A DNA stretch of 64,000 nucleotides from Bacteroidota bacterium (GTDB lineage: Bacteria; Bacteroidota; Bacteroidia; Chitinophagales; Chitinophagaceae), in NCBI GenBank assembly GCA_030706735.1, contig JAUZNZ010000019.1, positions 30,483-94,482 of the forward strand, read 5' to 3'. This document shows positions 1 through 64,000 of this stretch, piece after piece (the first letter of the stretch is position 1; the number at the start of each line of letters is the position of its first letter). The notes below the pieces were generated by a model. That model was given only the letters and a program-made list of their open reading frames with translations. It did not search any database and was not told the origin of the DNA. Both the position numbers and the translations under genes were made by a program.

Positions 1-54
1 ACAGGCGGGGAGATATGAGTATCTTTTGTCGGGTATTCATCGTACATTATATTT

Positions 55-109
55 CGAAAATAAGTTATATAAGTGTATTCCATTATATACTTTTAAGCAC
101 TTATTTTCG
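55..109. repeat. 11-bp perfect inverted repeat CGAAAATAAGT ... ACTTATTTTCG (arms 55-65 and 99-109)
   Basis: Arms read directly; they are reverse complements separated by 33 nt of AT-rich sequence. Confidence 0.75.
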
Positions 110-144
110 TTATAATAGTCCGTAAACAACAAAAATCAAAATCT

Positions 145-264
145 ATGAAACGAATCCTAGCCCTGATCCTGATCATCTCATTCGTAGCCACATCATGCAG
201 CCGGAGCGTAACGCCCGGGGATGCAGCCAGTCATCACTACGGTCATTGCCGGGACGTACGGTAA
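145..264 (+). CDS. 39-aa micro-lipoprotein MKRILALILIISFVATSCSRSVTPGDAASHHYGHCRDVR
   Basis: ATG at 145, stop TAA at 262-264; signal peptide plus lipobox-like ATSC; too short for the ORF track. Confidence 0.65.
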   Translation: MKRILALILIISFVATSCSRSVTPGDAASHHYGHCRDVR

Positions 265-375
265 TCGCTCATTCGGCCATATTTTTCAGCTATTCCGCGA
301 CCGACCATTGTCTTTGCCCGGATCACTACCCGGGGAGGGACCGGTCAATTCCGGGATGGCTTTTTTATTATACAT

Positions 376-873
376 TTGAGCCAAACTCTGGCAGGAATGA
401 CGGTTACATTCGGGTACAACAAGAAGCAGGTATTGGACGGATTGAGGGGACATTTTTTCGGCAGGCCGGAGATCCGGATCATGGCCATCGTCATCAATGT
501 ATTTGCGATCCTGTCCGCCGTGTTGTTCGCGATGAAGAAGATCCAGGCCCTGCCGTTCCTGATCTTTTCGGTGCTTTGGTTCCTGCTATGGCTGTCGATC
601 CGGCGATTATTGCCACTCAGCATCTATAAACGTTCTGCGACCTTCAGGGACACCTTCATTCTCAGCCTTGACGAAAAGGGCGTCCTGCTGGAGACCGAAC
701 GGGGCAACCAGCTATGGCAGTGGGGCCAATTCAGCGGCTTCAAAGAGACGCTCTATTTCTTCCATCTTTACTTCGATTCGCGGTCCTTTTTCCTGATCCC
801 CAAGGATAGTTTCAAGGATATTCCGGAGATACAGGCGGCACGCCAACTCCTGAAGGACAGGATCAATAAGTGA
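376..873 (+). CDS. YcxB-like family membrane protein
   Basis: Two TM segments followed by a YcxB-like C-terminal domain (GVLLETERGNQLWQWGQFSGFKETLYFFHLYF). Confidence 0.65.
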   Translation: MSQTLAGMTVTFGYNKKQVLDGLRGHFFGRPEIRIMAIVINVFAILSAVLFAMKKIQALPFLIFSVLWFLLWLSIRRLLPLSIYKRSATFRDTFILSLDEKGVLLETERGNQLWQWGQFSGFKETLYFFHLYFDSRSFFLIPKDSFKDIPEIQAARQLLKDRINK

Positions 874-960
874 GATAAATGGTATTTATTTAACTCAACT
901 AATTTCCCGGTCTTGAGAAACTGGCCTACCTTGGGGTACAATGCCCATTAAAGATATTTT

Positions 961-2085
961 ATGACGAAACTGACCTTTAATAATAAGGCCAACGCTTTTT
1001 ACACGAGCGTCAAGGCCGCGGTCGATCAATATTTCATCTCCAGCAAGCAGAAAAAAACAGGTAATTGGAAGCTCTATCTGAAAAGCGGCACCCTCATCCC
1101 GGGCGCCTTGTTCATGTATATGGGCCTGCTTTTCTTCTTCCGCCAATCGGGGCCCCTGGCCTCTCATCCCGGAGCGCTCGCCGTCACGCTGGGCGTTATC
1201 GGATGCGGCGTTCTCGGACTGGCGCTGGCGAGCGTCGGATTCAACGTCATGCATGACGCCTGCCACGGCAGTTATTCCACACGCGGCTGGGTCAATGACC
1301 TGATGGGCCTTTCGCTGAATGCGCTGGGAGGCAATGCATTCATCTGGAAGTTCAAACATAACATTATCCATCATACCTATACCAATGTCGACGGGATCGA
1401 CGATGATATCGCCAAGAGCCCGCTGATGCGCCAGTGCCCTTCCCAAAAATGGGTGCCTGCGCACCGGTTCCAGCATATTTACGTCGTATTGGTCTACGCG
1501 ATCTCTTCCTTTGCCTGGGTCACCATGATGGACTTCAATAAATACTTCAAGCGCCGGATCGTCAACATGCCCCTGCAAAAGATGAGCGTCAAGGAGCATG
1601 TCATCTTCTGGCTCAGCAAGGTATTGTATGCCGCTGCGTATATCCTGATCCCCGCCTATTTCGTCGGCTGGCGTACCTGGGCCATCGGCTTCGCCTCGAT
1701 GCATATCGTCCAGGGGCTGGCGCTGGCGATCGTGTTCCAACTGGCCCATGTGGTGGAACATGCAGAATTCGTCCACATCGGAGAGAACGATACCGTGAAG
1801 CTGGAAGAGGAATGGGCGATCCACCAGGTAAAGACGACCGCCAATTTCGCCCCGCGCAATAAGATCATTTCCTGGTTCGTCGGCGGCCTGAACTTCCAGG
1901 TCGAGCATCATCTTTTCCCCCGGATCAGCCATGTGCATTATCCGGCGATCAGCGAGATCGTAAAAAAGACCTGCCGGGAGTTCGACATCATGTATCATGA
2001 ATTCCCTACGATGACCCGGGCGATCGGCTCACACTTCCGCATGATGTACCAATTGGGTAGGCGGCCTGTGGCGGCGCGGGTATAA
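961..2085 (+). CDS. acyl-lipid/acyl-CoA fatty acid desaturase
   Basis: Histidine boxes HDACHG, HNIIHHTYTN, QVEHHLFP. Confidence 0.92.
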   Translation: MTKLTFNNKANAFYTSVKAAVDQYFISSKQKKTGNWKLYLKSGTLIPGALFMYMGLLFFFRQSGPLASHPGALAVTLGVIGCGVLGLALASVGFNVMHDACHGSYSTRGWVNDLMGLSLNALGGNAFIWKFKHNIIHHTYTNVDGIDDDIAKSPLMRQCPSQKWVPAHRFQHIYVVLVYAISSFAWVTMMDFNKYFKRRIVNMPLQKMSVKEHVIFWLSKVLYAAAYILIPAYFVGWRTWAIGFASMHIVQGLALAIVFQLAHVVEHAEFVHIGENDTVKLEEEWAIHQVKTTANFAPRNKIISWFVGGLNFQVEHHLFPRISHVHYPAISEIVKKTCREFDIMYHEFPTMTRAIGSHFRMMYQLGRRPVAARV

Positions 2086-2121
2086 GGCCTCGGAACCGGG
2101 CAGCGACAAGGCCCGCGATGG

Positions 2122-3177
2122 CTACTTGGGCTTATATTTACTTTCCTCGAGGATCTTTCGCGCAGGCAGGCGCATAACCTGTTCAGGCGTGATGCCGTCA
2201 TGGCTGTTCACATACTTCTTTACGATCTGCCAGCCCACCCAGGGGCCGATATTACCAGGCGATGCATCCGGCATGCCCAGGGTCTTGGGCGATTCGCCGA
2301 TATAGTTCTTGATCAGGTCCGGATCGACGGTAAAGAGATCGGTGTTTTGGAGAAAGTAATTCCAGATCAATCCCTCATTTGCCTTGCACCATTCCAATTG
2401 ATCCTGGGTGTAGCCCGTCTTGATGCTGTCTGCCGTTCCGGGAAGGAATTTGTCGACCAGCCACCAATACCTGCCCTTACCGATCATCTGCTCGATCAGG
2501 GACTTGTTATCCGAACTGTCGGGGAACAAGTCTTCGGCGATGACGCTCAGGCAGCCGGCCGGAATATAGGCCGGTTCGAATCGCCTCGCGATATAGGCGG
2601 GGAAGTCATCCTGGCCCTTGCCGAGCGTATAGAATGAAGAATGCTGTCCCGCGTATAATTGCAGGCCGATGGCCAGGGCGGACGGCGTGATGGCCACTCC
2701 CGGTCCGTCAAAGGGGCCGACATAGGCCACCACATGCGCGGGCAGCGGATAGTGGGGAAAATAATATTTCACGAACCGGAAGGCCTGCGTCAACTCCTTG
2801 CCCAACCAGGCCATGTCACGGTATTTGATCCGGATCGAATCCTCGACGGGCCGATAGCTGACCAGGAACTCGCGGCTCGCGGCAAAGGCCACTCGATTGG
2901 TATCGGCCAGGGGCCCTGCCCCCAGGATATTGGTCACAAAATCCCCGACGAACCAGGGATATTCCCGGCTTACCCGGTACAGTCCCTGCGCAATATGATC
3001 GGAATCCATGGCGAACCAGGCGGTGTCGAAGCGTTCCACCTGCACGGGATGGACCGCCACCCCCGACACGTCCGGTACATCCTTTCGCCCTCCGCAGGAG
3101 GAGAGGCAGGCGAACAGGCTGCAGAACAGGATGAGGATGCCTGAGGCGGGCGCAATAGTTTGTCTTTTCGTAAACAC
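2122..3177 (-). CDS. gldB: gliding motility lipoprotein GldB-like
   Basis: Lipoprotein signal (CLSSCGG), VERFDTAWF, YPWFVGDF, AYIPAGCLSVIAEDLFPDSSDN pattern typical of GldB. Confidence 0.8.
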   Translation of the reverse strand: MFTKRQTIAPASGILILFCSLFACLSSCGGRKDVPDVSGVAVHPVQVERFDTAWFAMDSDHIAQGLYRVSREYPWFVGDFVTNILGAGPLADTNRVAFAASREFLVSYRPVEDSIRIKYRDMAWLGKELTQAFRFVKYYFPHYPLPAHVVAYVGPFDGPGVAITPSALAIGLQLYAGQHSSFYTLGKGQDDFPAYIARRFEPAYIPAGCLSVIAEDLFPDSSDNKSLIEQMIGKGRYWWLVDKFLPGTADSIKTGYTQDQLEWCKANEGLIWNYFLQNTDLFTVDPDLIKNYIGESPKTLGMPDASPGNIGPWVGWQIVKKYVNSHDGITPEQVMRLPARKILEESKYKPK

Positions 3178-3208
3178 GGCAAAATCGGTTGATTCATACG
3201 AAGTAACG

Positions 3209-3216
3209 TAAATTTG
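3209..3216 (+). promoter_or_regulatory. candidate Bacteroidota -7 element TAAATTTG upstream of nadE
   Basis: Matches TAnnTTTG, with a TTG at 3189-3191 (17-bp spacer). Confidence 0.4.
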
Positions 3217-3220
3217 TACT

Positions 3221-5065
3221 ATGAAAATTGTGCTGGCCCAACAGAATTATCATATCGGGAATTTCGAGGCGAACCTCGCCAGGATCCTTGACGGCATTGC
3301 CAGGGCCAAGCAGGCCGGGGCTGACCTCGTCGTATTTTCCGAACTGTGCATCTGCGGGTACCCCCCGCGGGATTTTTTGGAATTCGAAGACTTCATCGCG
3401 CAATGCTATGCGGGCGTGGATCGTGTCCGGCAAGAGGCCGATACGATCGGGGTCATCATCGGAAGCCCGCAGCGGAACCCGGCGCCCGAAGGCAAAGCGC
3501 TGTTCAATGCGGCCTGGTTGCTTTATGAAAAGGAGATCAAGGGGATCGCTCACAAGACCTGCCTGCCGACCTATGATGTATTCGACGAGTACCGTTATTT
3601 CGAGCCGGGCGATAGTTGGAAGGCCATCCCGTTCAAGGGGGCAAGGATCGCCCTGACCATTTGCGAAGACATCTGGAACCTGGGCGACAATCCGCTTTAT
3701 CGCGTTTGCCCCATGGACCAGCTGATCACGCAGGCTCCCGATCTCATGATCAATATTTCCGCATCGCCATTCGACTACGATCATGACGAGGACCGCAAGG
3801 AGGTCGTCCGGAGGAATGTCCTGAAGTATCGTCTTCCGATGATCTATTGCAATGCCATCGGCTCGCAAACCGAGATCGTGTTCGACGGAGGCAGCCTGGT
3901 TTACAATGCGCAAGGCGAACTGGTGCGTGAGCTGAACTATTTCGAGGAGGATTTTGCCCTGGTCGAGATCGACGAGCATGCGACCGCAAGGAACAGACCG
4001 GGAGTTCGCGCAGGGGTGAGCGCGGGGATCGGCCTGGAGATCTCGGGGCCGGTGCCTCCCTTGTATGAGGAGATCCTGCCCGGTTTGTCCGTCGTGACGC
4101 AGGATACGCCGCCTGCATCGGCACAGGCGCCTGGACAGGCGCCGGCGCCTGAGTTGGACAAAGAGATGCGGGTATCCCGGGTCCGGGATCCGGGTAAGGC
4201 GATGGAGTACCTGGTCGCCGAAAATAATATCCGGCAGATCCACGATGCCCTGGTGCTCGGGGTGAGGGATTATTTTTATAAAATGGGCTTTGTGAAAGCG
4301 ATCCTGGGAAGTAGCGGTGGGATCGATAGCGCCGTCACGCTGGCGCTCGCCTGCGAGGCGCTCGGGAAGGAACATGTGCGCGCCATACTGCTGCCGTCTC
4401 CCTACTCCAGCGCGCATTCTGTCGCGGACGCGGAGGAATTGTCCCGTCGCCTGGGCAATCCCCATGACATCGTGCCCATCGGGGAAGTCTATGAATCGCT
4501 GCTGAACACGCTCAAACCGATCTTCGCCGATTCGCCGTTCGGCCTCGCGGAAGAGAACCTGCAAAGCCGCGCGAGAGGCAATCTGCTGATGGGGATTGCC
4601 AATAAGTTCGGCTATATCCTGCTGAATACCTCCAACAAGAGTGAGCTGGCCACGGGATATGGCACCCTGTACGGGGATATGGCGGGGGGGCTGAGCGTGT
4701 TGGGCGATGTATACAAATTACAGGTCTATGCGTTAGCGCGCCATATCAATCGCGACAAGGAGATCATTCCCGCGAGTATCCTGTCCAAGGCGCCTTCCGC
4801 CGAACTGCGTCCCAATCAAAAGGACACCGACAGTTTACCGGAATACGATATCCTGGACAAAGTGCTGTATCAATATATCGAAAAAAGGAAAGGCCCGAAG
4901 GAGATCATTGCGATGGGAATCGATGAGGCGCTCGTCAGGCGTGTGCTCAAGATGGTCAATACGAATGAATATAAGCGTAATCAGTTTTGCCCGATCATCC
5001 GCGTCAGCGGGAAGGCCTTCGGTGTCGGCAGGAGAATGCCGATCGTCGGTAAATATTTGTCCTAG
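3221..5065 (+). CDS. nadE: glutamine-dependent NAD+ synthase
   Basis: N-terminal CN-hydrolase domain (VFSELCICGYPP, TICEDIWN) and C-terminal synthetase SSGGIDSAVTLAL. Confidence 0.95.
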   Translation: MKIVLAQQNYHIGNFEANLARILDGIARAKQAGADLVVFSELCICGYPPRDFLEFEDFIAQCYAGVDRVRQEADTIGVIIGSPQRNPAPEGKALFNAAWLLYEKEIKGIAHKTCLPTYDVFDEYRYFEPGDSWKAIPFKGARIALTICEDIWNLGDNPLYRVCPMDQLITQAPDLMINISASPFDYDHDEDRKEVVRRNVLKYRLPMIYCNAIGSQTEIVFDGGSLVYNAQGELVRELNYFEEDFALVEIDEHATARNRPGVRAGVSAGIGLEISGPVPPLYEEILPGLSVVTQDTPPASAQAPGQAPAPELDKEMRVSRVRDPGKAMEYLVAENNIRQIHDALVLGVRDYFYKMGFVKAILGSSGGIDSAVTLALACEALGKEHVRAILLPSPYSSAHSVADAEELSRRLGNPHDIVPIGEVYESLLNTLKPIFADSPFGLAEENLQSRARGNLLMGIANKFGYILLNTSNKSELATGYGTLYGDMAGGLSVLGDVYKLQVYALARHINRDKEIIPASILSKAPSAELRPNQKDTDSLPEYDILDKVLYQYIEKRKGPKEIIAMGIDEALVRRVLKMVNTNEYKRNQFCPIIRVSGKAFGVGRRMPIVGKYLS

Positions 5066-5109
5066 ATCCGTTTGTCCCATATCCGGCGGCGCGGGGCAAG
5101 GGGCCGGGA

Positions 5110-5586
5110 TCAATGCTGCATGATCACCACATAGCGGATAGGCTGACTGAGGAAGGACGTATCCTTAAAGACCACGAAGCTGGTCGCGCTCAGGGTATAG
5201 ATATTCAGGTCCCCGTTCAGGATCGTATTCGAATGGATATGCAGGACGGTATCCCTGGCGCTGAAGCTCCAGGTGAAGGGCTGGGTCTGCGGATCGCTGA
5301 CATTGCATTTGGTCGCGCCTTCGTCCATGGTGCCGCTGCCGTTCGCATTAAAACTATAGGTATTATCTTTCTGGCAGGGCTTTACCGAGGTATCGACGAT
5401 CGTGACGGTCGCGCCTCCGCTGAGGTTAAAGCCGGAGGTGCTTAATTTCCACGCGGCTTTGCTGATATTGACGCTATCCGCATTCGTGTTGCCTCCGGTA
5501 GACGAGCTGCTCTTGCTGCACGCTACGAATGCGAGGGAGAGAACCAGGGAAATGAGCAAGGATACGATCAAGGCTTTCTTTTGCAT
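5110..5586 (-). CDS. lipocalin-like domain lipoprotein
   Basis: Lipobox AFVACSKS; CQKDNTYSFNANGSGTMDEGATKC lipocalin-like pattern; similar to the neighbouring 5760-6206 product. Confidence 0.7.
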   Translation of the reverse strand: MQKKALIVSLLISLVLSLAFVACSKSSSSTGGNTNADSVNISKAAWKLSTSGFNLSGGATVTIVDTSVKPCQKDNTYSFNANGSGTMDEGATKCNVSDPQTQPFTWSFSARDTVLHIHSNTILNGDLNIYTLSATSFVVFKDTSFLSQPIRYVVIMQH

Positions 5587-5759
5587 GGTAATCAGTTAAA
5601 GGTCAATCAATACAACGAATTATGGCCTTGCTTATTGCATGGCCGGCGGCACGGGTGCGGGCCGTCCTGGAAGATACGCAAGGATTGTACCACAGGTTGC
5701 CCGGGATGGGGTTGGGGGTCGCGGAATCGAGGTTCCCGTGAATGGCGAGGGACGCCGGT

Positions 5760-6206
5760 TCAGTGTCTGAAAATGATCGTATAGCGGGTCTTGCTCTCTC
5801 CCAGGCTCTCATCCGCATAGATCTCGAAATGATCCTTGTCCAATGCACGGACCTTATAGTATTGATCCTGGAAATAGATGCTGCTGTCATTGTTGGAGAA
5901 GGCCCAGATGAAGGGCAGGCTATCGGGGTCGGACACTTTGCATTTGATCAGCCCCGACTGCAGCGAACCGGTGCCGTCGGGCTTGAAAACGACGGTATTG
6001 CCGACCTCGCAGCCGGCAATGCTCGGGTCCAGGGCGTCGAAGACGCCGTCCTCATCGGAATCGAACCCGGCCTTTTCATATTTCCAGGGGCTGTGCGTGA
6101 GCAATTCGAGGTCATGGCCGGACTTGCTCCGGTGATCACAGGATACCTGGGACAAGCCCAATGGTACGACCGCCGCCACCACCCAATGGAAAAACATCGT
6201 TCTCAT
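5760..6206 (-). CDS. lipocalin-like domain protein (paralog of 5110-5586)
   Basis: Shared C-x-NTxxF-x-GTGS-x-KC-x-VSDP-x-PF-x-W-x-FS ... RYxIIxxH spacing. Confidence 0.65.
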   Translation of the reverse strand: MRTMFFHWVVAAVVPLGLSQVSCDHRSKSGHDLELLTHSPWKYEKAGFDSDEDGVFDALDPSIAGCEVGNTVVFKPDGTGSLQSGLIKCKVSDPDSLPFIWAFSNNDSSIYFQDQYYKVRALDKDHFEIYADESLGESKTRYTIIFRH

Positions 6207-6361
6207 CGTTCCCTAAGAAGGTTTGAAACCCTTCGGGTTTAAAAGGGCCCAGGGAAAATATTATTGCGCGCACCCAATTAAAAGCGTATTAAAACCTGGC
6301 GTGCCAATTGCTGCCTGAATGAACTTGCGATTTCGTATTTTGCAGCCTAATTTTTACCCAC

Positions 6362-7363
6362 ATGGTTTATACAGCCGAGGATATCAGACAATTGAACAAC
6401 AAGATCCAATATCAGGCTGCCTTTGTCGACCGGCTACGCGATGAGATAGGCCGCGTCATCGTAGGACAGCATTCCATGCTCGACCGGCTCCTGATCGGCC
6501 TGCTCAGCAATGGCCATATTCTGCTGGAAGGAGTACCCGGGTTGGCCAAGACCCTGGCAATCAAGTCCCTCGCACAGGCCGTTCATGCCAGGTTCAGCCG
6601 CGTCCAATTTACGCCGGATCTTCTGCCTGCCGATGTGATCGGCACCATGATCTACAACCAGCAGAAACATGAGTTCGTGGTCCGGAAGGGACCGATCTTC
6701 GCCAATTTCGTATTGGCCGACGAGATCAATCGGGCGCCGGCCAAGGTGCAGAGCGCCTTGCTGGAGGCCATGCAGGAACGGCAGGTTACCATCGGGGACA
6801 GCAGCTATAAGCTGGAAGAACCCTTTCTGGTGATGGCTACGCAAAATCCGTTGGAGCAGGAGGGTACCTATCCGCTGCCGGAGGCACAACAGGACCGTTT
6901 CCTGATGAAGGTCATCGTGGATTATCCGGGCAAGCAGGAAGAGCAGCTCATTATCCGGCAAAATGTACAGAGCATGGAACCACCGAAGGTGGAACAGGTC
7001 GTTTCCATGCAGGAGATCATCCAGGCGCGCGACCTGACCCGTCAGGTCTATATGGACGAAAAAGTAGAACATTATATCCTGGATATCGTCTTCGCCACGC
7101 GAACGCCCGAAAAATATAAGCTGGAGCGGCTCCGGCCCCTGATCTCCTATGGGGGCAGTCCCCGGGCCAGCATTAGCCTGGCCCTGGCAGCCAAGGCGAA
7201 TGCTTTCCTTAACAAGCGGGGTTATACGATCCCCGAGGACGTGCGCACGATCTCCAAGGATGTGCTGCGGCACCGTATCGGGCTGACCTACGAGGCCGAG
7301 GCGGAAAGCGTAAATGTGGATCAGGTCATCGACGACGTATTAAAAGCGATCCCGATCCCGTAA
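6362..7363 (+). CDS. MoxR family AAA ATPase
   Basis: LLEGVPGLAKT Walker A, LADEINRAPAKVQSALLEAMQERQVT. Confidence 0.95.
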   Translation: MVYTAEDIRQLNNKIQYQAAFVDRLRDEIGRVIVGQHSMLDRLLIGLLSNGHILLEGVPGLAKTLAIKSLAQAVHARFSRVQFTPDLLPADVIGTMIYNQQKHEFVVRKGPIFANFVLADEINRAPAKVQSALLEAMQERQVTIGDSSYKLEEPFLVMATQNPLEQEGTYPLPEAQQDRFLMKVIVDYPGKQEEQLIIRQNVQSMEPPKVEQVVSMQEIIQARDLTRQVYMDEKVEHYILDIVFATRTPEKYKLERLRPLISYGGSPRASISLALAAKANAFLNKRGYTIPEDVRTISKDVLRHRIGLTYEAEAESVNVDQVIDDVLKAIPIP

Positions 7364-7398
7364 GGAAGGAGGTCGATCGTGACGCGAAGAGAAAAATT

Positions 7399-8286
7399 AT
7401 GCTGACGACAGCCGAAATATTAAAGAAGGTCCGCGAGCTCGAAATCACCAGCAAACGGCTTACCCGCCACATCTTCACGGGTGAATATCATAGTGCGTTC
7501 AAGGGTCGGGGCATGAGCTTCCGGGAGGTGCGGGAATACGCGGCGGGGGACGACATCCGATTCATCGACTGGAATGTCTCGGCACGCTTTGGCCATCCTT
7601 ACAGCAAGCTCTTCGAGGAGGAGCGTGAATTGACGGTCATGCTGCTGGTAGATACCAGCGCGAGCTCCCTGTTCGGGACGGTACGCGCCCGCAAGAAGGA
7701 TCTGATCACGGAGGTTTGCGCGGTGCTGGCTTTTTCCGCCATCAACAACCATGATAAGGTGGGGGTTATTTTTTTCAGCGATAAGATCGAAGCCTATATT
7801 GCCCCGAAGAAAGGCCGCGACCATGTGCTGTATATCGTGCGCCAGTTGCTTACGATGGAACCCAGGCGAAAGGGCACCAACCTGAGCGAAGCCATCCGGT
7901 TCCTGAATCGGTCCGCCAAACAAAAAAGCATTGTATTCATGCTGAGCGATTTCCTTGAAGATGGCGCGGAGCGTTTCGAGGATGCGCTGAAGGTGGCCGG
8001 GAAGAAGCATGATCTGACCGGGATCAAGGTCTATGACAAGATGGATATGCAATTGCCCAATATCGGCCTTATCGAGGCGGAGGATGCGGAAACGGGCGGC
8101 CTTCATTGGGTCGACACGGGTGATTTCCTGCTGCGTTCAAATTATCAGCGGTATTTCTTCGACCGGACGGAGCGATGCAAGACCATTTTTCACAAGGCCG
8201 GTTGCGATCTGCTGCATTTGCGGGCGGACGAAGACTACGTTAAAATCTTACAGCGCTTCTTTATCGGGCGTAACAGGCCGGCATAG
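7399..8286 (+). CDS. DUF58 domain-containing protein
   Basis: GRGMSFREVREYAAGDDIRFIDWNVSAR signature, VWA-like LLVDTSAS. Confidence 0.95.
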   Translation: MLTTAEILKKVRELEITSKRLTRHIFTGEYHSAFKGRGMSFREVREYAAGDDIRFIDWNVSARFGHPYSKLFEEERELTVMLLVDTSASSLFGTVRARKKDLITEVCAVLAFSAINNHDKVGVIFFSDKIEAYIAPKKGRDHVLYIVRQLLTMEPRRKGTNLSEAIRFLNRSAKQKSIVFMLSDFLEDGAERFEDALKVAGKKHDLTGIKVYDKMDMQLPNIGLIEAEDAETGGLHWVDTGDFLLRSNYQRYFFDRTERCKTIFHKAGCDLLHLRADEDYVKILQRFFIGRNRPA

Positions 8287-8289
8287 CCC

Positions 8290-9357
8290 ATGAGAAGAAT
8301 GCATTCACATATTATTGGTTCTGCCTTTTTATTCCTTCTGTTGATGGGGAAGGACCTGTGCGCGCAATCGACGCGGATACCGAAGTCGCAGGCGCAGGCG
8401 CCGCAAGTGCATGCGACCGTGGATAAGTCCAGGATCCTGATCGGAGAGCCCATCCAGCTCATGCTGGAGGCGACCGTGGCCGGTAACGCGCCGCTGACCT
8501 GGCCAGCCCTGGACAGCCTGCCCCATTTTGAATTCGTCGGGAAGGGTACCGTCGACTCAACCGTCCGTCCCGATGGCCGTTACTACCGCCAGTACCTTAC
8601 GGTCACGAGTTTCGATTCGGGCACCCATGCCATTCCGCGTCTGTCCTTTACCGTTGGTAGCAAGCGGGTATTCACCGATTCGGTGCGCGTGGAAGTGGAC
8701 TTTTCCAAATTCGATCCCAAGCAGGATTATCATGATATCCGGGACATCATCGACGTCCCCAATCCCTACGTAAAATGGATCGCATGGATCGTCGGGGCCG
8801 TCACGCTCTTATGCCTGGCGTTGGCGATCTGGCTGGTAGGGAGGAGGCGTCTCCTGCCCGGGGCCGACGGAGCGTCCAGGCGTGGTCAGCCCCTATTGTC
8901 GCCATACGATCAGGCGATGCGGCAGTTGGACGAACTGGCGCTCCAAAAGGCCTGGGAGAACGGTCCGGTGAAGACGTATTATACCCAGCTGAATGACGTC
9001 CTGCGGCTCTTTGTCCTGCGGCGGCTTGGGATCGCGAGCCTGGCCGAGACGAATGAAGAACTGATCAGGGGGCTGCGGGGAGTGGGATTGAGCGAGCAGG
9101 CCTATGCGAGCCTGGCCGAAACGCTGCGAATGAGCGACTTCGTGAAATTTGCGAAATATGTGCCGGCTGCCATCGACAATGAACATCATTTCGGGGTGAT
9201 CCGTTCATCTGTCGGGCATATGGAGCAGATCGCCAGGGATGTGGACGCGGCGCAGGAACAGGCGATGCTGGCTGCCGCCGCGGCAGGTGGGTCGGGGGCG
9301 ACGGTTGGCAATGGCCGGGGCGATGGAACAATGACTGAAAAAAACAGACGACAATAA
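8290..9357 (+). CDS. BatD-like/oxygen-tolerance-type membrane protein
   Basis: Signal peptide, Ig-like N-terminal domain, central TM, cytosolic helical C-terminus; position between DUF58 and VWA genes. Confidence 0.6.
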   Translation: MRRMHSHIIGSAFLFLLLMGKDLCAQSTRIPKSQAQAPQVHATVDKSRILIGEPIQLMLEATVAGNAPLTWPALDSLPHFEFVGKGTVDSTVRPDGRYYRQYLTVTSFDSGTHAIPRLSFTVGSKRVFTDSVRVEVDFSKFDPKQDYHDIRDIIDVPNPYVKWIAWIVGAVTLLCLALAIWLVGRRRLLPGADGASRRGQPLLSPYDQAMRQLDELALQKAWENGPVKTYYTQLNDVLRLFVLRRLGIASLAETNEELIRGLRGVGLSEQAYASLAETLRMSDFVKFAKYVPAAIDNEHHFGVIRSSVGHMEQIARDVDAAQEQAMLAAAAAGGSGATVGNGRGDGTMTEKNRRQ

Positions 9358-10377
9358 GTGTTGTACGACTGGCTTCAATATGCGCATTTTGGCTATCCGG
9401 GATTCTTCTGGCTGTTCGCGCTGTTGCCCCTGATGATCTGGTGGGAATGGAAGAAAAGCAGCCGGGCCCAGGGAACCTTGCTGATGTCTACGGTGAGCCC
9501 ATTCGTCGCCTCGCGTGCGGGCGGGCTGCGGTCCTGGAAGATCATGCTCAGGCATGCGCCATTTGTATTGCGCCTGATGGCTATCAGCGCGGTGATCGTC
9601 GGCCTGGCGAGGCCGCAGACCCGGAATGACGAACAGCTGGTCAATGGAGAGGGCATCGACATCGTGCTCTGCCTGGACATCAGCGGCAGCATGCTGGCGC
9701 AGGATTTTACGCCCAACCGGATGGAGGCGGCCAAGAATGTCGCTTCGGAGTTCATCGATAACCGGCCGACGGACCGGATCGGGATCGTCATCTTTTCAGG
9801 AGAGAGCTTCACCATGTGCCCGCTGACCACGGACCGGACCGTTCTCAAGACGCAGCTGACCAATGTACAGAGCGGCCTGCTGGAGGACGGCACGGCCATC
9901 GGCTCCGGCCTGGCCACGGGGGTTGACCGTCTGCGCTCCTCCCCTTCGAAGAGCAAGGTCATCATCCTGCTGACGGACGGAGAGAACAACGGCGGCCTGA
10001 TCGATCCCAATACCGCGCTGGAGATCGCCAAAGAGGAGAAGGTGAAGGTCTATACGATCGGGATGGGCACGGAGGGGTATGCGCCCGTGCCTTACCAGAC
10101 GGCGGGCGGCGTGGTCATGACGCGCGAGAAGGTAAACATCGACGAAAAGCTGCTGACGCAGATCGCCAAGGGGACGGGAGGACGCTATTATCGCGCAAAG
10201 GACAATGAAAGCCTGAAGAATATCTACCATGAGATCGATCAGCTCGAAAAATCGAAGATCGAGACCCAGGCGATCAGGCGCTATACCGAGCATTTCTTTC
10301 CCCTGGCCGCCGCCGCGGCGATGCTATTGTTGCTCGAGGTCCTGTTGCGCACGACCTTGTTCCGGAAATTTCCCTAA
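9358..10377 (+). CDS. VWA domain-containing protein, BatA-like (GTG start)
   Basis: MIDAS motif DISGSM, terminal TM helices; GTG at 9358 directly after the upstream stop. Confidence 0.88.
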   Translation: MLYDWLQYAHFGYPGFFWLFALLPLMIWWEWKKSSRAQGTLLMSTVSPFVASRAGGLRSWKIMLRHAPFVLRLMAISAVIVGLARPQTRNDEQLVNGEGIDIVLCLDISGSMLAQDFTPNRMEAAKNVASEFIDNRPTDRIGIVIFSGESFTMCPLTTDRTVLKTQLTNVQSGLLEDGTAIGSGLATGVDRLRSSPSKSKVIILLTDGENNGGLIDPNTALEIAKEEKVKVYTIGMGTEGYAPVPYQTAGGVVMTREKVNIDEKLLTQIAKGTGGRYYRAKDNESLKNIYHEIDQLEKSKIETQAIRRYTEHFFPLAAAAAMLLLLEVLLRTTLFRKFP

Positions 10378-10390
10378 ACCCATAGGTATC

Positions 10391-11347
10391 ATGACAGGAA
10401 CGATCTATAAATCGACGGGAAGCTGGTACGTGGTCCGAACGGCGGATGGCGGCCAATGGAATGCCCGCATCAAGGGCATTTTCAAGCTGGACGAGATCAC
10501 GTCGACCAATCCGCTTGCCGTGGGGGATGTCGTGGAACTGGAGCCGGGGGCCGAGGGCGGCGATGAAGCCACGGCCATGATCACAGCGATCCATGACCGA
10601 AAGAACTATATCAACCGGCAGTCGCCCTCTCACAAGATGCAGCATCATATCATTGCGGCGAATGTCGACCAAAGCCTGCTGATCGCCACGCTGAAGGAGC
10701 CGAGGACCTCCCAGGGCTTCATCGACCGGCACCTGGTGGCCTGTGAAGCCTATCATGTGCCGGCGATCGTTGTTTTCAATAAGGCAGATCTCTACAAGAG
10801 AAAGGAGGACGAAAAATTTTCGGCATGGAAGGAGATGTATGAGGCCATCGGGTACCGGATCATCCGGATGAGCGTGCAGACCGGGGAGGGCGTGGCGGAG
10901 CTCGAAGCCTTGCTACGCGGGAAGACCAGCCTGCTGAGCGGACACTCCGGCGTGGGAAAATCCTCCCTGCTCAATGCGATCCTGCCGGACCTGAAGCTAA
11001 AGACGCAGGGCGTCAGCGGGTGGAGCGGCAAGGGGATCCATACCACGACCTTTGCGGAGATGTATGATCTGCCGGGGGCCCCTTCGGTACCCGGTCATCC
11101 GGCCGGCCGCATCATCGATACGCCGGGCATGCGCGAGTTCGGGCTGGTGGATATTTCGAAGGCCGAGCTGTCCGGCTATTTTCCGGAGATGCGCGCCCTG
11201 GTGGGTCAGTGCCAGTTCAACAATTGCGTGCATAGGGAAGAGCCCGGCTGCGCCGTCAAGCAGGCCGTGCGCGAAGGGCGCATCCATGAGGACCGGTATA
11301 TCAGTTATTGCGGGATCCTCGATTCGATCGGGGAGAAAAATTATTGA
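10391..11347 (+). CDS. rsgA: ribosome small subunit-dependent GTPase A
   Basis: Circularly permuted GTPase motifs NKADL, GHSGVGKSSLLN, DTPGMREFGL; zinc motif CQFNNCVHREEPGC; ATG at 10391 preferred over track start. Confidence 0.93.
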   Translation: MTGTIYKSTGSWYVVRTADGGQWNARIKGIFKLDEITSTNPLAVGDVVELEPGAEGGDEATAMITAIHDRKNYINRQSPSHKMQHHIIAANVDQSLLIATLKEPRTSQGFIDRHLVACEAYHVPAIVVFNKADLYKRKEDEKFSAWKEMYEAIGYRIIRMSVQTGEGVAELEALLRGKTSLLSGHSGVGKSSLLNAILPDLKLKTQGVSGWSGKGIHTTTFAEMYDLPGAPSVPGHPAGRIIDTPGMREFGLVDISKAELSGYFPEMRALVGQCQFNNCVHREEPGCAVKQAVREGRIHEDRYISYCGILDSIGEKNY

Positions 11348-12468
11348 TCCTGCGGCCGGGGTTCGACACCCTCCTTTCTCTCGATCTCCATTTTGAGCGG
11401 CTCCGGCTCCTTTTCGTCCTGTTCGTCGCCAAGCAGCATGCCCCAGGGCTTCAGCGGTTCGACCCGGTCGAAGATGATCTTGGTGATGGCGATAACGGGC
11501 AGTGCCAGGAAGGCGCCGATGACCCCCCAGATCGTTTGTCCGACGATGACCCCCAGGATCGTGATCAGGGCATTGACGCGCACCTTTTTTCCCACGATCA
11601 TCGGTAACAGGACATTCGCATCCAAAAGATGGATCCCAAAGAGGACGGCCATGACCAGCAGGATCTTGGCGGCGCCCGCGGCGGCAAATGTGACGAGCAC
11701 GCTCAGGAAAAGGGCAATGAGGATACCGATATAGGGCACCAGGTTGAGCAGGCCGGCAAGTAAACCAAGAAGGATCGCATATTTGACGCCGATGATCCAG
11801 AGAGCCAGGCAACTCGCTGTGGATACGATGGCCATTTCCAATAAAAGGCCTATCACATATTGCCGGATCCGCGATTGCACCTTGGCAATGATATCGTATA
11901 CGGCAACGGAATTTTCCTCTTTGAAGACCGCGACGAGGAAGCGTATGATCAGCCTCCGGTAATACAGCAGGAAGAAGGTATCCACCATCATGAATACGAT
12001 GAAGAGCAGCACGGAGGAGACGGAGACGATCGTGGAACCGATGACCGAGGGGCCGGTATTGAGGATGCGGGAGGCCGCATTATCGACATAATCCTTTTGA
12101 TCTTCCAGGTTCACGTGGAATTTGTTCGAGATCCACTGCTGGAGCTCATTCACGGACGAGCCCAATTGCTGTTTGAAACTGGGCCAGTCCTTTGCCAGAA
12201 GGCTGACTTGTGACCCGATCAGGTAGAACAGGGCCGCCACGAAAAGGAGCAGGGCGAGCACCGAAAAGATGGAAGACAGGCTGCGCGGGAAACGCAATTC
12301 TTTTTCAAAGAAGCCGGCAAGGGGCAGGAGCAGGAAAGCAAACAAGAGAGAAAAGATCATGGGCGCCAGAATCTCCCTGCCGAGGATGGCGATATAAAAA
12401 ACCGCGAGCAGGCTGATGAGCACCATGGCCAGCTTGGTATAGAACGGGGGGATGGGTTTTGCGGCCAT
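11341..12468 (-). CDS. AI-2E family transporter
   Basis: Multi-TM; PYIGILIALFLSVLV and GVIGAFLALPVIAI motifs of the AI-2E/PerM family. Confidence 0.88.
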   Translation of the reverse strand: MAAKPIPPFYTKLAMVLISLLAVFYIAILGREILAPMIFSLLFAFLLLPLAGFFEKELRFPRSLSSIFSVLALLLFVAALFYLIGSQVSLLAKDWPSFKQQLGSSVNELQQWISNKFHVNLEDQKDYVDNAASRILNTGPSVIGSTIVSVSSVLLFIVFMMVDTFFLLYYRRLIIRFLVAVFKEENSVAVYDIIAKVQSRIRQYVIGLLLEMAIVSTASCLALWIIGVKYAILLGLLAGLLNLVPYIGILIALFLSVLVTFAAAGAAKILLVMAVLFGIHLLDANVLLPMIVGKKVRVNALITILGVIVGQTIWGVIGAFLALPVIAITKIIFDRVEPLKPWGMLLGDEQDEKEPEPLKMEIERKEGVEPRPQDQ

Positions 12469-12476
12469 ATTCGGAT

Positions 12477-12932
12477 TTAATTAAAGAATCGGGTGCCCTT
12501 CACTTTGGCGAGCGCCAGGAACAGAACAGACAATAGCAAAAAGGCGGCCAGCATGCCTGCGCTATGCATCAATACCCTGCCATAACCGAGTTGAGCCACG
12601 TCCATGAACGGGTAGGGATGCCAGAGCGATCGTAAGAGGGTATTGTAGATAATGCCTACCATGAGGATATATACCGCCGTCGCCGTCTGGCTACCCGGGC
12701 GGGCAAAGAACCTGCCCCCGGAAGATGCGGGTTTGATCCAGATGAGCGTAAAACAGAGGGCCGTCAGGATATTGGTCAGGATGGTGAAAAAGGTAAAGAA
12801 TCTGGCCAGGGCCTCCGCGGTGGAGGTCGTGCGGTTCCTAAGCATCAGGACTAACTGCAATAGCACCGCGAGCCAGGCCAGCAGCGCTCCGCAGGTCATT
12901 GTCATTCTTTTCTCGTCGAGCGTTATGGTCAT
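12477..12932 (-). CDS. Pr6Pr family membrane protein, apparently with internal in-frame deletion
   Basis: FFTFFTILTNILTALCFT, YNTLLRSLWHP and YPFMDVAQLGYGRVLMHS motifs directly juxtaposed. Confidence 0.6.
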   Translation of the reverse strand: MTITLDEKRMTMTCGALLAWLAVLLQLVLMLRNRTTSTAEALARFFTFFTILTNILTALCFTLIWIKPASSGGRFFARPGSQTATAVYILMVGIIYNTLLRSLWHPYPFMDVAQLGYGRVLMHSAGMLAAFLLLSVLFLALAKVKGTRFFN

Positions 12933-13023
12933 TGTTAAAATTTAGTCCTCCAATTTACCATTTTCCGCGCAACCTTCTTTTGGCACGTATTTCGTTTAGT
13001 GGCAGGGAAAGGGTTCATTACTT

Positions 13024-13485
13024 ATGAAGATCATGAAGAATAAGCGGATCAGGGCGCTCCTTACCCGCTTCGCATTATTTGCCGGGGTCATATATTTTGG
13101 GTTCATCTATCCCGATTCATTCTCCGATCACGAAAAGATCGTCCACTTCGGGGCGCATGTGGGCATGAGCTTCCTGATTGCCAGCTGCGTCTACTTCGTC
13201 TGTCATTTTCGCTTTGGGATCGGCAAGCGACATTCCTATCTTATCCTGATGGGTGCGATCCTGGCGGTGGGCGCCTGCTATAAATATTTCGAGATCGCGG
13301 CACAAGGTATCCTGCATGCCTACCCGCTGGGACAATTGCTGGTGCTGACGGGTTCCTATGCGTCGATGTCGCAGAACCTGGCGGGTGCACTGGCTGCGAT
13401 CCTCCTGATCCATTCCATTATCACGGCGGATGGACGGCTCACTGCCGATGGACGATTAGTCCCTTCTGCGATTGCCCGGACATAA
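13024..13485 (+). CDS. VanZ-like small membrane protein
   Basis: DKxxHFxAHxG-type motif (SDHEKIVHFGAHVGMSFL) and TM pattern. Confidence 0.5.
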   Translation: MKIMKNKRIRALLTRFALFAGVIYFGFIYPDSFSDHEKIVHFGAHVGMSFLIASCVYFVCHFRFGIGKRHSYLILMGAILAVGACYKYFEIAAQGILHAYPLGQLLVLTGSYASMSQNLAGALAAILLIHSIITADGRLTADGRLVPSAIART

Positions 13486-13516
13486 AAAAAACCCGTTCGA
13501 CGTTCAAGCGGGTTTA
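13484..13516. terminator. probable bidirectional rho-independent terminator
   Basis: AAACCCG...CGGGTTT hairpin between convergent genes, flanked by an A-tract on the left. Confidence 0.7.
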
Positions 13517-13543
13517 ACACAACATGGCAAGCGATCGCAGGTA

Positions 13544-13879
13544 CTAAGACATATAGCGCCTGGCGGTATTGATCAGCAACTTACTTTCCAGGAATTTGGC
13601 CACTTCCACGACAGCGTCGTTGTCCTTTCGGGGGGCTTCCCTGAACTTGCGGGGATAGATCGAGATGCCGGTGTAGATATTGTAATGCAAGGTGAGCACA
13701 TGCCCCTTGTAATGGAAATCCCACATCAGCGAATCGAAATCGTCTGTTTTTTGGGTGAATTTGATGTCAAGGTCGTCGGAGAGGATGTTGGCTACTTCAT
13801 AGAAGCGTTTCAGGCCACAGTCCTCGTCGATGACTGCTTCGGTGCACCCGAAATCGGTGCGCAAAGTGAGCGGGCTCAT
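13544..13879 (-). CDS. conserved hypothetical protein
   Basis: Complete ORF with plausible composition, followed by the terminator; no recognised family. Confidence 0.55.
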   Translation of the reverse strand: MSPLTLRTDFGCTEAVIDEDCGLKRFYEVANILSDDLDIKFTQKTDDFDSLMWDFHYKGHVLTLHYNIYTGISIYPRKFREAPRKDNDAVVEVAKFLESKLLINTARRYMS

Positions 13880-13918
13880 AGTGTAGGGATTTAGTTTTTA
13901 TAAAAGGGTACTGATTCA

Positions 13919-14107
13919 TTACGATTTGAATTTGGGTGCTTTCGGAAGCTTCTCTCCGCTGAGTATCCGCTCCGCGCCGACGTTCTTCCCGTCGCTTGGG
14001 CATCCGTATTTAGGTCCGAAAAGGTTGTGTATCAATCCGCAGGAAGGAAGGGCCGAAGCCAGTAGGGTCAGGGTAAGGAAAAACACTATCGTTTTGAGCG
14101 CCTTCAT
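13919..14107 (-). CDS. small 62-aa lipoprotein (YGCPSDGKNVGAERIL motif)
   Basis: Signal peptide with lipobox ALPSC; compact Gly/Cys C-terminal motif. Confidence 0.65.
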   Translation of the reverse strand: MKALKTIVFFLTLTLLASALPSCGLIHNLFGPKYGCPSDGKNVGAERILSGEKLPKAPKFKS

Positions 14108-14260
14108 TGGTTTAGCGGATATTAAAATAAACGTTAATAAACCTACAACTATTATCCTGCATTTGCAAGGGCCGTGCCCTGAATTAACGTAAGGGTAGTA
14201 AGGGAATTTTGTTTTTTGGTTAGTGGAAATGGGTACCGGGCCTGAGTTGCAGAACGTTAG

Positions 14261-14830
14261 CTAAGCCGTTGGGTCGACAGGCGGAGCCTGGGGAGGGGTC
14301 CGGGGGGCTGCATTGGCCTCCGCGAACCAGGCGGAATAATGGAGATAATTGTTGGCGATCCGGTCGATCTGGCCGGTTATGATATCCTGGGGGATATCCT
14401 TGATCTTCCGGGCCGGAATGCCTCCATAGATAGTGCCGCCTTCGATCCGGGTTCCCTCGAGGACAACGGCGCCGGCCGCAATGATGGAATTGCTGCCTAT
14501 CTCCGCATTGTCCATGATAATGGCGCCCATGCCGATCAGCACCCTGTCATGGATCGTGCAGCCATGCACGATGGCATTATGGCCAATGGAGACATTGTCC
14601 CCGATGACCGTTTTTGTTTTTTGATAGGTGCAATGGATGACCGCGCCGTCCTGAATATTTACCTTATTCCCGATGCGGATACTGTTGACATCTCCTCTCA
14701 CCACTGTATTGAACCAGATACTGCAGTCGTCGCCCATGATCACATCCCCTACCACCGTGGCATTGGGCGCAACGAAGCAATCTTTGCCAAACTTAGGCAG
14801 TACGCCTTCGACGGGGAGAATGGTGGCCAT
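14261..14830 (-). CDS. gamma carbonic anhydrase family protein (hexapeptide-repeat)
   Basis: FVAPNATVVGDVIMGDDCSIWFNTVVRGDV, IGHNAIVHGC, IGMGAIIMDNA; start at internal ATG. Confidence 0.93.
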   Translation of the reverse strand: MATILPVEGVLPKFGKDCFVAPNATVVGDVIMGDDCSIWFNTVVRGDVNSIRIGNKVNIQDGAVIHCTYQKTKTVIGDNVSIGHNAIVHGCTIHDRVLIGMGAIIMDNAEIGSNSIIAAGAVVLEGTRIEGGTIYGGIPARKIKDIPQDIITGQIDRIANNYLHYSAWFAEANAAPRTPPQAPPVDPTA

Positions 14831-14881
14831 GGAGGGACCTTTTGGTTTTAGCAAACCTACGTAAAAATATTCTTACGACAT

Positions 14882-16099
14882 TTGCCCGCAATGGATCCTG
14901 AACAACAGCAGCCCTCGGGCAAAGAATTACGGAGCCTTTTTCTCCGCCATCTGGCGCAGACCTCTCCCGAGCCGCTTGGCCTGGAGATTGTCAGGGCGGA
15001 AGGCGCATATCTCTACGATGCACAGGGAAAGGAATACCTGGACCTGATCGGCGGCATCAGCGTCTGCAATACCGGTCACCGGCATCCACGCGTCGTGGCG
15101 GCGATCAAGGAACAGGCGGATCGCTATCTGCACGTGCTGGTGTATGGAGAAATGATCCAGTCCCCGCAGGTGCGCTACGCGGCCCTGCTGGCTGCCAATC
15201 TGCCGCCGTCGCTGAACTCCGTGTATTTTACGAACTCCGGCGCGGAAGCCGTCGAGGGCGCGATGAAACTTGCCAAGCGCGTGACCGGCCGAACCGAGAT
15301 CGTCGCATTCAGGCGATCTTATCACGGTTCCACCCAGGGGGCGCTCAGCGTCATGGGTGATGAGTATTGGCGCAACGCCTACCGGCCGCTCCTGCCCGGC
15401 ATCTGGCATGAAGAGTTCAATAGCCCTGCCGCGTTGGAACGGATAACGGATCGGACGGCCTGCGTCATTGTCGAAGCCGTCCAGGGCGAGGCCGGCGTGC
15501 TGGTCCCCGAATCGGGATGGCTGCGCTCTCTCCGTTGTGCATGCGATGCGGCCGGCGCGCTATTGATCCTGGATGAGATCCAGACCGGATTCGGGCGCAC
15601 GGGCAGTCTTTGGGCGTTTACCGGAATCGGGATCGTCCCGGATATCCTCTTGTTGGGGAAGGCGTTGGGGGGCGGCATGCCGTTGGGCGCATTCATTGCC
15701 GGCAGAGAAACCATGCAAGCCTTGACGGAGGCGCCGGTGCTCGGGCACATAACGACCTTTGGCGGGCATCCGGTCTCTTGCGCCGCGGGGCTGGCTTCCC
15801 TGGAAGTTCTGCTGGAGGAGGGCCTGATCGGGCAGGTCGGTTACAAGTCGACGTTATTCCGGGAAGGGCTCAGGCATCCGGCCATCAAGGCCGTACGGCA
15901 TTGCGGACTGCTTATCGCCGTGGAATTGGAAAATGCAGGAGCGGCACGCCTCGTCATCGATCGTTGTATCCGGCGCGGATTGCTGACGGATTGGTTCCTT
16001 TTTGCGCCGCAATGTCTGCGCATCGCGCCGCCGCTCACTGTCGGGGAGGAGGAGATCCGCAAGGCCTGCGCCATTATAGCAGAGAGTCTGGCGGGATAG
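14882..16099 (+). CDS. aspartate aminotransferase family protein (class III PLP)
   Basis: TNSGAEAVEGAMKLAKRVTGR, LILDEIQTGFGRTG, PLP Lys LLGKALGGGMPLGA. Confidence 0.93.
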   Translation: MPAMDPEQQQPSGKELRSLFLRHLAQTSPEPLGLEIVRAEGAYLYDAQGKEYLDLIGGISVCNTGHRHPRVVAAIKEQADRYLHVLVYGEMIQSPQVRYAALLAANLPPSLNSVYFTNSGAEAVEGAMKLAKRVTGRTEIVAFRRSYHGSTQGALSVMGDEYWRNAYRPLLPGIWHEEFNSPAALERITDRTACVIVEAVQGEAGVLVPESGWLRSLRCACDAAGALLILDEIQTGFGRTGSLWAFTGIGIVPDILLLGKALGGGMPLGAFIAGRETMQALTEAPVLGHITTFGGHPVSCAAGLASLEVLLEEGLIGQVGYKSTLFREGLRHPAIKAVRHCGLLIAVELENAGAARLVIDRCIRRGLLTDWFLFAPQCLRIAPPLTVGEEEIRKACAIIAESLAG

Positions 16100-16109
16100 C
16101 CAGGCGGCC

Positions 16110-16715
16110 TTACCGCACGCGTTCCGGCGTAGGTCTTCCGATCTTCAGCGAATTGAGGACGGTATCGAAGCTGGGCTTGTACTTCACCATTTCCCCGCGG
16201 GCGGTGGCCATTGTAATATTGTAACAAATCCCATCCGCGATCATCGCGGTGAAAATGATCTCCATATGGGTCCCGCCTTTACTGGTGCTGCTATACTGGA
16301 GCCAACGCGCCGTCCGTCCGTCGATCTTCCGGGTCCCCGAACCGATCTCTTCATAATCAATGGACTTTCTTGCGCCCAAATGTACTCCGTTGAAATACGC
16401 ATCGAGTACGCCTTCGCTGATCTTCTCCGAAAAGATATTCATGTTCGGCGTGAAATGGGGATTGAGCGTTCGCGGGGCCTGTATGAATCGAAATTTGATG
16501 CCGTTGAGCGTCGTGTCATAGTTCCTCCAGCCGTTTGGCGCGAGCAGGGAAAAGGTCCCGGCGCCGGCATTGATACCCGGTAATTTGCTTAGATCCGTGG
16601 AGACGTCCGCGGAACCCTTTTTCTTGAACCGTCCTTTACAGGCCGGCAGGGAAACGGCCAGAAGGGCAGCGGCGATGAGCGTGGTCAGCGCGGCCGCGGG
16701 AGTGATCTTGATCAT
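16110..16715 (-). CDS. hypothetical lipoprotein
   Basis: Lipobox-like AVSLPACKG; ATG at 16715, 7 bp after the upstream XRE stop. Confidence 0.6.
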   Translation of the reverse strand: MIKITPAAALTTLIAAALLAVSLPACKGRFKKKGSADVSTDLSKLPGINAGAGTFSLLAPNGWRNYDTTLNGIKFRFIQAPRTLNPHFTPNMNIFSEKISEGVLDAYFNGVHLGARKSIDYEEIGSGTRKIDGRTARWLQYSSTSKGGTHMEIIFTAMIADGICYNITMATARGEMVKYKPSFDTVLNSLKIGRPTPERVR

Positions 16716-16722
16716 GATGTGA

Positions 16723-16962
16723 TCAAATGTAGTCAAAATCTCCTTTCAGGAGTTCCGAAGGATGTACCCCGAGACCGTGGGCCAGGCAGACGAGGGTGGA
16801 CAGGGATACATTTACCTTTCCCGCTTCGATCTTGCATATTTTGCTGTTGTCGATCCCGCTGACGGCCTCGAGATGACGAATGCTCAGGTCTTTTTCAGTG
16901 CGGACCGACCTGACGATCCTTCCGAATTCCCTGGTTATCGATCTCACTTTCGGACTGTTCAT
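16723..16962 (-). CDS. XRE family helix-turn-helix regulator
   Basis: 79 aa; RTEKDLSIRHLEAVSGIDNSKICKIEAGKVNVSLSTLVCLAHGLGV HTH. Confidence 0.88.
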   Translation of the reverse strand: MNSPKVRSITREFGRIVRSVRTEKDLSIRHLEAVSGIDNSKICKIEAGKVNVSLSTLVCLAHGLGVHPSELLKGDFDYI

Positions 16963-16968
16963 GACTGA

Positions 16969-16985
16969 TCTAATTTGAGATTAGA
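16969..16985. promoter_or_regulatory. candidate XRE operator, TCTAAT-N5-ATTAGA
   Basis: Perfect 6-5-6 inverted repeat starting 6 nt upstream of the XRE start codon. Confidence 0.45.
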
Positions 16986-17070
16986 CAGACAAGGTTCGTC
17001 AGTTCAAAGAGTGCGGATCAATAAGTCCACAAGATAGAAAAGTTCTTTTATTATGCAGAGCCTGTTTTTG

Positions 17071-17078
17071 TAAATTTG
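17071..17078 (+). promoter_or_regulatory. candidate -7 element TAAATTTG
   Basis: Matches TAnnTTTG about 75 bp upstream of the 17153 ORF; no clear -33 TTG. Confidence 0.3.
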
Positions 17079-17152
17079 GGTATCCTTCCCGGGGCATCGC
17101 GCCGAAAAAAATGGAGAAGCAAGTGTCCATTTTTAATCCTTAAAATTATTTT

Positions 17153-17437
17153 ATGCTTGGCCATAATCGGGGGCGAACCCTGTTGCCGGAACAAATCATG
17201 CGCCTGGATGAGGATCAACGTCAGGATCCGATGGGTGTGTTGGAATACTGCTTTGATAACTATCGGCTGGAGGAATGGAAGGATCTTCTGCGGGAGATGC
17301 TGGAGGTATGCCTGACGACCGACAATGTCGAATTTGCGGAGGCGGAACAGCGCGCCGGTCTGCTGCAACAGTGCAAGGAGCTGGAAGGCATGGTGGAGGC
17401 CGCCTGGCTGCTGCTCCGGCGGGAAAGAGAGAAATGA
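17153..17437 (+). CDS. conserved hypothetical acidic helical protein
   Basis: Complete 94-aa ORF with helical, charged composition. Confidence 0.5.
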   Translation: MLGHNRGRTLLPEQIMRLDEDQRQDPMGVLEYCFDNYRLEEWKDLLREMLEVCLTTDNVEFAEAEQRAGLLQQCKELEGMVEAAWLLLRREREK

Positions 17438-17531
17438 ATATATAAAATAGCTTGATCGCCAATAGGTTGCAAGGGCGGCCGGGCTTGCATTTCAGCGGAA
17501 AAGTGCGTATTTTGGCAGCAGACCCAATACC

Positions 17532-19493
17532 TTGAAAGCCCTTGCCACCATAGTGTTGCTATGTGCCCTTGCATGGACCTGCCCGAAACTGATCGCTCAA
17601 TCGGTGTCGGGTACGGTGAATACGTACTACTCTGTCAGCACCGTTAATACAGCCTCCAATTCCGTTGTTGTCGATAATGGAGCCGGATTGTCACCCGGCG
17701 AACTCGTGTTGATCATTCAATCGAAAGGTGCGACCGTCGATGCTACGAATACGGCCAGTTTTGGCAATATTACGGCATTGGGCAGCGCGGGCAGCTATGA
17801 GTTCAATACGATCTGTAATGTGTCGGGCAACCAGGTCTGGTTAAAGGCGCCTTTCAGCAACACCTATGATCCCACGGGAAATTTGCAATTGGTTGGCGTA
17901 CCCTCTTACCAATCGGTGGTGATTTCCGCCGCGGTCACCGCGACAGCCTGGGATCCTGCCACGGGCAAGGGAGGGATTGTGGCCATCAAGGCGACGGACA
18001 CGATCTACCTCGACGCGGATATCGATGTAAGCGGGCAGGGGTTCCAGGGCGCCTACCTGGTCGACTATCCGACCCCAGCCTATAATTGCAGTGCGGCGAC
18101 GACGGTAAACCAATATTTCTTAGGTACGCCCGCTTCGGGCAATATCACCGCCGGGCGGAAGGGAGAGGGCATTGCGGCCTACATCCTGAATGAGGAAAAC
18201 GCAAAAGGCAAGCTGGCTAATGGCGGCGGCGGTGGTAATAATGCAAATAGCGGCGGAGCCGGAGGCGGTAATTATGGCGCGGGCGGCAATGGCGGCAAGC
18301 GTGCCGGAGAATCACCATTTAATTGCCATGGCCAAAACCCCGGTATCGGCGGTCTGAGCCTGGCTGCCTATGGATATACCAGCGGCGCAAACAGGATCTT
18401 CTTCGGCGGCGGCGGCGGCGCGGGGCATGAAAACAATGCCGTAGGCACGCCCGGCGGAAACGGAGGGGGCATCATTATCCTCTCTGCGCCTACGATCATC
18501 GGCGGCGGCGGTCGCCTCTTAGCCAACGGCCAGGTGCCCTCGAATCCTGCCAATTCGGATCCTTTGCAGGCGGAAGGAGATGGAGCGGGCGGCGGCGGCG
18601 CGGGCGGAACGATCATCCTGAACACGACCACTGTAACGGGTGCGGTCACCGCGCAGGCAATCGGAGCCGCGGGCTCGAATTCCAGCAATGGCGTCAACGA
18701 TTGTACCGGTCCGGGCGGCGGCGGTGGAGGAGGAATAGTCTGGACTTCGGGAGCTTCTGTTCCCGCGGCCATCAGCCCTTCGGTTGGCGGTGGCGCCAAT
18801 GGCGTAGTCAGTTCGGGCAGCAGCAGCACCGCGGGATGCGTAGGATCCTCGAATGGCGCCACATCCGGCGCTGCGGGGATCAGCCAGGCCGGGTATGTGC
18901 TCCCGTTTTCCGGCGCCAGCGTATGTGTCGTACTGGCCTCTCCGTTAGTAAGTTATTTTACCGGGTCGGTGGTGGATCAGGGTTCCCTGCTCAGTTGGGG
19001 ATTGACCTCTTCAGCGACGATGGCCGGGGTGACGGAATTTACCCTCGAGCGGTCGGTGGATCATTTACGATTTACGGTGGTGGCTGATGTGCCCTCTTCC
19101 GGTGACCAGTTAAGATATACGTATACCGATCCTTCCTCTCCGCCCGGGACGACATTCTACCGGCTTTCCTGGGTCGATAAGGATCGTGTCCGTTCCTATT
19201 CACCCGTCGTTGCGCTAAGCCGTCCCATGACGGCCGTTGATGGCGCCATCACGCTCTATCCGAACCCGGCGACCGATCAATTGTCCATACGTCTCTTGTC
19301 CACGACCCATGAGCCCGTAATGATGCGGGTCTTCAATGCGCAGGGACAGGAGCTTGCCGCCTATGCCAGTCCGTTACATGTGGGGGCGAACCTCTTATCT
19401 CTTCCGGTTCGCCGACTTGCCCCGGGAGCCTATTTTCTTTCCGTGGAATTCGGCGGAAGACGACAGGTACGATCCTTTCTGGTGAGGAATTAA
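17532..19493 (+). CDS. Gly-rich secreted protein with T9SS type A sorting domain (TTG start)
   Basis: Signal peptide, extended G-rich region, C-terminal LYPNPATDQLSIRL ... GAYFLSVEFGGRRQVRSFLVRN. Confidence 0.85.
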   Translation: MKALATIVLLCALAWTCPKLIAQSVSGTVNTYYSVSTVNTASNSVVVDNGAGLSPGELVLIIQSKGATVDATNTASFGNITALGSAGSYEFNTICNVSGNQVWLKAPFSNTYDPTGNLQLVGVPSYQSVVISAAVTATAWDPATGKGGIVAIKATDTIYLDADIDVSGQGFQGAYLVDYPTPAYNCSAATTVNQYFLGTPASGNITAGRKGEGIAAYILNEENAKGKLANGGGGGNNANSGGAGGGNYGAGGNGGKRAGESPFNCHGQNPGIGGLSLAAYGYTSGANRIFFGGGGGAGHENNAVGTPGGNGGGIIILSAPTIIGGGGRLLANGQVPSNPANSDPLQAEGDGAGGGGAGGTIILNTTTVTGAVTAQAIGAAGSNSSNGVNDCTGPGGGGGGGIVWTSGASVPAAISPSVGGGANGVVSSGSSSTAGCVGSSNGATSGAAGISQAGYVLPFSGASVCVVLASPLVSYFTGSVVDQGSLLSWGLTSSATMAGVTEFTLERSVDHLRFTVVADVPSSGDQLRYTYTDPSSPPGTTFYRLSWVDKDRVRSYSPVVALSRPMTAVDGAITLYPNPATDQLSIRLLSTTHEPVMMRVFNAQGQELAAYASPLHVGANLLSLPVRRLAPGAYFLSVEFGGRRQVRSFLVRN

Positions 19494-19525
19494 AAAGTGC
19501 CCCGGTGGCTGCGGTCCGGGCAAAT

Positions 19526-19555
19526 ACGCTCATGCGACGAAACGCTCATGCGACG
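19526..19555. repeat. 14-bp direct repeat ACGCTCATGCGACG x2, period 16
   Basis: Copies at 19526-19539 and 19542-19555. Confidence 0.85.
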
Positions 19556-19669
19556 GCCACCCGACTTTCGACCGAACGGCAATGCCTACCGGGGCGATAT
19601 ATATGGGATTGCTAAAAACCAGGCCTTGGTCCCGAACGTTAATCCTGATGAGACCGCCCTGGAATAAAC

Positions 19670-20011
19670 CTAATTACTCAATGATCTCCGGTATTCCAGC
19701 GGCGTCAGTCCATAATATTTCTTGAACATGGGAATGAACTTGCTGCTGCTCCGGTAACCGGTGACTGCCGAGATCTCTTTGATGGACATCTCGGTGCTGG
19801 ACAGGAGCTCTGCCGCTTTCCGCATACGGATATCCGTCAGATAGCTGTACACGGGCCGTTCAAACAATTGTTTGAACCCGTTCTGCAGTTTGATGGAATT
19901 GACCCCTGCCCGGTGGCTGAGGTTCTTGATGGTGATGAATAAAGGATAGTGTTCTTCCAGATAGCACTTGATGTCCGTGAGTGCATCGAGGTCGCTTCTC
20001 TTTAGGTTCAT
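19670..20011 (-). CDS. short AraC-type HTH protein (DNA-binding domain only)
   Basis: LSHRAGVNSIKLQNGFKQLF and EISAVTGYRSSSKFIPMFKKYYGLTPLEYR double HTH. Confidence 0.82.
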   Translation of the reverse strand: MNLKRSDLDALTDIKCYLEEHYPLFITIKNLSHRAGVNSIKLQNGFKQLFERPVYSYLTDIRMRKAAELLSSTEMSIKEISAVTGYRSSSKFIPMFKKYYGLTPLEYRRSLSN

Positions 20012-20134
20012 AAGATCGCTTTAGTGATAAGGTTAAATAATAACTGGTGATGAGCACGGTTCGGATGGGGAAATAAAGATACAGGAACACGCAGGCGGAT
20101 GTTTATGATATTTGGAGAAAAACCCAATAGCGGA

Positions 20135-21133
20135 TCAAACTTTTCTGCCGCTTTTTTGCACGAAGGCGGGCGTGTATCCGAAGTATTTTTTGAACGCAAG
20201 CGTGAAGGAGTGGGGATGAGAATATCCGCTTTGATAGGCTACCTGGCTGACCGTATCGTCAGTGCCTTCCAGCAGTTTATGCGCGCGCGTCATGCGCGCT
20301 TCGAGCAGCCATTCCGTCACCCCCATACCGTAGATCGCGCGGAAGCCGTTATTCAATTTATAGGTGCTCATTCCCATTCGCTGCGCCAGCGACGACAGTG
20401 AAAAGGTCTTTTCTATTTCTTTTAGCAACAACTCTTTTGCCGCATACACGATCCTGGCATCCGACTCGTTGACGGGGGCCGCGTCGTCGGGCGCATCGCT
20501 CATCCGGACGAGGGCCAGCACGAGGATCTCCCGCGCGATACTATTTTGCCAGGCGGCTCTCGCTTTGCCTGTGTAAGGACAATGATCCAGTTTTTCGGCC
20601 AGCCCGGTGAGCTCTCCATTCGCCATGCAGTATGCCGGTTGAAAAACAGCGGGCTGACGGAGGTGAACCTTTTCCAGGAAGGGGCCTAATTTTGGAAGGC
20701 TTTCCGTCAATGGCTGCAGGTGCCCGGGCAGAAAGTGAAGGATAAGCGTGCGGTGAATTTCTTCCGGAGCCATCTGCATCGAAAATTCCACGGCCGGCGC
20801 GTAATAGAGACTGAGCCCACGGTCGTGCAGGACGCATTCGTCGAACCCGTCGATGCGATAACTCAGGCTGGAGGCCAGGCAGATCTGCAGCCTCAGGCCG
20901 GCGTGCGGACTGGAATAGGCGGCAATCGCGGCGCTGGTAAAGCGTAATCGGTGGAACTCCATTTGGATCCCGTCCGCGGCCATTTGCCGGAAAGTCACGT
21001 CTCCCCATGATCCGGTGGCGGAAGCGGTGAGTTCTTCCGCTCCGGCCGGCTGGGCTTGCCCCCCAGCGGTACGGGCTGACAGGTCAATGGCACCATTTTT
21101 GTTGGTTAGCACCCGCTTGGGTAGTATAAGCAC
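20135..21133 (-). CDS. AraC family transcriptional regulator
   Basis: C-terminal SLAQRMGMSTYKLNNGFRAIYG ... VAYQSGYSHPHSFTLAFKKYFGYTPA. Confidence 0.88.
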   Translation of the reverse strand: MLILPKRVLTNKNGAIDLSARTAGGQAQPAGAEELTASATGSWGDVTFRQMAADGIQMEFHRLRFTSAAIAAYSSPHAGLRLQICLASSLSYRIDGFDECVLHDRGLSLYYAPAVEFSMQMAPEEIHRTLILHFLPGHLQPLTESLPKLGPFLEKVHLRQPAVFQPAYCMANGELTGLAEKLDHCPYTGKARAAWQNSIAREILVLALVRMSDAPDDAAPVNESDARIVYAAKELLLKEIEKTFSLSSLAQRMGMSTYKLNNGFRAIYGMGVTEWLLEARMTRAHKLLEGTDDTVSQVAYQSGYSHPHSFTLAFKKYFGYTPAFVQKSGRKV

Positions 21134-21142
21134 GACAGGTAA

Positions 21143-22156
21143 TTATTCATGTTCCTGAGGAATGGCCCGCGCATGTCGTTGCATGCGGCCCGGCGGCACT
21201 CCGAAATAATCCTTGAACGCACGCGAGAAATTGGATGCATCCCGGTATCCGCAAAGCAGCGCGATCTCCACGATGCTTTTTCCGCCTTCGAAGAGGAATT
21301 CCCGCGCCTTTGCCATGCGGACGCGTTGGAAATCTCCGAATATTGTCGTGCCGAACAATTGCTTGTATCCTTTTTTTAGCTTGAAGTCATTGATGCCGAC
21401 CTTGTGAGCCAACTGTTTCAGTGTGGGAGGATCCTCCATATGCTCCATCAGGTAGGTGCGCGACTCCCGCAATTTCTCCACGTCGTATTGCTTCAAATGG
21501 ATCAGCTCGGTTTCGACGGGCTGCATCGCTATGCGTTCAAGCACGATGACCAGCAGCTCAGTCAGCTTGCAATGGATATACATTTTCCTGAGCTCGCCGG
21601 TATAGGAGCAATGGATGATGGCATGCAGAATGGCCTTTATGTCGGGAGTAATATTAGCCGGATCCTGCCAAACCGCCGCGCCGTCCTTATTTCCCGGGTT
21701 ATCGAGGACCTTGCGGATCTTCTGCGCGCCGGCCTGTCGTTTCAGGTATTTCGGCGTGAAGTAGATATCCAGCGTTGTGGTGTGACTGTTAGCCGGATTG
21801 AACCAGTTCACCTGTCGCGCAGAGGATGGATGGTACAGTACGTATTGACCTTCCGGGATCACCTGTTCTTCCCGGCCATCAGGTTGGACGTGCAGGTCCC
21901 CTTTCATGACGAACTGCAGGTGCAATACCCGGTCTTCGTGGACGTATCGTTCCCAACCCTTCCTGACGCCGACGAAGTAATAGCTCATCCGGACGCAGTA
22001 TTCCTTATGATCATCGTCATGAAAAAGGACGGTACTAAAGCTGCCGGAGGCCTCCAGGGCTTCCGGGCCAGGCAGTGAATTGTTGAGTTGAGGCTCGGGC
22101 AGGATCGCATGGCACCCTTTCTCCTCCCGAACTTGTGAGGCTTTTTTTATAGGCAT
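21143..22156 (-). CDS. AraC family transcriptional regulator
   Basis: Cupin-like N-terminus; C-terminal LAHKVGINDFKLKKGYKQLF ... IALLCGYRDASNFSRAFKDYFGVPPGRM. Confidence 0.88.
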   Translation of the reverse strand: MPIKKASQVREEKGCHAILPEPQLNNSLPGPEALEASGSFSTVLFHDDDHKEYCVRMSYYFVGVRKGWERYVHEDRVLHLQFVMKGDLHVQPDGREEQVIPEGQYVLYHPSSARQVNWFNPANSHTTTLDIYFTPKYLKRQAGAQKIRKVLDNPGNKDGAAVWQDPANITPDIKAILHAIIHCSYTGELRKMYIHCKLTELLVIVLERIAMQPVETELIHLKQYDVEKLRESRTYLMEHMEDPPTLKQLAHKVGINDFKLKKGYKQLFGTTIFGDFQRVRMAKAREFLFEGGKSIVEIALLCGYRDASNFSRAFKDYFGVPPGRMQRHARAIPQEHE

Positions 22157-22382
22157 AAGGTTCTTGTTTCCTTCTACAATGGAAACTAATCAGTCCTTTA
22201 TTTGTAAGGGGTCGGCTGGCTAATGCAGAGCAACTGCGTGATGGTTATGAGAAGAGTTCAGTCAATTCAGGCGAATAAATATAATGGCTTTCCCGGTATT
22301 CTATCCGGGATTGCTGCTCAATCCGAGCCTCCTAGAAGTTAACCTATAATGAGGGATAGGGGTAGCAGTATATGACGAAAAA

Positions 22383-23087
22383 CTATAACATTTTAAATAC
22401 GATGGCCGCTAAGGTTCCGCCGATCAGCGGGCCGAGCACCGGCACCCAGGAATAGCCCCAGTCGCTGCTCCCCTTACCGCGTATGGGCAGTATCGCGTGC
22501 ATGAGGCGAGGTCCCAGGTCGCGTGCGGGATTGATGGCGTATCCGGTCGGTCCGCCCAGGGAAAGGCCGATCGCGAGCACCAGCAGACCTACGGGCAATG
22601 CGTCCAGCGAACCCAGTGTGCTGGTCGGTTTGGCGATGAACATCACGCCCCATACCAGCACGAACGTACCGATGATCTCCGTCAGCAAATTGTTCCCTTT
22701 GCTGCGAATAGCCGGTCCCGTGCAGAAGACGGCGAGCTGCAAACCGGCATCGGCCGTCTGATCGAAATGCTGCCGGTAGGCCAGCCAGCAAACCCCTGCA
22801 CCGGCCATCGCGCCAAGCATTTGTGCGCCCACGTACAGGGGCACCAGGCTCCATGCGAAATCTCCTTTGACCGCGAAAGCCAGCGTCACGGCGGGGTTCA
22901 GGTGGGCCTTGCTCGAGGCGGAGGCAATGAATACGCCGACGAAAACGGCCATGGCCCAGCCAAAGGTAATCACGATCCAGCCGCCGTTATTTCCCTTGGT
23001 CTTGCTTAATATACCATTGGCGACCACGCCGTCGCCTAACAGGATGAGTAGCGCGGTCCCTGTGAATTCTCCTAAAAATGGGGTCAT
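22383..23087 (-). CDS. glpF: MIP family glycerol facilitator
   Basis: Two NPA boxes (HLNPAVT, AINPARD), aquaglyceroporin-type Asp after the second NPA; downstream of glpK/glpD. Confidence 0.9.
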   Translation of the reverse strand: MTPFLGEFTGTALLILLGDGVVANGILSKTKGNNGGWIVITFGWAMAVFVGVFIASASSKAHLNPAVTLAFAVKGDFAWSLVPLYVGAQMLGAMAGAGVCWLAYRQHFDQTADAGLQLAVFCTGPAIRSKGNNLLTEIIGTFVLVWGVMFIAKPTSTLGSLDALPVGLLVLAIGLSLGGPTGYAINPARDLGPRLMHAILPIRGKGSSDWGYSWVPVLGPLIGGTLAAIVFKML

Positions 23088-23104
23088 ATGCGAGGTTTTT
23101 TTTT

Positions 23105-24631
23105 CTATTCGGCCAGGTATCCCTTCGCCAGCTCCTGGAAATCGGCTATCTGTTGGCGTTGCCAGGCCTCGTCCCGGCCCAATTCCTTTGCCAGGAGCGC
23201 TGCCACGGCCGGAGCGGCCTGCATGGCTGCCCGCGCATCCAGCAACAGCATTCTGGTCCTGCGGCTCAAGGCATCCTCCACCGTCATGCAGGATTCCTCC
23301 CTTGCCGCCAAAGCGATCTCGGCGAGCGTGTAGGGCAGGCCCGCGTGGAGCGGCTTATTCAGAGAGGGATCCTCCCCGGCGATCTTTTCCGCGGCCAGCT
23401 TATCGCTGCCATCCCATCCATGGATCAGCAAATGGTTGGTCACGCATTCGCGATCCGGCAGCCCGGTGCGCCCGATGGCCACATTGACCGTATCCTCGGC
23501 CATGCGCCGGTAAGTCGTCCACTTCCCTCCGGCAACCGTGATCAACCCTGAAGCGGATACCGTGATCAGGTGATCCCTCGACAGCTCCGCGGTCTTCTTT
23601 GAACTGCCCTTCACCAGTGGCCTCAGGCCGGCGAAGACGCTGAGAATGTCCTTTCGCCCGGGAGGCTTGACCAGGTACCGCCCGATCTGGCGCAGGATGA
23701 AGTCGATCTCTTCCGGCAATGCCGTCGGCTCTTCGCTGACGGTAGATACCGGCGTGTCGGTTGTGCCGACGATGATCCGTCCATGCCAGGGTACGGCAAA
23801 TAACACGCGGCCGTCATCGGTATGAGGTACCAGGATGGCGGCCTCGCCGGGTAAGAAAGAATGATCGAGGACGATATGCACGCCCTGGCTCGGCGCAATG
23901 ACGGACTCGCTGCCCGGCTCGTCCATCTGCAGCACGCTGTCCGTGAATACGCCGGTAGCATTGACGACGACTTTCGCACGCAGGCGGTGCTGCGATCCGT
24001 GCATGCCTTCGCGCATGAGCAAGCCCGTGACCATCCCCTCTTTGTCCTTCAGCAGCCCTTCCACCCGGCAATAGTTCAACACGAGCGCCCCCTGTTCCGC
24101 GGCGGTCCGGGCAAGGCTGACGGCCAGCCTGGCATCGTCGAACTGCCCGTCATGATAGAGCACGCCGCCCCGCAATCCGTCCGCATCGAGGGTCGGCGCG
24201 AGTTCCAGCGTTTCTTCTTTCGAAAGGATCCGTGAGGTTCCCAGACCCAGGCTGCCCGCCATCCAGTCATAGACCTTCAGGCCGATGCCATAATAAGGGC
24301 CTTCCCACCATTTATAGTTCGGAACGATGAAGGATTGATCCTTGACCAGGTGGGGAGCGTTCCTGCGCAGTATGCCGCGTTCATGCAGGGCTTCCGTGAC
24401 GAGCTTGATATTGCCTTGCTGCAGATAACGGACGCCGCCATGTACCAGTTTGGTCGAGCGCGAGGATGTTCCTTTGGCAAAATCGTGCTGCTCCAGGAGT
24501 ACCGTCCGGAACCCGCGCGAAGCCGAGTCCACCGCTACCCCCAATCCGGTCGCGCCGCCGCCGATGACGATCAGATCCCATTCCCGGTCCTCGCCTGCTT
24601 CGAGGGAACTAAGCATGTCCGCGCGCTTCAT
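23105..24631 (-). CDS. glpD: glycerol-3-phosphate dehydrogenase
   Basis: [55 protein letters not shown] at 24631 overlaps the glpK stop (ATGA). Confidence 0.95.
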
Positions 24632-26154
24632 GCGTTGCCCTCCGTACCAGCCGTACCCTCGTCGGCCCACGCTATCGCCGCCGTCACCGCGCGCTGCCAA
24701 CCCTTCAGCAGCTTTCCGACCCGCAGAGGATCCATGGCCGGCTCGAATCGCCTATCGATCTGCCATTGCTTTTGTATATCATCCGTAGAAGGCCAATAGC
24801 CGACGGCAAGGCCGGCCAGGTAGGCGGCGCCCAGGGCCGTCGTTTCCGTGACGACCGGGCGAATCACCGGGGCCTGGAGGATATCTGCCTGGAATTGCAT
24901 GAGCAGGCCATTCGCTGTGGCGCCCCCATCGACGCGCAGCTCTTTGATGGGGATGCCCGAATCCGCCTCCATGGCCTTCAGGACGTCATAAGTCTGGAAG
25001 GCGATGCTCTCCAGCGCCGCCCGGGCGATGTGCGCCTTTCCCGTGCCCCTCGTCATCCCGAACAGACTACCCCGCGCATATTGGTTCCAGTGAGGCGCGC
25101 CGAGCCCCGCGAAGGCGGGGATCATATAGACCCCGTCGGAATCGTCGACCTCTGCCGCCAGCGCCTCGACTTCGGCGGAAGAGCGGATCAGGTGGAGGCC
25201 GTCCCGCAGCCACTGAACGACGGCGCCTGCGATGAAGATGCTGCCTTCCAGGGCGTACTCCAAGCGGTCTCCGATGCGCCAGGCAATGGTCGTCAGCAGG
25301 TTATTCTTCGATTGAACGGCCTGGCCGCCCGTATGCATGAGCATGAAACAACCTGTGCCATAGGTATTCTTCACCATGCCCGGCCTGGTGCATTGCTGGC
25401 CGAATAGCGCCGCTTGCTGATCCCCGGCGATCCCGGCGATGGGTATGCCGGATGCGGGCGCGACGATGCTGCCACTATTCCCATAGATTTCGCTGGAGGC
25501 ACGCACCTGGGGCAACAGCGAAGGCGGAATATCGAAGAGACGCAACAGTTCCGGATCCCACTGGCCCGTGCGGATATTCAATAACAGCGTCCTTGACGCA
25601 TTGGTGCTATCGGTAATATGGAGCTTGCCGGCGCTGAGCTGCCAGACCAGCCAGCTATCGACGGTGCCGAACGCCAGTTCACCTTTTTCCGCGCGCGACC
25701 TGGCGCCGGATACATTATCCAGGATCCATTTCAGTTTGGTGGCGGAGAAGTATGCGTCGATGACCAGGCCGGTACGTTCGCGGATCATCGGACCGTGGCC
25801 TTCGGCGTTAAGGCGGTCGCAATATCCGGCCGTACGGCGGTCCTGCCAGACTATCGCGGGATAGACCGGTTTCCCGGTAGACCGTTCCCACACGATCGTC
25901 GTTTCGCGTTGATTGGTAATGCCGATGGCGGCAACCTCCCTGGTTCCGACGTTCCTCTTGGCCAGGGCTTCGGCCATAACGCCATATTGCGATGACCAGA
26001 TCTCCTCCGGGTCATGCTCCACCCAGCCGGGCTGCGGATAGAACTGCCGGAACTCTTTTTGGGCCAGGCTGACGATCTGGCCCGCATGGTCAAAGAGAAT
26101 AGCGCGGGAACTGGTGGTGCCCTGGTCGAGGGCGAGGATATATGGTCCTGGCAT
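24628..26154 (-). CDS. glpK: glycerol kinase
   Basis: [48 protein letters not shown]. Confidence 0.97.
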
Positions 26155-26216
26155 GTATCGTTGTTAATTCGGGGTAATTTAGGAAAATTTTGCCGGGAAA
26201 GGTCCTTTTCCGTAAT

Positions 26217-26236
26217 TTACGTAATCAATTACGTAA
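26217..26236. promoter_or_regulatory. palindromic operator candidate TTACGTAAT-CA-ATTACGTAA
   Basis: 9-bp perfect arms in the glpK / MarR-GNAT divergent intergenic region. Confidence 0.65.
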
Positions 26237-26258
26237 TTACTTATAATCCTCAAAACGA

Positions 26259-27236
26259 ATGAGTATGGATTTTTATGAACAGACTGGCAAGCGGGCGCTC
26301 GGCAGCCGTCTTCGTCGGCTGAGTGAGCGGATCACCGAACAGGCCGCCGCTATTTACGATCTATATGAAGTGGATTTGCAGCCCAAATGGTTTCCGGTAT
26401 TTCATGCGCTGTCTGAAGGCAGGCAGCGGTCGATCACCGAAATCGCGCGGGAGATCGGGCATACGCATCCTTCGGTCAGCCAGATCGTCAAGGAGATGAT
26501 CGCCAAGGGCTATGTCACGGAAAAAAAGGCATCCGGGGACGGCCGAAAGAATTTTGTGATCCTGACGCCCGCGGGCCGCGCGCTGCATGAAAAAATGAAA
26601 CCGCAACTGGAGGATGTGCAGGAGGCCATCGAAACGGCCATGAGCGAGACCTGTCACGATCTGTGGCGCGCGATCGGGGAATGGGAATTCCTGCTGGAGC
26701 AAAAGGACCTCTTACGGCGCGTCCAGGAGGCGAAGAAGCGGCGGGAGAGCGGCAACGTGGAGATCGTAGACTACAAGCCCGCATACAAGCAGGCATTCAA
26801 ACAACTCAATGAGGAATGGATCACCCGATGGTTCAGGATGGAAGAAGCGGATCATCAGTCCCTCGATCATCCGCAAGAATATATTTTAGATAAAGGAGGA
26901 TACATCGCCATCGCGCTCTACGGGGGCGAACCCGTCGGCGCCTGCGCGCTGATCCCCATGCCGGCCGATCCCGCAAGAGGCAGGCAAGCCGGAGTATTCG
27001 AACTGGCCAAAATGGCCGTATCGCCCCGCGCACAGGGCAAGGGCATCGGGCTGTTGTTGGGTCAGGCATGTATCGATAAGGCCAGGGCGCTCGGTGCGCG
27101 GAGCGTGTACCTGGAAAGCAATACGCGGCTCAAACCAGCCATCAGTCTCTACCATAAATTGGGCTTTCGCAAGACCACGGGCCACCCCTCGCCGTATGAA
27201 CGGAGCGACATCCAGATGGAATTGATGCTCGGGTGA
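26259..27236 (+). CDS. MarR-family regulator fused to GNAT acetyltransferase
   Basis: N-terminal wHTH (SITEIAREIGHTHPSVSQIVKEMIAKGYV), C-terminal GNAT (AVSPRAQGKGIGLLLGQACIDKARALG). Confidence 0.9.
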   Translation: MSMDFYEQTGKRALGSRLRRLSERITEQAAAIYDLYEVDLQPKWFPVFHALSEGRQRSITEIAREIGHTHPSVSQIVKEMIAKGYVTEKKASGDGRKNFVILTPAGRALHEKMKPQLEDVQEAIETAMSETCHDLWRAIGEWEFLLEQKDLLRRVQEAKKRRESGNVEIVDYKPAYKQAFKQLNEEWITRWFRMEEADHQSLDHPQEYILDKGGYIAIALYGGEPVGACALIPMPADPARGRQAGVFELAKMAVSPRAQGKGIGLLLGQACIDKARALGARSVYLESNTRLKPAISLYHKLGFRKTTGHPSPYERSDIQMELMLG

Positions 27237-27280
27237 AAATATTCTTTCACGAAACTTGCAGGAATCGGATTTTAGCATTT

Positions 27281-27297
27281 ACTTTGCCATTCAAAGT
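27281..27297. promoter_or_regulatory. operator candidate ACTTTG-ccatt-CAAAGT
   Basis: 6-5-6 inverted repeat 6 nt upstream of the ATG at 27304; same motif at 28276-28292. Confidence 0.65.
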
Positions 27298-27303
27298 GCT
27301 TTT

Positions 27304-27963
27304 ATGCGTAGCGCCAATACCCCCACACAGGCAGACCCTTCCCTTCAAACCCTGCAGGATATCCGGCGAATGATGGAGCGATCGTCCCGGTTCATGTCGC
27401 TGAGCGGGCTGAGCGGCCTCAGCGCGGGAGTTTGGGCGGTGATCGGGGCCTGGGTCGCGCGTGGTTGGTTGCAGGAATATAATAGCGACTATTTCGCAGG
27501 CCGTGCATTTGTGGCGGAGGAAAGGGACCTGGTCGAATTGAAATTGCTCGGGTTGGGCGTGGCCGTCCTGATCGCGGCCCTTGTCTCTTCGACCTGGTTT
27601 ACCTGGCGTAAGGCGCGGCGAAGCGGCTTACCTGTCTGGGACCCGTCCGCCAAGCGCGTACTGATCAATATGGCGATACCCCTGATCGCGGGCGGCTTGT
27701 TCATCGCCGGCCTTTCCTACCATACGGAATGGAACCTGATCGCGCCGAGTTGCCTGATCTTTTATGGTCTTGCCCTGGTCAACGCCAGCAAATATACCCT
27801 GGGCGAGATCCGGTACCTGGGCTTGTTCGAGATCGCCCTGGGCCTCGCCAATATGTATTATCCGCAATGGGGTCTTTATTTCTGGGCGCTGGGTTTCGGC
27901 GCGCTGCATATCGTCTACGGGTTGATCATGTGGTGGAAATACGAAAGGAGGCCGGAGTCATGA
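27304..27963 (+). CDS. hypothetical multi-TM membrane protein
   Basis: About 6 hydrophobic segments; ATG at 27304 preferred over track start. Confidence 0.65.
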   Translation: MRSANTPTQADPSLQTLQDIRRMMERSSRFMSLSGLSGLSAGVWAVIGAWVARGWLQEYNSDYFAGRAFVAEERDLVELKLLGLGVAVLIAALVSSTWFTWRKARRSGLPVWDPSAKRVLINMAIPLIAGGLFIAGLSYHTEWNLIAPSCLIFYGLALVNASKYTLGEIRYLGLFEIALGLANMYYPQWGLYFWALGFGALHIVYGLIMWWKYERRPES

Positions 27964-28259
27964 AGAACCCGATCGGACAGCTCAACAGGGTGTTTGACAG
28001 CCGTATCCGCATGGGCGTCATGAGTGTCCTGCTGATGAACGAGTCGGTCAGCTTTAACGACCTGAAGCAATTGCTCGAACTGACCGATGGCAATCTCGCC
28101 TCTCATTTGGTGAACCTGGAAGAAAATGGATATATCAAGGTGCATAAAGGTTTTATCGGCCGCAAGACGAACACGACCTATTCTATCACCCGGGCCGGCG
28201 AGCGCGCCTTTAGCGAACATATCCAGGCCCTGGAGAACATGATCAAGGGCATAAAGTAA
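27960..28259 (+). CDS. winged-helix transcriptional regulator
   Basis: RMGVMSVLLMNESVSFNDLKQLLELTDGNLASHLVNLEENGYIKVHKGFIGRKTNTTYSITRAG; ATGA overlap with preceding gene. Confidence 0.88.
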   Translation: MKNPIGQLNRVFDSRIRMGVMSVLLMNESVSFNDLKQLLELTDGNLASHLVNLEENGYIKVHKGFIGRKTNTTYSITRAGERAFSEHIQALENMIKGIK

Positions 28260-28275
28260 TTTTTTTTATACTTAA

Positions 28276-28298
28276 ACTTTGAATTACAAAGTACTTTG
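28276..28298. promoter_or_regulatory. operator candidate ACTTTG-aatta-CAAAGTACTTTG
   Basis: Same 6-5-6 inverted repeat as 27281-27297 plus a third half-site creating the palindrome CAAAGTACTTTG. Confidence 0.65.
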
Positions 28299-28311
28299 AA
28301 ATAAAAAAACC

Positions 28312-29727
28312 ATGCACATTAAAATGATCCTCCCGGCCCTCACCGAGGCCCGGAGCCCCTTCTGGCGGCCCATCAAATATTCGCTCTTCCCGCCCCTGGG
28401 CCTGGCGACCCTGGCGGCCTATTGCTCGCCCGAAGATCGGATCGAGTTGCAGGACGAGCACGTGGAGGAGATCAACCGTGAAGACGAACCCGATCTGGTA
28501 GTGATCCAGGTATATATCACCAACGCGTACCGTGCGTATGACCTGGCCGATCACTATCGCGCAAAGGGAGCCTATGTCTGTCTCGGCGGATTGCACGTCA
28601 GCTCGTTGCCCGGGGAGGCCATGGCGCATGCCGACAGCATCTTCATCGGGCCGGGCGAGGACATCTTTCCCCTATTCCTGAAAGATCTTCGCACCGGTTG
28701 CGCGAAGCAGGTCTATCGTAACGTCGAGCGCAATATCGGCGCCATTCCGCCGATCCGACGCGACCTGATCAAGCGGCAGTTATATCTCGTGCCCAACTCG
28801 ATCGTCGTGTCGCGGGGCTGTCCCCATCATTGCGACTTCTGTTATAAGGATGCTTTTTACGAAGGCGGCAACTCCTTTTACACCCAGCGCGTCGATGCAG
28901 CCCTTGCCGAGATCGACCGCTTGCCGGGCCGGCATCTGTATTTCCTGGACGATCACTTGCTGGGCCACCAACGCTTCGCCACCGGACTCTTCGAAGGCAT
29001 GAAGGGGATGAACCGCGTTTTCCAGGGAGCCTCGACGATCGACGCCATCCTGCGGGGGGACCTGATCGAGCGGGCGGCGGAAGCGGGGATGCGCAGCGTG
29101 TTTGTCGGCTTCGAGACCCTTAGCCACGGAAACCTGATCCAGAGCAACAAGCGACAGAATATCGGGAAAGACTATGAACAGGCGATCCGGCGGCTGCACG
29201 ACCTGGGGATCATGATCAATGGGAGCTTTGTATTCGGACTCGACGATGATGGCCCCGATGTTTTCGAACGTACCGTCGAATGGGCTGTCAAGAATTCACT
29301 GACGACCTGCACTTTTCACATCCTGACGCCCTATCCGGGCACGCGCTTATACCGCGATATGGAGGCGCAGGGCCGGATCCTGCACCGGCAATGGGACCGG
29401 TACGATACGCGTCAGGTCGTATATAAGACCGTCGGACTCTCTGAAGAGCAGTTGAAGAAAGGATATGATCGTGCCTACCGTTCTTTCTATTCGTGGAGCA
29501 ATATACTGCGCGCCAGTTTCGGCCATGACCAGGTCAAACAGGTGATCAAGCACTTCGCTTATGCGGGTGGGTGGAAGAAATTCGAGCCGCTCTGGAATTT
29601 CATGATCAAGACGCAAGGGTTGAACAAGATGCTGCCGTTGCTGGAATCGATCCTGTCGGGGGTGAAGCGAACGGACCGTCCACGACCGGGAGGAACTTCG
29701 CTGAGTCCCTTCCCTGCTATTGCTTAA
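28312..29727 (+). CDS. radical SAM protein with B12-binding-like N-terminal domain
   Basis: SRGCPHHCDFCYKDAF (CxxxCxxC); N-terminal PPLGLATLAAY ... GGLHVSSLPGEA. Confidence 0.88.
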   Translation: MHIKMILPALTEARSPFWRPIKYSLFPPLGLATLAAYCSPEDRIELQDEHVEEINREDEPDLVVIQVYITNAYRAYDLADHYRAKGAYVCLGGLHVSSLPGEAMAHADSIFIGPGEDIFPLFLKDLRTGCAKQVYRNVERNIGAIPPIRRDLIKRQLYLVPNSIVVSRGCPHHCDFCYKDAFYEGGNSFYTQRVDAALAEIDRLPGRHLYFLDDHLLGHQRFATGLFEGMKGMNRVFQGASTIDAILRGDLIERAAEAGMRSVFVGFETLSHGNLIQSNKRQNIGKDYEQAIRRLHDLGIMINGSFVFGLDDDGPDVFERTVEWAVKNSLTTCTFHILTPYPGTRLYRDMEAQGRILHRQWDRYDTRQVVYKTVGLSEEQLKKGYDRAYRSFYSWSNILRASFGHDQVKQVIKHFAYAGGWKKFEPLWNFMIKTQGLNKMLPLLESILSGVKRTDRPRPGGTSLSPFPAIA

Positions 29728-29758
29728 TCCGTAAATTGAGGAAACAAAACGAGTTGAC

Positions 29759-30127
29759 ATGGAACCCCAGGAATTTTCGATACGCAGCAGAGCAAGGAGC
29801 TTTATTTATGCGATGGGCGGCATCCTCCGCTTTATCCGCATGGAGCACAATGCCCGCCTTCATGTAGTGGCTACGGTGGCGGTCATCGTGGCCGCGGTGG
29901 CCTGCAAGGTCACGCATGGGGAGGCGATCGCGCTCACATTCGCCGTGGGCCTGGTCTGGGTGACGGAAATGCTGAATACCTGCGTCGAACGGATCCTGGA
30001 CTTCATCTCCAGGGAAATTCACCCCCAGATCAAATTCATCAAGGATCTCGCCGCCGGAGCGGTGCTGGTCGCTTCGCTTGCGGCCCTGGTGGTCGGGGCG
30101 ATCATCTTTATACCCAAATTTTTATGA
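29759..30127 (+). CDS. diacylglycerol kinase family protein
   Basis: HNARLH, WVTEMLNTCVERILDFI ... KDLAAGAVLVAS. Confidence 0.9.
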   Translation: MEPQEFSIRSRARSFIYAMGGILRFIRMEHNARLHVVATVAVIVAAVACKVTHGEAIALTFAVGLVWVTEMLNTCVERILDFISREIHPQIKFIKDLAAGAVLVASLAALVVGAIIFIPKFL

Positions 30128-30822
30128 AATACGCTACTGGCATATCGCTGCGACCGCAAAAGGCCGTTTCTGAAATAGACCGCCTTCTCATGGCGTCCAT
30201 GCTCTTTTCTTGTCTGTTGGTCGGCGGACGGATGCTCCGGACGGGGCGCGATACCTTCTGCTTTCTGATCTTGAATCTCCTCCTGGCTTTTGTTCCCTAC
30301 ATCATTAGCTACTGCTTGACCAATAGGGCGGCCGGGAGGCCCGGCCTGTGGCGAAGGCTGACACTTGCGGCGGGCTGCCTCGCCTGGTTGCTCTGCATCC
30401 CGAATGCCTTTTATATAACGACCGACCTCTTTCACTTGACTGACTGGTATAATGACCATAAGATACCCACCTGGTATGACCTGGTCATGATCCTGTCTTT
30501 TGCCTGGAACGGTTTTTTCCTCGGCGTGCTCTCTGTTCGGCAAATGGAAAGGTTGCTGCGACCGCACCTTCCCGCGCATAACGAACTCCTCTTCCTTTAT
30601 CCCCTGTTCTGGCTGAACGCGCTCGGGGTCTATATCGGGCGCTATCTCCGATATAATAGCTGGGATGTGATCGCCGACCCGTTCCGGCTTTTCCGTGACA
30701 TCGCATCGATCCTTATGCACCCGCTGCGCAACGACTACGCCTGGGGGATGATCTTTTGCTTTTCGATCCTGATGACGCTGATGTACCTCATGTTGAGGAA
30801 GATCAGCCGGGCGTTAGCCTAG
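30124..30822 (+). CDS. DUF1361 domain-containing membrane protein
   Basis: PNAFYITTDLFHL, WYDLVMILSFAWNGFFLGVLS, YIGRYLRYNSWDV. Confidence 0.85.
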   Translation: MKYATGISLRPQKAVSEIDRLLMASMLFSCLLVGGRMLRTGRDTFCFLILNLLLAFVPYIISYCLTNRAAGRPGLWRRLTLAAGCLAWLLCIPNAFYITTDLFHLTDWYNDHKIPTWYDLVMILSFAWNGFFLGVLSVRQMERLLRPHLPAHNELLFLYPLFWLNALGVYIGRYLRYNSWDVIADPFRLFRDIASILMHPLRNDYAWGMIFCFSILMTLMYLMLRKISRALA

Positions 30823-30940
30823 AAAATGGGTCGCCGATGTCGTCTATGTCCTGATGAAACCGCTCGAATGGGCGTTCGTATTGTTCCTCTATTGTCTTGA
30901 CCGCCAGCCGGAGAAGCGGATCGCGCGGCAATATGCTTAG
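30818..30940 (+). pseudogene. start-less C-terminal gene remnant PRKWVADVVYVLMKPLEWAFVLFLYCLDRQPEKRIARQYA*
   Basis: Coherent membrane-anchor-like peptide open from the stop at 30815-30817; no upstream start in frame. Confidence 0.45.
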
Positions 30941-33900
30941 AAATCCACACCCATCGACACGGCCAGCACCGGCGTACCGCGGAAGAAGGTATTCATTTCC
31001 CATCCGACATCGCAGCGCAGGAAGTAGCCAAGCAGGGTGCTTCTCGCGCCGAACCCATAGCCGCCGGCGAAAGGCCCGATGCCCCCTGCCTTCACGAGTA
31101 CAGAGAGACTGGTATTGGATGCATCCTGGTAGACCTGTGTGGGACGGGAAAGCTTATTGTATTTGCCGTTCCATGCGCTGCCGAGGTCAAAGAATTGTAT
31201 GAGCTGGAAATTTCGCAGAAAGGCATTGTTGATCGGCTTATTGAACAAGGTTGTAAAGATCGGCAGCCTCAGTTCGCTGTTGATCACGACCGCATTGTTT
31301 CCGTTCGACACGTTCTGGTTGAAACCTCGCAGGTTGACGGCCAACGACTGGAAGGCATAACTTTGGTCCGGAGCCGGCTGAACCTGGTTCGCTTTCGGAA
31401 AGAGCCATCCGTCGGTGCCGCCCAGATAGTAAAGCACCTTGCGATTCCCCCAGGAGAAGTCCCCTGCCGCACGGACGGCCCAGATCAGGTTGCGATAGAT
31501 CGGCAGATAATGTCGCGCGTCGAAGCCGAAGTTGAACATATTCTTCCCCTCGGCCGCCCCGATCTGCGTATTCAGTTGGGCGTCCCAGTCGATATAGAAC
31601 TTGTAGCGCAGGCCATTCCAGATATTGGTCGCCTTCATGAGGGTGTTGTCATAGACGTATTCAAGCCTCATGAGGGAATAGATCTGTTTGTTTTGAGGAG
31701 GGGCCGTCAAAGCGAAGGAGTCAGCCTGGATGTCGCCGCTTGGACGAAGGACGATCTTGTCGGTGCGTATGCCAGGTATGAGCCGGATGCTGCGCACTTT
31801 GTCGAAGGGATACTTGACGACCGCCTGCCAGAGATTGGTATAGGACTTGGCGTCGAACGGATATTGGCCGGTGACATTATCCTGTGCCTGGTAGGTGCCT
31901 GTTTCGGTCTCGCGGTAATAGATCAGCGAAAAGTCCCAGCGTTTCTTCAGGTAATCAACCCGCGCAAAGTATTCCCCGCTGCCGTCGAAGAAGGACGAAC
32001 TGCCGGGCGTAAAGACCGCGCCCTGGGTCGCCACGGGAGTAGAGCCCGAACCGCCCCCGAAAAAGGGAAGACGGATCGCGCCCGTGAACCGGATGTCTTC
32101 GAAAAGATCGAAGACCGACGCCTTGAGCATCCCGCTGAATGCGTCTTCTCCGCTCATGTTGATCGGCAACGAGCCGGTATAGGGCTGCAGGGTGGTGATC
32201 AGGACATCGTTATTGAAACCCGCGGAGAAATTGTCCACCGAGAACTTGAGCCGGTAGTCGAATAACTTGGCCTTCTTCAGGACCCCTTCATCTTCCTGGT
32301 TGCGGCCGGAGGACGGCGCGAACGGATTGCTGTTCAGGTGCGCGGCCCTTGTCGAATCGTTGCGCTCTTTGTCGAACTCGCTCTCGAAGGCATCCGAAGG
32401 TTGCTTGTGCGCGGTGTCGGATCTCTGCTGCAGGGCTTGTCGCGTGGGAAGAAGAGACGCATTTTCGATCTGCATTTCGGCGACCGTCTTCCTCCGGTAA
32501 TCGGTCATGCGTGCCACGATATTTCGTTTGGCAAGCGCCGATTCATCGACCTTGAGCTTATATAGGAACTTCAGGTCGCCCTCCTGCCGGACCTCGCTGA
32601 CCTGGCCGTTGTCCCCTGCGCTCTTGGTTTCCGTCAGACCGCTCTGGTAGTTCGTGATGGGGAAAACATACGACGAGTCATTGGTGATGGAGAACATATA
32701 GACGGTATCGGGCTCTGTCTTCTGCTGCGCTTTCAGGGTCGAATCGAGGTCCCTGGGATCGGGATTGTGCAACAGTTCATCTCCGACCTTATAGACGGTG
32801 TCGATGCCTGCCCGACGCGTGGTGAAGAAGCCCGCATACCGGTTGGCTATCCCGTTCTCGTCACTGACGAACGTGAAATGGCTATTGTTATACTGGGTTG
32901 GGTAGTGTGCATTCCCGTATTTCAGGAAGGTAAGTTGCGAGATCTGCCTGGCCTCGCTTTGATTCCAGTTGTCCACCAGGAAGACATTGTAATGATTGTC
33001 GGAGGGCAGGACCGTATCCCCGGTGCGCGCACGTCCGGACGGGCGGTTGGAGGAATAGATGATGCCCGTCTTGCCGGGAAAGGCGACGAAGGAGGGATCC
33101 AGGTCGTCGTACACGTCGTTGGTGATCTGATCCAGTTTATCTTCCGCGATCTTGTAGGTATAGATATCCGACTGGCCGTTGCGCACCGCGCTGAGAAGCA
33201 GGGTGTTGTCGTTCAGCATGTATTTCATGTCCTGCACCTGGTCGACATCCAGGTCGACCGTTGTCGTCTTATACCTTCTGAAGACGTCATAGACGAAGAG
33301 CCTGACCTTACCCTCCTTCCAATAGACCACCGCCAGGCGCGTGCCTTTGTTGTCCCAGGCCAAAAGGGGATAGTGGGGATCGATCTGTTCGGCATCGGAC
33401 CGGACGCCGTTCTTCAACAATACCTTGGTGAAAATGAAGTTCTCGTGCAGTACGACCCTGGACAGGCCATGCTTGAATTCCACCACGGCGTAAGTTTGAC
33501 TGCGCGGGACGGGGTTGGGAGAGAAGTGAAAGTAGTCGAGGTGGTCGTTGACATTTTCCACCACCGATACGGTGCCCTTCGGAAAATTGCGGCGTCCCCG
33601 GATGTCCTTGTCATAGATCCCTTCCTCCTCGTTCATGAAATCCTTGAGTACTTCCTTGAACTTCTTTTTGCATATCCGTTGACTGGCATTGTTCAGGTTC
33701 CGATAGACCCTGGCCAGGTAGAGGAAATAGGTGACATTTTCTTTCTTGTATTTGCTGGCCAGGTAGTACCAGAAGGCGTGACCCGCGAGGTTTGGCTTTT
33801 CGAAGGCAAACTGGTAGAAATTCTTGTATCGGCCCGACAGGATGGATGATTTCAACTGGTCGTCGAGCTGGGCGTTCCAGGGCTCGCCGGCATATTCGAT

Positions 33901-34455
33901 ATAGCCGTCCGTGAGCCATTGGGGCAGGTCAAGCAAGGCCTGGTTGGCGGCGAACTCTCCGAGGTCGTCCCCGAACAGGATGTTCTCGACCAGAATGCGG
34001 GCGATGCCCTGCCTTATTTGGATCCGAAGATTGTTATGGTCGCTGGTGTAATAGACGATCATCTTGTTGTTGACCAGCTTGGTGATGCCGCCTGTGGTCT
34101 GCCAGTCGAGGTTCAGCCCGATATTGGACTGTTCCATGTCATTGTAGGAGTTGTAAACCACGATATTGGCCCGGCGCTGCAGGCCATATTCCACGAATTG
34201 CTCGATGCCCGGCAATTCCTTCTCTGCCAGCTGGCAAACGAATTTCCCCAGGGGCTGGCCTCCGTCACTGAAATAGGTATTGAAATTTTCGGTCTGGTAG
34301 TATTTCCATTTGAACTTCTTGAATTGCAACCGGTTCTTGCCGAATTCCACCGTATTGACCTGGGCGAACGCCCGGCCGGAGAAGAACGTACATCCTGTCA
34401 AAGCGAAAAAAAAACACAATAACTTCCACTTATTCTGCTGAACTTGCATACCCAT
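30937..34455 (-). CDS. large exported protein: peptidase-MA-like N-terminus, TolB/PD40-like propeller, C-terminal Omp85/BamA-like barrel
   Basis: Propeller repeats (SDIYTYKIAEDKLDQITNDVYDDLDPSF, GIIYSSNRPSGR); C-terminal FGFGARSTLLGYFLRCDVGWEM ... SMGVDF barrel end. Confidence 0.8.
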   Translation of the reverse strand: MGMQVQQNKWKLLCFFFALTGCTFFSGRAFAQVNTVEFGKNRLQFKKFKWKYYQTENFNTYFSDGGQPLGKFVCQLAEKELPGIEQFVEYGLQRRANIVVYNSYNDMEQSNIGLNLDWQTTGGITKLVNNKMIVYYTSDHNNLRIQIRQGIARILVENILFGDDLGEFAANQALLDLPQWLTDGYIEYAGEPWNAQLDDQLKSSILSGRYKNFYQFAFEKPNLAGHAFWYYLASKYKKENVTYFLYLARVYRNLNNASQRICKKKFKEVLKDFMNEEEGIYDKDIRGRRNFPKGTVSVVENVNDHLDYFHFSPNPVPRSQTYAVVEFKHGLSRVVLHENFIFTKVLLKNGVRSDAEQIDPHYPLLAWDNKGTRLAVVYWKEGKVRLFVYDVFRRYKTTTVDLDVDQVQDMKYMLNDNTLLLSAVRNGQSDIYTYKIAEDKLDQITNDVYDDLDPSFVAFPGKTGIIYSSNRPSGRARTGDTVLPSDNHYNVFLVDNWNQSEARQISQLTFLKYGNAHYPTQYNNSHFTFVSDENGIANRYAGFFTTRRAGIDTVYKVGDELLHNPDPRDLDSTLKAQQKTEPDTVYMFSITNDSSYVFPITNYQSGLTETKSAGDNGQVSEVRQEGDLKFLYKLKVDESALAKRNIVARMTDYRRKTVAEMQIENASLLPTRQALQQRSDTAHKQPSDAFESEFDKERNDSTRAAHLNSNPFAPSSGRNQEDEGVLKKAKLFDYRLKFSVDNFSAGFNNDVLITTLQPYTGSLPINMSGEDAFSGMLKASVFDLFEDIRFTGAIRLPFFGGGSGSTPVATQGAVFTPGSSSFFDGSGEYFARVDYLKKRWDFSLIYYRETETGTYQAQDNVTGQYPFDAKSYTNLWQAVVKYPFDKVRSIRLIPGIRTDKIVLRPSGDIQADSFALTAPPQNKQIYSLMRLEYVYDNTLMKATNIWNGLRYKFYIDWDAQLNTQIGAAEGKNMFNFGFDARHYLPIYRNLIWAVRAAGDFSWGNRKVLYYLGGTDGWLFPKANQVQPAPDQSYAFQSLAVNLRGFNQNVSNGNNAVVINSELRLPIFTTLFNKPINNAFLRNFQLIQFFDLGSAWNGKYNKLSRPTQVYQDASNTSLSVLVKAGGIGPFAGGYGFGARSTLLGYFLRCDVGWEMNTFFRGTPVLAVSMGVDF

Positions 34456-34516
34456 TCTTTAGAATTTTTAAAGTTATAACAATCCCTATTACCGGTGAAA
34501 TCAAAAATGAACCTGT

Positions 34517-35188
34517 ATGCTGGCGATAAAATCCTTTGTTTTCAGCCCTGTACAAGAGAACACATACGTGCTATCGGGCCAAAAGGATGCCTGTTGGATC
34601 ATCGATCCGGGCTGTTATTTTGGAAATGAACGCAATACCCTCCGGGAGTACATCGAAGAGCAGGGATTGAAGCCGGAACGGCTGCTGAACACCCATTGCC
34701 ATCTGGATCATGTCTTCGGCAATAAATTCGTCCACGACACCTGGGATCTGCCATTGCATTTGCATGAAAAAGAGAAGCCCCTGCTCGCGGCGGCCCCGGA
34801 ATATGGACAGGTCTGGGGTCTGCCCTTCGAGAACTACCGCGGGGAGCTCATCTTTATCCGGGAAGGCGAGGTATTGACCTGGGGGGCGGGCGGGGACCCC
34901 GCGGGAGCGCTCACCGGCGAGGCGTTGAAGGTCTTGTTCCTGCCCGGCCATTCGCCGGGGAGCGTGGGGTTCTATTGTGAGGCACAAGGTTTTATCATTG
35001 GAGGAGACGTGCTCTTCCGGGAGAGCATCGGGCGAACCGACCTGCCGGGCGGAGATCATGAGACCTTACTGCGCAGCATCCGGGAGCAACTATGGCCCCT
35101 GCCTGACGATACGATCGTCTATCCCGGCCATGGCGAACCGACGACGATCGGTTGGGAAAAATTGCACAATCCGTTCCTGAGGCGTTGA
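34517..35188 (+). CDS. MBL fold metallo-hydrolase
   Basis: NTHCHLDHVFGNKF, LFLPGHSPGSVGFY, GDVLFRESIGRTDLPGGD, VYPGHGEPTTIGWEK. Confidence 0.95.
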   Translation: MLAIKSFVFSPVQENTYVLSGQKDACWIIDPGCYFGNERNTLREYIEEQGLKPERLLNTHCHLDHVFGNKFVHDTWDLPLHLHEKEKPLLAAAPEYGQVWGLPFENYRGELIFIREGEVLTWGAGGDPAGALTGEALKVLFLPGHSPGSVGFYCEAQGFIIGGDVLFRESIGRTDLPGGDHETLLRSIREQLWPLPDDTIVYPGHGEPTTIGWEKLHNPFLRR

Positions 35189-35199
35189 GCGTGGCGGAC

Positions 35200-36702
35200 T
35201 TACATCCATTTTCCAATATAAGGCAATCGCCGGAATTCCTTTCGTTCGATGCGGAGAATGAAGAGCGCATAAGCGATGGTGAGAACGGTAGCCGTCGCCA
35301 GGTTGAATGCCTGCCCTCTAACGTTCATGGTCAGGGAATGGTGCAGGACATACAGAAGGTATACGATAACCATATAGGCTACCAGCTTCTTCCAGGCGTA
35401 GGGCACCGGATATTCCCGTTGTCCCCAGACATAGGAGATCAACATCATACTGCCATAGCAGAAGAAGGTCGCCCAGGCGGAGGCCATATATCCGTAGCGC
35501 GGAATGAACACATAATTGATGATCAGTGTGATACCTGCCCCGATCAGGGTGATCCACGCGCCGGCCATCGTGCGATGGGAAAGTTTGTACCAGATGGACA
35601 GGTTATAGTAGATCCCCAGGAACATATTGGCGAACAACAATACCGGGACGATCTTCAGGCCGTCCCACATCCTGGGATCGCGTATGAACAAATCCTTCCA
35701 GAGGTTCAGATAGAGCGCCACGAAGAGGAACATCAGGCAGATCGTCATGACGAAGAACTTCATGACCCGCGCATAGGTCCGTTGCGCATCCTCCCTGGAG
35801 GATTGGTTGAAAAAGAAGGGTTCGGCGCCCATGCGGAAGGCCTGCACGAACAGGGAGATGAGCAGGGACAGTTTATAGCAGCCGCTGTAGATACCTACTT
35901 GCACGTCCGCGGCCGTTTCCGTAAGAGGCAGCCTGCGCGCCAGCAGCACGCGATCGAAGGTCTCATTGATCATTCCTCCGAAGCCGGCGATGGTCAGCGG
36001 GAGCGCATAGATCATGATCTCCTTCCAAAGCCTTGCGTTGAAATTCCAGCGGAACTGCATGAGCTGCCTGGACAGGGCCAGCGTTTGGAACAAGGAAGAT
36101 ACCAGGTTGGCGATCAGTACATAACCTGCGCCGAAGCCTGTACTGTACACGAGCAAGAGCACGCTGTTGGCATTCGATCTGACCACCCGGGGGCATACGG
36201 ACAGAAAGAAATAGGTGACCGCGATATTCAATATGATGGCGACGATCCGGATAGCCGCAAAACGCATGGGGCGTCCCTCGTGCCGGAGCTTGGCGAAGGG
36301 TAGGGCGGACAATGCATCGCAGGCAATGATGCACGCGCTGATCGTGATATATTCGGGATGGGCGCCCACATGGATGAAGCCCGCGATCTGCCGGCGCAAC
36401 AGGATCATCAATAAGACGATGGCCGTCGTCGTGGCCAGCAGGCTGCCCAGCAGGGTATCATAGACGTCCCTTTCCGCCTCTTTTCGCTGGATATACCGGA
36501 AATAGGCCGTCTCAAAGCCGAACAGCACCAGGATGTTCAGAAAGGGGATAATGGAATAGACGAGGCTCATTTTGCCATATTCCGGTGTGCCACTGAACTT
36601 TAAGGTGAGATAGGGCGTTAACAGATATAACAGGAATCGTGCAAGAATAGAACTTGCTCCATACCAGACCGTTTGCCCCGCTAGCTTTTTTATGCTGCTC
36701 AA
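35200..36702 (-). CDS. oligosaccharide flippase / polysaccharide biosynthesis protein
   Basis: About 14 hydrophobic segments, N-terminal LAGQTVWYGASSILARFLLYLLTPYLT typical of Wzx-like flippases. Confidence 0.85.
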   Translation of the reverse strand: MSSIKKLAGQTVWYGASSILARFLLYLLTPYLTLKFSGTPEYGKMSLVYSIIPFLNILVLFGFETAYFRYIQRKEAERDVYDTLLGSLLATTTAIVLLMILLRRQIAGFIHVGAHPEYITISACIIACDALSALPFAKLRHEGRPMRFAAIRIVAIILNIAVTYFFLSVCPRVVRSNANSVLLLVYSTGFGAGYVLIANLVSSLFQTLALSRQLMQFRWNFNARLWKEIMIYALPLTIAGFGGMINETFDRVLLARRLPLTETAADVQVGIYSGCYKLSLLISLFVQAFRMGAEPFFFNQSSREDAQRTYARVMKFFVMTICLMFLFVALYLNLWKDLFIRDPRMWDGLKIVPVLLFANMFLGIYYNLSIWYKLSHRTMAGAWITLIGAGITLIINYVFIPRYGYMASAWATFFCYGSMMLISYVWGQREYPVPYAWKKLVAYMVIVYLLYVLHHSLTMNVRGQAFNLATATVLTIAYALFILRIERKEFRRLPYIGKWM

Positions 36703-36791
36703 TAGAAGATGGTTTGAACAAAATTAACCTTCGGCCCCATATTAACGCTGAAATTTCAAAATGCAGTACCTTTATTAAAATTTTTTTGACT

Positions 36792-37610
36792 ATGAGAAGA
36801 ATGCACCTGTTGTTGATTGCTCCCTGCCTTTCCGTGACGATCGCCGTGGCTCAGCCGCAAGCTTACGAGACCAAAACCGTGTATCAGAAGACCCAACTGG
36901 CTGCCGCAGCCATCGATCTGCCCTATACTACCGATATGGTGGAAGACGCCGTCAAGGACTTCATGTCATCCAAAGGCTGGAAGGGCTCCGGCCAGAAGGG
37001 CTTTACGGTCTATCGGGGGGCGCGCCTCGGTGACACGGACCAGGCATTGAACGATATCTATTTAAAGGTCGACCGGCGCAACGGGGATAAGAATTCATCC
37101 ACCCTTACCGTCTTTGCCGTCAAACCCTCCGAGGACCCGGCGACCCGTGCCGCAGACGCCGTCATGCCGATGGACCAGGTCAAGGACTGGTTGAACCATC
37201 TCGTTCCTTCCGTCGAGGCATACGAACTGGAAGCGCGGATCGCCGGTCAACAAGATCTGGCAAAAAGATCCCAAAAGAAATACAATAATCTCCAGGACGA
37301 TCAGGCCGATCTGGAAAAGAAGATACGCAACGCGAGGTCGGATCTTGAACAAAATAAGAAGGAGCAGGTAGAACAAGCGGCCCTTGTTCAGGCGAATGTC
37401 AACGGCGACCAGGAGCTGATGAAGAAGGCGCAGAAAAGAATGAACAAACTGATCAGCGATCAGAACAGCCTGGAAAAGAAGATCAATAAGTACACCTCCG
37501 AACTCGCTCAGAACAAGAATGACCAGGCCTCCCAGCAAACTGAGGCGCAACGGCAACAGCAGTTGCTGGACACGCTGAGGAGCCAGAGAAAGCCGAAGGT
37601 AAACCAATAA
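36792..37610 (+). CDS. exported coiled-coil hypothetical protein
   Basis: Signal peptide; C-terminal KKYNNLQDDQADLEKKIRNARSDLEQNKKEQ repeats; ATG at 36792. Confidence 0.7.
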   Translation: MRRMHLLLIAPCLSVTIAVAQPQAYETKTVYQKTQLAAAAIDLPYTTDMVEDAVKDFMSSKGWKGSGQKGFTVYRGARLGDTDQALNDIYLKVDRRNGDKNSSTLTVFAVKPSEDPATRAADAVMPMDQVKDWLNHLVPSVEAYELEARIAGQQDLAKRSQKKYNNLQDDQADLEKKIRNARSDLEQNKKEQVEQAALVQANVNGDQELMKKAQKRMNKLISDQNSLEKKINKYTSELAQNKNDQASQQTEAQRQQQLLDTLRSQRKPKVNQ

Positions 37611-37630
37611 AAGGCGTCTGCAGCCGTGGG

Positions 37631-38299
37631 TCACAGGATGTCCTTTTCCTGGATCAGGCTATTGCGCAGGGCGAATACGACCACGCCTGCGGTATTGCGA
37701 ACATTCATTTTCTCCAGGATACGGGTGCGGTAGCCTTCGACGGTGCGTTTGCTGAGGAAGAGCTTCTCCCCGATCTCCTGCGCCGTATTCTGCTGGCAGA
37801 TGAGCCGGATGATCTCCGTCTCCCTATCGGTGAATTTGGCGGTGGCGGGCTTCCGGTGCATGTCGAATTTGCTGTTCACGATCAGCGAGGCAAGCCGGGC
37901 GGTTGTATGCCGGCAGTAGAAGATATTCCCTTCATGAACGGTGAAAATGGCCTCAAGAATTTCCTGTTTGTCCGCGTTCTTCAGGAGATAGCCCCTGGCG
38001 CCGGCCTCCAGCATATCGACGATGAGATTTTCCTCTTCGAACATGGACAATGCAATGATCAGCAATCGGGGATTTTCCTGGAGCATCATCCTGGCGGCGG
38101 CTATACCGTCCAGTCGGGGCATCTTGATGTCGATGAGCGCCATGTCAGGCTTGCTTTCTCTGACCAGCTCGATGAGTTCCCTGCCGTCGCCGGCCTGACC
38201 TACCAGGGAGATCGTCTCCTGCTTCGAGAGCATCAGCGCGAGGCCGTCCCGGAAGATCTCGTGATCGTCGGCAATCACCAGTCGAATCATTTTTTGCAT
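37631..38299 (-). CDS. LuxR/NarL family response regulator
   Basis: RLVIADDHEIFRDGL receiver; TDRETEIIRLICQQNTAQEIGEKLFLSKRTVEGYR HTH. Confidence 0.94.
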   Translation of the reverse strand: MQKMIRLVIADDHEIFRDGLALMLSKQETISLVGQAGDGRELIELVRESKPDMALIDIKMPRLDGIAAARMMLQENPRLLIIALSMFEEENLIVDMLEAGARGYLLKNADKQEILEAIFTVHEGNIFYCRHTTARLASLIVNSKFDMHRKPATAKFTDRETEIIRLICQQNTAQEIGEKLFLSKRTVEGYRTRILEKMNVRNTAGVVVFALRNSLIQEKDIL

Positions 38300-38333
38300 A
38301 TAGGACAGGGGAATGGTAGCGATCAAAAATAGA

Positions 38334-39080
38334 TCAACTGACCGGGATTTTAATAAAATAATTGGTGCCGGCGCCGGGTTTCGACTCCAATGACAGGACG
38401 CCGTTGAGTATTTCGCAACGGCTTGCCAGGCTCTTCAGCCCCAGTCCATTGGTGCGGCTCAACTCCCTTTCCTTGTCGAAACCGCGGCCGTCGTCCTTGG
38501 TGAGGAACAGCAGGTTGCCCCCCTCCTCGCTCATGCCGATCTGCAGGGTTTTTGCACCGGCATGCTTGATGGTATTGTGAACGATCTCCTGGATCATCCG
38601 GAAGATATGGATCTCCTTTTCGTTCGGCACGCGGATCTCCTTGACCACGAAGAGTTGAATGTCGATGTTCTTTTTCAGGTTCATCTGGCTGACGAACTCG
38701 CGGATGGCTTCAACGAGCCCCTTCCTCTCAAGGGTATTGGGGAGTAGATCGTAGGAAATGCGCCGGAGGCTGCCGATGATCTCGTCGAGGTACCTGCTTG
38801 TTTTTTCCAGGACCTCCCGGTCTCCGGCATCGGGGATCTCGACGCTGCTGATATTCAGCTTTACGGCGGAAAGCAGGGGGCCGAGGCTGTCGTGCAGGTC
38901 ACCGGCGATGCGTTTTCGCTCGTTCTCGCGGATCGTGATCTCCGCAAAGATCCTTTCGCGCTGAAGTCGCATATACCGGCGATGATACCGGATGATGGAA
39001 ACGAAGAAATAGATAATTATTATCGAAATAACTATGGACAGAAGAATAGTGATATTCAGAACCTTGTTTTCCATCTGCAC
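38334..39080 (-). CDS. sensor histidine kinase (HisKA_3 type)
   Basis: ERKRIAGDLHDSLGPLLSAVKLNI; HATPase DDGRGFD, NGLGLKSLASRCEIL. Confidence 0.93.
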   Translation of the reverse strand: MQMENKVLNITILLSIVISIIIIYFFVSIIRYHRRYMRLQRERIFAEITIRENERKRIAGDLHDSLGPLLSAVKLNISSVEIPDAGDREVLEKTSRYLDEIIGSLRRISYDLLPNTLERKGLVEAIREFVSQMNLKKNIDIQLFVVKEIRVPNEKEIHIFRMIQEIVHNTIKHAGAKTLQIGMSEEGGNLLFLTKDDGRGFDKERELSRTNGLGLKSLASRCEILNGVLSLESKPGAGTNYFIKIPVS

Positions 39081-39125
39081 GGCTAAGTTAGTTACTATTC
39101 CTCACTTGGTTGGTCATGGAAAAGG

Positions 39126-39779
39126 CTATTTAAGTGTGAATTTGACGCGCGCCGGGATCAGCAGGAAGGCGATCGCATAAATACTGTTCGTGCCCGCGTT
39201 GATATACGCCATGAGGAATACAAACGTCGTGCTCAACGAGGATTTGTTGTACCTGCTAACCTGGTAGGCCCAATAGTCAAGGATCATGAAAACGAAGTAG
39301 ATCAGAAAACCGATGCAGATCAGGAATTTTGGATTCCGGATCAGGCTGCGATTGTCATGCGTGATCATGAAGTTGATATTATTGATGCTCATCAGCACGA
39401 TCAGGAAAAAATACAGGCAACGGAAATAAGGGCTGAAATCCGAGAGATGCCCGAAAACGAAATATTCCCCGACCCAAACCAGGCTGACCAGGCCTACGAG
39501 GGTCCAGAATAGATTCGCTCTCTGCTTCAACAGACCCCAGACATGAAATTGCCAGGCGATCATGATCCATTCAATCAGGATATAAATATTCACTACGAAG
39601 CCATTCTGCCGGTGAAAACCCTTGATCAGGATGAAACTGACGACCTCCGTCACGAAGCCGATCACGAGCAAAAAGAAAAAGGGCCGGTACCTGTTATCGA
39701 TGCGAGGCCAGCGCACCAGCCCCGCAACGATTGGTAACAGTATGAATTGACTCAGTAGAAATATACCTATTGATCTCAT
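39126..39779 (-). CDS. hypothetical multi-TM membrane protein
   Basis: About 7 TM segments; internal ATG start at 39779. Confidence 0.6.
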   Translation of the reverse strand: MRSIGIFLLSQFILLPIVAGLVRWPRIDNRYRPFFFLLVIGFVTEVVSFILIKGFHRQNGFVVNIYILIEWIMIAWQFHVWGLLKQRANLFWTLVGLVSLVWVGEYFVFGHLSDFSPYFRCLYFFLIVLMSINNINFMITHDNRSLIRNPKFLICIGFLIYFVFMILDYWAYQVSRYNKSSLSTTFVFLMAYINAGTNSIYAIAFLLIPARVKFTLK

Positions 39780-39796
39780 GTGTGATTTGATGTGGG

Positions 39797-40369
39797 CTAA
39801 TTGCCACCGAGCCCGCTCCCCCCATTGTCGCAAACGGTGGGACAGAACTGACCTTGCTCGATCGTGTTCCCGCTTCCGCTCTCCAGGACAAGCGCCTTCG
39901 GTGACGAAACGCCCGGCACCTGCTTGTCTTTCTCCTGAGCGGCCAGTGGCGTGATCATGTCATTCCCATCCTTGTCATAGGGCACCAGGATCATGCGCAC
40001 TTTTCCTCCATTCAGGCCGTAATAGATCCGAACGCCTGCCGCAGGCCGCCCGGCGGAATCCTTTTGTTGCAGAAGGATCGCGATGGCGTCGCAGTTGAAC
40101 GATTCAGCCTTGCCGAACCACATCGAATCATTCATTTTCGGGCACTGCTTGTGAAGGCTGTCGATCCCCGACCGGAACGCTGCCGTATAGCGGACAGCCT
40201 GGCCGATGGGAAGAAGGTGGGGCTTGACGCTATCGTAATTGATATCGTGGAGCCCGGCGCCGTCCTCTTTCTGGTCAGGCTTACAGCCGGAGAGCACCGT
40301 CAGGGCAGAAAGGGTCAACCCCGCCAGGGCAGTGAAAATGAGTGTTCTGGAGTTCAGGTAGTTATTCAT
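39797..40369 (-). CDS. hypothetical lipoprotein
   Basis: Lipobox TVLSGCKPD; C-terminal FCPTVCDNGGSGLGGN tail. Confidence 0.6.
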   Translation of the reverse strand: MNNYLNSRTLIFTALAGLTLSALTVLSGCKPDQKEDGAGLHDINYDSVKPHLLPIGQAVRYTAAFRSGIDSLHKQCPKMNDSMWFGKAESFNCDAIAILLQQKDSAGRPAAGVRIYYGLNGGKVRMILVPYDKDGNDMITPLAAQEKDKQVPGVSSPKALVLESGSGNTIEQGQFCPTVCDNGGSGLGGN

Positions 40370-40674
40370 GACAATTGTGTTTGGTGGCTATTATATGCGC
40401 GGCAAATTACGCTTTCCCGAGAAATGCCGATACAGTGGATGCACCCGAAAGATTGCGTAGAACTACCTGCCTTTTTGCGTGTTTCTGCTCTAGGCGCCGG
40501 ATGTTCGGTGCGCCAACTTTGCTCTCATCCCTGCGGACCGGGACCTCCAAACCCCCTAACCGTGGAAAACAGGGATAATTTGCAAGTAGCAGCAGGAACG
40601 ATCAGGTACCATTAACCATTAAACATTGTTGTGACGCATGACGCCGGAGCCGCCCGACGCCGGCTGCTGCTTTG

Positions 40675-41079
40675 CTATTCCTCTCCGCGAACCTTCCGGC
40701 GGGCCTGTTTGATCTCGCTGCTCCGCCGCTTGCTGTCGATCCGCTTTTCCTTCGAGGCACGGCTCGGCCTGGTGGGTACGCGCCGCTTTTCCTTTTTGAG
40801 GGCCTGCGCGATCAGGGCATTCATTTTCCGGATCACTTCCTGCTTGTTGGCGAGCTGGCTGCGATGGACCTGCGATCGCACCTGTAACAGGCCATCCGCA
40901 TTGATCCGGGAGGAGAGCTTGCTTTCGACAGCCGCTTTTTGCTCCGGGGTCAGCAAGGCTGAACGGCTGACGGCAAAATAGCCTTCCACCATGGTTTCCA
41001 CCTTGTTCACGTTTTGTCCCCCTTTGCCTCCGCTCCTTGCCGTGCGGAAGGTAATCTCCCCGGATATGTCTATATTCAT
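40675..41079 (-). CDS. arfB: alternative ribosome rescue factor ArfB-like peptidyl-tRNA hydrolase
   Basis: GGQ motif in RTARSGGKGGQNVNKVET; basic C-terminus. Confidence 0.92.
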   Translation of the reverse strand: MNIDISGEITFRTARSGGKGGQNVNKVETMVEGYFAVSRSALLTPEQKAAVESKLSSRINADGLLQVRSQVHRSQLANKQEVIRKMNALIAQALKKEKRRVPTRPSRASKEKRIDSKRRSSEIKQARRKVRGEE

Positions 41080-41185
41080 GGCTTGATCGTATGCGGATCG
41101 CGATCGGTTCCGCGTTCCCCTGGTCTGACAATTGCCGCCGTATAAAGGTAAACATCATTTTTTCACTTTGCCAGGGCTCTACTGC

Positions 41186-43786
41186 ATGTTCAGGAAATTC
41201 GTAGGGAAATGCTTTCCCCACCTTGTTGCGTTTTTCATCTTTCTCGTCGCGGCGGTGCTTTATTGCCGGCCCGTATTCGAGAATAAGGTACTTTACCAGG
41301 AGGATGTGGTTCAATGGCAGGCTATGGCCCACAACTCATTTGCCTACAAAGCCGCTCACGGCCATTTCCCTCTTTGGACAAACAGCATGTTCTCCGGCAT
41401 GCCGGCCTATATGATCGCCATGGATGCCCGGGCCCCCGTGCTGGGCGCGACCTTTTATGATCTGCTCACCCTGCGCCTGAAAAAGCCCGCCGGTTTTTTT
41501 TTCCTGGCCTGCCTTTGCTTATATTTCCTGTGCCTGGTGCTGAAGATCAATCCATACATCGGCATCATCGGAGGCCTCGCTTATTCCTACGCCACCTACA
41601 ACCCGGTGATCGTCGCCGCGGGGCATGATACCAAGATGCAATGCATCGCGCTGATCCCGGCGCTGATCGGGTCGCTGATCCTGATCTATGAAAAAAAATA
41701 CTGGCAGGGTGCAGCGCTTACGGCTCTGTTCACGGCGGTAATGATTTCCATCAATCATGTCCAGATCATCTATTATTGCCTGATCGTTGCCGTGATCATG
41801 ACCGTTGGCTACGCCATCCGCTGGGTCCGGAGCAGGGATTATCGTCATTTGCTGATGGCTCTTGCCATCGCCGCCGGGTCGGCGTTGACGGGGATATTGA
41901 GCAACGCGGTCACCCTTTTTACGACCTATGATGCGTCACGGGAGACCACCCGCGGCGGCAGCGATCTGAGCGCCACCTCGCCGGGCGATTATACGGAAAA
42001 TGGCTTCGGGACGAACCTGGCATTCGCCTTCAGCATGTACCGGACCGAGATCTTTGTCCTTTGGGTGCCGGAAATGTTCGGGGGCAGCACCAACCCGGAC
42101 GTCCCGGCCAGGGATTCGAGAGCGGCCAGGCTGCTGCATAAGATGCCCGCCGATCTGGCCGGCTCATTACGGGAAGACTTGTCCTACTATTGGGGCGGCC
42201 TCGGCAATATGGTCGGCGGGCCGCCCTATGCAGGGGCGATCATTTGCCTGCTTGCCGTGCTGGGTTTCTTCCTGTTGGATGGCCGTCACAAATGGTGGAT
42301 CCTGGGAGGCCTGGTACTTTGCATCCTGATGAGCTGGGGCAGCTATTTTTCCGCATTCAACGGGTTCTTGCTGAAGTTCCTACCGATGTACAATAAATTC
42401 AGGGCGCCCAGCATGATCATCGTGATGCCCGTGTTCCTGCTCGTGTTGCTGGCCGTTCTTACGCTCCAAAAAATAGTCGGGGCAGACAAGGTTCCCTCGC
42501 TTTGGGAGAAAACCGCTCTCTGGGCAAGGTACAAACAGGGGATCCTCCTGACGGCGGGGGTATTCGTGCTGCTGCTTTGGATCTGTTCCCATGCTGATTA
42601 TTCCGCGGCGGGTGACAGCCGCATCATGCAGGTGGCGGGAACCCCCAGGCCGGCCGCCTCCGGACAGGCAAGCGACTTCATTCACGCATTAAGAGAAGAC
42701 CGCCATTCGATCTTTTTCAATAGTCTCGTTCGCTCCCTTGCCTTTACGGCGATCGGCGCCTTGTTGATCGGCCTGCAAATCCGGCGGCGGTTGCGGCCGG
42801 CCTTATTTCTTGCCGCCTTAGGCCTGCTTTGTTTCGTCGATGTGATGGATATGGACCTCCACTACCTTAACCACCGGCAATACCAGGAACAAGCCACGTA
42901 CAGCGCGAATTTCTCGCCGACCCCGGCCGACCGCCAGATCCTCCTGGACACGGGTTATTATCGGGTCTTCGACCTTCGGGACAGTGGGTTGAATACGTTG
43001 AGCTACGGGGCCATGACCGCTTATTTCCACCACTCGATCGGCGGCTATCATGCCGCGAAACTGAAGATCTACGAAGACCTCATCGATCGGCAGCTCTATA
43101 ACTTCCCCGATTGCCGTCCGGTCATTGATATGTTAAATACGAAATACATCATTTGGCCCACGAGGTCGGGCCCGGATTCGGTAGAGTTGAACCGGCACGC
43201 GCTTGGACCGGCCTGGTTTGTGAACGACCTTCGCTTCGAAGATTCAGCCGGTCAGGTGATGAACGCCCTCACCCGTCTTCGCCCGCATGATACCGCCGTC
43301 TTGTTTGGATCGGATCGTTCGCAGATCGCGAAGGGGATTGCCGGCATGGCGGCCCTTGCGGACCCGGCCGCTCCGGCGATGGTGGCTACGCTGGCGGCCT
43401 ACCGGCCCGGCATGGCCTCGGATTTCAGCAAGCCCGGGAAAGCCGACTCGATCCGGTTGGTGAAGAACGATAATGATGAGATCACCTATTTGTCGGAGTC
43501 GGGAAGCCCCCGATTTGCGGTATTCAGCGAGGTGTTTTATTCCCGTGGCTGGCGTGCCTGGATCGATGAGCGGGAAGTACCGATCTTTCGTACGAACTAT
43601 GTACTTCGCGGGCTGGTCGTTCCGTCCGGCCATCATGTGATCCGATTTGTCTTTCACCCTCAAAGCTATTATCTCGGCAGGCAGGTACAGTGGATGGCCA
43701 GCCTGATCCTGTTATTACTACTTTTCGGCGCCATCCTGGCTACCGCACAGGACGCCGGTTTATTTCGCGGGCCGCCGTACCTTTAG
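41186..43786 (+). CDS. YfhO family membrane protein
   Basis: Large multi-TM protein; FWTNSMFSGMPAYMI-like N-terminus, periplasmic SRGWRAWIDEREVPIFRTNYVLRGLVVPSGHHVIRFVF. Confidence 0.85.
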   Translation: MFRKFVGKCFPHLVAFFIFLVAAVLYCRPVFENKVLYQEDVVQWQAMAHNSFAYKAAHGHFPLWTNSMFSGMPAYMIAMDARAPVLGATFYDLLTLRLKKPAGFFFLACLCLYFLCLVLKINPYIGIIGGLAYSYATYNPVIVAAGHDTKMQCIALIPALIGSLILIYEKKYWQGAALTALFTAVMISINHVQIIYYCLIVAVIMTVGYAIRWVRSRDYRHLLMALAIAAGSALTGILSNAVTLFTTYDASRETTRGGSDLSATSPGDYTENGFGTNLAFAFSMYRTEIFVLWVPEMFGGSTNPDVPARDSRAARLLHKMPADLAGSLREDLSYYWGGLGNMVGGPPYAGAIICLLAVLGFFLLDGRHKWWILGGLVLCILMSWGSYFSAFNGFLLKFLPMYNKFRAPSMIIVMPVFLLVLLAVLTLQKIVGADKVPSLWEKTALWARYKQGILLTAGVFVLLLWICSHADYSAAGDSRIMQVAGTPRPAASGQASDFIHALREDRHSIFFNSLVRSLAFTAIGALLIGLQIRRRLRPALFLAALGLLCFVDVMDMDLHYLNHRQYQEQATYSANFSPTPADRQILLDTGYYRVFDLRDSGLNTLSYGAMTAYFHHSIGGYHAAKLKIYEDLIDRQLYNFPDCRPVIDMLNTKYIIWPTRSGPDSVELNRHALGPAWFVNDLRFEDSAGQVMNALTRLRPHDTAVLFGSDRSQIAKGIAGMAALADPAAPAMVATLAAYRPGMASDFSKPGKADSIRLVKNDNDEITYLSESGSPRFAVFSEVFYSRGWRAWIDEREVPIFRTNYVLRGLVVPSGHHVIRFVFHPQSYYLGRQVQWMASLILLLLLFGAILATAQDAGLFRGPPYL

Positions 43787-43789
43787 GTC

Positions 43790-44242
43790 ATGCGGGCAGT
43801 CATACAACGCGTAAGCAAGGCATCGGTCACCATCGGGGGGCGGGTGAAGGCGTCGATCGGTTGCGGTCTCCTGGTGCTGCTCGGCATCGAAGAAGCGGAT
43901 GGCGAGGAGGATATCGAGTGGCTGAGCAACAAGATCGTGCAGTTACGCATCTTCAACGATGACTCGGGGGTCATGAATAGTTCGCTGAAAGATAAGGGCG
44001 GCGAGCTCTTGCTCGTGAGCCAGTTCACGCTGCACGCCTCCACTAAAAAAGGCAACCGGCCTTCGTACATACGCGCGGCGGGCGCCGAGCTGGCGATTCC
44101 CCGGTATGAACAAACGATCCGGCGCCTGGGCGCCGCACTTGGACGGCCTGTTCAGACGGGGGAGTTTGGCGCCGATATGAAAGTAGAACTCCTAAACGAC
44201 GGACCGGTCACTATCCTGATCGATACAAAAAACAGAGAATAA
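43790..44242 (+). CDS. dtd: D-aminoacyl-tRNA deacylase
   Basis: MRAVIQRVSKASVTIGG, LLLVSQFTLHASTKKGNRPSY, MKVELLNDGPVTILIDT. Confidence 0.96.
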   Translation: MRAVIQRVSKASVTIGGRVKASIGCGLLVLLGIEEADGEEDIEWLSNKIVQLRIFNDDSGVMNSSLKDKGGELLLVSQFTLHASTKKGNRPSYIRAAGAELAIPRYEQTIRRLGAALGRPVQTGEFGADMKVELLNDGPVTILIDTKNRE

Positions 44243-44246
44243 GCAT

Positions 44247-45086
44247 ATGAAGATCTATCAAGTGGATGCTTTTGCCAAAGAGCTTTTTCAGGGCAACCCC
44301 GCTGCCGTCGTCCCATTGAAGGCCTGGCTTCCCGATGCATTGATGCAAAATATCGCGATGGAGACCAACCTGGCGGACACGGCTTTTTTGGTTCCCTCCC
44401 GGGACGGATATGAAATACGCTGGTTCACCCCGGCCGTCGAGGTGGACCTTTGCGGTCACGCGACGCTTGCGTCCGGCCATGTCTTATTCGAGCACCTTGG
44501 TTTTGCGGGAGACTCGGTCGTTTTCTATTCGCGCCGGAGCGGAGAGCTTCGGGTGTCAAGGGAGCCGGGCGGCGACGGAGGAATGAGGCTGTCCCTGGAC
44601 CTGCCTGTGAATCAGCCGCGGGAAGTGGAGGGGATGGCGAGCGTATTTGAGGGTCTGCGGATCGCGCCCCGGACCTTGTTCAAGGGTGCGTTCGATTATA
44701 TGGTGGTGCTGGACAGCCGGCAGGAGGTGCAGGCTCTGGAGCCGGACTTCAAGATACTGGCTGCTGCGCCGGGCAGAGGGGTGGTGGCTACGGCAAGGGG
44801 CGGAGCTGGGGACGAAGACCGGGCCGATTTTGTGTCACGTTGTTTTTTTCCGCGGTCGGGCATCGATGAGGACCCGGTTACGGGGTCGGCCCATACGATG
44901 CTGGTGCCTTATTGGGCGGGCTTGCTGGGGAAGACCCGGTTGTCGGCCGTACAGCTCTCGCGGCGGCGTGGCTACCTGGACTGTCTGTTGGCTGGCGATC
45001 GCGTACGGATGAGTGGGTATGCGAAAACCTTTCTGACGGGAGAGCTCTGTTTGCCGGAGATGGGGGAACAAAAAAGCCGCCTTTAG
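44247..45086 (+). CDS. PhzF family protein
   Basis: YQVDAFAKELFQGNPAAVVPL, VDLCGHATLASGHVLF, DEDPVTGSAHTMLVPYW. Confidence 0.94.
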   Translation: MKIYQVDAFAKELFQGNPAAVVPLKAWLPDALMQNIAMETNLADTAFLVPSRDGYEIRWFTPAVEVDLCGHATLASGHVLFEHLGFAGDSVVFYSRRSGELRVSREPGGDGGMRLSLDLPVNQPREVEGMASVFEGLRIAPRTLFKGAFDYMVVLDSRQEVQALEPDFKILAAAPGRGVVATARGGAGDEDRADFVSRCFFPRSGIDEDPVTGSAHTMLVPYWAGLLGKTRLSAVQLSRRRGYLDCLLAGDRVRMSGYAKTFLTGELCLPEMGEQKSRL

Positions 45087-45448
45087 ATTGTCAGTTCGCG
45101 GGAGACGCCATCCCAAAGCGTAAAATATTTCACTCCGAAGGACGCGATCACGGCGCGGGCCGCATGCGACAATTCACCGAACACCTCGAAACGGCTGATC
45201 TCGGAAATTTCCAGCAATTCCTCCAATTGTGCGCTCACGTCCCAAAGATGCTGCAACAAGGCTTCAGAGTCGGCAAATACTTCCGTCAGGTGCCACTTGC
45301 GCTCTCCCTCATGAAAGAACCATTGGCATTGCAAGGTGCGGGGTTCGTCCCTGCGCACGATCATGTTCATCTCCCGGGCAAGCCGCTTGAAATCGAGCAG
45401 TCGTCCGGGAGTCACGATCAATTCAACGGTAAATTTTACAGTTGCCAC
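45083..45448 (-). CDS. hypothetical protein, antibiotic-biosynthesis-monooxygenase-like fold
   Basis: KFTVELIVTPGRLLDFKRLAREM; ferredoxin-like length. Confidence 0.5.
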   Translation of the reverse strand: MATVKFTVELIVTPGRLLDFKRLAREMNMIVRRDEPRTLQCQWFFHEGERKWHLTEVFADSEALLQHLWDVSAQLEELLEISEISRFEVFGELSHAARAVIASFGVKYFTLWDGVSRELTI

Positions 45449-45599
45449 AAGCAGATCGTTTAACGTGAAGAAATGCGAATTTGAAAAGGGGACGTTAACC
45501 TAATTTATGAAATCTTTATGGGGAATACAAATTTGCCTCATTTTGCCCATGAGATAGTATAAATCAGTATATTGGCATGGGACAAACTACCCGACCCCC

Positions 45600-45950
45600 A
45601 TGGGAAGCTCATCGTTAATCGTTCTCTTATTAGCCGGTCTCGCCTTTTCAGCCGGCGGCATCGCCGTTGCGCGCTTGTTCGTCAAGGGAACCAGGAATCC
45701 GCAGAAGGGGCAGCCTTACGAATGCGGGGTTCCCACGGAAGGCTCTCCCTGGAACCAATTCAATGTCGGCTATTATTTATACGCTCTCATTTTTCTCATC
45801 TTCGATGTGGAATTGATCTTCCTTTATCCCTGGGCCGTGGTGGTCAAGCGGGTGGGGATGGCGGCCCTGGCCGAGATCATCGTCTTCCTGTTTGTCCTGT
45901 ACATGGGATTCCTGTACGCACACAAAAAAGGAGCATTGAAATGGATGTAA
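45600..45950 (+). CDS. nuoA: NADH-quinone oxidoreductase subunit A
   Basis: [41 protein letters not shown]. Confidence 0.95.
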
Positions 45951-46483
45951 CCCATCAAGATCAGGCGCCGGCATCGTTCCCCGGGGGTGTGCATCCCACG
46001 GCGGGAGGGGGTATCCTGGTTACCAAACTGGACGAGGTGATCAACTGGGCCCGATCCAATTCGTTATGGCCGCTGGTATTCGGCACCAGCTGCTGCGCCA
46101 TCGAAATGATGTCCACGGCCTCCGCGAAGTACGATTGGTCGCGCTTCGGATTCGAGGTGGCCCGGGCCACGCCACGACAGGCGGATGTGATCATTATCGC
46201 GGGCACCATTGTGAACAAGATGGCGCCGGTATTGAAAAGACTATATGACCAGATGGCCGATCCCAAATACGTGATCGCCATGGGAGCCTGCGCAACCAGC
46301 GGAGGCCCCTTCTTTTATAACACCTATTCGGTCGTGAAGGGGGCAGACCATGTGATCCCGGTGGATGTCTATATCGCCGGTTGCCCGCCGCGCCCGGAGG
46401 CGCTGCTGCATGCCCTGATCACCTTGCAGGAGAAGATCAGGAGCGGAGCGACCAGGGAACAAGTGAGGGTCGAAAAGCCATGA
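45941..46483 (+). CDS. nuoB: NADH-quinone oxidoreductase subunit B
   Basis: [37 protein letters not shown]. Confidence 0.96.
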
Positions 46484-47004
46484 CAAAGGAAGAACTCAAA
46501 TCGGCACTGGAAGGCCTGATCCCCGTGGAAGGGGGGGCGGTAAGCGGAGCTGCGGCCGATGGGGACTCCCCCAAGGGTGCCGCGGCCGATGGGGCGGCGG
46601 TGTTCGAAGAGGGCGCGGAGTGGCTCACGATGAAGATCGCGTCCGGCGACTGGTCGACGTATGCACGCCTGCTGCGACATACTCCCGGCTTATCGTTCGA
46701 CTATTTGTTTTGCGTGACAGGCGTCGATTGGCGGACGCACTTCACCATGGTCTACCATCTGACCTCCACGGTCCATCGCCAGGTTCTCGTCGTCAAGGCC
46801 AGGCTCGATCACGACCATCCCGTGATCGATACGGTATCGGATATATGGCGCACCGCGGAGTTTCACGAACGGGAGGTCTATGACCTGATGGGCGTGATCT
46901 TCACCGGACACCCCGACCTGCGGCGATTATTCATGACGGACGACTGGAAGGGTTGGCCATTGCGCAAAGATTACGAGGACCCGATAAACATGATCAAATT
47001 GTAG
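46480..47004 (+). CDS. nuoC: NADH-quinone oxidoreductase subunit C
   Basis: [45 protein letters not shown]. Confidence 0.95.
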
Positions 47005-47011
47005 TGAGGTT

Positions 47012-48127
47012 ATGATCGAAGAATTAGCGACAACGGACGCGGGGGAGATGGTGGTCAATGTGGGACCGCAGCATCCATCGACGCATGGCGTCCTACACCT
47101 TGTCATTACCCTCCGGGGGGAGACGATCAGGAAGGTCGAACCTCATCTCGGGTACATTCATCGCAGCATAGAGAAGATGTGTGAAAGTTTGTCCTACCGT
47201 CAGTTCATCTATGTGACCAGCCGGATGGACTATCTGTCTTCCCATATCAACAACCATGCGTGCGCGCTCTGCGTCGAGAAGGGGTTGCAGGTCGAGCTGC
47301 CGGCGCGGGCAAAGGTGATCCGCGTGCTGATGGACGAACTGACGCGGCTGGCCTCTCACCAGCTTTGGTGGGGGGCGATGGCCATGGACGTGGGGGCGCT
47401 GACGCCTTTTTTCCACGCCTTCCGGGAACGCGAGGCCATCAACGATATCATGGAGGAAACCTGTGGCGCGAGGCTGACCATGAATTATATGGTGCCCGGC
47501 GGCGTCATGGCCGACCTGCACCCGAATTTTCAAAAAAGGGTAAAGGACTTCATTCACCTCTTCCGTTCCAAGATCGATGAGTACGACGAACTGGTTACGG
47601 GCAATGTGATCTTCCGGAGCAGGATGGAGGGCGTCGGCCGGCTTTCGGCTGCGGACGCCATTTCGTATGGATGTACGGGCCCAACCGCGAGAGGCAGCGG
47701 CGTCCGCTGCGATATCCGTAAGCTGGCGCCCTATGAAATATATGATCAGCTCCAATTCGAGGAGCCTTTGGAAACGGGGGGCGATTGTTTCGCACGCTAC
47801 CTGGTTCGCATGCGGGAAATGCGCCAGTCGCTTTCGATCATCGAGCAACTGATCGACAATATCCCCCAGGGAGACTTCCAGGCAAAGACAAAGGCGGTAT
47901 TGAAACTGCCCAAAGGAGAGTTTTATTCCCGGGTAGAAACGGCGCGCGGAGAGTTCGGCGTCTATATTATCAGCGAAGGGGGGATGACGCCCTACCGGAT
48001 CAAGTTCCGGTCGCCGGGCTTTTCCAACCTTTCCGCGCTTGATCATATGGCGAGAGGATATAAGATCGGCGACCTGGTGGCGATCATGGGAACGCTGGAT
48101 CTGGTGATACCCGATATCGACCGATAA
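47012..48127 (+). CDS. nuoD: NADH-quinone oxidoreductase subunit D
   Basis: NVGPQHPSTHGVLHLVITL, PGGVMADLHP, C-terminal GTLDLVIPDIDR. Confidence 0.97.
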   Translation: MIEELATTDAGEMVVNVGPQHPSTHGVLHLVITLRGETIRKVEPHLGYIHRSIEKMCESLSYRQFIYVTSRMDYLSSHINNHACALCVEKGLQVELPARAKVIRVLMDELTRLASHQLWWGAMAMDVGALTPFFHAFREREAINDIMEETCGARLTMNYMVPGGVMADLHPNFQKRVKDFIHLFRSKIDEYDELVTGNVIFRSRMEGVGRLSAADAISYGCTGPTARGSGVRCDIRKLAPYEIYDQLQFEEPLETGGDCFARYLVRMREMRQSLSIIEQLIDNIPQGDFQAKTKAVLKLPKGEFYSRVETARGEFGVYIISEGGMTPYRIKFRSPGFSNLSALDHMARGYKIGDLVAIMGTLDLVIPDIDR

Positions 48128-48128
48128 C

Positions 48129-49205
48129 ATGTTTAGCATCGAACATATTACCCATTTGATCGACGCGTGGCTGTATGGCAACCTGCCCCCGACCCTTGCC
48201 CTGCTGATCGAGTGCCTGATCGTCGGTCTGGCTGCGATCACGTTGTTTGCCGTGCTTGGCCTGGTACTGGTCCTGATGGAACGGAAGGTATCGGCGCATA
48301 TGCAGATCCGTCTGGGGCCGAATCGGGTCGGGCCCGGCGGCATGTTCCAGACAGTGGCCGATACGCTGAAACTGGCGATGAAGGAGGGGCTGACGCCCGA
48401 CGGCGCCGACAAGTTCCTTTTCAACCTGGCGCCTTACCTGGTCATTGTGGTCTCGATGATGATCCTGGCGCCGGTGGCGTTCGCCAAAGGGGTGCAATTG
48501 TGGGATCTCAATATCGGCGTGCTCTATGTGACCGCCATCTCCTCGCTTTCGGTGATCGGCATCCTGATGGCGGGCTGGGCAAGCAACAACAAATATTCCC
48601 TGTTGGGCGCGATGCGCAGCGGCGCGCAGATCGTGAGCTACGAGCTGTCGGCCGGCATGTCCCTCATCTCCATCGTCGTGCTGACGGGCAGCCTGCGGAT
48701 CTCGGATATCATTGCCTCGCAGCAGAACGGCTGGTGGCTTTTCAAGGGACATATTCCTGCGGTCATCTCCTTTGCGATCTTCATCATTGCCGTTACGGCG
48801 GAGACGAACCGCGCTCCCTTCGACCTTGCCGAGGCGGAATCGGAGCTTACCGCCGGGTTCCATACGGAATATTCCGGGATGAAATTCGCCCTGTTCTTCC
48901 TCGCGGAGTACGTGAACATATTCATCGTCTGCGCCATTGCCGCCACCCTGTTCCTCGGCGGCTGGATGCCCCTGCATATTGGCAACTGGGCAGGGTTCAA
49001 CCACGTTATGGATTATATTCCGTCCTCGATATGGTTTGTGGGCAAGGTGTTCTCCCTGATCTTTCTGATCATGTGGTTCCGGTGGACCTTTCCGCGGCTG
49101 CGGATCGATCAGCTGTTGCGCCTGGAATGGAAGTATTTATTGCCGATCAGTATGCTTAACTTGCTGTTGATGACCTTAATTGCGATAAACGGATGGCATT
49201 TTTAA
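48129..49205 (+). CDS. nuoH: NADH-quinone oxidoreductase subunit H
   Basis: MERKVSAHMQIRLGPNRVGPGG, ETNRAPFDLAEAESELTAGFHTEYSGMKFA. Confidence 0.97.
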   Translation: MFSIEHITHLIDAWLYGNLPPTLALLIECLIVGLAAITLFAVLGLVLVLMERKVSAHMQIRLGPNRVGPGGMFQTVADTLKLAMKEGLTPDGADKFLFNLAPYLVIVVSMMILAPVAFAKGVQLWDLNIGVLYVTAISSLSVIGILMAGWASNNKYSLLGAMRSGAQIVSYELSAGMSLISIVVLTGSLRISDIIASQQNGWWLFKGHIPAVISFAIFIIAVTAETNRAPFDLAEAESELTAGFHTEYSGMKFALFFLAEYVNIFIVCAIAATLFLGGWMPLHIGNWAGFNHVMDYIPSSIWFVGKVFSLIFLIMWFRWTFPRLRIDQLLRLEWKYLLPISMLNLLLMTLIAINGWHF

Positions 49206-49672
49206 ATAAATATATTTCCGACGTATTCGGCGCGGTTCGTTCTTTGCTCAAGGGAATGCGGCTGACCGGCTATTATTTTACGCACCGCAGGGAGATCATC
49301 ACGCAACAATACCCGGACAATAAGGAGCAGATGCATCTCCCCGAGCGATTCCGCGGAGAGGTGGTGATGACCCACGACGCCAATAACGAGCATGCCTGCA
49401 CGGGCTGCACCGCCTGCGAACTGGCCTGCCCGAACGCCACGATCAAGATCATCACCAAATTCGACATCAGTCCGGAGGGCAAGAAGAAGAAGGCGCTGGA
49501 CACCTTCGTTTATCACCTGGAGCTCTGTACCATGTGTAATCTTTGCATCGAGGCCTGTCCCACCGATGCCATAAAGATGGCGCAAACCTTCGAACATAGC
49601 GTGACCGACCGCAGCCAGCTGACGAAAAAATTAAATAAACCGGGCTCTAAAATCAGGGAGGGCATTGAATAA
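49193..49672 (+). CDS. nuoI: NADH-quinone oxidoreductase subunit I
   Basis: Two 4Fe-4S motifs CTGCTACELACP and CTMCNLCIEACP. Confidence 0.95.
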   Translation: MAFLNKYISDVFGAVRSLLKGMRLTGYYFTHRREIITQQYPDNKEQMHLPERFRGEVVMTHDANNEHACTGCTACELACPNATIKIITKFDISPEGKKKKALDTFVYHLELCTMCNLCIEACPTDAIKMAQTFEHSVTDRSQLTKKLNKPGSKIREGIE

Positions 49673-50244
49673 TGAGTGCATCGGCCTTGATGTTCTATAT
49701 ATTGTCCGCTTTCATCCTGGGTGCGGGGTTGCTGGCTGTCACTACCCGCAAGATATTCCGCTCGGCCATCTGGCTGCTGTTCTCTCTTACCGGGATTGCG
49801 GGCCTGTACTTTTGGTTGCAGATGGAGTTTGTGGCGGCCGTGCAGATCGTCGTCTACGTCGGAGGCATTGTCGTGCTGATCATCTTTTCCATCTTTCTGA
49901 CCCAACGGTCGGGTATGGAATTGCCGGTGCCGGCCCGGGGCAGGATCCTCTTCTCGGCCCTGGCGGCCCTTGCGGGTTTCGCGTTGGCTTTTACCCTCAT
50001 CATGGGCTATCATTTCCAGCCATGGGAGGGGGGGGCGCCGTTGCAGGGGGGCATGCTGGCAGCGGGTGCGGCGGCGGGTCCGGTAGAGGCGGGCGGAGCG
50101 AGTATCGGAAATATCGGGACACAGTTGTTGAGCGCGGACCAGGGAGGATACCTGTTGCCATTTGAAGTCGTCAGCCTTTTACTGCTGGCCGCCATGATCG
50201 GTTGCATCGTCATTGCCATGAAAGTCAAATCCGCCGATAAATGA
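49672..50244 (+). CDS. nuoJ: NADH-quinone oxidoreductase subunit J
   Basis: EFVAAVQIVVYVGGIVVLIIFSIFL. Confidence 0.94.
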   Translation: MSASALMFYILSAFILGAGLLAVTTRKIFRSAIWLLFSLTGIAGLYFWLQMEFVAAVQIVVYVGGIVVLIIFSIFLTQRSGMELPVPARGRILFSALAALAGFALAFTLIMGYHFQPWEGGAPLQGGMLAAGAAAGPVEAGGASIGNIGTQLLSADQGGYLLPFEVVSLLLLAAMIGCIVIAMKVKSADK

Positions 50245-50555
50245 ACCAGATCCCCCTCACGCATATCCTGTTTGTCAGTACCGCGCTGTTCTTTATCGGG
50301 ATGTACGGCCTGCTTACCAGGAGGAACCTGATCACGATGCTGATGTCGGTGGAGTTGATCCTGAACAGCGTCAATATCAACTTCGTCGCCTTCAACAGAT
50401 ATCTATATGCGGATAAACTGGACGGGGTCTTTTTCACGCTGTTCATTATCACGATTGCCGCTGCGGAGGCGGCCGTCGCCATTGCGATCATGATCCATCT
50501 GTACCGTAACCTGAACTCGATCGATGTGGAACAAACCGATGAAATGAAATTCTAA
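50241..50555 (+). CDS. nuoK: NADH-quinone oxidoreductase subunit K
   Basis: GLLTRRNLITMLMSVELILNSVNINFVAF, AAAEAAVAIAIMI. Confidence 0.95.
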   Translation: MNQIPLTHILFVSTALFFIGMYGLLTRRNLITMLMSVELILNSVNINFVAFNRYLYADKLDGVFFTLFIITIAAAEAAVAIAIMIHLYRNLNSIDVEQTDEMKF

Positions 50556-50563
50556 GCCCGACC

Positions 50564-52540
50564 ATGGCAAATTATAATTATATCGCCTGGATTCCCTTGT
50601 TGCCGCTGGCGGGATTCGTGTTGCTGGGCCTGTTCGGCCGCCGGAGGTTCCGCGGCTTCTCCGGGATCCTGGGAACGGGATTGATCCTTGCTGCTGCCCT
50701 GCTGTCGTTGTATGCGGCCTGGCAATATTTCGGCGCAGGGGCGGGGGCGGCGGGTGTCACGGCCGGCGGGTCAGCCTACAAGCCCATCCTGGCAATGAAG
50801 TTCACCTGGTTGTCCTTCTCTCCGGGACTGTCGATCGACATGAGCGTGCTGCTCGATCCGATCTCGGTCATGATGATCGTGGTCGTGAGCCTGGTCTCCC
50901 TGATGGTGCATATCTTCAGCCTGGGATACATGAAGGGCGAAGAACGATTTGGCACATATTATGCGTTCCTGTCACTTTTCAGTTTTTCCATGCTCGGGCT
51001 GGTTCTGTCCGGCAATATCTTTCAGTTATTTATTTTCTGGGAGCTCGTCGGCTGTTCCTCCTTCCTGCTGATCGGATATTATTATGACCGGCCTTCGGCC
51101 GTCGCCGCGTCGAAGAAGGCCTTTATCGTGACCCGCTTCGCCGACCTGGGGTTCCTGATCGGCATCCTGATCCTGTCCTTTTATGGAGAGACCCTGGATT
51201 TCGGTACGCTGATCCATCGCCTGACAACGCCCTCCCCGCAGTTCCTGTCCATTACCTCAGCGTCCTTTCTTGGATTTTCCCTCTTGTCCTGGGGACTGAC
51301 CTTGGTATTCATCGGCGGCGCGGGCAAATCGGCGATGTTCCCGTTGCATGTCTGGCTCCCGGACGCCATGGAGGGTCCCACTCCCGTCTCCGCGCTGATC
51401 CATGCGGCCACGATGGTCGTGGCCGGCGTGTACCTGGTGGCCAGGCTCTTCCCGGTATTTTCCTTGTCGGATCCTCCGGCGCTCGGGGTAGTCGCCTATG
51501 TGGGCGCCTTCTCGGCATTGATCGCGGCCATCATGGCCTGCACGCAAACGGATATCAAACGGGTGCTGGCCTATTCGACCATGTCGCAGATCGGGTACAT
51601 GATGTTTGCCCTGGGCGTCTCGAAATATGGGGGCGAGGGCGGGCTTGGCTATATGGCCTCGATGTTCCATTTGTTCACGCATGCCGGCTTCAAAGCGCTG
51701 CTCTTCCTATGCGCCGGCGTGATCATCCATCGGGTGCACAGCAATGAAATGAATGCCATGGGCGGATTGCGACGACAGTTGCCTCTTACCCATATCTGCT
51801 GTCTGATCGCCTGCCTCGCCATTTCGGGGATTCCCCCTTTCTCGGGTTTCTTCAGCAAGGAGGAGATCCTGCTGGCGGCCTGGCAGTCGAACAAGCTGAT
51901 CTATGGGGTGGGCCTGTTTACGTCCGGACTAACCGCCTATTACATGTTCCGGCTCTACTTTTCCATATTTTGGAGAGGGCCGCACGGGGTGCGGCAGGCG
52001 GCAGGCGACCCGGGCGCGGGAGACGCGCATGGGTCGACCCCGGTCAGCATGAACCTTCCGCTGGTCGTGCTGGCTCTTGGCGCCTTGCTTGCGGGGCTGA
52101 TCCCTTTTTCGCATTTCGTTACGTCGGATGGCGAGCCGATCGATACCCATACGCCGCTTTCTTTTTCCATTGCTCCGGTGGCGCTGGCCCTGGCCGGCAT
52201 CGGGCTCGCCGCCTGGTTATACGGGACGATGAGCGATCGGCCCCGCAGGCTGGCCTCCGCGATCGGCGGTTTGTACCGGTTGGTGTATCATACCTTCTAT
52301 ATCGACGAGATCTACGCCTTTATCACGAAGAAGATCCTCTTTAACCTGGTTGGCCGGCCCGCTGCCTGGATCGACCGGAACATCGTCGATGGCCTGATGA
52401 ATGGGCTGGCCTCGTTCACCGCGTGGATATCGGCGTTGATCAAGGGGATGCAGTCCGGCAAGATGCAGGACTATGCGTTGTATTTTTTTACCGGGATCGC
52501 CGGGTTGGCGGTCCTGTTCATCTATATATGGAAAAACTAA
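50564..52540 (+). CDS. nuoL: NADH-quinone oxidoreductase subunit L
   Basis: FWELVGCSSFLLIGYYYDRPSA, GKSAMFPLHVWLPDAMEGPTPVSALIHAATMV. Confidence 0.96.
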   Translation: MANYNYIAWIPLLPLAGFVLLGLFGRRRFRGFSGILGTGLILAAALLSLYAAWQYFGAGAGAAGVTAGGSAYKPILAMKFTWLSFSPGLSIDMSVLLDPISVMMIVVVSLVSLMVHIFSLGYMKGEERFGTYYAFLSLFSFSMLGLVLSGNIFQLFIFWELVGCSSFLLIGYYYDRPSAVAASKKAFIVTRFADLGFLIGILILSFYGETLDFGTLIHRLTTPSPQFLSITSASFLGFSLLSWGLTLVFIGGAGKSAMFPLHVWLPDAMEGPTPVSALIHAATMVVAGVYLVARLFPVFSLSDPPALGVVAYVGAFSALIAAIMACTQTDIKRVLAYSTMSQIGYMMFALGVSKYGGEGGLGYMASMFHLFTHAGFKALLFLCAGVIIHRVHSNEMNAMGGLRRQLPLTHICCLIACLAISGIPPFSGFFSKEEILLAAWQSNKLIYGVGLFTSGLTAYYMFRLYFSIFWRGPHGVRQAAGDPGAGDAHGSTPVSMNLPLVVLALGALLAGLIPFSHFVTSDGEPIDTHTPLSFSIAPVALALAGIGLAAWLYGTMSDRPRRLASAIGGLYRLVYHTFYIDEIYAFITKKILFNLVGRPAAWIDRNIVDGLMNGLASFTAWISALIKGMQSGKMQDYALYFFTGIAGLAVLFIYIWKN

Positions 52541-52550
52541 CTGATCCGGC

Positions 52551-54041
52551 ATGAACCTGAGCTTGTTCATCATCATTCCGCTCGTCACGGCCGTCGCCGT
52601 CATGTGCTGCCGGGGGTTGCGGCAGGCCCGGTGGATATCCCTCGCGGGCTCGTTGGGGCAATTGCTTTTGTCCTTCGTGCTGCTATTCCGGTTCGGGCAG
52701 GAGAGGGCCGCGGGCAACTCTTCCCGGATGCTGTTCGAATACCGTCATAGCTGGTTCGCGGCCTGGCATATCGACTATCACATCGGCGTGGACGGGATCT
52801 CCGTCGCCATGATCCTGCTGACGGCGGTGATCGTCCTGGCGGGCGTGCTGGTGTCCTGGAACAAAGGCCCCTGGAGCAAGGAATTCTTCAGCCTGCTGTT
52901 GATCCTTGCGCTTGGCGCCTACGGCTTCTTCCTATCCCTGGATCTGTTTACGATGTTCTTCTTCCTGGAGCTGTCGGTGATCCCCAAATATTTGCTGATC
53001 GGCATCTGGGGCAGCGGAAGGAAGGAATACAGCGCGATGAAGCTGGCCCTCATGCTCATGAGTGGTTCCGCCCTCGTGTTCATCGGATTATTGGGTTTGT
53101 ATTACGGCTCAGGCCATTCTTTCGATATCCTGCAATTGGCGCAGGTCCCTATCTCTGCCGGCGTGCAGCGGACCTTTTTCCCCTGTCTTTTTATTGGATT
53201 CGGGATCTTCACGGCGCTATTCCCCTTGCATACCTGGGTACCGGATGGGCACTCTTCCGCGCCGACTGCCGCTTCTATGTTCCTGGCCGGCATTTCCATG
53301 AAGCTGGGCGCATACGGTTGCCTCCGCGTGGCGACCTACCTCATGCCCGATGCGGCACGCGAATATGCGCCGATCATCATCGTGCTCGCGACGATCGCCA
53401 TCGTCTATGGCGCCTTTGCGACGATGATGCAGAAGGACCTGAAATATATCAATGCTTATTCTTCAGTGAGTCATTGCGGGTTCATTTTATTGGGGATCGG
53501 GATGCTGACGAGAGCGGCGATCAATGGCGCCGTGCTCCAGATGATCTCGCATGGGTTGATGACGGCGCTCTTCTTTGCGTCGATCGGCATGATCTACGAC
53601 CGCGCGCATACCCGAATGGTGGACCGGCTGGGCGGCTTGTTAAAGGTCATGCCCTTCATATCGACGATCTTCGTGATAGCAGGCTTGTGCTCGCTGGGCC
53701 TGCCGGGATTAAGCAGCTTTGTCGCAGAGATCACGGTATTTATCGGTTCCTGGCAACATCCGGGTACCATGTACCGGCTGGCGACGATCCTGGCCTGCGC
53801 TTCGATCGTGATCACGGCCGTATATATCCTGCGGGCGTCGGCGCAAACGGTCATGGGACCGGTGAAGGACCCGCAATTCAGTGTGCTGACCGATGCGGCC
53901 TGGTATGAACGGCTGGCGTCGATCCTGCTGGTGGCAGGGATCGTCGTGATCGGGGTGGCGCCATTTTGGTTGAACGATCTGCTCAAACCCGGCATCGATG
54001 CTTTTATGGTTCATGCAGGGCAAACGGGATTACTTAAATAA
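52551..54041 (+). CDS. nuoM: NADH-quinone oxidoreductase subunit M
   Basis: FFFLELSVIPKYLLIGIWG, PLHTWVPDGHSSAPTAASMFLAGISMKLGAYG. Confidence 0.96.
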   Translation: MNLSLFIIIPLVTAVAVMCCRGLRQARWISLAGSLGQLLLSFVLLFRFGQERAAGNSSRMLFEYRHSWFAAWHIDYHIGVDGISVAMILLTAVIVLAGVLVSWNKGPWSKEFFSLLLILALGAYGFFLSLDLFTMFFFLELSVIPKYLLIGIWGSGRKEYSAMKLALMLMSGSALVFIGLLGLYYGSGHSFDILQLAQVPISAGVQRTFFPCLFIGFGIFTALFPLHTWVPDGHSSAPTAASMFLAGISMKLGAYGCLRVATYLMPDAAREYAPIIIVLATIAIVYGAFATMMQKDLKYINAYSSVSHCGFILLGIGMLTRAAINGAVLQMISHGLMTALFFASIGMIYDRAHTRMVDRLGGLLKVMPFISTIFVIAGLCSLGLPGLSSFVAEITVFIGSWQHPGTMYRLATILACASIVITAVYILRASAQTVMGPVKDPQFSVLTDAAWYERLASILLVAGIVVIGVAPFWLNDLLKPGIDAFMVHAGQTGLLK

Positions 54042-54048
54042 ACGATCT

Positions 54049-55506
54049 ATGGGGATTGGTCTTATTGCCGGATTGCAACAGGAGTTGGCGGTGGTTCTGA
54101 TCGTCATCGTCCTCCTGTTCATCAAACTGGGCTCGGACAGGTACCGGACCGAAACGATCCTCGGTCTGGTGAATGTGTTGCTGGGGATCAACCTGGCGGC
54201 AGGCCTGATGATGGCGCCCACGCAAACGGTCCTCTTCGGCGGCGGGTTCCATACCAATGAGCTGATCATCCTCGAAAAAAATATCTTCAACCTGGGCACG
54301 CTGCTTATTTCCCTCCAGGCCTATGACTGGCTGAAGGGCCATAAGCTGGCGCTTGAATTTTATATGTTGTTGCTATCGACGCTGGCCGGTTTGTTCTTCA
54401 TGATCTCCGCCGGGAACCTGCTGATGTTTTATCTGGGATTGGAAATGTCCACCATCCCCCTGGCGGCCTTGTCCAATTTCGACCTTGAAAAGCGGCAGTC
54501 TTCGGAAGCCGCAGTCAAATTCATTATGTCCTCCGCGTTCTCTTCGGCGTTGCTGTTGTTCGGGATCTCCTTGCTCTATGGAGCGACGGGGACGCTGGAC
54601 CTCGGGACACTCGCCGCCTCCGACGATAACCTTCCATTGCGGATGGCCGGGATATTGGGTTCCACCGGCGCCCATGCGCTACTGGTCTTTGCCTTTGTGC
54701 TGCTCCTGTCCGGCTTTGCCTTTAAGATCTCGGTGGTGCCCTTCCATCTATGGACGGCCGACGTCTATGAAGGATCACCCGTGCCTGTCACCGCCTATCT
54801 GTCGGTGATCTCGAAGGGGGCCGTCTTTTTCGCGTTTATTCAGGTCCTGTATACGACATTCAGGCCGCTGGCCCGGGATTGGTATAATATGCTGGTATTG
54901 CTTGCCGTGTTGACGATGCTGACGGGCAACTTATTCGCGCTGCGGCAGGACAAGCTGAAGCGCCTGCTTGCTTTTTCGTCGATTGCCCAGGTCGGCTTCA
55001 TACTCGTCGGCATGACGGGCAGCCCCACGACGGCCAATGCGTCGGTGATCTATTTTATCCTCGTCTATCTATTCTCCAACCTGGGCGCCTTTGGCGTCGT
55101 GGCGGTGGTTAGCGCGATGACAGGTAAGGAAGGCATCGATGATTACAAGGGCCTATACAAGACCAATCCATTCCTCAGCTGGGTGATGGCGATCTCGTTA
55201 TTCTCGTTGGCGGGGATCCCGCCAACGGCAGGATTCTTCGGAAAATTCTTTCTGCTGATGTCCGGGGCCGGAAGGGGCAACTATGTGTTCATTTCCATGG
55301 CCGCGCTTAATATGGTCATTTCGCTCTACTACTACCTCCGGGTGATAAAGGCTATCTTTATGGACGCCAATGACCACCCCATCGGCAGGCTGAAGATCTC
55401 CCTGCTGCCGGCTATCGCCTTGATGGTTTGCGTCGCGGGCGTGTTGTTGACGGGTCTCCTCGGATGGGTTTATGATTATATCTATTCATTGAGCGCGAAT
55501 TTTTAA
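54049..55506 (+). CDS. nuoN: NADH-quinone oxidoreductase subunit N
   Basis: FYLGLEMSTIPLAALSNF, VVPFHLWTADVYEGSPVPVTAYLSVISKGA; ATG at 54049. Confidence 0.95.
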   Translation: MGIGLIAGLQQELAVVLIVIVLLFIKLGSDRYRTETILGLVNVLLGINLAAGLMMAPTQTVLFGGGFHTNELIILEKNIFNLGTLLISLQAYDWLKGHKLALEFYMLLLSTLAGLFFMISAGNLLMFYLGLEMSTIPLAALSNFDLEKRQSSEAAVKFIMSSAFSSALLLFGISLLYGATGTLDLGTLAASDDNLPLRMAGILGSTGAHALLVFAFVLLLSGFAFKISVVPFHLWTADVYEGSPVPVTAYLSVISKGAVFFAFIQVLYTTFRPLARDWYNMLVLLAVLTMLTGNLFALRQDKLKRLLAFSSIAQVGFILVGMTGSPTTANASVIYFILVYLFSNLGAFGVVAVVSAMTGKEGIDDYKGLYKTNPFLSWVMAISLFSLAGIPPTAGFFGKFFLLMSGAGRGNYVFISMAALNMVISLYYYLRVIKAIFMDANDHPIGRLKISLLPAIALMVCVAGVLLTGLLGWVYDYIYSLSANF

Positions 55507-55516
55507 ACTCCCTGGC

Positions 55517-55921
55517 ATGGCTATCAATCAAAATCATTTATTCGAAGAGCTCGGTGGGGTGAAATGCGCCATTGTGGAGAAGAATGCTACGCCGGCGAGG
55601 GTCGACTTTTTACGCAGGATCCTGGAATATAACCGGTTCACGGTCGTGGTCGTTCCGAGCCCGCCGCCCAAAGTGGCGCCCGCGCCCCCTCCGCCACCAG
55701 CGGCGCCCGCTGCTACAGCACCAGCGGCCCCTGCCGTGCCGCCCCCTCCGCCACCGGAAACCTTCACCATCGGCGTCACGGACGTGACCTTCAACCCGAC
55801 GAACGCGATCTTCGGGCGTCTGCTGAAGGCGCCGGGCGGGCATACGGTCACGCTGGCTTACTGGCAGCAAAGAGAAAGTACTCCCGATGACGAAGTGCCC
55901 TACTTCAGTACGAAAAACTAA
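55517..55921 (+). CDS. hypothetical protein with Pro/Ala-rich linker
   Basis: Folded-looking N-terminus, PPPKVAPAPPPPPAAPAATAPAAPAVPPPPPP linker, conserved-looking C-terminus; 10 bp after nuoN. Confidence 0.65.
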   Translation: MAINQNHLFEELGGVKCAIVEKNATPARVDFLRRILEYNRFTVVVVPSPPPKVAPAPPPPPAAPAATAPAAPAVPPPPPPETFTIGVTDVTFNPTNAIFGRLLKAPGGHTVTLAYWQQRESTPDDEVPYFSTKN

Positions 55922-55945
55922 CGAGATCATAAATCCGAACTACGC

Positions 55946-58843
55946 ATGAGAGGCATCGTTCTTATTGTTTTTTTATTGACCGGCTTCGTGGCTTCTGCGC
56001 AAAAGCAACCCCTTGACCATTCCGTCTACGATGAGTGGCAAAGTATCGGGGAAAAGAGCATCAGCCACGACGGCCGGATCCTGGTCTACACCGTCAATCC
56101 CCAGGAAGGCGACGGCGTGCTGTCGATACAGGACCCCGTGACCGGCATTAAAAAGGAGGTCCCCCGAGGGTACCATGGCACGATCACCGATGACCATCGA
56201 TATGTGATCGGACTGATCAAACCACGGTTCAGGGAAACCCGCGAGGCGAGGATCAGGAAGAAAAAGCCGGAGGAGATGCCTAAGGACTCGCTGTTCATCT
56301 TCACGTTGGGCCAGGGGCCAGGTTGGGACAACGATTCGTTGATCAAGATCCCGCGGGTCAAATCGTACCGTACGCCGGACAAGGGCTCGGGCTGGCTGGC
56401 CTGGCTTTCCTTTCCCGATACGGCCCATGCGATCAACCGGAAGACTGCAACGGCGCCTGCCGCCGCCGACAGCAGCACCACGCTCACGTTGCGAAACCTG
56501 TTTACCGGCGCCGAAAGAAACTATCCGGCGGCCCGGGAATACGTATTCAGCAAAAAGGGAAATGCCTTCGTCGTGGCGTTTACAAAAAAGCCGGGGGATT
56601 CATCGGGCATCGCCGCTGTTCTCTGGCTGTCGCTGCCTGACCTGCGGACGGATACCGTCATGCGGCGATTCAATGAGGCCAGGAGCTTCACCTTCGATGA
56701 AGAAGGCAGCCGGCTTGCCTTCGTGGCCGAACGGGACAGTGCCCAGAAGGCGTTGCGGAAATTTTACAATTGCTGGTATTATACGCCGGGCATGGACAGT
56801 GCGAAACTGCTCGCGGCCCGCAATAGTCCGGGCGTGGCTGCGGGCCTGACCGTCAGCGAATACTATGCGATGCGCTTCAGCAAGTCCGGCCATCGCTTGT
56901 TGATAGGCCTTGCGCCGATCCGTCCGATAAAGGATAGTACGATACCGGATTTTGAAAAGGCATCCCTCGATATCTGGAACTACAAGGACGATGAACTGCA
57001 ACCCGCGCAATTGCATAACCTGGACCGGGATCTGAAACGCAGTTGGCTGGCCCTCGTGGACATCGACCAGCAGCGTCTGGTGCAACTGGGCGATGAGAAA
57101 TTCCCGGAGATCGAAGTCACCGGCGAGGGTGACGGGGATTGGTTCTATGCGGCGTCCGACTATGGCAAGCGCGTGGCAAGGCAATGGCAGGGGTATACGC
57201 TGAGCGACGTCTATGCTATTAACGCGCGCAACGGCGAAAAGAAACTGATCGTCCGCGATCTCAAGGGGAGCCTCTACCCTTCAACGACCGGGAAATACCT
57301 GCTGCTGTATGATGAGCGCGCCCGCGGGTATTCGGTCTACCATGCCGCCACCGGTGCGCTGACGAAAGCGGGGACGGACATCCATGTGCCTTTGTACGAC
57401 GAAGAGAATGATGTTCCCGACGATCCCAATGGGTATGGCATAGCGGGATGGGAAAAGGAGGATCGTCATGCGCTGATCTATGATCGCTACGATATATGGT
57501 CGGTCGACCCGGAAGGGAAGGAAAGGTCGGGGATTTTGAACATGCCTTCGCGGAGGCTAAGGACCGTATGGCGAATTGTCAAAACGGATACCACGGAAAA
57601 ATATATCGATCTGGGTAAGCCGGTTTATGCACGTCTGTATAACGATTCAGCCAAGGATAGTCGCTATATGCGCTGTTCTTTCCCCTGGCCGGGATCCTAC
57701 GATTTCCTTGGCCATCATTTTGGTACCTTTTCGGTAGCGGGTCTGCTCAAGGCCGACAGCGCCGACGCGTATATCTATTCGGCGGAGAATTATTCAAATT
57801 CGCCGGATATATATTATGTGTCGCGGATCATGGATTCTGTGAAACGGGCGCAAGATGACAGCTCGCGGCCGCAGATCCCCGGCTGGCATACGACGATCTA
57901 CCCGCCCACTCGGATCACGCACCTCAATCCGCAACAGGACAACTATCTGTGGGGGACCGCGGAGTTATTTAAATGGAAGGCCTATACGGGCCGGCAGACC
58001 GAAGGCATACTTTATAAGCCGGCGAACTTCGACCCGGCAAAGAAGTACCCGATGATCGTTTATTTCTATGAACGCAACAATTCGACCTTATACAACTACC
58101 AGGCTCCGGCTCCAACGCCATCACGGCTTAATATCCCCTTTTTCGTGAGCCGGGGCTATCTCGTGTTCGTGCCCGATATCTGGTACAGTACGGGGCATCC
58201 GGGCAAGAGCGCCTATGACTATATTGTCAGCGGGACCAGGGCCCTGATCAGGCGGGGATTTGTGGACAGTACGAAGCTGGGCATTCAGGGACAAAGCTGG
58301 GGCGGATACCAGACGGCCTATGTGATCACGCAAACCAACCTCTTTGCCGCCGCCTGGGCGGGCGCGCCGGTGGTCGATATGTTCAGCGCCTATGGGGGCA
58401 TTCGCTGGGAGAGCGGGCTGAACCGGCAGATGCAGTACGAAAAAAGTCAGAGCCGGATCGGCGCCACGATCTGGGAGCGACCCGACCTGTATGTCGAGAA
58501 CTCGCCGCTATTTCACCTGCAGCAGGTCAGGACCCCGTTGGTCATCATGAGCAATGATGCGGACGGCGCCGTTCCCTGGTACCAGGGCATCGAATTCTTC
58601 ACCGCCATGCGCAGGCTGGGCAAACCGGTCTGGCTCCTGCAATACAATGGCGAAGCGCATAACCTGGTGGAGCGGCGGAACCGAAAAGATATCCAGGTCC
58701 GCGAGCAGCAGTACTTTGATTGGCTTTTGAAAGGAGCGCCCGCGCCGAAATGGATCACCGGGGGGGTGCCCGCCACGCTGAAGGGGATCGATTGGGGGAC
58801 GGAACTTGAGCCGCCGAAGCCGGCGACCCCGGAAATAAAATAA
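55946..58843 (+). CDS. S9 family prolyl oligopeptidase-type peptidase
   Basis: Nucleophile GQSWGGYQT, NDADGAVPWYQG, catalytic His in YNGEAHNL; N-terminal propeller. Confidence 0.92.
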   Translation: MRGIVLIVFLLTGFVASAQKQPLDHSVYDEWQSIGEKSISHDGRILVYTVNPQEGDGVLSIQDPVTGIKKEVPRGYHGTITDDHRYVIGLIKPRFRETREARIRKKKPEEMPKDSLFIFTLGQGPGWDNDSLIKIPRVKSYRTPDKGSGWLAWLSFPDTAHAINRKTATAPAAADSSTTLTLRNLFTGAERNYPAAREYVFSKKGNAFVVAFTKKPGDSSGIAAVLWLSLPDLRTDTVMRRFNEARSFTFDEEGSRLAFVAERDSAQKALRKFYNCWYYTPGMDSAKLLAARNSPGVAAGLTVSEYYAMRFSKSGHRLLIGLAPIRPIKDSTIPDFEKASLDIWNYKDDELQPAQLHNLDRDLKRSWLALVDIDQQRLVQLGDEKFPEIEVTGEGDGDWFYAASDYGKRVARQWQGYTLSDVYAINARNGEKKLIVRDLKGSLYPSTTGKYLLLYDERARGYSVYHAATGALTKAGTDIHVPLYDEENDVPDDPNGYGIAGWEKEDRHALIYDRYDIWSVDPEGKERSGILNMPSRRLRTVWRIVKTDTTEKYIDLGKPVYARLYNDSAKDSRYMRCSFPWPGSYDFLGHHFGTFSVAGLLKADSADAYIYSAENYSNSPDIYYVSRIMDSVKRAQDDSSRPQIPGWHTTIYPPTRITHLNPQQDNYLWGTAELFKWKAYTGRQTEGILYKPANFDPAKKYPMIVYFYERNNSTLYNYQAPAPTPSRLNIPFFVSRGYLVFVPDIWYSTGHPGKSAYDYIVSGTRALIRRGFVDSTKLGIQGQSWGGYQTAYVITQTNLFAAAWAGAPVVDMFSAYGGIRWESGLNRQMQYEKSQSRIGATIWERPDLYVENSPLFHLQQVRTPLVIMSNDADGAVPWYQGIEFFTAMRRLGKPVWLLQYNGEAHNLVERRNRKDIQVREQQYFDWLLKGAPAPKWITGGVPATLKGIDWGTELEPPKPATPEIK

Positions 58844-58852
58844 AACAAGGAC

Positions 58853-59203
58853 ATGAATGATCAATCGGCTGCGGGCGCCATGACGATCCGCGAAGCGCAA
58901 CGGGTGGTGGACGAATGGATCAGGACCACCGGCGTCCGCTATTTCAGCGAGTTGACGAATATGGCCATCCTGACCGAGGAGGTGGGCGAAGTGGCGCGCC
59001 TGATGAGCCGCCTGTACGGGGATCAATCTTTTAAAGAATCCGATAAAGGCCGGGAGTTGGGCGACGAACTGGCCGATGTCTTATGGGTCTTGCTCTGTAT
59101 CGCCAATCAAACGGGCGTCGATCTGACGGTCGCGCTCGAAAAAAATCTCGAAAAAAAGAATGTGCGGGATGCGTTGCGGCACGGGCAGAATAAGAAGCTT
59201 TGA
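58853..59203 (+). CDS. MazG-like nucleotide pyrophosphohydrolase
   Basis: LTEEVGEVARLMSRLYG ... GRELGDELADVLWVLLCIANQTGVDL. Confidence 0.93.
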   Translation: MNDQSAAGAMTIREAQRVVDEWIRTTGVRYFSELTNMAILTEEVGEVARLMSRLYGDQSFKESDKGRELGDELADVLWVLLCIANQTGVDLTVALEKNLEKKNVRDALRHGQNKKL

Positions 59204-59205
59204 GC

Positions 59206-59730
59206 TCACCCGGCGGGCTGGTCATACTTAAGCTCTCCCTGCACGACGCGGGCAGGGGAGGTATAAGGATGTTCTTCGGCCTTGCCGGGCCCCATGATAT
59301 GTAAGACCTTCCATCCGCGCAGCTTCAAATAATCCGAAACCATCGACCGATGGCAGCTCCACCAGACCGCTTCGGAGCACATGTAGGCGCAGCGTTTGGA
59401 CAGGGCCAGCTTTTCGAGTTGGACGATCCCTTGTTTGAACTCGTCCGTTTCCATATAGTCGGCATATCCGCGAAAGGCCTTGAGGCGCCAGCCGGTATTG
59501 TGCGATCCGGGTTGCACCGGCCGCCTGCCGCCGAGCGCCCTGAGATGTGCGTATTGGATATGGTGCGCGGGCAGGGAGACCATCAGCGCCTCCTTATTGA
59601 AATGCGGGAAGCGACGCGATCCCGGGAAGCTTCGGATATCAGCGACGAGCTCGATCCCGAAGGATTGCAGCAGGCCGATGAACTCCTCCAGGCTGCGCGT
59701 AGAGTGGCCGATGGTCCAGACGGTCTTCAT
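59206..59730 (-). CDS. DUF488 domain-containing protein
   Basis: TIGHSTRSLEEFIGLLQSFGIELVADIRSFPGSRRFPHF; MCSEAVWWSCHRSMVSDYL. Confidence 0.93.
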   Translation of the reverse strand: MKTVWTIGHSTRSLEEFIGLLQSFGIELVADIRSFPGSRRFPHFNKEALMVSLPAHHIQYAHLRALGGRRPVQPGSHNTGWRLKAFRGYADYMETDEFKQGIVQLEKLALSKRCAYMCSEAVWWSCHRSMVSDYLKLRGWKVLHIMGPGKAEEHPYTSPARVVQGELKYDQPAG

Positions 59731-59777
59731 GGTATCATTTCACGCAAACCGCGTGCCGCAGGCCCGGCGGCCTGCCC

Positions 59778-60980
59778 CTAACCCGCTGTAAAATCGATCT
59801 TGCAAAGATCCGCCGCGGCGTTGAGCCGGCCGGCACGCAGATCTTCCGTAAGCTGCCATAGGCGCGGCTGGTATTGCTCATAGTATTTACCGTAGGCCTC
59901 GCGGAGGCTGACCTTCTCCGCGCGCAGGATGCGGCCGTCAAAGGCGATGGCGATCGTGAAAAGATTCAGCAGAAAGAGTCGCTCCGACTCATTGACCCGG
60001 TCGAGGGTTTGCATAAAAAGATTCCAGTCGTCATAATGATCATCGGCCGAGAGGTGCAGCAGGTGTTGAATGCGCAAAAGGAGCACTACGATATTGGGAT
60101 GATAATTGCGCGCCAGCACGACGGCATTGGCGATCGCTCGCAGGCAGCCGATCCGGGCCTCCTTGCTGAGCTCGGTGAGGGCCCCCTCCTCCAGGATGCG
60201 GTCGGCCACCTCATGGCAGAGTGCGTAGCCGAATAGCCGCAGGCGCGCCTCGCGGACCACGCGCAGAAGGATGAGCGCATTCCAGAAGCATTCTACCGGC
60301 AGGGCGACATAATTGATAGAAATACCTCCGGCTACCCAGGCCGTAGCCAGGGTGGCTCCGATTGTATAGAGCAGGATGCGTTTGGCAATGAAATTGCTGA
60401 GGACGATCTTGCATTTATACAGCAGGCCCAGCAAGAGCAGGTTTAATTTGGAGACGCGTTTGAAAGGATCGATCCCGAGGATATGTAGTTCGGGATCATG
60501 GATCTCGAGCGCGGCGCGCGCAAGGATATTGGTGATGCTAAAAGGGCCGGCGTGCAAAAAATCCCTGATCTCCGGGGCGGCCCGCGTCCCCCGCCGGTTG
60601 TTGCCTGCAACGTGCCCGCGCATATTGGTCAATTCGCTGACCTCGTGTACGGCCTTCAGGGCAATGACGAATAAGAGATAGAACTCCACGACAATGGAGG
60701 CGATGGTGACCCAGCCCGTCCAGGCCAACTGCACGAGCCAGGGTTCAGCTTGTTTGAGGACCGCGATATACACGGTGGGCCAGACGCAGAGCAGTCCCAC
60801 GAGCGCGGACAGGATCATTCCTTTTGCAGAAATGCGATTGACCCTTCGGGTCAGCTCGCTATCCGACAGGTCGAATACATGATGCGTCAGATCCCGCTTG
60901 TGGAAACGATCCAGGTAGTATACCCCAAAACGTTCCAGCCAGGGGGTTTTGCGTTCCGGAAAATGAATGGGCTCAGGCAT
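59778..60980 (-). CDS. hypothetical membrane protein with TerB-like C-terminal helical region
   Basis: TM segments; C-terminal NESERLFLLNLFTIAIAFDGRILRAEKVSLREAYGKYY resembles TerB-like helices. Confidence 0.6.
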   Translation of the reverse strand: MPEPIHFPERKTPWLERFGVYYLDRFHKRDLTHHVFDLSDSELTRRVNRISAKGMILSALVGLLCVWPTVYIAVLKQAEPWLVQLAWTGWVTIASIVVEFYLLFVIALKAVHEVSELTNMRGHVAGNNRRGTRAAPEIRDFLHAGPFSITNILARAALEIHDPELHILGIDPFKRVSKLNLLLLGLLYKCKIVLSNFIAKRILLYTIGATLATAWVAGGISINYVALPVECFWNALILLRVVREARLRLFGYALCHEVADRILEEGALTELSKEARIGCLRAIANAVVLARNYHPNIVVLLLRIQHLLHLSADDHYDDWNLFMQTLDRVNESERLFLLNLFTIAIAFDGRILRAEKVSLREAYGKYYEQYQPRLWQLTEDLRAGRLNAAADLCKIDFTAG

Positions 60981-61012
60981 AGCAACGGCAAAGATGCTTA
61001 TCTTTGCCGACT

Positions 61013-62452
61013 ATGGCAAACGATACCAAGCGGTTCCAGGCGATCATCGGGCATTGCAAAGAATACGGGTTCATCTTCCCTTCCAGCGAGATCTATGACG
61101 GTCTTAGTGCGGTCTATGACTATGGCCAGAACGGCAGCGAATTGAAGAAAAATATCAAAGACCATTGGTGGAAGAGCATGACGCAGCTGCAGGATAATAT
61201 TGTCGGGATCGATGCTGCCATATTCATGCACCCGACCACCTGGAAGGCGAGCGGACATGTAGATAATTTCAGCGATCCGATGATCGACAATAAGGATTCC
61301 AAGAAGAGATACCGCGTGGATCACCTGATCGAGGCGCGGATCGACGACCTGGAGGCGGCGGGAAAGCAGGATCAAGCGGCTGCATTGCAGCAGGATATGG
61401 ACCGTCTGCTGGCCGCGAGTGATCTCGATGGCCTCAGGCAACTCATCGAAACCCAGAAAATAAAATGCGCCGTCAGCGGAACCTCCAATTGGACGGATGT
61501 CCGGCAATTCAACCTGATGTTCTCCACGCAATTGGGCAGCGTCAGTGAGGAAGCCTCCGAGATCTACCTGCGGCCCGAGACCGCCCAGGGTATATTCGTG
61601 AACTTCCTGAACGTGCAGAAGACCGGCCGCATGAAGGTGCCCTTCGGCATTGCGCAGATCGGCAAGGCCTTTCGCAATGAGATCGTCGCGCGGCAATTCA
61701 TATTCCGGATGCGGGAATTCGAGCAGATGGAAATGCAGTTCTTCATCCGGCCGGGTACCCAAAAGGAATGGTATGAGTATTGGAAGGAGCAACGAATGCA
61801 ATGGCATTTGGGCCTGGGCATTCCCAGGGAGAAATACCGGTTCCATGATCATGTAAAGTTGGCGCATTACGCGGATGCCGCTTGCGACATCGAATATGAG
61901 TTCCCCATCGGCTTCAAAGAAGTGGAAGGAATCCACTCCCGGACGGATTTCGACCTCAAAAATCACCAGGAGTACAGCAAGAAGAAAATGCAGTATTTCG
62001 ATCCCGAGATCAATCAGAATTATATTCCCTATGTGATCGAGACCTCTATCGGCCTGGACCGGACGGTGCTGATGGTGCTTTCGGAGGCCTATGCGGAGGA
62101 GGACCTCAGTACCCCCGATAAGCCCGACAGCCGTGTGGTACTTAGATTCCCTCCCCGGCTGGCCCCCGTCAAACTGGCCATCCTGCCGTTGACCAAAAAG
62201 GATGGATTGCCCGAGATCGCCCGGGAGATCATGAATGACTGCAAAGCGCACTTCCGGTGCTTTTATGAGGAAAAGGATGCCATCGGCAAGCGTTACCGCC
62301 GCATGGATGCCATTGGGACGCCCTTTTGCGTCACCGTCGATCACCAGACAAAGGAGGATGGTACCGTGACGATCCGACATCGTGACAGTATGAACCAGGA
62401 GCGCATACCCGTGACGTCGATCAGGGAAACGATCCTGAACTATATTTCTTGA
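61013..62452 (+). CDS. glyS: glycine--tRNA ligase
   Basis: GFIFPSSEIYDGLSAVYDYG, YLRPETAQGIFVNF, QIGKAFRNEI, YVIETSIGLDRTVLM. Confidence 0.96.
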   Translation: MANDTKRFQAIIGHCKEYGFIFPSSEIYDGLSAVYDYGQNGSELKKNIKDHWWKSMTQLQDNIVGIDAAIFMHPTTWKASGHVDNFSDPMIDNKDSKKRYRVDHLIEARIDDLEAAGKQDQAAALQQDMDRLLAASDLDGLRQLIETQKIKCAVSGTSNWTDVRQFNLMFSTQLGSVSEEASEIYLRPETAQGIFVNFLNVQKTGRMKVPFGIAQIGKAFRNEIVARQFIFRMREFEQMEMQFFIRPGTQKEWYEYWKEQRMQWHLGLGIPREKYRFHDHVKLAHYADAACDIEYEFPIGFKEVEGIHSRTDFDLKNHQEYSKKKMQYFDPEINQNYIPYVIETSIGLDRTVLMVLSEAYAEEDLSTPDKPDSRVVLRFPPRLAPVKLAILPLTKKDGLPEIAREIMNDCKAHFRCFYEEKDAIGKRYRRMDAIGTPFCVTVDHQTKEDGTVTIRHRDSMNQERIPVTSIRETILNYIS

Positions 62453-62483
62453 TGTTTTTTCTGGGGTTTTAAGGGGATCGTAT

Positions 62484-62491
62484 TATATTTG
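62484..62491 (+). promoter_or_regulatory. candidate -7 element TATATTTG
   Basis: Exact TAnnTTTG match about 107 bp upstream of the 62598 ORF. Confidence 0.4.
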
Positions 62492-62597
62492 ACTGATTAA
62501 TTGTCTTATCCTCGGCAACCCTTGAAAAGCGACCTGCGTAAAACCGATATTAGTAGGCAGTTCTCATAGTCCGTTAATCAACCTTAACACTTGTACG

Positions 62598-62879
62598 ATG
62601 TTTACACTTGACCTCATTATCAACCCTATTGTTCTGTTCGTGGCATTTTTGGTAGGCGCAGTCGCAGGATATTTGATCAGCCGGGTCCGGCTGGCCAAGA
62701 GTTACTCCCGCATCAGGCATCTGGAAAACGAAATGATGAGCAGTCACGCGGAGATCCTGGAAATGCAGAAGGCCTATGTGCGGATGGAGACCCGGCTCAA
62801 GGAGCAGTCCATACCCGTCATTCCCATGAAGATCAATGGGAAAGAGAATAATACGTCTAAAGAAAAAGCTTCAAAATAG
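62598..62879 (+). CDS. small membrane-anchored coiled-coil protein
   Basis: N-terminal TM (FVAFLVGAVAGYLISRV) plus heptad-like charged helix. Confidence 0.65.
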   Translation: MFTLDLIINPIVLFVAFLVGAVAGYLISRVRLAKSYSRIRHLENEMMSSHAEILEMQKAYVRMETRLKEQSIPVIPMKINGKENNTSKEKASK

Positions 62880-62898
62880 TGGCTTTTCGGCTTGCCGG

Positions 62899-63657
62899 CT
62901 ACCCGTAAAGTTCCTGGTGAATCGCCTTCCGGTCATAACCCAGCTTCTGAATGCGCTGTTTTGCCTCGTCGATCATGTTCTTCCATCCGCATAAGAAGAA
63001 CGAAGCCGATTGTAATTCGGCCGATGCGTCCATCGCCTTTTTGCCCTCGCAGATCTCCTCATAGATCGCATGTACATAGCCTGTTCGAACCAGCTTATCG
63101 CCGGAGGGCACCTCCCTGGAGAAGGTCGGTATATAATGAAATCCGGGCAGCCGCTCCTGCAGGGAGGCCAGTTCGGGCCCGTACAGGCAATCGCTGAATT
63201 TCCGGCAACCGAAAATGAGATAGATGTCCTTGTGGGGGATATGGTGATTCAGGAGGTGATGCGCCATGGAACGGAAGGGTGCGATCCCCGTGCCCGTGCA
63301 GATAAAGAACAGGTCCCGGTCGATCTTTTCCGGCAAGGTGAATACGCCCTGCGGACCGCGAAGAGTCAGTTCACTGCCCACTTTCACCTCATTGAAAAGG
63401 TAATTCGTGCCAAGACCGCCCTCGAGGAGTACGATGACCAACTCGATCTGATTCGTGCCGTCGGGCCAGGAGGCGATCGAATAACTGCGCCATCGTTTAT
63501 TCGGCTTCTCGTGGATCGGAAGATCCAGCGTCACGAACTGTCCCGGACGGAAATCGAAAGTTTCCATCGCAGGCAATTGTATCCAAAAGCGTCGGGTTTG
63601 ACCCGTTTCGTCCTCGATCCTCGTGACGACACCGGTTTGCCAAGGTTGTAGAGCCAT
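62899..63657 (-). CDS. ferredoxin-NADP reductase-like FAD/NAD(P)-binding oxidoreductase
   Basis: FAD motif RWRSYSIAS, NAD(P) motif LFFICTGTGIAPFRSM, FFLCGWKNMI. Confidence 0.9.
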   Translation of the reverse strand: MALQPWQTGVVTRIEDETGQTRRFWIQLPAMETFDFRPGQFVTLDLPIHEKPNKRWRSYSIASWPDGTNQIELVIVLLEGGLGTNYLFNEVKVGSELTLRGPQGVFTLPEKIDRDLFFICTGTGIAPFRSMAHHLLNHHIPHKDIYLIFGCRKFSDCLYGPELASLQERLPGFHYIPTFSREVPSGDKLVRTGYVHAIYEEICEGKKAMDASAELQSASFFLCGWKNMIDEAKQRIQKLGYDRKAIHQELYG

Positions 63658-63688
63658 GCGGAAAAATTCCGCGAATATAATTATTTTT

Positions 63689-64000
63689 TTATCTCCTCAC
63701 GAGTATCTTTTTGATAAACACGTCGTTCCCATGCTGGATCTTCAGCACATACATGCCCGATGCAAGCGCTCCGCCATCGATGACCTTCGAGAAGGGCCCT
63801 GCGAAATCCGGATAGACGGACTCATAGACCGTCTGGCCAAGGGTATTGACCAGGGTGATCGAGAGGTTATCCGCGGTCGTGAAGTTGAAGCTCAGATTGA
63901 ATGTGCCCGCATTTGGGTTAGGCGATATGGTCAGGTCGATCGTCGAGCCGGGGAGGTTGTTCGTTCCCGTGGACGTGAAGTTGATCGAATTGGATGTCAG
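63689..64000 (-). CDS. T9SS type A sorting domain protein, C-terminal end only (runs off the window)
   Basis: Reverse-strand reading ISPNPNAGTFNLSFNFTTADNLSITLVNTLGQTVYES ... LASGMYVLKIQHGNDVFIKKILVRR*. Confidence 0.85.
   Translation of the reverse strand: MTSNSINFTSTGTNNLPGSTIDLTISPNPNAGTFNLSFNFTTADNLSITLVNTLGQTVYESVYPDFAGPFSKVIDGGALASGMYVLKIQHGNDVFIKKILVRR

What the first reader, a model, noticed from the sequence alone, without database searches (positions are those of the whole stretch)
26155..26258. Palindromic operator between glpK and a MarR-GNAT gene
TTACGTAAT-CA-ATTACGTAA (26217-26236) has perfect 9-bp arms, extended imperfectly by GTAAT/ATTAC, and lies 22 bp upstream of the MarR-GNAT start and about 63 bp from the glpK start. 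TATAAT follows at 26242-26247. This suggests MarR-GNAT self-regulation and possible control of glycerol catabolism, linking an acetyltransferase domain to the glp operon.
Basis: partly seen in the sequence, partly recalled or inferred. Interest (0 to 1): 0.6.

Follow-up and report, generated by a model that had tools for sequence, protein, structure and literature searches.

The report
Autoregulatory operator of MarR-acetyltransferase gene
The palindrome is a real DNA control site, kept in front of this regulator-plus-acetyltransferase gene across the phylum Bacteroidota, and it most likely lets the protein switch off its own gene; the neighbouring glycerol genes are probably bystanders.

Summary
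The palindrome is real and exactly where stated (TTACGTAATCAATTACGTAA, 26217-26236). Palindromy alone is weak evidence: the window holds several comparable inverted repeats. Conservation settles it. All 99 MarR-GNAT orthologous loci examined (94 distinct; Puia, Chitinophaga, Mucilaginibacter, Pedobacter, Dyadobacter, Flavobacterium, Prevotella and others) carry TTRCRTAA-N4-TTAYRTAA with at most 2 mismatches, 3-55 bp (median about 12) upstream of the start codon. Its left arm overlaps the Bacteroidota -7 promoter box (TAnnTTT in 78 of 99), and a TTG -33 element is enriched at the matching distance. Two relatives with separate MarR and GNAT genes keep the site before MarR; GNAT-only relatives lack it. 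Best reading: the MarR domain represses its own promoter by covering the -7 box and start site. Almost every genome has only this site, so the regulon is probably this gene alone.

The glycerol link is not supported: glpK is the neighbour in one genus only (5 of 80 named loci), the site keeps its distance to MarR-GNAT but not to glpK, and 19 glpK genes elsewhere have no site. TATAAT is not the likely promoter. Inducer and acetylation substrate are unknown. A well-conserved but ordinary MarR arrangement in an apparently uncharacterised fusion family.

The parts
26217..26236 (+). Operator: 20-bp palindrome TTACGTAAT-CA-ATTACGTAA, the conserved core TTRCRTAANNNNTTAYRTAA
   Evidence: conserved in 99 of 99 orthologous loci at no more than 2 mismatches
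26212..26240 (+). Extended operator region including the conserved outer A (left) and T/TTA (right) flanks
   Evidence: Position profile: A at -1 (94 of 99), T at 22 (89 of 99); these pair in 86 of 99
26213..26220 (+). Probable -7 box (TAATTTAC, fits TAnnTTTR except the last base) of the MarR-GNAT promoter; its right half is the operator's left arm
   Evidence: TAnnTTT in 78 of 99 orthologs at this place; sigma-A consensus TAnnTTTG at -12 to -5 in Flavobacterium psychrophilum (PMC9723704); start site about 26225 inferred
26190..26192 (+). Probable -33 element TTG, 20 bp before the -7 box
   Evidence: TTG enriched at this spacing: 60 of 99 loci against 4-13 in shifted windows
26259..27236 (+). 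MarR-GNAT gene (325 aa from ATG 26259; ortholog-conserved start at 26265): MarR residues ~39-96, GNAT ~187-303 with acetyl-CoA motif QGKGIG
   Evidence: Pfam MarR_2 9.1e-14 and Acetyltransf_1 7.8e-17; alignments A1, A2; model pLDDT 90.5
24628..26154 (-). glpK (glycerol kinase), divergent neighbour; bystander in the preferred reading
   Evidence: NCBIfam PRK00047 1.7e-247, TIGR01311 above cut-off; neighbour only in the window's genus

Best explanation
The palindrome is the autoregulatory operator of the MarR-GNAT gene. A dimer of the N-terminal MarR domain most likely binds the 20-bp site, which covers about -8 to +12 of the gene's own promoter (part of the -7 box and the start site), and so blocks transcription until a ligand or a modification releases it; the derepressed product then carries its own acetyltransferase domain. 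Shown here: the site, its conservation, its overlap with a Bacteroidota-type promoter, its link to the MarR coding sequence and its near-uniqueness per genome. Inferred: binding, repression, the start site and induction. glpK is a chance neighbour in this genus.
For: All 99 loci (94 distinct) have the core with 0-2 mismatches (78/16/5), 3-55 bp upstream of the ATG; random 150-bp windows of the same loci mostly give 5-7 mismatches (raw sequences). Most arm positions stay complementary, including 9 loci with the paired change G5-C16 to A5-T16. TAnnTTT overlaps the left arm in 78 of 99, and TTG is enriched about 20 bp upstream of it. At position 3, G (promoter-like) and A (symmetric) are about equally frequent, as expected if the base serves both box and arm. 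Separate MarR-GNAT gene pairs L024 and L025 keep the site immediately before MarR, and nine GNAT-only loci lack it. Five related MarR or MarR-GNAT paralogs have different palindromes at the same kind of place. In 33 of 36 named genomes the exact core occurs at MarR-GNAT; other hits number 11 against 23 for the reversed control pattern.
Against: No binding or expression data. The window's own -7 box ends in AC rather than TG. The window's gap to the start is longer than the median. A distant activator or another MarR protein could in principle use the site.
Confidence: 0.88

Rival explanations
1. The operator is a shared divergent control site through which MarR-GNAT also represses glpK-glpD-glpF.
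For: The genes are divergent with a 104-bp spacer; glpK is next door in 11 genomes of the genus searched; in this window the site is only 62 bp from the glpK ATG, so it may touch the glpK promoter here.
Against: Gap to glpK runs 62-134 bp (sd 22) while that to MarR-GNAT is 4-22 bp (sd 5). None of 19 non-adjacent glpK genes has the site. glpK is the neighbour in 5 of 80 named loci, one genus. G033 has MarR-GNAT but no glpK match at E 1e-100.
Confidence: 0.08
2. The palindrome is a site for a different regulator that controls MarR-GNAT, and MarR-GNAT binds elsewhere.
For: Binding not shown.
Against: The site tracks the MarR gene across genera and in split-gene form and is nearly unique in the genome; a separate regulator would normally also mark its own promoter. 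Paralogous MarR genes have paralog-specific palindromes.
Confidence: 0.05
3. Chance or structural palindrome, e.g. a terminator or mRNA hairpin.
For: The window contains other inverted repeats of similar length.
Against: Conserved sequence, position and promoter overlap in 99 of 99 loci; AT-rich with no T-run terminator; no Rfam match in the window.
Confidence: 0.01

Closest known systems
Autoregulated MarR-family repressors (MarR, MepR, OhrR, SlyA types; PDB 3eco/4l9j MepR, 2pfb/2pex OhrR)
   Same: MarR winged-helix domain, ~20-bp palindromic operator overlapping its own promoter, often next to a divergent gene (general knowledge of the family)
   Different: A catalytic GNAT domain is on the same chain; operator sequence TTACGTAA-N4-TTACGTAA; no second target gene is evident
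Pairing of MarR with a GNAT acetyltransferase as separate genes (L024, L025)
   Same: Same two domains in the same order, same operator before MarR
   Different: Separate adjacent genes rather than one polypeptide
Type III lysine acetyltransferases: N-terminal regulatory domain plus C-terminal GNAT (PMC11254643)
   Same: Overall order regulatory domain then GNAT
   Different: Type III effector domains (cAMP, NADP or amino-acid binding) are ~300-400 aa; here the regulatory domain is a DNA-binding MarR domain; substrate unknown

Membership tests
MarR-family autoregulator | MarR winged-helix DNA-binding domain | tested here: met
   Pfam MarR_2 E 9.1e-14, above cut-off; MepR, OhrR and SlyA structures matched by profile
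MarR-family autoregulator | Palindromic operator in its own promoter, conserved among orthologs | tested here: met
   99 of 99 loci, overlapping the -7 box in 78
MarR-family autoregulator | Protein binds the operator and represses; ligand or oxidation releases it | not testable with these tools
   Needs EMSA/footprint and reporter assays
GNAT acetyltransferase | GNAT fold with acetyl-CoA P-loop motif (Q/R-x-x-G-x-G/A) | tested here: met
   Acetyltransf_1 7.8e-17; QGKGIG at residues 259-264 with G260 and G264 invariant in both alignments; fold match to 3d8p (TM by target 0.85) and other GNATs
GNAT acetyltransferase | Catalytic activity and substrate | not testable with these tools
   Nearest folds are GNATs of varied or unknown substrate at 15-23% identity
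glp-operon regulator | Conserved linkage of gene or operator to glp genes | tested here: not met
   Linkage in one genus only; no site at 19 non-adjacent glpK genes

The most novel reading that the evidence does not exclude
A one-gene regulatory circuit in which a repressor's sole DNA target is its own promoter and its output is the acetyltransferase on the same chain, with acetylation of the MarR domain or of the inducing molecule closing the loop. Acetylation of the MarR-family protein SlyA is reported to inhibit its promoter binding in Yersinia pestis (cited in PMC11254643).
Probability: 0.2. Interest if true: 0.6.

Novelty: new member of a known kind. Interest (0 to 1): 0.33.

Why it matters
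It gives a clear, testable operator for a widespread MarR-GNAT fusion family in Bacteroidota for which I found no study in the paper library. Because the regulon appears to be the gene itself, the compound that lifts repression is a good candidate for the acetyltransferase substrate, which makes the family's function directly screenable. It also removes a mistaken lead to glycerol metabolism.

Tried and rejected
Rfam scan of the window: no match. The second genomic copy of the 20-mer (L002, 2 mismatches) lies upstream of what reads as a LacI-type regulator; the weaker site on G000:C11 lies in an intergenic stretch and is not a good palindrome; both set aside. TATAAT 26242-26247 as -10: rejected, not in line with Bacteroidota promoters and not evident in orthologs. 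A conserved neighbour that would reveal the substrate: none; the most frequent same-strand downstream gene is in 7 of 80 loci. Fold search gave only generic GNAT matches. Paper searches for MarR-GNAT proteins or a TTACGTAA MarR operator gave nothing relevant. The glpK promoter was not resolved by eye, so an effect on glpK in this one species is not excluded.

Full report
Observation. The palindrome is at 26217-26236 as described. Within 3 mismatches it is unique in the window; the genome has one further copy at 2 mismatches, upstream of what reads as a LacI-type regulator gene. Palindromy alone is modest evidence: the window has other perfect inverted repeats with 9-bp arms, and a shuffled 104-bp spacer of this composition contains one in about 0.6% of cases.

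Conservation. A protein search of 100 related genomes found 18 further near-full-length orthologs (56-76% identity). Every one has the palindrome directly before the gene, including those without glpK next door. A scan of the named-genome collection returned 80 loci from across Bacteroidota, and again all have it. Most arm positions remain complementary, and nine loci show the paired change G5-C16 to A5-T16. The loci share ancestry, so they are not independent trials; but the surrounding spacer is not conserved while the palindrome is (per-position profile).

Promoter. In Bacteroidota the housekeeping sigma factor recognises TAnnTTTG at -12 to -5 (PMC9723704). In 78 of 99 loci TAnnTTT sits exactly so that its last two T are the start of the left operator arm, and TTG is enriched about 20 bp further upstream (60 of 99 against 4-13 in shifted windows). 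In the window this gives TTG 26190-26192, 20 bp, TAATTTAC 26213-26220, and a start near 26225 (inferred). A protein on 26217-26236 would cover roughly -8 to +12. The TATAAT at 26242 would then lie within the transcript.

Which protein. The site follows the MarR domain. In two relatives where MarR and GNAT are separate adjacent genes the site (1 mismatch) is immediately before MarR, while nine GNAT-only loci have none. More distant MarR or MarR-GNAT paralogs carry other palindromes at the equivalent place, e.g. TTGTATAAGCGCTTATACAA and TTGTGAAAGTACTTTCATAA. In 36 named genomes the exact core is found at MarR-GNAT in 33, and hits elsewhere (11) are fewer than those of a reversed control pattern (23); the same holds in the genus. 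The pattern was derived from these sites, so weaker targets could be missed.

Glycerol. glpK, a glpD-like dehydrogenase and a MIP-family channel gene are correctly read. But glpK is the neighbour only in the window's genus (5 of 80 loci; 11 genomes). The gap to glpK varies from 62 to 134 bp while that to MarR-GNAT stays at 4-22 bp, and none of 19 glpK genes located elsewhere has the site (4-7 mismatches). In G030, G032 and G012 the region upstream of glpK instead carries the ACTTTG-N5-CAAAGT motif that lies downstream of MarR-GNAT in the window, which suggests that the MarR-GNAT gene has been inserted into or lost from this interval (inference).

The protein. MarR_2 and Acetyltransf_1 domains are clear; the acetyl-CoA loop QGKGIG is present and G260 and G264 are invariant. 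The model is confident (pLDDT 90.5, pTM 0.72) and its C-terminal part matches many GNAT folds, best 3d8p of unassigned substrate. Substrate and inducer cannot be told from sequence.

Verdict. The glycerol connection and the TATAAT promoter are not supported. The layout is ordinary for MarR proteins, the fusion family appears unstudied, and its apparent single target makes it a convenient subject.

Noticed in passing
27280-27298 and 28275-28293: A second operator-like palindrome TACTTTG-N5-CAAAGT occurs twice (expected 0.06 within 2 mismatches for the window), before an unannotated protein plus HTH_34 winged-helix gene pair and before a B12-binding/radical SAM gene; the same motif lies upstream of glpK in G030, G032 and G012. 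It looks like the HTH_34 regulator's own operator.
   Followed up: partly
   Followed up: yes
L183, L185, L188, L189, L190: Related MarR and MarR-GNAT paralogs have their own distinct palindromes at the promoter (e.g. TTGTATAAGCGCTTATACAA, ATATATAAGCGCTTATATAT, TTGTGAAAGTACTTTCATAA), a ready set for studying MarR recognition specificity.
   Followed up: partly
L093, L095, L098, L117, L138, L139, L140, directly downstream of MarR-GNAT: A same-strand gene family follows MarR-GNAT closely in 7 of 80 loci (protein MSYENKIAIVIKNDLQTWQKLNVASFLASS...), possibly co-transcribed; family not identified here.
   Followed up: no
19858-19877: Perfect inverted repeat GTTCAAACAATTGTTTGAAC; by coordinates it falls inside the predicted 19670-20011 minus-strand reading frame, so probably chance.
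   Followed up: no
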